A stretch of 38,704 nucleotides of DNA from Thermoplasmata archaeon (GTDB lineage: Archaea; Thermoplasmatota; Thermoplasmata; Sysuiplasmatales; Sysuiplasmataceae): assembly GCA_021796895.1 (NCBI GenBank), contig JAKABN010000003.1, forward strand, positions 1 through 38,704, in the 5' to 3' direction. Under the pieces are notes generated by a model that saw only the letters and a list, made by a program, of their open reading frames with translations, was not told the origin of the DNA and ran no database searches. Positions 1 to 38,704 of the stretch are shown here, in pieces. Position 1 is the first letter of the stretch, and each line of letters starts with the position of its first letter. Made by a program: the position numbers and the translations under genes.

Positions 1-1224
1 AGACAGCGCTCACTCCTGATTTCATCCTCGGGGGGTTTCTTCATATGGGGCATCGTGGCCTCGATGGCCCCTCTTTCGCTGTCCTGGCCTTTCGTCAATG
101 GCAGCGATCCTCTGGTGAGGGTGCTCGTCCTCTCCGCCGGTCCGGCAGGGTTGCTCGCAGGGAACTTCATAATGGGCCTGCTGTCGGATGCGTTCGGCAG
201 GCGGAGAATATTCATCGCGACGATGGCGATGTACGGCATAGGCATAGTGCTGATTTCCATCGCCACGAAATTCCCGCTGCTGCTCGCAGGCGTGGTCGTG
301 TCGTCATTTGGCGTTGGCGGGGAAGAGGCGCCATCGCTTGCGCTCATTGCAGAAGATGTGCCGGTGAAGCAGCGCGGCAGGCTGCTGACACTGATTCCAA
401 ACTTTAACAACATAGGCAGTGCATTTGCAGCAGCGTTCTTCCTTTTCTCTGTCTCGGGCGCGGTGTTCATAGAACGGGCATATCTGCTGGTGTCATCCCT
501 CGCAATCATGGCACTCCTTGTTTTCACGAGAATGAAGATGCCGGAATCGTTCCGGTGGCTGCATTCCAGAGGAAGGGAAGAAGATGCGGAGAACGAGAAG
601 AGTGGACTCAACATAGGACCGGAAGGAGAGTCTGTGAGCCTTCCACCCCTGTGGAAGAGTTACATACTGCTCAGCGTACTCGGCGTTTCCCAGTTCCTGA
701 CATTCGGCCTCATGGCTTTCGTCCTGGGTCCTGATGAATTTCCATCCCAGACGGCACTGATAATTTTCGTTGCACTCGCGGGGGCCTCGATCAGCGGTTT
801 CGTGGCGGCGCCGCTCGTTTCGAGAGGGAGGAGAAGCTACACACTTATTTCATTCGGTGGCGGATTTGTCACGATTGTCGCCATTCTGATTGCGTTCAAC
901 AGCCTTTCAAACGAGTACGTGTTTCTGCCGCTTCTTTTCCTGAACATGGCATTCAGCGAATTTGCCTGGGCGGCGCGCACCACGCTGGAGCCGGAACTTT
1001 TTCCCACGGCCATTCGCGGAACGGGTATCGGTCTCGTCAGGGTTGTTCCCATCATTGCCTACATCGCGAGCATTGTGCTGCTGAGCAATACGGGCCTCTT
1101 CGACTTTGTCCTCATAAACGTGATTCTGTGGGGAGTGGGCCTTGCCGCTGCCACATACTGGTATTTCCGCGGTGTCGAGACGAGCAACATCAGCCCGGAT
1201 TTCAAGGGAGCAGACAATGTCTGA
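1..1224 (+). CDS. MFS transporter, first of a tandem pair (5' end outside window)
   Basis: Major facilitator superfamily permease, integral membrane. The frame is open from base 1, and its first residues (RQRSLLISSSGGFFIWGI) align with residues ~30-50 of the next gene, so roughly 30 N-terminal residues lie upstream; the in-frame GTG at 55 is not the true start. The loop 2-3 motif appears as GLLSDAFGRRR, the MFS motif-A pattern (GxxxDxxGRR). The remaining ~400 residues contain repeated 20-residue hydrophobic segments separated by a charged central loop (around residues 180-205), as in a 12-helix MFS protein. It overlaps the second permease by 8 bp and shares with it FGxGGEE, GPxEFP and RGTGIG motifs, so the two arose by duplication. 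Operon linkage to thiD/thiE suggests transport of thiamine or a precursor; that substrate is inference only. Confidence 0.85.
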   Translation, partial: RQRSLLISSSGGFFIWGIVASMAPLSLSWPFVNGSDPLVRVLVLSAGPAGLLAGNFIMGLLSDAFGRRRIFIATMAMYGIGIVLISIATKFPLLLAGVVVSSFGVGGEEAPSLALIAEDVPVKQRGRLLTLIPNFNNIGSAFAAAFFLFSVSGAVFIERAYLLVSSLAIMALLVFTRMKMPESFRWLHSRGREEDAENEKSGLNIGPEGESVSLPPLWKSYILLSVLGVSQFLTFGLMAFVLGPDEFPSQTALIIFVALAGASISGFVAAPLVSRGRRSYTLISFGGGFVTIVAILIAFNSLSNEYVFLPLLFLNMAFSEFAWAARTTLEPELFPTAIRGTGIGLVRVVPIIAYIASIVLLSNTGLFDFVLINVILWGVGLAAATYWYFRGVETSNISPDFKGADNV

Positions 1225-2464
1225 AGCGGATGCACACGGGCGCCAGCCCGTCGAGGGCGGATACCGGGAATTGAAATATCATCTCGACGGAGCCGGATGG
1301 GGACGTTCCCATTCACTGGTATTCATCACACTTTCTGCGAGCCTGTTCGTCTGGGGCGTGGTTCTGGCTGTCGGACCCCTTGTGATTACATGGCCGGTCG
1401 TGACGGCTTCATCAGTGCTGTATGTGCTCGTGGCCGCGCCCTCCGGCCTGCTTGCGGGCAACCTGGTCATGGGTATCCTGGCAGATCGCGTTGGAAGAAA
1501 GAAATCGTTCATCATCACGCTCATCCTGTCAATCGCCGGCCTGTCTGGAATACTGCTCTCAGGCAACGTCCTGCTTCTGGTAATGTCCCTGTTCCTGACA
1601 GAATTCGGATTCGGCGGAGAAGAGACAGTATCGCTTGCACTGATATCGGAACTCTTTCCAATAAAATACCGCGGAATGGCCCTTGTAGGATCGACGAATT
1701 TTGCAAATGTCGGCGCCATGCTCGTGGCGTTCGCGTTCATTGTTTCACCCTTCTCCGTTGCGGACGAAAAAGTCATGATTGCAATAATGGCCGGGGCGGG
1801 GCTGGGCATAGCCCTTATCAGCAGATTGCTGGTACCCGAAAGTCTCAGATGGTCCTTCATCAGGGAGAAAGGCATGGAGGGGGCACAGCCGGCTGCACGG
1901 AAGAGTGTATTCGGTTTTGTAATGCTGGCGACAATTGCGAGCACGATAATACTGACATATGCTCTTCTGGCTCTTGTCCTGGGACCCTTTGAATTTCCGC
2001 ACCTTGTCGGCACCATAGTATTCACTTACAACCTGGGAGAATCTGTTGCGGGTTTTGCCGCGATTTTCATTGTATCGGTGCTGTCGAGAAAGGGCTTTGC
2101 CCTTTTCGCCTTCGCGGGCGGCTTTGTCACCATGCTGCCGTTCATCGCATACTACTACATCGCTCCCTCTTCGCTGCTCTTCTTCCTGTCCCTGCTGTTC
2201 ATCAACGGTGCGTTCGGAGAATTCGGATGGGCGGCAAGGAACATGATGCAGCCGGAACTCTTCACAACGAAACTCAGGGGCACGGGGATAGGGGCAGTCA
2301 GGAGCATAGGATATGTGCTTTACATAGCCACCATTTTTCTTGTATACGGCTTTACACCGGTGGAGTACATTTACTACGCAACTCTGATATGGCTTGCCGG
2401 CCTGATCGCCGCCGCTGCATGGTATGTGAAGGGAAGAGAAACTTCAGGTGAGAGCCTTGATTAG
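1217..2464 (+). CDS. MFS transporter, second of a tandem pair
   Basis: Major facilitator superfamily permease of 415 residues with about 12 hydrophobic segments. Motif A reads GILADRVGRKKS (residues ~82-93). ATG 1217 is chosen because an AAGGGAG ribosome-binding site lies 6 nt upstream and the start overlaps the previous stop by 8 bp (ATGTCTGA); the longer in-frame extension into the previous gene has no such support. It is clearly paralogous to the upstream permease along its whole length. The stop is 22 bp before thiD, with a strong GGAGAGGAGG site in between, so these genes are probably co-transcribed. MFS genes linked to thiamine genes or TPP riboswitches have been predicted as thiamine-related transporters in Thermoplasma (from memory). 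The leader of this operon is outside the window, so a riboswitch cannot be checked. Confidence 0.88.
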   Translation: MSEADAHGRQPVEGGYRELKYHLDGAGWGRSHSLVFITLSASLFVWGVVLAVGPLVITWPVVTASSVLYVLVAAPSGLLAGNLVMGILADRVGRKKSFIITLILSIAGLSGILLSGNVLLLVMSLFLTEFGFGGEETVSLALISELFPIKYRGMALVGSTNFANVGAMLVAFAFIVSPFSVADEKVMIAIMAGAGLGIALISRLLVPESLRWSFIREKGMEGAQPAARKSVFGFVMLATIASTIILTYALLALVLGPFEFPHLVGTIVFTYNLGESVAGFAAIFIVSVLSRKGFALFAFAGGFVTMLPFIAYYYIAPSSLLFFLSLLFINGAFGEFGWAARNMMQPELFTTKLRGTGIGAVRSIGYVLYIATIFLVYGFTPVEYIYYATLIWLAGLIAAAAWYVKGRETSGESLD

Positions 2465-2486
2465 AATCGGAGAGGAGGTTCATTGA

Positions 2487-3281
2487 GTGCGTGGACGCGC
2501 GCTGACTGTAGGAGGATCTGACTCTGGCGGGGGAGCCGGGGTGCAGGCGGATCTGAAGACGTTCAATGCCCTTTCAGTGTTCGGAAGTTCGGCCATTGTC
2601 GCCATCACTGCGCAGAACAGCGTGGAGGTATCGGGCATAATGCCGGTTCCCGTCCGCTTTGTGGAGAAGCAGATCGAGGCGGTGCTCGTGGACATAGGCA
2701 CGGATGCCGTGAAGACAGGAATGCTGTACTCGGCGGAAATAATTGAAGCCGTTGCACACAAATTGAAAAAATACGATGTGCGGAACGTGGTGGTTGATCC
2801 TGTCATGGTAGCCAAAACGGGTGCGAGACTCCTCAGAAAGAATGCCGTGGAAACGCTCATGACAGGACTGCTGCCGATTTCGCTGCTTGCCACGCCGAAC
2901 ATACCCGAAGCGGAGATTATGGCCGACATGAAAATAACGTCGGAAGAGGACATGCGGAGCGCCGCACGAAAAATAAACGAGACGACCGGTGCGAACGTGC
3001 TTGTGAAAGGAGGACACGGTGCCGGCAGCCGTTCGACTGATGTCTTCTTCAGCGGCTCCGGGTACCGCAGTTTCTCCGGTGAAAGGATCAAAACGCGGAA
3101 CACACACGGGACAGGGGATACGCTTTCCGCAGCCATAACCGCATATCTTGCCAGGGGCAGGAACATTGAGGATGCGGTGAGTGCGGGCAGGGAGTTCCTG
3201 CAGTCGGCCGTAGAGCACTCCTTTCCAGTGGGCAGGGGTTTCGGCAGCCTCGATCACTCATGGAGGTTGAATGATGACTGA
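2487..3281 (+). CDS. thiD: hydroxymethylpyrimidine (phosphate) kinase, ThiD
   Basis: Phosphorylates hydroxymethylpyrimidine and its phosphate to HMP-PP for thiamine synthesis; ribokinase-like fold, cytosolic, 264 residues, the normal length for stand-alone ThiD. The N-terminal substrate loop GGSDSGGGAG (residues 9-18), the DPVMVAKTG segment and the C-terminal anion-hole motif HGTGDTLSAA are visible. In the last motif Asp211 stands where bacterial ThiD usually has a catalytic Cys (GTGCT); Asp is the usual base in the wider ribokinase family. There is no fused ThiN domain, unlike many archaeal ThiD proteins. The GTG start is fixed by an in-frame TGA immediately before it and by GGAGAGGAGGTT 6 nt upstream. 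The 3' end overlaps the next gene. Confidence 0.93.
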   Translation: MRGRALTVGGSDSGGGAGVQADLKTFNALSVFGSSAIVAITAQNSVEVSGIMPVPVRFVEKQIEAVLVDIGTDAVKTGMLYSAEIIEAVAHKLKKYDVRNVVVDPVMVAKTGARLLRKNAVETLMTGLLPISLLATPNIPEAEIMADMKITSEEDMRSAARKINETTGANVLVKGGHGAGSRSTDVFFSGSGYRSFSGERIKTRNTHGTGDTLSAAITAYLARGRNIEDAVSAGREFLQSAVEHSFPVGRGFGSLDHSWRLNDD

Positions 3282-4329
3282 AGAGTTCGGTAAAATAACG
3301 CGTGATTTTTTCGACAGGAACATAAGAGAGAAGCTGGGGCACAGAAGGAAAGAGGTGCTCGTGCCTCCCGGAAACGGCGTCGATGTGGGAATAGTCAGGC
3401 TGCACAGAGACCTTGTCATGGCAATCACCACAGATCCTTTCTACATTGTGCCGGCGTACGGATGGCAGAAGGCGGCGTGGTTTGCTTTCCACATCATCGC
3501 TTCAGATCTGTGCACATCCGGTCTGCCGCCGGAGTACCTCTCCGTGGATCTCAACCTGCCGCTGTCCATAACAGACGACGAGTTCAGGCAGCTATGGAAC
3601 ACTGTTGACAGGGAGGGAAAAAAATACGGAGTCTCCGTGGTAACGGGCCACACCGCAAGGTACGAAGGCACGGATTATCCCATGGTGGGAGGGGCCACCA
3701 TGATAGGCACGGGTCCGGCGAACGGATATGTCACATCCGCAATGGCAAAGACTGGCGATGCGGTAATCGTTACCAAGACAGCGGGGCTTGAAGCAACCGC
3801 GATTTTCTCCCATCTGTTTCCCGGGCACGTAGAGAAGAATCTGGGAAAAGACATTCTCAGAAGGGGACAGCGGCTCTTTGGCAGCATGTCGACTGTGAAC
3901 GAGTCGCTGGCTGCTGCATCGTTCGGACTCAGGAAAAACGGAGTTACTTCGATGCACGACGCAACAGAGGGCGGTGTTCTGGGCGCGCTGTATGAAGTGG
4001 CCGAAGCTTCAGGAAAGGGAATAACGGTCAATGCAGAAAAAGTACCGGTGAACAGCGAGGTGCGCGAAATTTGCGGATTGTTCGGAATGCGGCCGCTTCA
4101 CTCGATAAGCGAAGGATCGCTGATAATGACCGTCAGAAGGGACAGGTGCGAAGATCTGCTGTCAATGCTGAAATCCCGCAGGATAAAAGCGACAGAGGTG
4201 GGCAGCATAACCGCTGCCGGCATGGGCAAGAGAGTAGTCACTGCAGGCAGGACGGATGAGCTCATTCCACCGGGCAAGGATGATTTCTGGAAGGCAATAC
4301 ACACTGCAGCGAAGGAGCGGCTAAGTTGA
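3274..4329 (+). CDS. AIR synthase/HypE-like protein in thiamine operon, possible thiamine-phosphate kinase
   Basis: PurM (AIR synthase) superfamily ATP-binding protein, 351 residues. The HypE-like pattern is visible: ITTDPF near residue 53, a TGHT segment near 125 (the AGDT region of HypE), and the C-terminal half beginning MHDATEGGVLGALYE, then EVPV-type and SEGSL motifs. The C-terminal PRIC cysteine tail needed for HypE carbamoyl transfer is absent (it ends KERLS), and no other hydrogenase maturation gene is near. ThiL, the thiamine-monophosphate kinase, belongs to the same superfamily, and this gene sits between thiD and thiE with overlaps of 8 and 4 bp. TMP kinase is therefore a reasonable but unproven role. 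ATG 3274 is preferred over ATG 3271 because GGAGGT lies 6 nt upstream of it rather than 3. Confidence 0.8.
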   Translation: MTEEFGKITRDFFDRNIREKLGHRRKEVLVPPGNGVDVGIVRLHRDLVMAITTDPFYIVPAYGWQKAAWFAFHIIASDLCTSGLPPEYLSVDLNLPLSITDDEFRQLWNTVDREGKKYGVSVVTGHTARYEGTDYPMVGGATMIGTGPANGYVTSAMAKTGDAVIVTKTAGLEATAIFSHLFPGHVEKNLGKDILRRGQRLFGSMSTVNESLAAASFGLRKNGVTSMHDATEGGVLGALYEVAEASGKGITVNAEKVPVNSEVREICGLFGMRPLHSISEGSLIMTVRRDRCEDLLSMLKSRRIKATEVGSITAAGMGKRVVTAGRTDELIPPGKDDFWKAIHTAAKERLS

Positions 4330-4937
4330 GTTACAGCGGACTGTATCTCGTGACTCCGGATTACACGCCCGGAAATTTCTTCGATATTGTAGAGGGCGCT
4401 ATCGCGGGCGGCGTCGACCTTCTTCAGTACAGGGACAAGAGCAATACGAAACAGCTCAGGACGGAGGTTGCCGAAAAACTACGCTCGATTTGCAGCAGCA
4501 GCGGCATTCCTTTTATCGTAAATGACGACATCGACCTGGCGGTGATATCCGGCGCTGACGGAGTACATATAGGAACGGGTGACACGCCGTACCCTGCAGC
4601 CAGAGAGAAAGCGGGAAAGCGCACAGTAGGCGTTTCTGTCTACGGAGACACTGAAATGGCCCTGCAGTATGAGGGACTGGGTGCCGATTATGTTTCGTTC
4701 GGTCCATTCTTCCATACAGACTCCAAAGAGGGCGCCGGGATTTATGACATCGGAGTACTTGAAGAAGCCCGCTCCAGGCTGAGCGTGCCGGTATTCGCAA
4801 TCGGCGGAATCACGGAGGAAAATATTTCGGAAGTCGTTGCTTTCGGCATTGACGGGATAGCGGTAATCTCGGCCGTCTTCCGTTCCACTGACCCGGAATC
4901 GGCGGCGAGAAGGCTCAAGAGGCTGATGAGTAAATGA
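4326..4937 (+). CDS. thiE: thiamine-phosphate synthase, ThiE
   Basis: Joins HMP-PP and thiazole phosphate to thiamine monophosphate; TIM-barrel enzyme of 203 residues, the usual length. Family motifs are in order: LLQYRDKSN (residues ~32-40) for the pyrimidine pyrophosphate, FIVNDDIDLA, GVHIG, the FGPFFHTDSKEG phosphate loop, and FAIGGI followed by GIAVISAVF. The TTG start overlaps the TGA of the upstream gene in a TTGA junction, with AAGGAG 8 nt before it. Last gene of the MFS-MFS-thiD-AIRS-thiE operon. No thiazole synthase gene is present here, so the thiazole may be made elsewhere or salvaged. Confidence 0.95.
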   Translation: MSYSGLYLVTPDYTPGNFFDIVEGAIAGGVDLLQYRDKSNTKQLRTEVAEKLRSICSSSGIPFIVNDDIDLAVISGADGVHIGTGDTPYPAAREKAGKRTVGVSVYGDTEMALQYEGLGADYVSFGPFFHTDSKEGAGIYDIGVLEEARSRLSVPVFAIGGITEENISEVVAFGIDGIAVISAVFRSTDPESAARRLKRLMSK

Positions 4938-5055
4938 GAGAGGCACCACATCGTGTTCTGAACGTTCCTCAGGCATCGCGGCGATGACTGCAGGAAGGGC
5001 CGTGATCAGGAAGGCAAAACAGCGAATTGCGGCAGCATTTCAGCCTGTTCGGCTG

Positions 5056-5071
5056 GTGGAAACGTATATAT
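5056..5071 (+). promoter_or_regulatory. promoter of the str ribosomal cluster (BRE plus TATA box)
   Basis: TGGAAAC followed by GTATATAT is a good archaeal BRE/TATA combination. Transcription would begin near 5092-5096, giving a leader of about 80 nt before S12. A weaker AT-rich element (GCTATTAAT) lies at 5085-5093. Confidence 0.65.
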
Positions 5072-5094
5072 TGGGAGTCATTTTGCTATTAATC

Positions 5095-5174
5095 CGAACT
5101 AAGAGGCGGGCATGCCGCTTTCCCCGGCATCAGGGAGCAGTGCGCCGGCGTCACGTTTGATCTGAGGAGATTTA
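5095..5174 (+). promoter_or_regulatory. structured leader of the S12-S7-EF-2 transcript
   Basis: An ~80-nt untranslated leader is implied by the TATA box. It holds two short hairpins that share bases and cannot form together: GCGG/CCGC at 5106-5118 and GCCG/CGGC at 5114-5128. TGAGGAGA lies just before the S12 ATG. Autogenous control of the ribosomal cluster is possible but not shown. Confidence 0.3.
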
Positions 5175-5603
5175 ATGGCCAGAGGAATGAACACAGCAAG
5201 AAAGCTCAAAAACAACAGGAAGAAATTCAGGTGGAGCGAGAGAGCCTACAAGAAGAGGATTCTCAAGCTCAAGGAGAAATCCGATCCTCTGGAAGGCGCT
5301 CCTCAGGCCCGCGGCATAGTGCTGGAGAAGGTTGGAATAGAGGCAAAACAGCCGAATTCCGCAATACGGAAATGCGTGAAGGTCCAGCTTATAAAGAACG
5401 GAAGGCAGGTAACTGCATTTGCAGTCGGCGACGGCGCAATAAACTTCATAGACGAGCATGACGAGGTGCTGGTGGAGGGAATAGGCGGCAGAATGGGCAG
5501 GTCATACGGCGATATTCCCGGCGTCAGATACAAGGTCATCAAGGTGAACAACGTGTCATTGAATGAACTCGTGAGAGGAAGAAAGGAAAAGCCGGTCAGG
5601 TGA
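5175..5603 (+). CDS. rpsL: 30S ribosomal protein S12 (uS12)
   Basis: Decoding-centre protein of the small subunit, 142 residues, typical of archaeal S12. PNSAIRK (residues 60-66), the hallmark decoding-site loop, and the C-terminal [10 protein letters not shown] segment are conserved; the N-terminus is the basic archaeal/eukaryotic type. ATG is preceded by TGAGGAGA about 5 nt upstream. It is the first gene of a str-type cluster and lies 4 nt upstream of the S7 start codon. Unlike many archaea, no RNA polymerase, L30e or nusA genes precede it; thiE does. Confidence 0.97.
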
Positions 5604-5607
5604 ACAT

Positions 5608-6258
5608 ATGCCTGAAGAAGATATTGAAAACAGTGAGATGGAAGAGCAGACGGAGAGCAGCACTGCACAGCCGGGACCGGAAAACGTGCTTCTTTACAGC
5701 GCCCCTCTTTTCGGTAAGTACGACATGGCCGAAGTCGCTGTCTCTGATCGCGGACTCGCCAAATACATTAATCTGACTCCGATATACGTTCCGCACACTG
5801 CAGGGAAACACGCCAACAGGAATTTTGCCAAGAGCCGCCTCAACATCGTCGAGAGGCTGGCAAATCAGATGATGCGGACGGAAACATACACGGGCAAGAA
5901 GAGCAAGTCTCTGAAGGTTATCGAGCATGCGTTTGGAATCATACATTCAAAGACGGGAAAGAATCCGGTGCAGCTGCTTGTGACAGCCCTCGAACATGCC
6001 GCGCCGAGGGAGGAAATAACGAGACTGCAGTTCGGCGGGATTTCAGTGCCGAAAGCAGTCGACGTGTCGTCTTCGAGAAGACTGGATCTTGCACTGAGGC
6101 ACGTCTGCCTCGGTGCTATTGAAGCATCGCACGGTTCAACGAAACCCATCGCGCAGTGCCTGGCAGACGAAATTATTCTTGCATCGAACGGCGATATGAC
6201 AAGTTCTGCTGTTTCCAAGAGAGATGAAATTGAAAGAGTTGCGATGTCGGCACGTTAA
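5608..6258 (+). CDS. rpsG: 30S ribosomal protein S7 (uS7)
   Basis: Primary 16S rRNA-binding protein of the small-subunit head, 216 residues, archaeal/eukaryotic type with an acidic ~30-residue N-terminal extension before the conserved core. Conserved stretches include GKHANRNFAKSRLNIVERL, KTGKNPVQLLV and ALEHAAPREE. AGGTGA overlapping the S12 stop serves as ribosome-binding site for ATG 5608. EF-2 follows after 26 nt that include a T-rich run (TTTGTTTTTG), but no separate promoter is visible, so it is likely co-transcribed with S12 and EF-2. Confidence 0.96.
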   Translation: MPEEDIENSEMEEQTESSTAQPGPENVLLYSAPLFGKYDMAEVAVSDRGLAKYINLTPIYVPHTAGKHANRNFAKSRLNIVERLANQMMRTETYTGKKSKSLKVIEHAFGIIHSKTGKNPVQLLVTALEHAAPREEITRLQFGGISVPKAVDVSSSRRLDLALRHVCLGAIEASHGSTKPIAQCLADEIILASNGDMTSSAVSKRDEIERVAMSAR

Positions 6259-6284
6259 CTTTGTTTTTGTAAAGGGCGATTGAT

Positions 6285-9200
6285 TTGGGAAGAAAGGAAG
6301 ACAATATTGCAAAGGCTCAGGCCATAATGAAGGATCCGAAATTCATAAGGAATATCGGAACTGCGGCGCACATCGATCACGGGAAGTGCATGACCGGCGA
6401 GGCGATGGTATTTACCAGCGGAGCATGGATAGAGGCGAAAGCGCTTTACTCGAAGTATGCGGCGGGACAGCCCGTTTTCTCCGACAGGGATCAGACCGTA
6501 TATGCGGCTGGTGGCGAGGAATGTACAATATCGCTCAACACTTCCGGCATGATACTTGAGAAGAGGAGAATCACGCACGTCTGGAAGATCAGAAACGATG
6601 AGCGGCTGGTCAGGATTGTTCCGCGTTCAGGCAGAACGGTGACAGTCACACCAGAGCACAAATTCATTGTCTACAGGAAAGATTCCATCCAGGAAGTCAA
6701 ATCTTCGGAACTGGTAATAGGCGACAGGCTGATTGTCCCGACTCGAGTGGACATTGAAGAGTCGGTGATAGACGACAGCGTGTTCACAGGACTCACGGGA
6801 ATAAGCACAGCTCCCGCGGCGCTGAAGGAGGCTGCGGCGGCAATCAGCTCTGCTGTTTCGAAAGCAGAGGAAACCGGGCTGCTGGGCATCCTGTTCGGAC
6901 ACGGCGTCAGCGCCGGTATATTCACGAGGCTGGAAAAAGGAACGATGTTCGCACTGTCCGCCGCAATACTGGACACAATGGATTTCGGGCGGAACACTTC
7001 GCAGCAGAGAAAAGTGCTCGGAGTCATTGCGCTTTCCATGCTCAGGTACGGCCACCGGTTCATGCTTGATCCTGCTGATCCGGACTTCATTTATGAGATG
7101 GACAGGCTCAGAGGCATATTGAGCGGTGATTGCGACGATGCGGGCGGCGTGAACGGCGGCGCCGGTGTGCTGATGATGGCCGGAGACCGTTCTGTCTCTG
7201 TTCTGGTTCCGGGACTTCCTTCGACGCTTTCGGTTGTCGACATCGAGGGAATAGAGAGCGCGTACGATGAGTTTGTATTTGACTTCTCGGTGGATGAGAC
7301 ACACAATCTTCTTGTTGAGGGCCTCATCATACACAACACGACTCTGAGTGACAATCTGATAGCCGGCGCAGGCATGATGAGCGAGGAACTGGCCGGCAAA
7401 CAGCTCCTCCTTGACTATGATGAACAGGAGCAGGCAAGGGGAATTACCATAAACGCGGCCAACGCCTCAATGGTGCAGGAGATAGACGGGGAACACTATC
7501 TCATCAATCTCATCGATACTCCGGGACACGTCGACTTCGGCGGCGACGTGACGAGGGCGATGAGGGCCATTGACGGTGTCATAATACTTGTGGATGCCGT
7601 AGAACAGGTCATGCCTCAGACAGAGACGGTCATCAGGCAGGCGCTGAGAGAGAGGGTCCGTCCCATACTGTTCATAAACAAGGTCGACCGCCTGATCAAT
7701 GAGCTGAAGGTCACTCCCGAGGACATGCAGAAGAGATTCGTGAGCATAATCAATGACGTCAACAAGAGGATCCATGCCGCGGCACCCGAGGAACTCAAGA
7801 AACAGTGGGGTGTCCGTGTAGAGGACGGGACAGTGCTGTTCGGCAGCGCCTACAACAACTGGGCCATTTCTGCAGCATATATGAAGAAGTCGGGCATAAC
7901 TTTTGCCGATATTTACAATTACCTGAGCAGAGGGGATCAGAAGACTCTAGCACAGAGAATACCACTGCACAAGGTGGTCCTGGAATCGGTAGTAAAGAAT
8001 CATCCCAGCCCCATCGTTGCGCAGCAGCTGAGGATACCGGCAATCTGGAAAGGGGATCTGACTTCCGAAGTCGGCACTTCGATGCTCAATGTGGAACCTG
8101 ACGGCCCGACGATCTTCATGGTCACCAAGATAATCATAGATCCGCATGCCGGTGAGGTTGCCGTCGGAAGACTCTTTTCCGGTACACTGAAGCGCGGACT
8201 GGAGCTCTATGTGTCCGGGATGCACCAGCCGAACAGAGTGCAGACAGTCGCCCTGTCTGTCGGAGCGGACAGGATAACTGTTGATGAAATCAGGGCGGGC
8301 AATATAGCAGCTGTCACGGGCCTCAAGGACGCTATAGCGGGGTCGACAGTCTCGTCTGTGCAGGGAATCGAACCGTTCGAAAGGATGGTTCATTACAGTG
8401 AACCGGTGGTGACCGTTGCCATCGAGGCGAAGCAGATGAAGGATCTTCCGAAGCTCATAGAAGTGCTGAGGAACGTCGGAAAGGCCGATCCATCAATAAC
8501 GGTGGAGATTAACCAGGAGACCGGTGAACACCTCCTCTCGGGAATGGGCGAACTGCATCTCGAGGTAACTCAGTACAGGATAGTCAATGACTACAAGTGT
8601 GAAATCAATGCATCCAAGCCGATAGTCGTTTACAGGGAGAGTGTCGAGGGGCAGGGTGGTCCGTTTGAGGGTAAGTCTCCGAACAAGCACAACAGGTTCT
8701 ACGTCGAGGTTGAACCGCTGGAACAGAGCGTCGTGGATGCCATCACTGGCGGCGAAATCAAGACGGAGGGCAGAATAAAGGATTCGAAGGCACTCGCAAA
8801 AAAGCTGCAGGAACTGGGGATGGAGCGGGACGAGGCCAGGGGAGTGCAGATGTTTTATGGCACAAATGTGCTGATTGATTACACGAAGGGCATTCAGTAT
8901 CTCTTTGAGACGATGGAGCTGTGCAAGCAGTCGTACGAGGAGGCGATGCGCCTCGGTCCCCTTGCGCAGGAGAGGGTCATGAATCTCAAGGTCAAGATTG
9001 TCGATGCCAAACTGCACGAGGACAGCATACACAGGGGACCAGCCCAGGTCATTCCGGCGACCCGTTCGGCAATATATGGCGCGATGGCCGTTGCCGGAAG
9101 GGTGCTCTACGAACCGGTACAGAAAATATACATCAACGTGCCGCCGGACGTGATGGGCGATGCCATCAGGGAGATTCAGCAGCGGCGCGGGGTTATACTG

Positions 9201-9434
9201 GACATGAGGCAGGAAGGAGAGAACACGGTAGTGGAGTCAAAGGCTCCGGTATCGGAAATGTTCGGCTTCGCCAGTGCTATAAGAAGCGCAACGCAGGGAA
9301 GGGCCCTGTGGTCCACTGAGAATGCAGGCTATGAGAAGATGCCGAAGGAGATAGCAGACAAGGTGGTGCCGGAGATAAGGAAGAGAAAGGGCCTGAGTCC
9401 GCAGCCGTACGATGCAAACTACTACTCCGACTGA
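6285..9434 (+). CDS. fusA: translation elongation factor EF-2 precursor, interrupted by an intein
   Basis: GTPase that drives ribosomal translocation. The precursor has 1049 residues; removing the 317-residue intein leaves 732, the normal archaeal EF-2 length. The intein splits the P-loop: AHIDHGK (residues 28-34) is on one side and TTLSDN (from residue 352) on the other, so the unspliced protein should not bind GTP. After the intein come the switch segment [13 protein letters not shown] (G3), NKVDR (G4) and the C-terminal [10 protein letters not shown] loop, whose first His (precursor residue 916, about 599 after splicing) is the expected diphthamide site. The start is TTG 6285, matched to the conserved MGRKEDN N-terminus, with a weak GGGCGAT site upstream. 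Its stop is 2 bp from the converging exporter gene. Confidence 0.96.
6387..7337 (+). mobile_element. intein within EF-2 (P-loop insertion)
   Basis: A 317-residue protein splicing element. It begins with Cys1 (codon 6387-6389) directly after AHIDHGK and ends with His316-Asn317 before Thr(+1), the standard chemistry of a class 1 intein. Block B is visible as TPEH (Thr88, His91), and the end block reads [16 protein letters not shown]. The middle region (residues ~121-290) is where a homing endonuclease would sit. It shows one LAGLIDADG-like segment, LLGILFGHG (165-173), with His in place of the catalytic Asp, and no convincing second copy. The element thus looks able to splice but probably cannot home. 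Boundaries are supported by the intact EF-2 sequence on both sides. Confidence 0.95.
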
Positions 9435-9436
9435 GA

Positions 9437-10012
9437 TCACAGAACAGAGAATATGAAATACCCGGCAAAGAGCAGCATAATGATTGCGGAAGCGATTGTG
9501 ACCGCCCTCGACGCTCCCGGATGCCTCCTTGTGCTCAGGTGAAGCATCACTGGAAATATGACGATCCATGCCGCTACCGCCGTGAACAATCCGGCCATGA
9601 GCGTTATGCCGCCGATGAATGCAAATGCGAGCCCGGCCGTAAGCCACCAGAGAATCTGGAAGGGATTTGTTATGCCCATGAGCACTGCCGTGGAGTATGT
9701 TCTGAGCGTTGGTTCTTCGTTCACTGCTGCGTTTCGGGCTGTAATCATGAAATACGCAAGTGCGGAGAGCACGCACGCGCCGACGATATAAATTAGCTTT
9801 ATGACAGCCTGAATGTCTATGAACGTCCTGGCGAGGTAGACAGCGACGCCGAGTAACATGTCTGCACTCATTGCACCCGTTCCGGCGATAATGCCCGTTC
9901 TCGTCCCGCTGGCGGCAGTTTTTGATGCGATGAAGGCGTTCATCGGACCCGGCGGAACTGTCAGTGAGAAACCCAGCGCCAGACCGGACACAATCAAAAC
10001 GAGTTCCTGCAA
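9437..10012 (-). CDS. LysE/RhtB-family amino acid exporter
   Basis: Predicted six-helix membrane exporter of 191 residues. The N-terminal family signature SLTVPPGPMNAF (residues ~16-27) and a second-half GITNPFQILWW segment are typical of LysE/RhtB proteins, which export amino acids or similar metabolites; the actual substrate cannot be read from sequence. The TTG start at 10012 is the only option, since an in-frame stop lies six codons upstream; a GAGGT element sits 12 nt before it. The gene is inserted in opposite orientation between EF-2 and EF-1alpha, converging on EF-2 with a 2-bp gap, and interrupts an otherwise collinear translation cluster. Confidence 0.88.
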   Translation of the reverse strand: MQELVLIVSGLALGFSLTVPPGPMNAFIASKTAASGTRTGIIAGTGAMSADMLLGVAVYLARTFIDIQAVIKLIYIVGACVLSALAYFMITARNAAVNEEPTLRTYSTAVLMGITNPFQILWWLTAGLAFAFIGGITLMAGLFTAVAAWIVIFPVMLHLSTRRHPGASRAVTIASAIIMLLFAGYFIFSVL

Positions 10013-10145
10013 GTGTCCATTACCTCAACTTGGCGGCGATGTGGCCGGACAGCATTAAGCTGCCGGCGTGGTGATGTATGCGATGGAGCGTTACTGCATA
10101 CCCTGATTTCACTGAAACCGTTCGTGCACTGGCACTTCGGCTATG

Positions 10146-10160
10146 TGAAAATATTATATA
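10146..10160 (+). promoter_or_regulatory. promoter of EF-1alpha-S10 (TATA box)
   Basis: GTGAAAATATTATATA combines a BRE-like GTGAAA with an ATTATATA box. The expected start near 10185 gives a ~35-nt leader to the EF-1alpha ATG. This shows that EF-1alpha and S10 have their own promoter, separate from S12-S7-EF-2. Confidence 0.65.
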
Positions 10161-10220
10161 CAGGACCGTGATTGATAAGCGAAATTGCGTACAAACCGCA
10201 TAAAATGAGAGTGTAAACTT

Positions 10221-11498
10221 ATGGCGAACAAACCACATCTTAACATTGTGTTCATCGGTCACGTCGACCACGGAAAGTCGACACTTGTAGGAAGGATGCT
10301 GTTCAACACCAAGAATGTAGACCCGTACCTTATCGAGAAGTACAAGAAGGAGGCGGAAGAGAAGGGAAAGGCGACCTTCGAATTTGCCTGGGTCATGGAC
10401 AGCCTGAAGGAAGAGAGGGAAAGGGGAGTTACGATTGACGTTTCACACAGGCGTTTCGACACTCAGAAATATTATTTCACAATCATCGACGCACCGGGTC
10501 ACAGGGATTTCGTAAAGAACATGATCACGGGCACGAGCCAGGCGGATGCCGCTGTCCTTGTGGTGGATGCGGGAAAGGGTCCGGAAGCTCAGACGAAAGA
10601 GCATGTATTTCTGGCCAGGACACTGGGCGTCACTCAGCTGATCGTTGCTGTAAACAAAATGGATTCTACTCAGCCGCCTTATTCACAGGAAGCATACGAG
10701 AAGACAAAGAAGGCAGTGACGGAACTGCTGAAGTCTGTGAGGTACAAGACAGAGGAAGTTCCTTTCATACCTGTGAGCGCCTACGGAGGCGACAACGCGA
10801 CAGAGCCGTCGCAGAACCTCGCATGGTGGAAGGGCGACACGCTACTCGGGACGCTTGACAAGCTGAAGGAGCCTCCAAAGGTAACAGACAAACCGCTCAG
10901 GCTGCCCGTTCAGGATGTCTACACCATTACAGGCATAGGAACTGTCCCCGTGGGCAGGGTTGAAACAGGCATTTTGAAGAAGGATATGAAGATTGTTTTC
11001 ATGCCCTCCGACAAGACAGGAGAAGTCAAATCGATTGAGATGCATCACGAAACGATGGATGCGGCGTACCCCGGAGACAACGTCGGCTTTAACGTCAGGG
11101 GGCTCGCAAAGACGGACATAAAGAGAGGGGATGTTGCCGGCCCGGTCGATTCGATACCCACAGTTGCCAAGTCGTTTGTGGCACAGATAGCCGTTCTTAA
11201 CCATCCGAGCGTCATAACGGTCGGATACACGCCGGTGTTCCACTGCCACACTTCGCAGATTGCGTGCACATTCACAGAGCTGCAGAAGAAGATAGATCCG
11301 GGGACGGGCGGTGTCAAGGAGGACAAGCCGCAGTTCCTGAAGACAGGGGATGTTGCTTTCGTAAGAATCGAGCCCACAAAGCCGATGGTCATCGAGAAGG
11401 CGTCCGACTTCCCGCAGCTCGGAAGATTTGCAATCAGGGACATGGGACAGACAGTGGCCGCCGGCGTCTGCGTCGATGTCGAAAAGAGAACCCTGTGA
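10221..11498 (+). CDS. tuf: translation elongation factor EF-1alpha (aEF1A)
   Basis: GTPase that delivers aminoacyl-tRNA to the ribosome, 425 residues, standard archaeal length. The P-loop GHVDHGKST spans residues 13-21, the G3 motif is DAPGHRDF, the G4 motif is NKMD, and domains II and III follow without interruption. The analogous P-loop in EF-2, by contrast, carries an intein. It is transcribed from its own TATA box about 60 bp upstream, and S10 follows after 12 nt. The ribosome-binding site is weak (GAGAGTG). Confidence 0.97.
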
Positions 11499-11510
11499 GC
11501 TGATTGTGGA

Positions 11511-11825
11511 ATGGCGCAGAGGGCTAGAATCTCACTGAGCGGCACTGATCCCGCGAAAATCGAGACCGTCTGCAGCCAGATAAAGCAGATTGCGAGCAAG
11601 ACCGGCGTCAGAATGAGCGGGCCGGTTCCGCTGCCCACAAAGCACATGGTGGTGCCGGTCAGGAAGAGTCCGGACGGCGAAGGCAGCGCCACCTGGGACA
11701 GATGGGAGATGCGAATTCACAAACGCATGATAGACATGGACGCCGACGACGACAGGGCGCTGAGACAGCTGATGAGAATACAGGTGCCCGACGGTGTCAA
11801 CATAGAAATCGTTCTGAGGAGCTGA
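11511..11825 (+). CDS. rpsJ: 30S ribosomal protein S10 (uS10)
   Basis: Small-subunit head protein of 104 residues. The archaeal S10 signature [18 protein letters not shown] is at residues ~37-54, and the C-terminal part [20 protein letters not shown] is conserved. It directly follows EF-1alpha, the arrangement kept in many archaeal and bacterial str/S10 regions. The ATG lies 12 nt after the EF-1alpha stop with only a weak ribosome-binding site. Confidence 0.96.
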
Positions 11826-11905
11826 ATAACGATTCAGGCTGGCACAAGAACTTTGAATAACAGTTATCACATTATGTCTCTCCTGCAAGCCAGTGGTGAA
11901 GACAA

Positions 11906-12826
11906 TTGAAGGCGTACGTTAAAGTTTCGGCACCCACGACGGTTGCCAATTTTGGACCCGGATTCGACACATTTGGCCTTGCACTGCGCGAGCCGAGAGA
12001 CATAATCGAGATTACGACTGACGTCTATGAGACTGAAATTGAGACTGTTCCAGACTATTCCATACCCACCAAGAAGAATGCCGCTTTCGCCGCGGCCAAT
12101 TCGATTGCATGGAAGAACAGAGTCAACGCTCCGTTTCACATGAAAATCACCAAGGGAACGAGACCCGGGAGCGGCATCGGCAGCAGCGCTGCTTCGTCAG
12201 TTGGAGCGGCACTCGCGATGGCGGTCGCCATGGATTTCGAGGCAAAGAACGAAGATCTGATACAGGCTTCCTCGCTCGGGGAGAAGATGGCGTCCGGCAC
12301 GCCGCACATAGACAATGTGACGGCGGCTCTGCTCGGCGGATTCACGATTGTCTCGTCGCGAAACCCGATCGAAGTCATAAGCGTGCCACCGGAGAAGTTG
12401 CCGAAATTCGACATTGTGGTGACACTTCCTGATGTCGTCATAGAGACACGCAAGTCACGCGGTATCCTGCCGAAAAATGTCCCTCTGACAAGCGCGGTGG
12501 AGAATATTTCATACTGCTCCACGATTGTCCATGCCATGATGAGCAATGATATCGAACGGGTGGGCAGATTCCTGACAGATGAAATCGTGCTGCCCTACAG
12601 AAAGCAGCTCATGCCATGGTTCGACAGGGTGAAGAAGGCGGCCATTGACGCGGGAGCTCTCGGTTTTTCAGTGAGCGGGGCGGGACCGGCCGTCTTCGCA
12701 ATTTGCAGGGGGAATCAGAAGGATGTTGCCGGCGCCACGGAGGATGCATTCAAGTCTGCAGGCATGAAATCGCAGTCATTCATCACCGCCCCGGGAAAGG
12801 GTGCAGAGGTGCTGGCCGTAAAGTGA
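11906..12826 (+). CDS. thrB: homoserine kinase
   Basis: GHMP-family kinase that phosphorylates L-homoserine in threonine synthesis, 306 residues. The N-terminal APTTVANFGPGFD segment (residues ~9-21) is characteristic of ThrB; the GHMP ATP-binding loop is RPGSGIGSSAASS (residues ~86-98), and the C-terminal GHMP motif is GFSVSGAGPAVFA. The TTG start is supported by GGTGA 6 nt upstream and by the usual MKAYVKVSAPT N-terminus. An AT-rich CTTTGAATAAC at 11850-11860 may be its promoter. No other threonine genes are adjacent; it stands alone between S10 and tRNA-Ser. Confidence 0.93.
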   Translation: MKAYVKVSAPTTVANFGPGFDTFGLALREPRDIIEITTDVYETEIETVPDYSIPTKKNAAFAAANSIAWKNRVNAPFHMKITKGTRPGSGIGSSAASSVGAALAMAVAMDFEAKNEDLIQASSLGEKMASGTPHIDNVTAALLGGFTIVSSRNPIEVISVPPEKLPKFDIVVTLPDVVIETRKSRGILPKNVPLTSAVENISYCSTIVHAMMSNDIERVGRFLTDEIVLPYRKQLMPWFDRVKKAAIDAGALGFSVSGAGPAVFAICRGNQKDVAGATEDAFKSAGMKSQSFITAPGKGAEVLAVK

Positions 12827-12847
12827 TATGCGCAGACCAGCCTCGAA

Positions 12848-12860
12848 AAGTGTTTTAATA
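12848..12860 (+). promoter_or_regulatory. tRNA-Ser promoter (TATA box)
   Basis: AAGTGTTTTAATA includes a TTTTAATA box whose centre lies about 27 nt upstream of the first tRNA base, the canonical archaeal distance. Confidence 0.65.
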
Positions 12861-12883
12861 CATTTCCATCATCAACCACTCGG

Positions 12884-12979
12884 GCGAGGATGGCCCAGCC
12901 CGGTAAGGCGATGGATTGCTAAGCGACGCAAATATCCATTGTCCGTAAGGACTCGGGGGTTCAAATCCCCCTCCTCGCG
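12884..12979 (+). tRNA. tRNA-Ser (anticodon GCU) with a 12-nt intron
   Basis: Class II tRNA. The 7-bp acceptor stem GCGAGGA/TCCTCGC pairs perfectly, the T arm is GGGGG-TTCAAAT-CCCCC, and the long variable arm is GTCC-GTAA-GGAC, as in serine tRNAs. The anticodon stem ATGGA (12911-12915) pairs with TCCAT (12935-12939) only if the intervening 12922-12933 is an intron; the spliced loop is then TTGCTAA with anticodon GCT at 12918-12920. CCA is not encoded. A37 next to U36 makes it a substrate for t6A modification. The downstream methylthiotransferase gene begins within 64 bp. Confidence 0.93.
12922..12933 (+). other. tRNA-Ser intron (12 nt, position 37/38)
   Basis: The precursor can form a bulge-helix-bulge: central helix TTGC/GCAA, 5' bulge TAA and 3' bulge ATA, cut after the second base of each. 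That removes exactly 12 nt. The inner part is reduced to one G-C pair and a three-base loop, so it is a minimal substrate for the tRNA splicing endonuclease. Confidence 0.85.
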
Positions 12980-13004
12980 CCTGGGACGATGCCCGGGAAA
13001 GAGA

Positions 13005-13020
13005 CGAAAACAGTATTTAG
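13005..13020 (+). promoter_or_regulatory. promoter of the methylthiotransferase gene (TATA box)
   Basis: CGAAAACAGTATTTAG: a BRE-like CGAAAAC and a TATTTAG box, centred about 27 nt upstream of GTG 13043. This placement predicts a leaderless message starting at that GTG. Confidence 0.5.
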
Positions 13021-13042
13021 AAAGGCGGCCCTTGCACGGGGC

Positions 13043-14323
13043 GTGAAGGCATACGTCGAATCGCACGGCTGCACCATGAATTACGGCGAGGGCAGGGCGG
13101 CCGAATCGAGACTGCGCTCGGGCGGCGTGGAAATATGCCACGACCCGGAAGACGCCGATGTGCTGCTGCTCAACACGTGCGCAGTCATAGAGTTCACAGA
13201 GAACGCAATGCTGAGAAGGCTGAGAGAGTTGCATTCCCTGGGAAAGAGGGTCGTCGTGACGGGGTGCATGGCACCCGTCAGAAAGGAGAGCATACTCTCT
13301 GCCGCACCCGGCGCTTTTGTATACTCACCGGGCGATCACGAAATGCTCGATGCCCTTCTGGGCCTGAACATCGACGCCGACATGGACTGCTGGAACAGTC
13401 CAGGCAGGAATGATGTGATCATACCTATTGCCCAGGGCTGCCTGTCCAGATGCACGTACTGCTTCAGCAGAATTGCCAGACCGAAGCTCAGGAGTGTGGA
13501 TCCGGAGAGGGTCCTGGGCGAGGTGAGGAGGAGTCTCGGTAGGGGTGGGGTAAGGGAAATACTCCTGTCGGGCATGGATGCCATAACATACGGCAGGGAC
13601 CGCGGCACGACGCTGCCTGCTCTGTTGAAGGACATATGCTCAATCGAAGGAGAGTTCATGGTCAGAGTGGGCATGATGAACCCCTCGCTCATGATGCCGC
13701 TCATAGACGAGTTGCTCGACGCTTACGGCAGCGAAAAGGTGTACAAGTTCTTCCACATACCTTTCCAGAGCGGTTCCGACCGCATCCTCAGGATGATGAA
13801 GAGGGGCAATACGGCCGAACAGTTTCTGGACATTGTCCGCAGGATAAGGCGCAGGTATCCGGACATGACGCTCTCCACAGATCTTATCGTCGGATTCCCG
13901 GGCGAAACCGAGGATGATTTTCGCAGGAGTCTGGAAGTCATCGTGGAAACGCAGCCGGATATAGTGAACGTGACGCGTTTTTCGGCCAGGGAGGGAACGC
14001 CGGCTGCCGGAATGACCTGCAAAATACCGGGGTGGAAGGCGAAGGAATGGTCGCGAAGGGCAACGGAACTCAGGTTCCGAATATCCTCAGAAAAGAACGG
14101 CGAGTTTGCCGGAAGGGAGATGAAGATACTCATAACGGAGAATGGCAAGAACGGAAGCATGATAGGCCGCACAGACAGCTACAGACAGGCTGTTGTGCCC
14201 GGCACACACGCCATAGGCGAACGCATCCTGTGCCGTGTTGTTTCGTCCACGCCCATACATCTTGTCTGCGAGCCGCTCGCGGCGCATGGCGCCCTTGGAC
14301 AGACGCTGGCAGCTGTTCAGTGA
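13043..14323 (+). CDS. MiaB-like tRNA methylthiotransferase (t6A to ms2t6A type)
   Basis: Radical SAM enzyme with two 4Fe-4S clusters that adds a methylthio group to N6-threonylcarbamoyladenosine at tRNA position 37; archaeal/eukaryotic CDKAL1-like branch. From GTG 13043 it has 426 residues: UPF0004 domain with Cys10, Cys46 and Cys75 (HGC, NTC, TGC), radical SAM motif CLSRCTYC (Cys133, 137, 140), and a C-terminal TRAM-like region. GTG 13043 is preferred over ATG 12989 because it gives the family N-terminus MKAYVESHGC and lies 27 nt from a TATA box; the ATG is only 9 nt after the tRNA and has no ribosome-binding site. The neighbouring tsaC makes the threonylcarbamoyl donor for its substrate nucleoside. 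Confidence 0.9.
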   Translation: MKAYVESHGCTMNYGEGRAAESRLRSGGVEICHDPEDADVLLLNTCAVIEFTENAMLRRLRELHSLGKRVVVTGCMAPVRKESILSAAPGAFVYSPGDHEMLDALLGLNIDADMDCWNSPGRNDVIIPIAQGCLSRCTYCFSRIARPKLRSVDPERVLGEVRRSLGRGGVREILLSGMDAITYGRDRGTTLPALLKDICSIEGEFMVRVGMMNPSLMMPLIDELLDAYGSEKVYKFFHIPFQSGSDRILRMMKRGNTAEQFLDIVRRIRRRYPDMTLSTDLIVGFPGETEDDFRRSLEVIVETQPDIVNVTRFSAREGTPAAGMTCKIPGWKAKEWSRRATELRFRISSEKNGEFAGREMKILITENGKNGSMIGRTDSYRQAVVPGTHAIGERILCRVVSSTPIHLVCEPLAAHGALGQTLAAVQ

Positions 14324-14345
14324 AATCTTTAAAAAGAAGCGGCAG

Positions 14346-14361
14346 GCTTCGGCGCTGAAGC
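14346..14361 (+). terminator. short hairpin after the methylthiotransferase gene
   Basis: GCTTC (14346-14350) pairs with GAAGC (14357-14361) around a six-base loop, 23 nt after the stop. A second possible stem, CCCAC/GTGGG (14368-14372/14384-14388), encloses TCTTTTAAG, which may instead be a TATA box for tRNA-Gln. Neither function is certain. Confidence 0.25.
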
Positions 14362-14422
14362 AGGAAGCCCACATCTTTTAAGGGTGGGAGTATGTCACGA
14401 CATCATAACATCACCCATATAC

Positions 14423-14495
14423 AGCCCCGTGGTGTAGTGGACAATCATGCTGGCCTTTGGAGCCGGCGACGGCAGTTCGAATCTGCCCGGGGCTA
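14423..14495 (+). tRNA. tRNA-Gln (anticodon UUG)
   Basis: A 73-nt class I tRNA without intron. Acceptor stem AGCCCCG/CGGGGCT, anticodon stem CTGGC/GCCGG with one T-G pair, loop CTTTGGA giving anticodon TTG at 14457-14459, T arm GGCAG-TTCGAAT-CTGCC, discriminator A. CCA is not encoded. In archaea this tRNA is normally charged with Glu by GluRS and then amidated, and gltX is present at 25096. It ends 6 bp from a converging small membrane-protein gene. Confidence 0.95.
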
Positions 14496-14501
14496 TTCCG
14501 G

Positions 14502-14702
14502 TCATCGCCCGCTGCGCCGTTCCGCAAGCCATTTGCGCACGGCTGCATAGACGAAGACCGGCATTACTATCCAGAATACGGATGTGTAGAACAGCAGAGG
14601 CACATAACCCAGACCCGTGAGATAAACATTCAGCGCAATTACCGCCGCAGCATACGGCACAATTATCAGAACGGTCTTGCGGTTAATCCTGTCTGTACGC
14701 AT
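14502..14702 (-). CDS. small predicted membrane protein, function unknown
   Basis: A 66-residue protein with a basic start and two hydrophobic segments (about residues 10-30 and 36-56), ending in a positively charged tail. ATG 14702 begins 3 nt after the stop of map, with GTGAG just upstream, so it is probably the last gene of tsaC-map-orf. The hydrophobic pattern and the tight spacing support a real gene, but I do not recognise the family. Confidence 0.6.
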   Translation of the reverse strand: MRTDRINRKTVLIIVPYAAAVIALNVYLTGLGYVPLLFYTSVFWIVMPVFVYAAVRKWLAERRSGR

Positions 14703-14705
14703 CGC

Positions 14706-15605
14706 TCACATGCTCGAGGCGATTACACCGTCTCTGCCCACTATAATTGTATGCTCCCACTGGCTGACCTGGCCGCCGCCTGCCTCGAGGAGCGTCTGAT
14801 AGGCGTGAATGACGCCTCGCCTTGCGAGCCTGTTCAATATCTCGCGGTGTCTGTGCTGATCGGAGAGCCATCGCTCCGCAAACGGCAGCGTGCTGAAGCG
14901 CTCCCTGATTACACTGAGCATCGAGAGCGATTCCTCGTCGTCCAGTTCCTTCTCCCTTGAGAGGGAGAAAATGTTACCGTTTCTTCCGGAGACCACGAAG
15001 CCCTTACCCCCTGTCGCGAACGGTTCAACGGCAATGACTATCTCCCGGGGAATCGTGACGTCTGCGGTGCTGCCGGTATTCGGGACGTTGAAGCCGGCAT
15101 GCAGATTGTAACGTTCTATGCTGTGGCCCATCAGGTTTGTTACGGGCCTGTAGCCGATTGATGTTATAGTCTTCTCAATCGTGCTGCCGATGAGCCTGAT
15201 GGATGCGCCGGGTTTTATCAGCGGGATGACTTCTTCCAGCGCCTTCCTTGCAGAGCCGATGAGGGCCTGGTTATTACCTCCAAGATCACCGGTTGCGGCG
15301 GTGTCGGCAACATAGCCGTCGACATGGACGCCGACGTCAAACTTCACCACTCCTTTTGAAGGGAATCGTTCCGAACTCCCGGACGGGGGGGTATAATGTG
15401 CAGCCACGCTGTCTATGCCTATGTTGACCGGAAACGCAGGTTTTCCGCCCCTCCTGATTATGAGTTCCTCGACTTCCTCGACGACATCCAGCATGATCGC
15501 TCCCGGCTGAGAGAGCTGTATACCTCTTTCCCTGGCCTCTCTGGCGATGCTGCCGGCCAGCAGGAGTTTATCGAGATCCTCGCGAATCGTCCGCAACACC
15601 CTCAT
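14706..15605 (-). CDS. map: methionine aminopeptidase, type II
   Basis: Removes the initiator methionine from nascent proteins; dinuclear metal enzyme with the pita-bread fold, 299 residues. Metal ligands are visible as Asp90 and Asp101 (KFDVGVHVDGYVADTA), His161 (MGHSIERY), Glu194 (AVEPFAT) and Glu284 (QWEHTI); His70 (AAHYTP) is the conserved substrate-side His. The type II insertion before the last Glu identifies the archaeal/eukaryotic class. ATG 15605 overlaps the TGA of tsaC by one base (TGATG), indicating translational coupling. Confidence 0.96.
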   Translation of the reverse strand: MRVLRTIREDLDKLLLAGSIAREARERGIQLSQPGAIMLDVVEEVEELIIRRGGKPAFPVNIGIDSVAAHYTPPSGSSERFPSKGVVKFDVGVHVDGYVADTAATGDLGGNNQALIGSARKALEEVIPLIKPGASIRLIGSTIEKTITSIGYRPVTNLMGHSIERYNLHAGFNVPNTGSTADVTIPREIVIAVEPFATGGKGFVVSGRNGNIFSLSREKELDDEESLSMLSVIRERFSTLPFAERWLSDQHRHREILNRLARRGVIHAYQTLLEAGGGQVSQWEHTIIVGRDGVIASSM

Positions 15606-16249
15606 CAGACCGAGGCAAGAAAGTTCTCTATTTTCCTGCTCTCGATCGGACCCTCTCTTACGACCCTGATGTCGTCGTCAGTCGCATCCACAATCGTGGA
15701 CTGTGTGCCGTATCTTGTCTTTCCGCTGTCAAGATAAATGGAAACTTTGTTCCCGAAATCCCTGACGCAGCCGTCAATGGTCACGGCATTCTTCTTCGAA
15801 TGAATGTTGGCGCTTGCGGATGTGATGGGGCCGAATTCCTCCAGTATCTTCAGAGTGAGGGGGAAGGCTGGTATGCGTATTCCGACGGTTCTGCTTCCCG
15901 CGGTAAGCAGATCCGGCACATCCTCCCTCTTGTCCACGAGCACTATGAGCGGCCCGGGCGTGAACTCATCTATAAGCCGCCTGGCAGTCTTGTTTATAAA
16001 CCCCACAGCAGAAGCGGCCCTGGCGTTCTGGACGCAGACAGAGATCGGCATGTCAAATGGCCTCTTCTTGAGCATGAAGACTTTCTTGATGGCCTGCTCA
16101 TCATATATGTCGGTGCCGAGACAGTATATTGTGTCTGAAGGATATGCTATGATTTCTCCACGCTTCAGAGCATCAACTACCTCAGCGAGCACGGCTGGCG
16201 GCATACTGCCGTCAGATTTACTGTATCCTCTGCAGTCTATTTTTTTCAA
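15605..16249 (-). CDS. tsaC: L-threonylcarbamoyladenylate synthase (YrdC/TsaC type)
   Basis: Makes threonylcarbamoyl-AMP from Thr, bicarbonate and ATP, the first step of tRNA t6A37 synthesis. The 214 residues cover a YrdC domain only; the ~120-residue C-terminal Sua5 domain found in many archaeal homologues is missing, so TsaC is the better name. Visible motifs are IAYPSDTIYCLG (residues ~34-45), KKRPFDMPISV, RIPAFP and SASANIHSK. The TTG start is supported by a GGGAGAG element about 7 nt upstream. An AT-rich GTAAATAAC near 16300 on the reverse strand may be its promoter. First gene of tsaC-map-orf66. Confidence 0.93.
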   Translation of the reverse strand: MKKIDCRGYSKSDGSMPPAVLAEVVDALKRGEIIAYPSDTIYCLGTDIYDEQAIKKVFMLKKRPFDMPISVCVQNARAASAVGFINKTARRLIDEFTPGPLIVLVDKREDVPDLLTAGSRTVGIRIPAFPLTLKILEEFGPITSASANIHSKKNAVTIDGCVRDFGNKVSIYLDSGKTRYGTQSTIVDATDDDIRVVREGPIESRKIENFLASV

Positions 16250-16528
16250 TTGCTTCTCTCCCCTGATTCGCGTCTGCGGATGTTGCCTTAGGTACTCTGG
16301 TTATTTACTTTTGCCCCTGAGTGCAGGTGATTGTGCGAAACTGTGACGTGTACTGTCTCTTCCCGCAATTCATGCGACATGGCAGATGCACGTCTTTGTG
16401 TTAGGTTAATATGCATAATCCCTTTTCACCCTTACAGTCAGGCAAAAAAAACGGCGACTCCGATTTTACGCGGGCGCCAAACTGCATGAATCAAACCGAA
16501 GAATTAATTGAGTTGGCAGGTGTATATC

Positions 16529-17629
16529 TTGAAACTGTTCGAATACAGGGCCAAACAGCTGATGGCCGAGTACGGCATTCCGGTACCGAGAGGTGCGGTC
16601 GCATCCCGTCCGGAGGAGATTGCGTCAATCGATTACCCTGTTGCCGTCAAGGCACAGGTGCTCGCCGGCGGCAGAGGAAAGGCAGGCGGCATCAAGTTCG
16701 CCGACAACGTCGCGGAAGCCAGGAGCAGAGCGGCCGAGATCATTGGCATGACAATAAAGGGAGAGAAGACGAAAAGCGTCCTGCTCGAAGAGAGGCTGGA
16801 CGTCGCAAGGGAACTTTATCTGAGTCTCACGATAGACAGGGGGAGCCGATCAATTGTGCTGATGGCGAGCGGAGATGGCGGCGTCGAGATTGAGAGTGTG
16901 CCGGAAGAAAGGATACTCATCGTTTCCGTTCCGCTTTTCGGTTATTCGCCTTTCCTCACAAAGCTCCTGAAGAGCAGGATGGGGACGGACGCGGCGGTCA
17001 CTCAGCAGCTCGAGGATCTTGCGCTGAAACTTTACAAACTGTTCATTTCGGAAGACTGCGAGCTGGCAGAAATAAACCCACTGGTAATAACGCGGGACGG
17101 AAGGCTCATTGCGGCGGACGCGAAGATTACAATCAATGATGACGCCCTCTTCAGGCACGCGGAGTTCTCCCGGGATGCCGATGATCTGACGCCGCTCGAA
17201 CAGCGTGCAAAGGCGGAAGATATTGCATTCGTCCAGCTGGAGGGGAACATAGGCGTCATAGCCAACGGTGCGGGCCTGACAATGGCCACGCTCGACATAC
17301 TCACCATAAACGGAGGCAGGGCCGGTGTCTTTCTCGATCTGGGCGGAACGGATGATCCGGAGAAGGTCACTGCGGCATTCAATCTGATGAAGGATGCGAA
17401 ACCGGCGGTGATATTCCTCAACATCTTCGGCGGCATAACGAAATGCGACACGGTGGCCCTGGGAGTGAAGGCAGCCGTGCAGGAGAGTAGCATAAAGATT
17501 CCAATTGTTGCCAGGATAAGAGGCGTTAATGACGACCTGGCGCGGGACATATTGAAGGACATTGGCATCGAGGCAACATCCGACCTGATAAGCGCCGCAA
17601 AGAAGGCAGTCGCTGCGGGGGGCAACTGA
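16529..17629 (+). CDS. sucC: succinyl-CoA ligase (ADP-forming), beta subunit
   Basis: ATP-grasp subunit of succinyl-CoA synthetase (succinyl-CoA + ADP + Pi to succinate + ATP + CoA) in the TCA cycle, 366 residues. The N-terminus MKLFEYRAKQLM is the family start, so TTG 16529 is chosen over in-frame starts upstream; AGGTG lies 6 nt before it. The ATP-grasp loop GGRGKAGG (residues ~46-53), the Mg-binding ELAEINPLV segment and the C-terminal CoA-ligase part with FGGITKCD are conserved. sucD starts at the base after the stop. A GTTAATATG at 16405-16413 may be the promoter, leaving a ~90-nt leader. Confidence 0.96.
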   Translation: MKLFEYRAKQLMAEYGIPVPRGAVASRPEEIASIDYPVAVKAQVLAGGRGKAGGIKFADNVAEARSRAAEIIGMTIKGEKTKSVLLEERLDVARELYLSLTIDRGSRSIVLMASGDGGVEIESVPEERILIVSVPLFGYSPFLTKLLKSRMGTDAAVTQQLEDLALKLYKLFISEDCELAEINPLVITRDGRLIAADAKITINDDALFRHAEFSRDADDLTPLEQRAKAEDIAFVQLEGNIGVIANGAGLTMATLDILTINGGRAGVFLDLGGTDDPEKVTAAFNLMKDAKPAVIFLNIFGGITKCDTVALGVKAAVQESSIKIPIVARIRGVNDDLARDILKDIGIEATSDLISAAKKAVAAGGN

Positions 17630-18496
17630 ATGGCAGTGCTGGTTGACGGCGGAACGAAGGTGATTGTCCAGGGGATTACGGGCCACCAGGGCCAGTTTCA
17701 TGCCAGGTCGATGAGAGAGTTCGGAACCCGTGTCGTCGGCGGAGTCACTCCTGGAAAGGGAGGAAGCGCGGTCGATGGTATTCCTGTTTTCGACACCGTC
17801 CTCGATGCTGTCTCTTCCACTGGAGCAAACGCGACGTGCATATTTGTCCCGGCGAGGTTTGCGAAGGATGCTGTGTTTGAGGCAGTGAGTGCGGGACTGA
17901 AACTGATTGTCGTGATCACGGAGCACATACCGTTCCTTGACGCGATGCAGTTCACGACATATGCAAAACTCAACGGAGCCACGGTAATTGGTCCCAACTG
18001 TCCCGGCGTCTCCTCACCGGGATACGGAAAGATCGGCATAATGCCCTCGAAGATATTTGCCCGGGGAGACGTGGGTGTGATATCAAGGAGCGGCACACTG
18101 ACGTACGAGATTGTCAACGCGCTGACTGAAAGCGGATTCGGCGAAACGACATGCGTGGGCATCGGCGGCGACCCGATCATCGGCTCGAACTTTGTCGAAA
18201 TATTGTCCCTGCTCGAAGCCGATGCCGAAACAAAGAGAATTGTCATGGTGGGAGAAATAGGAGGAACGGCGGAGGAGGAGGCTGCGACATTCATAAGCAG
18301 ACATGTCTCCAAGCCCGTATACGCATACATAGCGGGCAGGAGCGCTCCGCCGGGAAAAAGAATGGGACATGCCGGCGCCATAATCAACAGGGGAAAGGGA
18401 ACGGCAGAAAGCAAGATAGAGAGTCTGGAGAAGGCGGGAGTGAAGGTTGCCGTTCTCCCCACCGACGTACCCGGACTGATGAAGAAAGGAAGATGA
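17630..18496 (+). CDS. sucD: succinyl-CoA ligase (ADP-forming), alpha subunit
   Basis: CoA-binding and phospho-histidine subunit of succinyl-CoA synthetase, 288 residues. The N-terminal Rossmann segment [10 protein letters not shown], the GPNCPGV loop and the active-site segment [10 protein letters not shown] with the phosphorylated His247 are present. ATG immediately follows the sucC TGA, and the G-rich end of sucC (GCGGGGGGC) acts as ribosome-binding site, so the two subunits are coupled. The gene converges on the MscS gene with a 20-bp gap. Confidence 0.96.
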
Positions 18497-18516
18497 CCAT
18501 CAAGCGCAGGGCCTGA

Positions 18517-19458
18517 TCAGTTCGGACTGCTTTCCTTTCTGAGTTCTGCCACGGTCCTCATTATGACCCTGAGCACTTCGCTCCTGACAGGCTCCTCGAC
18601 CTGCGTCCTTGCCGTGACATCCACCGAGATGACATAGGACTGAAAAGTCGTCTCGTTGACCAGCACGACGGGTTCGGTGTCACTGGCCACATATGCAATC
18701 TTCGATACCGCTTCCCTGATTCGCGGTATAACGACGTCGGGATCGAGCGCCTTCTCTATTTCAAACTTTGACCTCACCCGCAGCATGCGGATTTCCGAAT
18801 TCTTGATCATGAGTGCCTGGACGACCATGCCTGCCGGTATTACCACCGGTCTTCCATCATCCATTGTCAGTTTGACATAAAGGAAGCCGATCGAGTCGAC
18901 TGTGCATGTGTATCCGCTGACGAGAAAGTCGCTGGAATAGAATTTGGGAGGATATGCGGGGGCAATAATGCCGAACTGCCACGTTGCAAGAGTGATTCTG
19001 TCTCCTGACTTGATGGGTTTGGAGAGCACGAGCACAAGGCCGCCGAAGAAGTTTGAAAGCACGACAGTTGCTGCCTGTCCTAGAACGAGACCCGCAAACG
19101 CGCCGCCTACAAGAAGTCCCGTGAGGCTGAGGCCCATTTCGTGGAAGACTACGAATGCCAGAAGCATGTAGGCTACGAGCAGGAAAAGATAGTGAATGCT
19201 CACTGCTCTGCCTCTGCCTATCTTTGCAGCGAGAAACCTCACAAGCATTCTGCCCAGAATTGTTATGAATGAGTAGCCTGCGGCGAGTATTACAATCGAT
19301 GTCGCAACAGGAACAGCGCCTGCAGGCAGGCTGCTGTGATATTTTGCAATCGCGTAGTCTATGCCGTATACTATTCCTCCGACGATGAACACCAGTACCA
19401 CAATCGACTCTATGATCCTGAGTTTACCGCCGTTTTCCTTCGTCTCTTTCCCGCTCAT
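18517..19458 (-). CDS. MscS-family mechanosensitive ion channel
   Basis: Small-conductance mechanosensitive channel homologue that releases solutes on hypo-osmotic shock, 313 residues. Four hydrophobic segments lie at about residues 15-36, 47-70, 86-106 and 110-140. The last, with a GGAFAGLVLGQAA pattern of small residues, is the pore helix TM3, followed by NFFGGLVLVLSKPIKSGDRI entering the beta domain. The C-terminal alpha/beta domain contains VVIPAGMVV, corresponding to the usual IPN segment with Ala replacing Asn. Start ATG 19458; a GTTATAAC TATA box lies ~59 bp upstream and no clear ribosome-binding site is visible. Confidence 0.9.
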   Translation of the reverse strand: MSGKETKENGGKLRIIESIVVLVFIVGGIVYGIDYAIAKYHSSLPAGAVPVATSIVILAAGYSFITILGRMLVRFLAAKIGRGRAVSIHYLFLLVAYMLLAFVVFHEMGLSLTGLLVGGAFAGLVLGQAATVVLSNFFGGLVLVLSKPIKSGDRITLATWQFGIIAPAYPPKFYSSDFLVSGYTCTVDSIGFLYVKLTMDDGRPVVIPAGMVVQALMIKNSEIRMLRVRSKFEIEKALDPDVVIPRIREAVSKIAYVASDTEPVVLVNETTFQSYVISVDVTARTQVEEPVRSEVLRVIMRTVAELRKESSPN

Positions 19459-19512
19459 GCATCATACCAGCATTCTTACAGGCAACGCTCCTGCTTGCCC
19501 TAATTTTCCGTT

Positions 19513-19523
19513 GGTTATAACGC
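19513..19523 (-). promoter_or_regulatory. promoter of the MscS gene (TATA box)
   Basis: GCGTTATAACC on the reverse strand. The expected transcript start near 19490 leaves a leader of about 33 nt. Confidence 0.45.
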
Positions 19524-19587
19524 TTATTGATTCGCATCAGCCGTAAACGGTGGGACGGCTCATCCGTGCTAAGCGTGGATCCAGGCG

Positions 19588-19606
19588 GAATAAAAATAAG
19601 GAAAAG
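19588..19606 (-). terminator. T-rich terminator after the solute-binding protein gene
   Basis: On the reverse strand, 26-44 nt past the stop, the sequence CTTTTCCTTATTTTTATT is a run of Ts of the kind that ends archaeal transcription. Confidence 0.4.
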
Positions 19607-19631
19607 GTTTGTACCGTCAGGAGACGATAGT

Positions 19632-21383
19632 TCACTCTTTCTTTCTCCTGCTGTACACCACTGCAGCGACCACTGCAATCACCGCGATGACAGCGCCCAA
19701 AGCGCCGATTGTGACTAGCGAAGCACCGCCTGATGATGTCGAGGCGCTGCTGTTCACAACCGCATGGGCATACAGAGAGTCGAGCGGACTGATCAGCTGC
19801 TGCTGTGGATAGAAGCCGCCGATGGCGCCGGGCCTGTAGGCGTAGTACACCTTCGCGCCCATGATGGGTATTATGGGCACCTGGCTGGCGATTATGCCCT
19901 GCACCTTCTGCAGCGTGGCGTTGAGCGCCGCCTGGTTGGTCACTTCGAGATTGGCCTGACTCAGAAGGCTGTTGACGGTGGTGTTGTTGTAGTGTTCGAA
20001 ATTCCAGTATCCCTGGGAATCGAATGCACACCAGAGATCAAACCAGGGATTGCCGAAGAGCGGTCCGAAGTTGAAGTAACTGGCGAAATTGAAGGACGGA
20101 TTGATGAAGGTCTCTGTGACCCACGTCTGAACGGGGATGATGTTGTAAGTGACTTCAAAGTTATCGGCAGCCAGCTGCTGCTGCATGATAGACATTGCGG
20201 TCGTCCAGTCGCTTATCGGTATCTCCGCGAAATTGATGTTGACGGTGGTGTTGTTGGCATATTGCCAGAATCCGTTGCTGCCTATGTGCAGTCCTGCCTC
20301 TTTGAAATAACTGTTTGCAACCGACAGGTTGTATGAGTAATACGGCACGCTCGTGTTGTAGAATGCACTCTGTGTCCACGGCAGACCGCCGAACGACGCC
20401 TGGCCTCCGAGTCCGTCTTCCGCCTTGTTCAGAATCTGAGTCTTGTTTATGGCGGAGGCGAGTCCCTTCCTGAAGAAGGTGTTGTTGAAGGGGGCGACCT
20501 GAAGGTCGAACCAGAGGACGAGGGAGAAAGTGTCCTTGTATGCTACGGCCTTTATGCCCGGCGTGGCATTGAGCTGGGTGAACAGATTGCTCGGATCGAC
20601 GTATGTGGCGTCGATCTCGCCGGCTTCAAGCGCCTCGATCATGGAGGTGCTGGACTTGAACATCACAATGACCTCTTTCGAGAAGTGAGGCTTGCCCTTG
20701 AAGAAGTAGGGGTTGGCGACGAGATTGATGTTTGAGCCTGACACGCTCTGAAGGATCATCGGACCGCATGACAGCTGGTGCCCGATGTTCATGTTGAAGT
20801 AATTGCCTACGCCCGATATGTTGGAAACGTATGTATGCCATTCATACGGTATTATCGTCTGCCCGCCGAGGTAGTAGAACATCATCACGGTAGGAGCGCT
20901 CAGCTGGAATACAACCGTATACTGGTTTGGCGCACTGACATTCAGCAGGTACGGGTCTATATTGTTGAAGTCGAGCGTTGTGTTCGCCATTATCACATGG
21001 AACGTGTAGACGACGTCCTGAGCGGTCAGCGGGGCGGCTTTTGACGTTCCGTTGACCCATGATGCGTTATGGACGAGGTTGAACGTGATCGTCTTTCCGC
21101 TGTTCGTCACATTCCAGCTCTGGGCGAGCCATGGCATTACGGTGCCGTTGCTGAACTCATACAGCAGAGTGTCTGAGTAGGTTATGCCGAGTATATCCCC
21201 GGACAAACCGCTTGCCGTCAGCGGATTCTGGTTGGATATTACCTCATTCACAGATGTTCCCAGAATGAATGTTCCTCCACCCGTTGATGACTGTGCGTTC
21301 GCATGACCCGCGGCGACGGCAACTGATCCCGTTGCCATCAGCATCGCGCACACAAAAACTGTCATCGCATGTTTAAATTTCAA
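19632..21383 (-). CDS. ABC transporter solute-binding protein, peptide/nickel type (SBP_bac_5)
   Basis: Extracellular lipid-free solute receptor of 583 residues. Residues 1-30 form a signal peptide ending near HANAQS; the family-5 binding fold follows with SNQNPLTASG near the start, a MPWLAQSW segment and a FRKGLASAINK segment; a Ser/Gly linker leads to a C-terminal membrane helix (~552-574) and a basic tail RRKKE. This C-terminal anchor is common in archaeal binding proteins. Many N-x-S/T sites suggest glycosylation. No permease or ATPase gene is adjacent, so partners are elsewhere or absent. The TTG start at 21383 has AGAGGG 7 nt upstream and a TATA box ~47 nt upstream. Substrate (oligopeptide, sugar or metal) cannot be told. 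Confidence 0.9.
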   Translation of the reverse strand: MKFKHAMTVFVCAMLMATGSVAVAAGHANAQSSTGGGTFILGTSVNEVISNQNPLTASGLSGDILGITYSDTLLYEFSNGTVMPWLAQSWNVTNSGKTITFNLVHNASWVNGTSKAAPLTAQDVVYTFHVIMANTTLDFNNIDPYLLNVSAPNQYTVVFQLSAPTVMMFYYLGGQTIIPYEWHTYVSNISGVGNYFNMNIGHQLSCGPMILQSVSGSNINLVANPYFFKGKPHFSKEVIVMFKSSTSMIEALEAGEIDATYVDPSNLFTQLNATPGIKAVAYKDTFSLVLWFDLQVAPFNNTFFRKGLASAINKTQILNKAEDGLGGQASFGGLPWTQSAFYNTSVPYYSYNLSVANSYFKEAGLHIGSNGFWQYANNTTVNINFAEIPISDWTTAMSIMQQQLAADNFEVTYNIIPVQTWVTETFINPSFNFASYFNFGPLFGNPWFDLWCAFDSQGYWNFEHYNNTTVNSLLSQANLEVTNQAALNATLQKVQGIIASQVPIIPIMGAKVYYAYRPGAIGGFYPQQQLISPLDSLYAHAVVNSSASTSSGGASLVTIGALGAVIAVIAVVAAVVYSRRKKE

Positions 21384-21426
21384 ATAGTTTCCCTCTGCGA
21401 TTTTTAAACGCGGTTAAGGATGAAAG

Positions 21427-21434
21427 CTATATAA
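21427..21434 (-). promoter_or_regulatory. promoter of the solute-binding protein gene (TATA box)
   Basis: TTATATAG on the reverse strand, followed by an expected start near 21404 and a ~20-nt leader that contains the AGAGGG ribosome-binding site. Confidence 0.6.
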
Positions 21435-21589
21435 CGTTAATCGTGCGCTCGGGCGTATCGTTGCAAGACAGCAGTGATGCATCAGCAACACTGATACCAT
21501 CGCACAGGTTATACGAAAAACATCCTGAAATGTGCGGATGCTGCAGTCTGTAGGCTCATCGGCAGAGCGCGGTGTCGCAAAGGCTCGAA

Positions 21590-23344
21590 TCACGTTTTCT
21601 TCAGCTGCATCCTGTACATTTCCAGTATTTCGCCGCTTGCCGTTGCATCATACGCGTCCTTGTCTTTCCTGAATTTGCCGGTGAATCTCGGGAATCTGAC
21701 TGCAAGGCCCGAGCCTTCCTTAATCTTCCCCCAGTTGCATGTGTGCACTGGGCTGTGGGTGACTTCCGCGCCTATCACCTCAAGCACTAACGCCGGCCTG
21801 AACCAGAAATCCGCGACCATGCGGCTCTCCACTTCGCCTGATTTCGCCGGAAGGAGAGATGTTTTCAGCATATCGGGAAGAGAGAAGAGCGTCTCGTCGT
21901 CGAAACCGCTTCCGAGTTTGGTCACGGTTTCAAACACCTGGCGCTCCTTGTCGTAAGTTGCCATCAGCAGCGCTCCGTATGTGCCGCTCCTTCTTCCCCT
22001 GCCGGCAAAGGCGCCAACGACCACAAGATCCACGGTATCTATCATTTCGGCTTTGTAATCCTTCTTGTACTTTATCCAGAGCCATCCTCTCGCTCCGGGC
22101 TGATACACAGATTCATCGGCAGGCGATTTTGCGACAACTCCCTCGCATCCGGACTGAAGTGCAAGATTGAAAAAGTCCTCCGCCTCAGCAGCGGTGCTCA
22201 CGAGCTTCACTGTCGAGAGTTTCACCCTTTCGTTCTCTGCTATCGTCTCCTCGAGCTTTCTCCTTCTCTCCCTGTAAGGCACTTCCATAAAATTCCTTCC
22301 GTCCAGAAGCAGAATATCGAACAGGAAGAGGGTCACGGGAAACTCTTCTACCGCTTCCTCGAGTCCGTGTTTTCTTCCTCTGCGCCTCGACACGACCTGA
22401 AATGGAAGCATCTCGCCTGTGTTGATGTCCACGGGCACGCACTCCCCCTCGATTATGCCGCTCCTGCCGCGAAAGGCCGACGCGATGGCATTCAGCATTT
22501 CCGGAAACTGATCTGTTATCTCTTCGAGCTGCCTCGAAAACAGCCGCACTCTTCCGTCGCCGATGTGCGCCTGCATTCTCAAGCCGTCGTATTTGAAATC
22601 CAGCGCGGCAGTGCCGCCCATCTTTGCAAGTATCTCGTCGAGCCCTGGCAGCCTCTCTGCAAGCATGGATCTCACGGGCACATTGACTTCGAGTCCGAGC
22701 GTGCTCAGTCCGCTTATGCCCTCCCTGCAGAGAGCCACCGCGACTCTTCCGAGATCGCTTGTTATATTGAAGGCAATCTCTACTGCATCCCTGTCCTCCT
22801 TCGTCGCGAAAGTAGCCGACAGAGCATCAATCAGCGTCATTGCGGCAACGCCGATTCTCATCTTGCCCATGACTATCCTGAGTATGTATTTCGCCTCGAC
22901 GGGCGTCGAGGAGGCCAGCAGCCGGGCAAGCAGGTTGATCTTTGTTTCCTGAGAGCCCGGACCAGACGACAGCGCCATCTTCGAAAGAGAGTCGTGCACC
23001 TCGTTTACTGTCAGTGCCTCCGAGCCCAGTCCCGAGGGTGACGATGCCCGCAGCATCTGTTCTCCGAGCAGCCCGGCGTCTCCGACCTGCTTCCACATGG
23101 CCTCCACCTTTGACTGTTCCATTCTGCAGACTGTCGAAAGTGTCCTGATCGCCATCTTCTCAGCCATTCCTATCTTCTCCGGATAGAAATCGGGAAACAG
23201 GCGGCCATGCGTCATGTAGACGACATTGGCTATCTCGTCGCATGAGGCATTACGGAGCATGTCCACGAGAAGCGCAGTGATTTCAAGCCTCTTCGTGGTA
23301 GCCTCAACTTTCTCGTAAAAGTCAGCAACTTCCCTGTATAGCAT
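21590..23344 (-). CDS. lig: ATP-dependent DNA ligase
   Basis: Seals nicks in replication and repair, 584 residues, typical archaeal LigI. The N-terminal DNA-binding domain spans about residues 1-225. The nucleotidyl-transferase motif I is DFKYDGLRMQ, with the adenylated Lys251; motif III appears as FLFDILLLDG, motif IV as CEGVVAKS, motif V as WLWIKYKKDY, and the OB-fold domain ends near residue 575. No ribosome-binding site precedes ATG 23344, but a TATATTTA box centred 28 nt upstream predicts a leaderless message. The helicase gene upstream is on the same strand with a 50-bp gap. Confidence 0.96.
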   Translation of the reverse strand: MLYREVADFYEKVEATTKRLEITALLVDMLRNASCDEIANVVYMTHGRLFPDFYPEKIGMAEKMAIRTLSTVCRMEQSKVEAMWKQVGDAGLLGEQMLRASSPSGLGSEALTVNEVHDSLSKMALSSGPGSQETKINLLARLLASSTPVEAKYILRIVMGKMRIGVAAMTLIDALSATFATKEDRDAVEIAFNITSDLGRVAVALCREGISGLSTLGLEVNVPVRSMLAERLPGLDEILAKMGGTAALDFKYDGLRMQAHIGDGRVRLFSRQLEEITDQFPEMLNAIASAFRGRSGIIEGECVPVDINTGEMLPFQVVSRRRGRKHGLEEAVEEFPVTLFLFDILLLDGRNFMEVPYRERRRKLEETIAENERVKLSTVKLVSTAAEAEDFFNLALQSGCEGVVAKSPADESVYQPGARGWLWIKYKKDYKAEMIDTVDLVVVGAFAGRGRRSGTYGALLMATYDKERQVFETVTKLGSGFDDETLFSLPDMLKTSLLPAKSGEVESRMVADFWFRPALVLEVIGAEVTHSPVHTCNWGKIKEGSGLAVRFPRFTGKFRKDKDAYDATASGEILEMYRMQLKKT

Positions 23345-23366
23345 GCAGATGCCGTATCTGCATCAT

Positions 23367-23378
23367 GATAAATATACG
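23367..23378 (-). promoter_or_regulatory. promoter of DNA ligase (TATA box, leaderless)
   Basis: CGTATATTTATC on the reverse strand, centred 28 nt from the A of the ligase ATG, so transcription should start at or within a base or two of the start codon. Confidence 0.6.
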
Positions 23379-23394
23379 CTCGATCAGCCCGTGC

Positions 23395-24993
23395 TCAATA
23401 GTCAAAGAGTGATTTCTGCTTCGGTTCTGTCAGCTCGGACATCTTTGCACCCCTGCTAAGTCTTGCGTTCAGACTCATCAGCGCCGCCTTCATGGAATTC
23501 TCCTTCCTTAGCGAAGAGTAGTAGAAACCTTCGTCCTTGGTGCCCTTGGTCACCAGCACGAATACCTTTCCCGAGCTCAGTCTGCCGGTCCTTCCCCTCC
23601 GCTGTATGGACCGTATCTCGGAGGGAACGGTCTCATAAAAAACAACCATGTCCGTTGAGGTGATATCCAGGCCTTCCTCTCCCACGGAAGTGGATATCAG
23701 CACGTTCGCCTCGCCGCTGCTGAACCTGGAAATCACGTCAATCTGTTCCTTCTGCTTCAGGCCACGCTCGTCGCGCCTGGCGCTCTGGCCTATGAGCTTT
23801 ATGGGCTTTGCCGCGCCGGGCCCCGAAAGCGTTCTGTAGACTATTTCGGCAGTATCGCGGAACTGTGTGAACACCATGATTCTTCCAGAAGGATTGGCGG
23901 CGAGCTGTTCGCCTATTATCTGTGTGAGCTTTGATATCTTCGGGTGTTCTGCGGTTATTTTCGAGAGCATGTCGACAACGAGCTGAAAACGTTCATCGGC
24001 CACAATGGATCGTGATGCCTTGGAAGATTTCCCCTCTGCCTCCTCCTGAAGTTTCTGCACATATCTGCGCAGGGCGAACACGGTCTGCGTCTCGGCCATG
24101 TCCACGCCGTGGGAAAGCTTTACGGCTTCCGACTGAATGCGCATGGAATCGAACAGTATTCTGTGCTTCATGCCTGCCGAAAGTCTCGACGAAAGTTCCC
24201 TTCCGGCCCCGAGAAGATCTTTGGTGGAGCCCTGTGAATCCTGCGGAATGAGCTGCAGGTGCCTGAGTTTCTCGACCCTCTCGCTGAGCATGGACTTCAG
24301 TTCACGTGATATGTCCCTGAGTTCCTGCGAAAGCTCGACCGGCACCCACTTGACTGCTGTCTCCTGCACGTACGGCTCGACATCGGGGTCATCCTCGCTC
24401 CTGACCTCGATATGCTCTATGTTCAGTGTTCTGCATATCTCCTCCACGGAAACAAGGTCGCTTCCGGGTGAGGCTGTCATTCCGAGCACCAGACCCCTTT
24501 CCCTGACTCCGGAATAGACTTCGGATATGTGGACATAGGAGTAATCGCCCTTTGCCCTGTGGCATTCATCGAAAACAAGGAGACTGAATGAGGACAGATC
24601 GCACAGTCCCGACGACACATCGTTCTCTACCACCTGAGGAGTGGAGACTACGATGCGCGGTTTATTCCAGAGCTCCGGGCGGTGCTCCGGAGCGGTCTCC
24701 CCCGTCATCAGCGACATGAGTTCGGGGTCTATGGTCAGTCTTTCGCGCAGAAAGGCGTAATGCTGTTCGACCAGCGGTTTCGTCGGAGCCATGAACAGCA
24801 CCTTCGACCCGGGCGACTGGAGAATGACGTCGATAACGAGAAGGGCAATAACAGTTTTACCGAGACCTGTCGGAAGAACAACAAGTGTGGAAACTGTGGA
24901 AGCCGCATCGGCTATGCGTCTCTGGTAAAGCCGTTCGGTAATCGAGCCGTCTTTTATGAATGACAATATGAACGCCAGATCATGACAGTTCAA
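23395..24993 (-). CDS. Hef-like DEAH-box DNA helicase, no nuclease domain
   Basis: Superfamily 2 helicase of the Hef/FANCM type, acting on forked DNA, 532 residues. Motif I is PTGLGKT (residues 41-47), motif II DECH, motif III TASP, and motif VI QRRGRTGR; the linker between the two RecA domains is the Hef insertion. The XPF-type nuclease and HhH domains of full Hef are absent: the protein stops after the helicase with QKSLFDY, which resembles a PCNA-interacting motif. TTG 24993 is preferred because GGAAGGT lies 6 nt upstream and the homologous N-terminus begins here; a longer in-frame reading to 25155 would run into gltX. It is divergent from gltX over a 102-bp spacer. Confidence 0.9.
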   Translation of the reverse strand: MNCHDLAFILSFIKDGSITERLYQRRIADAASTVSTLVVLPTGLGKTVIALLVIDVILQSPGSKVLFMAPTKPLVEQHYAFLRERLTIDPELMSLMTGETAPEHRPELWNKPRIVVSTPQVVENDVSSGLCDLSSFSLLVFDECHRAKGDYSYVHISEVYSGVRERGLVLGMTASPGSDLVSVEEICRTLNIEHIEVRSEDDPDVEPYVQETAVKWVPVELSQELRDISRELKSMLSERVEKLRHLQLIPQDSQGSTKDLLGAGRELSSRLSAGMKHRILFDSMRIQSEAVKLSHGVDMAETQTVFALRRYVQKLQEEAEGKSSKASRSIVADERFQLVVDMLSKITAEHPKISKLTQIIGEQLAANPSGRIMVFTQFRDTAEIVYRTLSGPGAAKPIKLIGQSARRDERGLKQKEQIDVISRFSSGEANVLISTSVGEEGLDITSTDMVVFYETVPSEIRSIQRRGRTGRLSSGKVFVLVTKGTKDEGFYYSSLRKENSMKAALMSLNARLSRGAKMSELTEPKQKSLFDY

Positions 24994-25060
24994 ATAATTA
25001 CCTTCCAGGCCGCCGGCCGCAGTGGTGGCGAGCACAGGGTGATTGGTCCCTGAGAACGTC

Positions 25061-25071
25061 AGTAATATATC
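25061..25071 (+). promoter_or_regulatory. promoter of gltX (TATA box, leaderless)
   Basis: AGTAATATATC, centred about 29 nt before ATG 25096. Its ATATAT core is palindromic, so on the reverse strand it could also serve the divergent helicase gene with a leader of about 45 nt. Confidence 0.55.
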
Positions 25072-25095
25072 CCGATCGTTTCTTTGCATGATACG

Positions 25096-26772
25096 ATGGA
25101 CGCAAAGATCGGCGAGGAAGCATTTCTGCTCGCGCTGCAGAATGCGATCAGCCACGGAGGAAAGGCGGACGCGAATGCCGTGCTGGGCAGGATCATGGCG
25201 AAATTCAGAGGAGTGGATGCGAAGGAGGCAATTGCCGTGATTACGGAGGCTGTCGCGAAGGCTAACGGCATGACTCCGGAGGAACAGGTGCGTATACTCG
25301 GCGCCTCTTCACCCGATCTTCTCGTGAAACAGAAGAAGGAGAAGGTCGCGAGGCTGAGGGAGCTGGAAGGCGCCGGTCCGGGTTTCAGGGTGCGTCTTGC
25401 GCCGTACCCGTCCGGTGCTCTGCACATAGGAAACAGCAGGATGCTGATACTCAACGACGAATATGCGAAGAAGTATTCAGGTGAGCTTCTTCTCGTCTAC
25501 GACGACACGATAGGTTCTGAGGAGAAGATGCCCAGACTCGATTCATATGAACTCATAAGGGACGGATTAAGATGGCTTGGCGTCAGGTGGAGCGGCGAAT
25601 ATTACAAGTCCGACAGACTCGACCTGTTCTACAGATGGGCATCGAAGCTCATAGAGAGGGGAATCGCATACGCCTGCATGTGCAGTGCCGAAGAGTTGCG
25701 GAAGAACAGGGAAGATGGCCTGCAGTGTGTTCACAGGAACCACAGCATTGCTGAGAACGCCGCAATCTGGACCAAAATGCTGGAAGGAGGCTTTGAGGAG
25801 GGGAAGGCGGTGCTGAGGGCCAGGACGGACATGAAACACAGGAATCCCGCCTTCAGAGACCGGGTGCTCTGCAGGATCTCGCACAGGGAGCATCCAAGGG
25901 TGGGCAGAAAATACCATGTCTGGCCCATGCTTGAATTCTCGTGGGCGGTGGATGACATCGAACTGGGAATGACGCATGTCATCAGAGGCAAGGACCTCTA
26001 TACGGAAGACTTCATGGAGAATTTCATATGGAATGAGCTCGGGATCAAAGGACCGCGCTTTGAACACTTTGGCCTTCTGAGAATATCAGGTGTGAAAATC
26101 TCGAAGAGCAAATCCATGAATGAGATTGCAAGCGGAGAGTATTTCGGATGGGAAGATCCGAGGACGTGGAGCCTCCAGTCCCTGCGCGCAAGGGGGTTCA
26201 GGCCCGATGCGATAAGGAATTTAATTTTAAATCTGGGTATGAGCCTGAATGATATCGAAGTGGCTGTTGACTCGATATACTCGGAGAACAGGAAGATTCT
26301 CGAACCCGTCGCGGACAGATACTTCTTCGTGGACAACCCGGTGGAAATAAAGATAGAAGACGCCCCTGACCTGGGTCATGTCGAAGCTGCCCTGCATCCC
26401 GATTTTCCTGAAAGAGGCAGGAGGAAGATTCTGGCGTCGGATCATGTGTATGTTTCATCGGGAGATGTTTCCAGGTTCAGCGGCACCGAGATCAGGCTGA
26501 AGGATTACTGCAACATCATGATTGATGCGGAAGGAGGCAAGGCAAAGTGCACTGGAAGGGAAAACAGGGAGGTGCAGAAGGTGCAGTGGGTGCCCGTTGA
26601 GGAATCCGTGCCGTGTGAGGTAATAATGGTTGACGGCTCGCGCGTCAGAGGCTACGCGGAAGGAGCTGTCAGAAACCTCGAGCCTGACAGGCCGGTGCAG
26701 TTCGAGCGCTTCGGTTTCGTGAACCTGAGGGAGAAGGGAGACAGGATGCTGTTCTACTACACACACGACTGA
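25096..26772 (+). CDS. gltX: glutamyl-tRNA synthetase, archaeal type
   Basis: Charges tRNA-Glu, and in archaea usually also tRNA-Gln for later amidation; class I synthetase of 558 residues. An ~95-residue archaeal N-terminal extension precedes the catalytic core. The HIGH motif reads HIGN (residues 110-113), and the KMSKS-like motif is ISKSK (335-339); a C-terminal beta-barrel anticodon domain of the GlnRS type follows. ATG 25096 is chosen because it lies ~26-29 nt after a TATA box (leaderless) and the sequence MDAKIGEEA gives a sensible start; an in-frame TTG lies four codons upstream. The gene ends 3 bp from converging cysS. Confidence 0.95.
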   Translation: MDAKIGEEAFLLALQNAISHGGKADANAVLGRIMAKFRGVDAKEAIAVITEAVAKANGMTPEEQVRILGASSPDLLVKQKKEKVARLRELEGAGPGFRVRLAPYPSGALHIGNSRMLILNDEYAKKYSGELLLVYDDTIGSEEKMPRLDSYELIRDGLRWLGVRWSGEYYKSDRLDLFYRWASKLIERGIAYACMCSAEELRKNREDGLQCVHRNHSIAENAAIWTKMLEGGFEEGKAVLRARTDMKHRNPAFRDRVLCRISHREHPRVGRKYHVWPMLEFSWAVDDIELGMTHVIRGKDLYTEDFMENFIWNELGIKGPRFEHFGLLRISGVKISKSKSMNEIASGEYFGWEDPRTWSLQSLRARGFRPDAIRNLILNLGMSLNDIEVAVDSIYSENRKILEPVADRYFFVDNPVEIKIEDAPDLGHVEAALHPDFPERGRRKILASDHVYVSSGDVSRFSGTEIRLKDYCNIMIDAEGGKAKCTGRENREVQKVQWVPVEESVPCEVIMVDGSRVRGYAEGAVRNLEPDRPVQFERFGFVNLREKGDRMLFYYTHD

Positions 26773-26775
26773 TGT

Positions 26776-28155
26776 CTATTTCCTTCTCCACCTTACGCCG
26801 CTTTCCGTATCCTCCAGCACTATTCCCCTCGCAGACAGCTCGCTCCTAATGGCATCCGCTTCATCGAATCTCCTCTTTCTCCGGGCCTCCTCCCTCCTGG
26901 ATATCATTTCTTCCACGTCTTTCCCCAGCAGCTGCTTCTGGAGGGCGCTCTCCCTGATTATGTGGAGAACGCCGTTGATTTCCCTCACAGCGGAAACGAC
27001 CGCTTCCGCAGCAACCTCACTGAGTTTACCTTCTTCAGCGAGCTTTCTCGCTTCCCTGAGATTGTTGAAGAGCGACGCTACAGCATCCCTGGTGTTGAAG
27101 TCGTCATCCATGGCGCCTGTGAAATCGCTCATTATGCGCGAAGCTATTTCGCCGCCGGAGTCTCCCTTCAGCGTGGCCGGCAGAAGATACTGCACATATC
27201 CCTCCAGCCTGCTCCTGGCAGCGTCGCTTTCGACGAGCAGTTCCGGACTGAATTCAATCTGTCTCCTGTACAGGCTGTTGGCAAAGTGGAGCCGGAGCGT
27301 TTCCGGCGGATATAACGCGAGCGCTTCCTCCACGGACATGAAATTATGCAGCGATTTGGACATTTTCTCCCCCTTGAAGTTGAGCATCCCGCCATGCATC
27401 CAGTATCTGGAAAACTGCACGCCCGTGAATGCCTCGCTCTGCTGTATCTCGTTCTCATGATGGGGAAAAATGAGGTCCTCCCCGCCTCCGTGTATATCGA
27501 GCGTCCTGCCGAGATACTTCATTGACATCGCGGAACACTCTATGTGCCAGCCCGGCCTTCCTTTTCCCCAGGGGCTCTCCCAGCTCACCTCACCCGGTTT
27601 GGCCGCCTTCCACAGCGCAAAGTCGGCCGGATGACGCTTCCGTTCATCAATCTCCACCCTCGCTCCGGCCAGTATCTGATCCGGTTCCTGCCCGGAGAGC
27701 TTTCCGTAATTGCTGGTTTTGGTTACGTCGAAATAAACGCTGCCTTCGATCTCGTATGCAATGCCGCGGGAGATGAGAGTCTTCACCATATCCAGAATCT
27801 CTGCCATGTGCCCGCTCGCCCTGGGATAAACGTCCGCAGGCCTGAGCAGGAGTGAGGCGCTGCTTCTGAGGAACTCGTCGGCGAATCCGGATGAGAGTTC
27901 AAGCGCAGGCAAATTGAGTTCACGGGCCCTGTTTATGATCTTGTCCTCCACATCCGTTATGTTCACGACAAGCGATACGCGGTAGCCCCTGTATTCCAGA
28001 TAGCGCGCGATGAAATCAAACGACACGAACGACCGTGCATGGCCGACATGCATGCGGTCGTAAACCGTAGGACCGCAAACGTAAATGTGGACTTCGCCTT
28101 TGTTCAGGGGCCGGAATTCCACCTTTGCGCGGGACATTGTGTCATATATCAGCAA
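26776..28155 (-). CDS. cysS: cysteinyl-tRNA synthetase
   Basis: Charges tRNA-Cys; class I synthetase of 459 residues. Zinc ligands begin with Cys27 in YVCGPTVYD, with the WHIECS and HHENE elements later; the HIGH motif is HVGH (36-39), and KMSKS is exact at 264-268. TTG 28155 is chosen because it gives [11 protein letters not shown], matching the family N-terminus, with a GTGAT element 8 nt upstream and a TTTAAA box ~40 nt upstream; a GTG at 28209 would add 18 residues that span the TATA box. A tRNA-Cys gene occurs in the same window at 34657. The presence of CysRS means direct charging rather than only the SepRS/SepCysS route. Confidence 0.95.
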
Positions 28156-28190
28156 ACCCGAATCACAGTGCTGTTGAGTGGTAATGTACT

Positions 28191-28200
28191 GTTTAAAGCT
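28191..28200 (-). promoter_or_regulatory. promoter of cysS (TATA box)
   Basis: AGCTTTAAAC on the reverse strand, centred 40 nt upstream of TTG 28155. It predicts a short leader of about 13 nt. Confidence 0.45.
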
Positions 28201-28230
28201 AATTATCACCTTTGAAATTCGAACAGCATC

Positions 28231-28239
28231 CTTAAAAAG
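28231..28239 (+). promoter_or_regulatory. promoter of the secreted-protein gene (TATA box)
   Basis: CTTAAAAAG centred about 32 nt before ATG 28267, giving a very short or absent leader. It lies back to back with the cysS promoter. Confidence 0.45.
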
Positions 28240-28266
28240 ACGGATCGATGTGATTTATCAGATTGC

Positions 28267-29667
28267 ATGCTCCTGAGCAGACATATTGCCGGAAACAGGG
28301 AGGGGGTTGCCGGGGCAGTCGCAACTATATTCATTCTTCTGATAGTGCTGTCATTCATAAACATCTACATAGGAGCCTACGTCCCCAGCACCATGCGCAC
28401 GCAGGAATACAACCACATGCAGGAAGTCTATCAGGAGTTTTCATCATTTCAGCTGCAGAACTATGTCCAGCAGTCCGGTCACTGGCCTTATCCGCTTCCC
28501 ACGACATTTGTAATGGGCACTTCTGGCCAGGCGCCTTTCACCTCACCCACTACCGGAACACTGTCGTTCCAGCCAGATGGATTCAACGCAACGGTGTCAT
28601 ACAGTGCGGGCGTCCCGCAATATTTACCGCAGTGCCAATATGACATATACAATAACACAGGTGGCACGTCGACCAAGGGAATACAGTTGAGCATAACGTT
28701 CATTCAAAACACAACTGGAAATGGTCTTTCCCTCTCTAAAAAAATCCATGATGGGGGAAGTGTCTGGTATGTCCCAAGCAACAGCGTTATCTGCTTTTAT
28801 ATCAACGGTTCCTACATCAACAGCGACAGATACAACATATACCTCGGCTGGGGAAATAGTTCCAACCTTCGGCCGTTAAACAACTTCACTGTGATTACTT
28901 ACGTTCAGGGGCATAATGACAAAGTAAGATTCTCCGGTCTGGGAAATAACCTGACTGCTTGGTACATCTCAAATGGCAATAACAACAGACTTGGCGACAA
29001 CAGCTATCCTTGTGGCTTTAATTTTTATGGCAATAACGACAAAGGATACGTGCAGAACTATGGAATCGGCGACACAGCGCCAGACGGATGGCCGCATTTC
29101 ATTATGGTGCATCAATCGCTGACAATTTCCGGTCTGCTCTCTATGTATGTTCAGAACCGCTACTATTCGCAGCAGACAGTCACGTTTGAGGGCGGTTCGA
29201 TACTTCTTAACCAGAGCGGACAAAACGCGGTAGTAAGGGATCCGCAATTCAGCCTCCAGAACACCAGTTCAGGAGCGATTCTGAGCATGGACCTGACTTC
29301 CCTGCGGGGCAGTGCATTCTCGGCATCTGGTTCCGGATCGGCGAATCTGCTTTCAACCTACTTTGCCAACCAGACTCAAAAATACTTCCAGTACAGAGGG
29401 TTGAACCTGATAAACAACATTACTCTGTCGGTGACATCGCCTGAGATTTCAGGGTGGTTGAAGATGTTTGCGCCTTATCTCTCACATCTGCAGAACGTCA
29501 CATCCAATCCATCCGTGGCAAACATAGGTAACGGATGCAACCTGAGCATTTCTTACGTGACAAGTGGAGCCTATTCACTTGCTGTCCACGGAAACACACT
29601 AAATCTGACGATTTTCAACATCGCCTCGCTCATACTTGAAACAGGAACGCTCAGCGTTGCCGATTGA
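28267..29667 (+). CDS. secreted/membrane-anchored protein with pilin-like N-terminus, function unknown
   Basis: A 466-residue protein with a short basic start (RHIAGNREG), then one hydrophobic helix at about residues 13-37 (GVAGAVATIFILLIVLSF) and a long external region. This N-terminal layout resembles archaeal type IV pilin-like or related single-helix surface proteins; no exact class III signal-peptidase site can be asserted. The external part is rich in Asn, Gly, Ser and Tyr, with more than 15 N-x-S/T sequons, so it is probably glycosylated and surface exposed. It has few Lys/Glu and four Cys. Base composition is more AT-rich in its middle than in neighbouring genes. It stands alone between cysS (divergent) and pyrD, and no pilus assembly gene is near. 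Confidence 0.75.
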   Translation: MLLSRHIAGNREGVAGAVATIFILLIVLSFINIYIGAYVPSTMRTQEYNHMQEVYQEFSSFQLQNYVQQSGHWPYPLPTTFVMGTSGQAPFTSPTTGTLSFQPDGFNATVSYSAGVPQYLPQCQYDIYNNTGGTSTKGIQLSITFIQNTTGNGLSLSKKIHDGGSVWYVPSNSVICFYINGSYINSDRYNIYLGWGNSSNLRPLNNFTVITYVQGHNDKVRFSGLGNNLTAWYISNGNNNRLGDNSYPCGFNFYGNNDKGYVQNYGIGDTAPDGWPHFIMVHQSLTISGLLSMYVQNRYYSQQTVTFEGGSILLNQSGQNAVVRDPQFSLQNTSSGAILSMDLTSLRGSAFSASGSGSANLLSTYFANQTQKYFQYRGLNLINNITLSVTSPEISGWLKMFAPYLSHLQNVTSNPSVANIGNGCNLSISYVTSGAYSLAVHGNTLNLTIFNIASLILETGTLSVAD

Positions 29668-29701
29668 TGAAACGCGTTCTCCTGTTCCCATCTGGGGGAC
29701 T

Positions 29702-29710
29702 CTTAAATAA
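29702..29710 (+). promoter_or_regulatory. promoter of pyrD-pyrK (TATA box)
   Basis: CTTAAATAA, centred 27 nt upstream of GTG 29733, consistent with a leaderless message beginning at that GTG. Confidence 0.55.
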
Positions 29711-29732
29711 GACTCACTTCTAAGGATATAAC

Positions 29733-30656
29733 GTGCGGATGCCGAAGCTGGATTCTTCCGTCGGGAAAGTCGAACTTGAGAATCCGTCGATACTTGCCAG
29801 CGGAATTCTCGGTGAGACTGCGGAGTCGATGATACGCGCCGTCAACAACGGTGCGGGAGGCGTGGTGACAAAATCGATAGGTGTCGAACCGAGAGATGGC
29901 TATCTCAATCCCACAATCTATTCGTTTCCAGATGGACTGCTGAATGCAATGGGTCTGCCGAACCCCGGGATGAACGAGTACAGGCATGTGATAGAGAAAC
30001 TGAAAAGCGAGCCCGGGCACATAATTATCGGAAGCATTTTCGGAAAGGACGAGAAGGAGTTTGGAATTCTCGCTGAAGCCATGTCCTCTTTGAAGGTCGA
30101 TGCGCTGGAGCTGAATCTCAGCTGCCCGCATGCAAAAGGCGTTGGCTCAGAGATTGGCAGCGATCCGGACATGGTGGAGCGAGTGGTCAGAAGTGCGAAA
30201 GAGCATTCCTCCGTACCCGTCTGGGCCAAGCTGACGCCAAATACGGATGATATTTCAGCTCTTGCGATGTCTGCCGAGAATGGCGGCGCCGATGCGATTG
30301 TCGCCATCAATACGGTGAGAGCAATGGCCATTTCTGCCAGACTGAGGATGCCGGTGCTGTCTAACAGATACGGCGGAATGTCCGGAAGGGCCGTCAAGTA
30401 CGTGGGCCTTCGCTGCGTCTACGAGATATATGAAAGCGTAGACATACCGATAGTCGGTGTGGGCGGCATATACACAGGAGAGGACGCGGCAGAATACCTG
30501 ATGGCCGGTGCCTCCGCCTTTGAAATAGGGACCGCGGTGGCGGAGAAGGGGCCGGAGATATTTTCAGCAGTGAACAGAAGCCTTCACAGTTTCATGAAGA
30601 AGGAACATTATAGCTCAATACAGGAGATGACGGGTCTTGCGCACAGGCAGACTTGA
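29733..30656 (+). CDS. pyrD: dihydroorotate dehydrogenase, class 1B catalytic subunit
   Basis: Oxidises dihydroorotate to orotate in pyrimidine synthesis; FMN-binding TIM barrel of 307 residues. The catalytic base is Cys131 in the LNLSCPHA motif, which marks class 1 rather than class 2 (Ser). Other motifs: GAGGVVTKSIG, GLPNPG, the VWAKLTPN segment and the C-terminal FMN phosphate loop VGVGGIYTGEDA. With pyrK next door it is the NAD-linked 1B type. GTG 29733 fits both a leaderless start and an AAGGAT element 6 nt upstream; ATG 29739 is an alternative. It overlaps pyrK by 20 bp. Confidence 0.94.
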   Translation: MRMPKLDSSVGKVELENPSILASGILGETAESMIRAVNNGAGGVVTKSIGVEPRDGYLNPTIYSFPDGLLNAMGLPNPGMNEYRHVIEKLKSEPGHIIIGSIFGKDEKEFGILAEAMSSLKVDALELNLSCPHAKGVGSEIGSDPDMVERVVRSAKEHSSVPVWAKLTPNTDDISALAMSAENGGADAIVAINTVRAMAISARLRMPVLSNRYGGMSGRAVKYVGLRCVYEIYESVDIPIVGVGGIYTGEDAAEYLMAGASAFEIGTAVAEKGPEIFSAVNRSLHSFMKKEHYSSIQEMTGLAHRQT

Positions 30657-31419
30657 GATCGTCGAAGTAGACGGCATTGCGAAGGAGTGCAGGGATGTCT
30701 ACACAATAACATACAGGAGCAGGGAAAAGGCTTCACCTGGACAGTTTGTCATGGTCTGGGCTCCGGGCATCAACGAAGTGCCCATGTCCCTGTCTTACAC
30801 CGGTGGAGTCAAGGGCTTCACATTCAGAGCGCTGGGCAGAACAACCATGGCCCTTTCAGCACTCGGAAAAGGCGAACGTATCGGGGTCAGGGGTATCTTC
30901 GGCAATGCGTTCAAAGCTGCCGGCAGAAACCTGCTTTTCATTGGCGGCGGCACAGGGATAGCGTCGATAATTTCCGCAGCAGAGCAGTTTTCTGCGGGAA
31001 GAAGGGCTGTCGCGGTGATTGGCGCAAAGAGCGGAGATGAGATATTCTTTGCCGACAGGATTAAGCGGGCAGGTGCCGAACTGATTGTTTCCACTGATGA
31101 CGGAAGCATGGGTGAGAAGGGGTTTGTAACCGATGCCGCAAGACATGCGCTGGAGAAGGATCACTTTGACACGATAATTGCATGCGGACCGGAACGCATG
31201 CTTCGCAAAGTGGCTGAACTTGCCGTGGAGTTCGGGACGCCTGCACAGATTTCCGCTGAACGGTTCATGAAGTGTGCCATAGGCATATGCGATGCCTGCT
31301 CCATGAACGGAGCGCTTGTGTGCAGGGACGGTCCCGTCTTTGATGCGAAATTTCTTCTCAAATGCGAGGATTTCGGCAGATACAGGCTCTCACCCAGCGG
31401 AACAAGGGTTCCAATCTGA
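30637..31419 (+). CDS. pyrK: dihydroorotate dehydrogenase electron-transfer subunit
   Basis: FAD and [2Fe-2S] subunit that passes electrons from the PyrD FMN to NAD+, 260 residues. The FAD-binding region contains the archaeal-type EVPMSLSY motif, then the NAD-binding segment GGGTGIASI (residues ~108-116). The iron-sulfur cysteines are Cys213, Cys218, Cys221 and Cys229 (C-x4-C-x2-C-x7-C), followed by RDGPVF. The TTG start at 30637 has GGAGATGA upstream and lies inside the end of pyrD, so translation is coupled. No other pyrimidine gene is in the window. Confidence 0.92.
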   Translation: MRTGRLEIVEVDGIAKECRDVYTITYRSREKASPGQFVMVWAPGINEVPMSLSYTGGVKGFTFRALGRTTMALSALGKGERIGVRGIFGNAFKAAGRNLLFIGGGTGIASIISAAEQFSAGRRAVAVIGAKSGDEIFFADRIKRAGAELIVSTDDGSMGEKGFVTDAARHALEKDHFDTIIACGPERMLRKVAELAVEFGTPAQISAERFMKCAIGICDACSMNGALVCRDGPVFDAKFLLKCEDFGRYRLSPSGTRVPI

Positions 31420-31467
31420 GCGTCATTCCACGGCGTCGTATTGAATTCCTATTACCGTTGAGCAAAG

Positions 31468-31475
31468 AATTTATC
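31468..31475 (+). promoter_or_regulatory. promoter of the acyl-CoA mutase operon (TATA box, leaderless)
   Basis: AATTTATC, centred 26-27 nt before ATG 31498. No ribosome-binding site precedes the ATG, in line with a leaderless first gene. Confidence 0.55.
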
Positions 31476-31497
31476 CATTGTCACACATTGAAAGTGC

Positions 31498-33192
31498 ATG
31501 GTGCTTTCCCTGAGGGAAAAGGAATCGGTATCCGCGGACAGGAATGTGATGCAGGAGACATTCAGGGAATGGAGGCGGAAATTCGAGGAAGAGGCAGGCG
31601 CAGGAAAGCAGAGAAGGGATAAATTCTACAATCTTTCGTGGATGGAAATAGATCCCCTGTACATCCCCCGGGAGGATTTTGATTACGATACGAAACTGGG
31701 GGATCCCGGCCATTATCCTTACACGAGGGGCATTCACGAGAACATGTACACAGGCAAACTGTGGACGATGAGACAGTTTGCAGGTTTCGGCAGCGCCGCC
31801 GAAACAAACAGGCGATTCAAGTATCTTCTTTCACATGGCGAAACAGGACTCAGCGTCGCCTTTGATTATCCCACACTATATGGTTACGACACGGACGATC
31901 CGCATTCAGAGGGGGAATTCGGCAAGTGCGGTGTAGCGGTTTCATCGCTCGAGGACATGCAGACGCTGTTCAGAGGCATACCGCTCGACACGGTAAGCAC
32001 TTCCATGACCATTAACGGTCCGGCATCGGTGCTTTGGGCCATGTACATAGCGACGGGTGAGGCGCAGAGAGTGCCGAAGAAGGCGCTCAGAGGCACGATT
32101 CAGAACGACGTTTTAAAGGAATACATTGCACAGAAGAGCTTCATTTTCCCACCGGAACCTTCGATGAGACTCGTGCTCGACACGTTCGAGTACGGAATGA
32201 AGGAAGTTCCACTCTGGAACACGATAAGCATAAGCGGCTACCACATAAGGGAAGCCGGTTCTACAGCCGTGCAGGAGCTTGCGTTTACCCTCGCAGACGG
32301 CTTCGAGTATGTGCGGCGAGGAGTGGAAAGGGGACTGGATCCGGACAGGTTTGTGCCGCGACTCTCTTTCTTCTTTAATGCACACAACGACTTCTTTGAG
32401 GAAATAGCGAAATACAGGGCAGCGAGGAGAATATGGGCGAGGGAGATGAAGGAGAGATTCGGACTGAAGAACGAGCGTGCCATGAAGCTCCGTTTCCACA
32501 CTCAGACTGCAGGCTGTTCGCTTACCGCCGAGCAGCCGGAGAACAACATAGTCAGGGTGGCGCTCCAGGCAATGGCCGCGGTATTCGGTGGAACGCAGTC
32601 ACTACACACGAATTCTCTCGATGAGGCGCTGGCACTTCCAACCGAAAAGGCGGTAAGAATAGCGCTGAGGACGCAGCAGATAATAGCATACGAAAGCGGT
32701 ATACCGAATGTTGCGGACCCGCTCGGCGGGTCGTATTATGTCGAGTGGCTCACCGACAGGATGGAGGAGGAGTCATATTCAGTATTTGACGATATTGAGG
32801 AATACGGAGGCGTCATACCGGCGATAGAGATGGGTTATTTCCAGAAGGCCATCACCGAGTCGTCATACAGATATCAGAGGGAGCTGGAGAAGAAGGAGAG
32901 GATTGTCGTAGGAGTCAACGAATATACCGTCAATGAGCAGCTCAGTGTTCCGATACTCAGGCTTGATCCGAAGGGTCGCGATAAGCAGGTGGAAAGGCTG
33001 AAAAAACTGAGGAGAGACAGAAACGGTCGCAGATTTGAGGATGCGATGAGCATGCTCAGAAAGACTGCTGAAGGCAGCGGCAACACGATGCCCGCGATCA
33101 TAAATGCGGTCAAGGCAAAGGCGACGCTGGGCGAGGTCACGGGCGTCCTGCGCGAAGTATTCGGGGAATACAGGGAGCAGCACGTTATCTGA
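31498..33192 (+). CDS. B12-dependent acyl-CoA mutase large subunit (methylmalonyl-CoA mutase family, isobutyryl-type residues)
   Basis: Substrate-binding TIM-barrel subunit of a coenzyme-B12 mutase, 564 residues, without the cobalamin domain, which is a separate gene. The family core is clear: [11 protein letters not shown] (89-99), [24 protein letters not shown] and ISISGYH with conserved His249. By alignment with Propionibacterium MCM (Tyr89, Arg207, His244, recalled), the two carboxylate-recognising positions are Phe94 and Gln212 here, as described for isobutyryl-CoA mutase (Phe/Gln). The 564+132 split also matches IcmA/IcmB. Databases would probably call it methylmalonyl-CoA mutase; substrate is therefore uncertain. 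Leaderless ATG; first gene of mutase large-small-meaB. Confidence 0.9.
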
Positions 33193-33201
33193 GGTCTGCA
33201 A

Positions 33202-33600
33202 ATGCCCAGGAAGATACGCGTTATGATTGCAAAGCCTGGACTTGATGGCCACGACAGAGGCGCCAAGGTAGTCGCGCGTGCACTCAGGGATGCAGGCATG
33301 GAGGTCATATACACGGGACTGCACCAGACGCCCGAACAGATTGTGCAGGCCGCGCTGCAGGAGGATGTGGACGCCATAGGACTGAGCTGCCTTTCAGGGG
33401 CTCACGATGTCCTTTTTCCAAGAGTTATGGAGCTCATCAGGGAGAACGGAATGGATGTGCTCGTCACTGCCGGTGGCATCATACCCAAAGAGGACGTGGC
33501 AATGCTGAAGAAGAGCGGCATAGCGGCAGTCTTCGGACCCGGAACAGCCATAGACGATATCGTGAAATTCCACAGGGAGCACATCAGGCCCAGAAAATGA
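33202..33600 (+). CDS. acyl-CoA mutase small subunit, cobalamin-binding
   Basis: Stand-alone B12-binding domain of the mutase, 132 residues. The DxHxxG motif is DGHDRG, with His17 as the lower cobalt ligand; GLSCLSGAH and VTAGGIIP, the remaining cobalamin-tail contacts, follow. The ATG has GAGGT 6 nt upstream and lies 9 nt after the large-subunit stop. The length is that of separate small subunits in archaeal methylmalonyl-CoA mutases and in isobutyryl-CoA mutase (IcmB). It must pair with the large subunit for activity. Confidence 0.94.
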
Positions 33601-33614
33601 GGTTGTGATTTTCT

Positions 33615-34580
33615 TTGAATTTCAGTAAACTGGCAGAAGACATAACCAGGGGCGACAGAAAGGCCGCGGCCAGGCTCATCTCTCTGGTGGAAGACGAGGA
33701 GGAGGGATATGTCGACGCCATGAAACTCCTGTACGAACGTGCGAGGGGTGTGCCCGTGCTTGGCATAACAGGCCCGCCGGGCGTGGGAAAAAGCACAATC
33801 GTGCTCGAAATAGCGAAGAGGATGAGGGCGCAGGGCATGAAACTGGGCATAGTTGCTGTCGATCCCACGAGTCCCATTACGGGCGGTGCCATACTCGGCG
33901 ACAGAATCCGGATGACCGAACTCTTTGCGGACAGGGACATCTTCATAAGGAGCATGGGAAGCAGGGGCGGAAGCGGAGGTCTATCATCGCAGGCAGGAAG
34001 TGTAGTCAGAATACTGGATGCCCTGGGGTGCGATGCAGTAATCGTCGAGACCGTGGGCGCCGGACAGACACAGGTGGACATAATGGGCATGGCGGACACA
34101 ATAGTCGTCGTAACAATGCCGAGCACGGGAGATGAGGTTCAGTCCATAAAGGCCGGCCTGCTCGAAATAGCGGATGTCTATGTCGTGAATAAATGCGATC
34201 TGACCGGTGCTATGAGGACATTGAGCGACATAAGATCAATGCTGGATCTGGTGGAAGACTGGCATGGATGGAAGCCGCCCGTTTTGCAGACAAACGCAAG
34301 GGAAGGAAAGGGTATAGACGAACTTCTGGGCAGCATACAGAAACATGAAGCTTTTGCTTCGGGTTCCGAGCATCTCGCATCCAGGAAGAAAGCGCAGCTC
34401 AGGAGAGAGCTTCAGGAACTCGTGTCAAATGAGGTCACTAGGAGGATTTTCGAAAACATCGGAACGGAGGAACTCGATGAGATACTCAACCAAATGCTTG
34501 ACAGGAGCTCCAGCCCGTACTCTGAAGCGGAGCGCATTACGGCCGATGTGGTAAGAAAAAAACGCGCGACCGCAAGATAA
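33615..34580 (+). CDS. meaB: MeaB/ArgK-type GTPase, mutase chaperone
   Basis: G3E-family P-loop GTPase that loads and protects adenosylcobalamin on the partner mutase, 321 residues. Walker A is GPPGVGKST (residues 53-61), the DPTSP base-switch motif follows near residue 83, the ETVGAGQTQVDI segment is conserved, and NKCD is the G4 motif. A C-terminal helical dimerisation region ends in a basic tail. The TTG start follows the small-subunit stop by 14 nt with AGGTTGTGAT before it. Linkage to the two mutase genes fixes its role. Confidence 0.94.
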   Translation: MNFSKLAEDITRGDRKAAARLISLVEDEEEGYVDAMKLLYERARGVPVLGITGPPGVGKSTIVLEIAKRMRAQGMKLGIVAVDPTSPITGGAILGDRIRMTELFADRDIFIRSMGSRGGSGGLSSQAGSVVRILDALGCDAVIVETVGAGQTQVDIMGMADTIVVVTMPSTGDEVQSIKAGLLEIADVYVVNKCDLTGAMRTLSDIRSMLDLVEDWHGWKPPVLQTNAREGKGIDELLGSIQKHEAFASGSEHLASRKKAQLRRELQELVSNEVTRRIFENIGTEELDEILNQMLDRSSSPYSEAERITADVVRKKRATAR

Positions 34581-34623
34581 CTGTCGACGGGAACATACCG
34601 TGCCGGAGCTGTCCGATAAAAGT

Positions 34624-34631
34624 GTTATAAG
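34624..34631 (+). promoter_or_regulatory. tRNA-Cys promoter (TATA box)
   Basis: GTTATAAG centred about 29 nt upstream of the first base of tRNA-Cys. Confidence 0.6.
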
Positions 34632-34656
34632 GCTGAAGCATATCGAAGCGTGTAAC

Positions 34657-34741
34657 GCCGGGATGACAGAGCGGCCATGTGGCAGACTGCAGCATCGATT
34701 GCCGAAATCTGCAGACAGGAGTTCAAATCTCCTTCCCGGCT
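34657..34741 (+). tRNA. tRNA-Cys (anticodon GCA) with a 14-nt intron
   Basis: Acceptor stem GCCGGGA/TCCCGGC is perfect, and discriminator T73 is the known cysteine identity base. The T arm is AGGAG-TTCAAAT-CTCCT. The anticodon stem GCAGA (34682-34686) pairs with TCTGC (34708-34712) only around a 14-nt insert; the spliced loop CTGCAGA with anticodon GCA (34689-34691) is that of archaeal tRNA-Cys. The D stem is short (ACA/TGT). CCA is not encoded. A tyrosine recombinase gene starts 105 bp downstream, so the 3' half may be an integration site. Confidence 0.9.
34693..34706 (+). other. tRNA-Cys intron (14 nt, position 37/38)
   Basis: It lies between G37 and A38. A bulge-helix-bulge can be drawn with bulges AGC and AAA and a central helix CTGC/GCCG that has one T-C mismatch; the internal loop is nearly absent. 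Removal restores a canonical seven-base anticodon loop. Confidence 0.8.
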
Positions 34742-34846
34742 CTAAGCCCGCGGTTTAAGTTGCTGGCCACTGTTATCCACACATGGCGAAAGAGCCCAGG
34801 GCTTTGTACTAGAACTCAATTTACGACAAAACATGATGGATGCCCG

Positions 34847-36082
34847 ATGAGTTTGCCAGGCTGCGGAAGTCGGGCATCGAAGGACTCGATAAACGTCATT
34901 CTCGATTTCACCAGAGATATGAAGACAAGCGGTCTCAGCGTTCACAGGCAGTATTTCTATACGGTGAAACTGAGGGTGATGGCTGTGAAAATGGGAAGAG
35001 CATTTCTCAATCCGGGGAAGGAAGACATCCGCGCATTGATGGATGAACTCCAGAAAGGACAGTATACGGACAATTCAATGGGGGATTTCAAAGTCACGCT
35101 GAAACGGTTTTACAAATGGTTTCTGGGGAAGGATGAAAGCTATCCTGAATTTCTGAACGTCCTCAAGAGAGACTCCAACGGTCACCTGAGCAGGATTCAG
35201 AAGCATGAGCCCATCATTTCGAAACAGGAGCTCAGGGGAATGGTGGCTGCCTGCAATCAGTCGCGCGACCGTGCGCTGATATCGCTGCTCTATGATTCAG
35301 GCTGCAGGATATCGGAGCTGCTCACGCTTCGCATCGAGGACCTCATGTTTGACAGTTATGGCCTCGTCCTGATGGTCGCAGGAAAGACCGGCCCGCGCAG
35401 AGTGCGTGTTGTCGGCGATTCTGTTCCATATCTCAGGTCCTGGCTGGAAGTGCATCCTGCAGGAAAGAACAGAGCTGCGCACGTCTTCCAGGGAATTGAG
35501 AGAAAGGCAAGAGGCAGAATGATGAATTATCCGCAGGCCTCCAAGGTGATCAAGTCTGCTGCTGAAAGAGCCGGAATCGGGCGATCAATTCATCCCCATC
35601 TGTTCAGGCATACCAGGGCGACTCTTCTTGCAAGCACCGTTCCCGAAGCTCCGCTCGAACTGCAGATGGGATGGGTTCACGGCTCAGGGCAGACGCGGAC
35701 ATATGTGCACCTGTCCGGAGGAGACCAGGACAGGGCCATCCTGAAGAGCTATGGCATCAAGGTCTCAGAGGACAGGCCCGTGGACGAATTGCCACGCGAA
35801 TGCGCCCGATGCCATACATTCAACATTTCAGATGCAACGTATTGTAAGAACTGCTGGCTGCCATTCGATACCAGGCTTGCCATGGACATGGAAGCCAGGG
35901 AGAAGGAGATAGAGAACACAATTCAGAGCATGGCATCCGTTGATCCCCTTGCAAAGACACTACTCAGGAATGCTCCTGAGAGTGTGAAGACAGGCCTGCT
36001 CGAGAGCATGCTCTCGGAAATACTGAAAAATCCTGAATTGAAAAACAGAGTCGTGGAAGAACTCAGGACAAAGAACGCCTGA
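34847..36082 (+). CDS. tyrosine recombinase/integrase with C-terminal zinc ribbon
   Basis: Site-specific recombinase of 411 residues. An N-terminal SAM-like DNA-binding domain (about 10-115) precedes the catalytic domain, with Arg154 (SGCRISE), Lys180, His251 and Arg254 (HLFRHTR), His278 (WVHG) and nucleophile Tyr286 (TYVHLS). After it come a zinc ribbon with Cys319/322/333/336 and a ~70-residue charged helical tail, an addition absent from the ~285-residue XerA-type proteins. ATG 34847 is the first sensible start; the frame is open further upstream but runs through the tRNA gene. Location next to tRNA-Cys suggests the integrase of a mobile element; a host-adapted recombinase is the alternative. 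Confidence 0.9.
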   Translation: MSLPGCGSRASKDSINVILDFTRDMKTSGLSVHRQYFYTVKLRVMAVKMGRAFLNPGKEDIRALMDELQKGQYTDNSMGDFKVTLKRFYKWFLGKDESYPEFLNVLKRDSNGHLSRIQKHEPIISKQELRGMVAACNQSRDRALISLLYDSGCRISELLTLRIEDLMFDSYGLVLMVAGKTGPRRVRVVGDSVPYLRSWLEVHPAGKNRAAHVFQGIERKARGRMMNYPQASKVIKSAAERAGIGRSIHPHLFRHTRATLLASTVPEAPLELQMGWVHGSGQTRTYVHLSGGDQDRAILKSYGIKVSEDRPVDELPRECARCHTFNISDATYCKNCWLPFDTRLAMDMEAREKEIENTIQSMASVDPLAKTLLRNAPESVKTGLLESMLSEILKNPELKNRVVEELRTKNA

Positions 36083-36237
36083 GCCGGTTTCCCGATTCAT
36101 GCACGAAACTCCCCCCTTTTCGTGTAAAACAAGCAATCCGGAGGACTTTTATTTAAATACTAATAGCCAGAATTGGAAGCATTTCATTTTCAGTTTTTGA
36201 ATATTTAGAGATTATTATAGTTAGGTCAATGGGCAAA

Positions 36238-36522
36238 TTATCTTCTGCTCTGCTTCAGTTTCTGGACTTCGAGTTTGAGCTTTTCAACTTCCCTGACAAG
36301 ATCAACCTGCCGTGATAAAGAGTCCATCTTGGAACTCAATACTTCCTCAATACGAGACATATCGGACTTCATTTCATTTCTGACAGAAGCCATTTCATTT
36401 CTGAGCGACTCGTACTTGGCATTGAGTCCCTTCAGCTCTCCCTCCACCTTATTGAATTCGGGCAGGAAGAAGCTCTTAATCCCTTCCAGGATTGTTTTCT
36501 CTCCCGGCATAGTCAGAGTCAT
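36238..36522 (-). CDS. small coiled-coil protein, function unknown
   Basis: A 94-residue protein. After MPGEKTILEGIKSFFLPEF comes a long charged helix with heptad hydrophobics (about residues 25-90) and a near-repeat NEMASVRNEM; it ends in a basic KLKQSRR. This looks like a dimeric coiled coil. ATG 36522 and ATG 36510 are both possible; a GTTTTATC element centred about 27 nt upstream of 36510 favours the shorter 90-residue form. The same frame stays open to 36861, but the upstream part has no helical pattern and looks non-coding. It is on the opposite strand to the integrase, in the gene-poor region; I recognise no function. Confidence 0.55.
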   Translation of the reverse strand: MTLTMPGEKTILEGIKSFFLPEFNKVEGELKGLNAKYESLRNEMASVRNEMKSDMSRIEEVLSSKMDSLSRQVDLVREVEKLKLEVQKLKQSRR

Positions 36523-36910
36523 ACATGAGCGGGATAAAACCCTATCGGGAGAAGAGGTCAAATTCGCACTCCGGATGGCATGCGGGATTAACCCAACCTT
36601 TGATCCCGGCCGGCTTGCCATGAATTTGCTAGGGTCCTGCGGCCGGTTTTGCTCCGTAAGGCTTTCACGCTCATGACCTATGACTTTTTCAGAAGGAGTG
36701 AAAAGTGCCACATTAAAAGTTACCCGAAAGATCACCGAAATATTCACAGAAACACGCCTATTGCCACAATAGTGCGAAAATGGCAAAAATTGAAACGGCG
36801 TTTCCATATAGCGGTGAATATGCAGATCCTTGCTGAGACTTCGTGACTGGAATGGGCACAATCAGGACATGAACTTTTGTCCAGCAGGTTTATGAGTACT
36901 TTGATTGTAA
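36523..36910 (+). other. gene-poor stretch, no convincing gene
   Basis: Both strands carry only short open frames with no recognisable protein pattern. The sequence is AT-richer than the core genes, with TATA-like pieces such as ACATTAAAAG near 36710. I see no RNA gene or clear repeat. Confidence 0.5.
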
Positions 36911-37549
36911 ATGTCATTGATAGGTTATCGGATGGAGGCGCAGCAACATAGTAGGCACATGAGAGTCAAAGTAGCCGAGTTGGCGGTCACTTCAGGTATT
37001 GTAGTCACTCTGATCTCTCTCATATACTCCAACAGATGGGCGACCTTAACCATCTTCAAGCAAGGATCGGCAGGCTTGGGATATGGTTATCCATTCAGCT
37101 ACATCGTGAGTGTAAGCTATGGTCAGGCACCGTCTCTATCACTCGCAGTAACGAATAATCTTTACATAGGGCTTTTGCCCCTCATTTTAGACTTGGCAAC
37201 ATGGATATCGGTTGCGGTCATCATAACGTTCTCTGTTGCCACTGTCATGTTCAATGAGAAGGCACGCCCTAGGGTGTACTACTCCCTGCTTCTCGCGATT
37301 GCGACATTGCTTGTTACACTTGTGTTGAACTTTGGAGGGTCTATTATGCCCGAAACAGGCGCACCCCTTCCATATCTTGAATACAGTGTCAATGCTAACG
37401 TTTTGTCACTGATGACCGATCCTCCTTTTATCTACAGCGGGATAGTCATCCCGAATCTTATTTTTGACCTGTGTTTCATATATGTGCTGTTCTTCAGTTC
37501 ACTCAACTTGTTGATGGGCCGCAGGGCAGCTTTACCATCCGAAAACTAG
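36911..37549 (+). CDS. predicted four-helix membrane protein, function unknown
   Basis: A 212-residue protein with hydrophobic segments at about residues 22-41, 84-113, 122-143 and 172-202. The first external loop has the pattern GSAGLGYGYPFSYI. It has few charged residues outside the N-terminus and a short basic-acidic tail. ATG 36911 is used; ATG 36932 is an alternative with AGGTTAT 6 nt upstream. It lies in the region after the integrase, with no operon partner. I do not recognise the family; it could be cargo of the element or a resident gene. Confidence 0.65.
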   Translation: MSLIGYRMEAQQHSRHMRVKVAELAVTSGIVVTLISLIYSNRWATLTIFKQGSAGLGYGYPFSYIVSVSYGQAPSLSLAVTNNLYIGLLPLILDLATWISVAVIITFSVATVMFNEKARPRVYYSLLLAIATLLVTLVLNFGGSIMPETGAPLPYLEYSVNANVLSLMTDPPFIYSGIVIPNLIFDLCFIYVLFFSSLNLLMGRRAALPSEN

Positions 37550-38137
37550 TGCCGCTTCTATCGAGGTGGTTCTGCTTTGATGGCCCGAAAAATCTAGGTC
37601 TAGGGAATGCATACACCCCATGCTTGGTTATACACGTAGGGTCAATAACAAACGCTGAAGGAAACAGACTCAGGACGATTGTAAGGCACCCAAAAGACCC
37701 GATTGAACCAAGTATCGCACAACCTGTGCTCTCCAGCGCACAGGGTTTCGCTTCGCTTTGCATTGCAGGGCTCGTGGGCATGGGCGTCGACTGTGTCCAA
37801 GTGCTCATTCATCAGTTAAACAGCGGCGGTATGGACATGCTCAGACCGAAGTGGAAACGCCGGCCTGCTCAAATGCATACTGCCTGAAATATTGAATGTG
37901 AAGCCGGACACAGGACATTGCTTGGTATTTCGGCCAAAGAAATAGCGATCATGGTAAAATAGAGCACGCTTACTCCGGATGGAAAGATTCATTCCTGTGC
38001 CGGGATCGCTGGCCAGAAAACGTCAAAAAAAGGATTTTCAATTTATTGTACCAATTTTTATAATACACATGAAATACATAAGTGAATTTACGAAACGCCC
38101 AAAAATCATTTATATGATGAAAATCCATTAAGGAGGT
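37550..38137 (+). other. intergenic stretch, possible gene remnants
   Basis: No convincing gene. Overlapping open frames on both strands (37471-37887 forward, 37503-37808 reverse) have no domain-like pattern, contain many Cys/Pro/Ser and exclude each other; decayed sequence is likely. The last 130 bp are very AT-rich and hold two TATA-like elements, TTTTTATAATA (38055-38065) and TTTATATG (38109-38116), before the next gene. Confidence 0.5.
38109..38116 (+). promoter_or_regulatory. candidate promoter of the last gene (TATA box)
   Basis: TTTATATG centred 25-26 nt before ATG 38138, the leaderless distance. A competing box at 38055-38065 would instead give a ~50-nt leader. AAGGAGGT (38130-38137) touches the ATG with no spacer. 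Confidence 0.45.
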
Positions 38138-38704
38138 ATGTTTTCGACAAAGCACATCAGGAGCAAAACCGGAGCAATGACCGGAAAGACAATCGCTGTT
38201 GCCGTCATTGTAATATTCATTGTGGCTGCGATAGCCGGAGCGCTGTATATTACTTCAAAGAAACCGTCTTCCTCATCTTCCGGCACGACTCTGACAATAA
38301 ACTGGAGCCTGTCCGGATCGGAAGGCAACTACATGGCAAAGACGGTAATTCCCCTGTTTGAGAAGGCATATCCCAACATTACTGTGAAATATTCCACGCT
38401 GGGTTCGTCTACAATCATCAGCTCGCTGCTTTCACAGGAATCGGCACATCATGTGACCGTCAACATAATTGAAGAGGATAATCTGGAGATGGGGGCGCTT
38501 GTTTCTCAGGGTCTTGTGATTCCGCTTAATCCGTATCTGAGCCAGCTTGAAGCCATGAGCGGCGGGTCAACCGGCACTACCGCATCCGGAACAATAATAC
38601 CTGCGTATTACAAGGAGGGGCTTTTCAACGGCACCTACTACTTTTTCCCGTTCAGGGGAAATGTTCAGCTTTCCTACTATAACCAGTCTGCGCTTACAAA
38701 GGTC
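38138..38704 (+). CDS. ABC transporter solute-binding protein, sugar type (SBP_bac_1), 3' end outside window
   Basis: The first 189 residues of an extracellular binding protein; the frame runs to the last base. A basic N-terminus, a membrane helix at about residues 17-38 (IAVAVIVIFIVAAIAGALYI) and a Ser-rich linker (KKPSSSSSG) precede the binding fold, which begins LTINWSLSGSEGNY and continues with VIPLFEKAYPNITVKY, the usual start of family-1 proteins. Unlike the other binding protein in this window, it is anchored by its N-terminus. ATG 38138 is exactly where a leaderless transcript from TTTATATG would begin; the AAGGAGGT before it has no spacing to this ATG. Permease genes may follow beyond the window. 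Confidence 0.82.
   Translation, partial: MFSTKHIRSKTGAMTGKTIAVAVIVIFIVAAIAGALYITSKKPSSSSSGTTLTINWSLSGSEGNYMAKTVIPLFEKAYPNITVKYSTLGSSTIISSLLSQESAHHVTVNIIEEDNLEMGALVSQGLVIPLNPYLSQLEAMSGGSTGTTASGTIIPAYYKEGLFNGTYYFFPFRGNVQLSYYNQSALTKV

Follow-up and report, generated by a model that had tools for sequence, protein, structure and literature searches.

A HypE-Like Protein Encoded Between thiD and thiE in a Thermoplasmata Archaeon: A Candidate Thiazole Kinase in the Place of ThiM

Introduction

A stretch of 38,704 nucleotides from a Thermoplasmata archaeon (hereafter the window) carries a gene for a HypE-like protein between two thiamine genes, thiD and thiE, which raises the question of which reaction such a protein may catalyze there. 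A preliminary description of this DNA proposed mainly that the protein, termed HypEL here, replaces the thiamine-phosphate kinase ThiL, a member of the same superfamily whose gene is missing from the operon, and alternatively that it acts on another thiamine intermediate. Among open-licence papers, none on the HypEL family in thiamine metabolism was found. In the following, G and L with a number denote genomes and loci, and f with a number denotes families of the class sample (100 genomes); G000 is the archaeal metagenome-assembled genome (MAG) to which the window belongs (78.8% complete).

The HypEL Gene and Its Genomic Context

The genes at the start of the window are the following:

55–1224, forward strand: MFS1 transporter; its 88% ortholog in the congener G003 lies directly upstream of rps12
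1142–2464, forward strand: MFS2 transporter, probably starting at ATG 1217; shares 45% identity with the MFS protein encoded 5′ of thiD-HypEL-thiE in L076
2487–3281, forward strand: thiD, HMP/HMP-P kinase, GTG start; TIGR00097 350 bits, above cut-off
3271–4329, forward strand: HypEL, HypE-like protein of the AIR-synthase superfamily, 352 amino acids; from the open reading frame, Pfam and profile scores, AlphaFold2, and Foldseek
4326–4937, forward strand: thiE, thiamine-phosphate synthase, TTG start; TIGR00693 201 bits, above cut-off
1226–5015, forward strand: 3.8-kb block MFS2-thiD-HypEL-thiE, delimited by blastn of the window against L178 of G003

HypEL may start at either of two ATG codons (3271 and 3274), both 3′ of GGAGGT; its overlap with thiD amounts to 11 or 8 nt, respectively, and its TGA (4327–4329) shares a 4-nt overlap with the TTG start of thiE. 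The open reading frame, the profile scores, and these overlaps bear out the earlier account of a HypE-like protein encoded between both genes and overlapping them. On comparative grounds HypEL is a conserved gene and not a chance reading frame, because close orthologs (46–58% identity) with the same neighbors occur in other genomes. The nearest relatives are Thermoplasmata records, and other MAGs of Thermoplasmata encode the closest of these (58% identity) within thiD-HypEL-thiE operons; one of these operons is preceded by an MFS2 homolog and has a TenA-like gene in its vicinity. Homologs of MFS1 occur near thiE in L204 and near HypEL in L088. No hydrogenase gene was detected among the window genes scanned, up to 33 kb, and the protein ends in KERLS, in agreement with the preliminary description, which noted the lack of both hydrogenase neighbors and a C-terminal cysteine tail. 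No TPP riboswitch was detected in the window or the genome.

In the congener G003, the corresponding site between MFS1 and rps12 contains approximately 205 bp in place of the block. ThiE is missing from all three congeners and from four other members of family f1, to which G000 belongs. Since G003 lacks the block and ThiE is absent from these congeners and family members, the block was either gained locally or lost in all other members of the family; gain as one cassette is the simpler explanation. Misbinning of the contig was considered and ruled out: elongation factor EF-2 is 94% identical to that of G003 and the order MFS1-rps12-rps7-EF2 is common to both genomes.

The EF-2 gene of the window is interrupted at 6387–7337 by a 317-aa intein (Pfam intein splicing domain) that follows the P-loop residues GHGK. 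EF-2 reading frames of approximately 1,050 aa in G001–G007 suggest the same intein, while those of the relatives in f17 and f23 are uninterrupted (736–748 aa). At 12884–12979 Rfam recognizes a 96-nt tRNA that ARAGORN missed; this archaeal tRNA may contain an intron or be a variant form.

Protein Family, Fold, and Motifs

Both the N- and C-terminal AIRS domains of HypEL score above the Pfam gathering scores (PF00586, 42 bits; PF02769, 85 bits), which places the protein in the PurM/AIRS superfamily. Its scores for the individual enzyme families stay below the respective cut-offs, i.e., 102.7 bits versus 252 for HypE (TIGR02124), the best family score, 91.5 versus 184 for ThiL (TIGR01379), and 51 versus 125 for SelD (TIGR00476). 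With the AlphaFold2 model (pLDDT 89.4), the best Foldseek matches are HypE (3vyt) and ThiL (3c9u/3c9r), about equal. As Pfam and AlphaFold/Foldseek both indicate the AIRS fold, HypEL falls outside the ThiM family (TIGR00694), which has a ribokinase-like fold. In databases the protein is presumably filed under PurM-like1 of the CDD, the archaeal subgroup of AIR-synthase-related proteins, to which no function is assigned.

The only cysteines of HypEL are residues 80, 267, and 292; the N-terminal catalytic Cys/Sec of SelD is therefore not present, the first Cys being residue 80. In an alignment of 113 proteins, three motifs (residues counted from ATG 3274) correspond to ThiL motifs:

3373–3393, forward strand: loop N34-G35-V36-D37-V38-G39-I40, the counterpart of GDD(A/C)(A/S)V in ThiL; the second Asp is kept, the first is Val
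3646–3663, forward strand: GHTARY, residues 125–130, with His126 in place of the Asp of ThiL (GGDT)
3952–3975, forward strand: M-H-D-A-T-E-G-G, residues 227–234, in which HD and E are invariant in the family; ThiL has D-I-(T/S)-D-G

Where ThiL has GDD(A/C), GGDT, D-I-(T/S)-D-G, and GG(E/D)DYEL, HypEL thus reads NGVDVGI, TGHT, HDATEGG, and ISEG.

Distribution of HypEL and Its Association With ThiE

All 11 class genomes with window-type HypEL possess ThiE, compared with 42 of the 100 genomes overall (hypergeometric 3e-5, phylogeny ignored). HypEL and ThiE vary together in all three families in which HypEL varies: G000 has both and G001–G007 have neither (f1), seven genomes have both and G067 neither (f17), and two genomes have both and G089 neither (f23). 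Across archaea and several bacterial phyla, HypEL is found in operons of the types thiD-HypEL-thiE, HypEL-thiE, thiC-HypEL-thiD-thiE (Melioribacter, Kryptoniota), and HypEL-tenA-thiE-thiL-thiD (a deltaproteobacterium, L105), and in the HypEL family tree such operons appear repeatedly, on different branches. These comparisons strengthen the predicted thiamine link, and the thiamine operons and the co-occurrence with ThiE support the alternative put forward earlier, i.e., that HypEL may act on another thiamine intermediate.

Relatives of HypEL were found on at least 586 bacterial and archaeal sequence stretches, and this widespread group, a subfamily within the PurM/HypE/ThiL/SelD superfamily, appears to have a single function. 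In approximately 17 of the best 80 relatives a second neighborhood is seen, with genes for Rrf2/IscR-type regulators, cysteine synthase, cysteine desulfurase, IscU, MnmA, and ThiI-like and NadA-like proteins (the NadA-like label rests on reading of the sequence only). A division into two functional classes by neighborhood, thiamine versus sulfur, was rejected for the window-type clade, because the examined invariant positions are identical in members of both contexts; the sulfur-context members form subclades, not a separate family. We read them as one enzyme in two settings, which may also have a sulfur-related role.

Twelve loci (L080, L081, L089, L094, L097, L126, L128, L139, L143, L144, L146, and L150) from WOR-3, Chloroflexi, Zixibacteria, and others represent these sulfur/Fe-S clusters, with genes for Rrf2, CysK, IscS, IscU, MnmA, ThiI-like, NadA-like, and NIL proteins; 11 of the 12 genomes have Thi4. 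In the archaeal family f7 (L060–L065, L073), thiE and canonical thiL share an operon with the gene for a distant HypE-like protein, located 3′ of a gene whose large product contains HTH and TPR domains (Pfam, L061 only), and here Thi4 was present in all six genomes tested.

Coexistence of HypEL With ThiL

The reading of HypEL as a non-canonical thiamine-phosphate kinase replacing ThiL starts from the shared superfamily and from G000 itself: canonical thiL was found neither in the operon, as described earlier, nor anywhere in the assembled genome, for which the preliminary description had proposed a search. Taken alone, this result would favor replacement, but the relatives do have ThiL. Within f1 it occurs in canonical form in all seven other genomes, including the three congeners (234–270 bits), and it is likewise present in each of the ten class members that encode close orthologs (46–52% identity), in three of them slightly under the curated cut-off. 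Outside the class sample ThiL was detected in 43 of 50 HypEL carriers, sampled from the best 80 relative loci, 38 of them above the cut-off, three with partial sequences, and two with full-length proteins just under the cut-off. The latter two belong to G100 and G101, which, like G102, carry the closest orthologs; all three have ThiL. Moreover, thiL shares one operon with a HypEL gene in L105, L108, L138, and f7. The seven carriers in which ThiL was not found include two Melioribacter MAGs with thiC-HypEL-thiD-thiE (G103 and G105; L077 and L082) and could be taken to favor replacement, but the genomes without detected ThiL are fragmented MAGs. Because all congeners have ThiL, the missing thiL of G000 is better explained by the incompleteness of the MAG.

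With this coexistence in the great majority of carriers, the shared operons, and the absence of the GDDA, GGDT, and GG(E/D)DYEL motifs, the main claim of the preliminary description does not hold: for the family as a whole ThiL replacement is untenable, for the species of G000 it is unlikely, and we consider it the least probable of the functions weighed here. The combination that had been seen as speaking against replacement, a canonical thiL together with carriers lacking thiamine synthesis, was encountered only in its first half: relatives have ThiL, but within the class the window-type gene is confined to ThiE-positive genomes.

A Candidate Kinase for the Missing Thiazole Step

ThiM was absent from all 75 genomes tested among the HypEL genomes and their relatives. 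Twelve class genomes do have ThiM; each of them also has ThiE, and none carries window-type HypEL (mutual exclusion p ~0.013, before correction for phylogeny). The thiM gene mostly overlaps or abuts thiE (f4, f6, f11, f16, and f22), the place that HypEL occupies elsewhere. Judged by position and distribution, HypEL would fit the role of ThiM: the gene lies beside thiE/thiD and ThiM is absent from the carriers. In the operon of L105, with tenA, thiE, thiL, and thiD, the usual set of salvage genes lacks thiM.

Other sources of thiazole phosphate are likewise scarce. Neither Thi4 nor true ThiG was found in the 11 window-type genomes of the class, seven of which are 99% complete, and f17-type genomes have ThiD, ThiE, and ThiL but none of the known sources searched for (ThiM, Thi4, and ThiG). 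Thi4 was not found in any carrier with the archaeal thiD-HypEL-thiE operon or in the thiamine-context bacteria tested, and real ThiG (>300 bits) was present in only eight of 75 genomes tested. Without Thi4 and true ThiG, ThiE of the 11 window-type genomes would have no thiazole phosphate unless a kinase is present, and the position of HypEL between thiD and thiE, i.e., the place of thiM elsewhere, makes it the natural candidate for a thiazole (HET) kinase. Both ThiM and window-type HypEL are absent from at least seven ThiE-positive class genomes (f6, f13, and f2). A thi4 mutant of Haloferax volcanii salvages thiazole, the phosphorylation of which was presumed (PMC4215014); this shows that archaeal thiazole salvage exists but does not identify the enzyme serving it in HypEL genomes.

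Our best explanation, held tentatively and at slightly less than even probability, is that HypEL may take over the role of ThiM as an ATP-dependent hydroxyethylthiazole kinase. In the resulting pathway the MFS proteins would import precursors and ThiD would convert HMP to HMP-PP. HypEL, a non-orthologous replacement of ThiM, would use ATP to convert salvaged 4-methyl-5-hydroxyethylthiazole (HET) or its 2-carboxylate to HET-P. ThiE would then join HMP-PP and HET-P to form TMP, which canonical ThiL, encoded elsewhere, would convert to TPP. We infer the use of ATP from the superfamily; the putative substrate, with the step from operon position to reaction, and the precursor import by the MFS proteins are likewise inferred. 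Several points count against this reading. To our knowledge the PurM-superfamily kinases act on phosphates, amides, or selenide, and none on a primary alcohol. Thi4 is present, in addition to f7, in 13 of 18 sampled carriers with non-thiamine contexts, mostly sulfur clusters, where a thiazole kinase is not required, and ThiM may be rare in many of the carrier phyla regardless. If HypEL is a thiazole kinase, it would supply the step that thiamine salvage lacks in several bacterial phyla and in Thermoplasma-type archaea, and would correct predictions of the B1 precursors required by individual organisms; it would also be the first PurM-superfamily enzyme known to us that acts on a simple alcohol.

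Alternative Functions

A kinase for another B1 compound, most plausibly one that converts salvaged thiamine to TMP for subsequent conversion to TPP by ThiL, is rather unlikely, although it is the alternative to which we give most weight. In the f1 genomes, ThiL is retained together with a HypE-like paralog encoded next to an MFS gene, but ThiE, ThiM, and Thi4 are absent; these genomes would therefore need TMP from imported thiamine. However, ThiE and ThiD, with which the window-type gene is associated, are not needed for intact thiamine, and the f1 paralog forms a separate clade and departs from the window type at several of the invariant positions of the latter. In G000 this second paralog is found at 154–1275 and 1339–2640 of L002 (contig C188), beside an MFS transporter; the pair is kept in the f1 genomes examined (L044–L048 and L050) and possibly serves as thiamine uptake and kinase.

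Somewhat less probable is that HypEL carries out another thiazole step, i.e., activation, cyclization, or hydrolysis of a precursor, possibly in an unrecognized thiazole-forming route. AIR synthase closes an imidazole ring, so the superfamily does include a ring-closing ATP enzyme; G103 and G104 carry thiC, thiD, and thiE without Thi4, ThiG, or ThiM, and the second neighborhood offers cysteine desulfurase, IscU, CysK, and MnmA. Yet HypEL also occurs in genomes with complete Thi4 or ThiG, the thiD-HypEL-thiE operons show no sulfur carrier and no glycine/DXP-using partner, and simple salvage accounts for the data. The more specific version, in which the family would represent a PurM-type ATP-dependent enzyme building or activating thiazole phosphate without ThiG and Thi4, tied to persulfide sulfur in the sulfur-cluster members, is highly improbable. 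Sulfur or selenium activation like that of SelD, with thiophosphate formation common to thiamine and Fe-S/tRNA thiolation clusters, would agree with the sulfur context of 17 of the 80 best loci and with the thiophosphate role proposed for a crenarchaeal SelD-like family (PMC4210487). It is improbable as well, given the lack of a catalytic Cys/Sec near the N terminus, the low SelD score, the many carriers without sulfur genes nearby, and the fact that activated sulfur is not used by ThiE.

Comparison With Known Systems

HypE (TIGR02124; PDB 3vyt, 2z1e, 3vti) is similar to HypEL in its two-domain AIRS fold (Foldseek E 4e-22) and yields the best family score (103 bits), but HypEL stays far under the cut-off of 252, lacks the C-terminal Cys tail and hyp/hydrogenase neighbors, and has His for Asp in the GDT motif. 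The crenarchaeal SelD-like family, reported from Sulfolobales and Thermoproteales only, is another uncharacterized branch of the PurM superfamily with a partly sulfur-related gene context, but carries the catalytic Cys of SelD (PMC4210487) that HypEL lacks. ThiL (TIGR01379; PDB 3c9t, 3c9u) has the same fold (Foldseek E 4e-21), the thiamine neighborhood, and conserved Asp at positions 37, 54, 78, and 229 in common with HypEL, which differs from it in scoring 91 of the 184 bits, in missing the ThiL motifs, and in coexisting with ThiL in one genome or operon. ThiM (TIGR00694) shares with HypEL the operon place beside thiE and, within the class, does not occur in genomes with window-type HypEL; the two would catalyze the same reaction with unrelated folds, that of ThiM being ribokinase-like.
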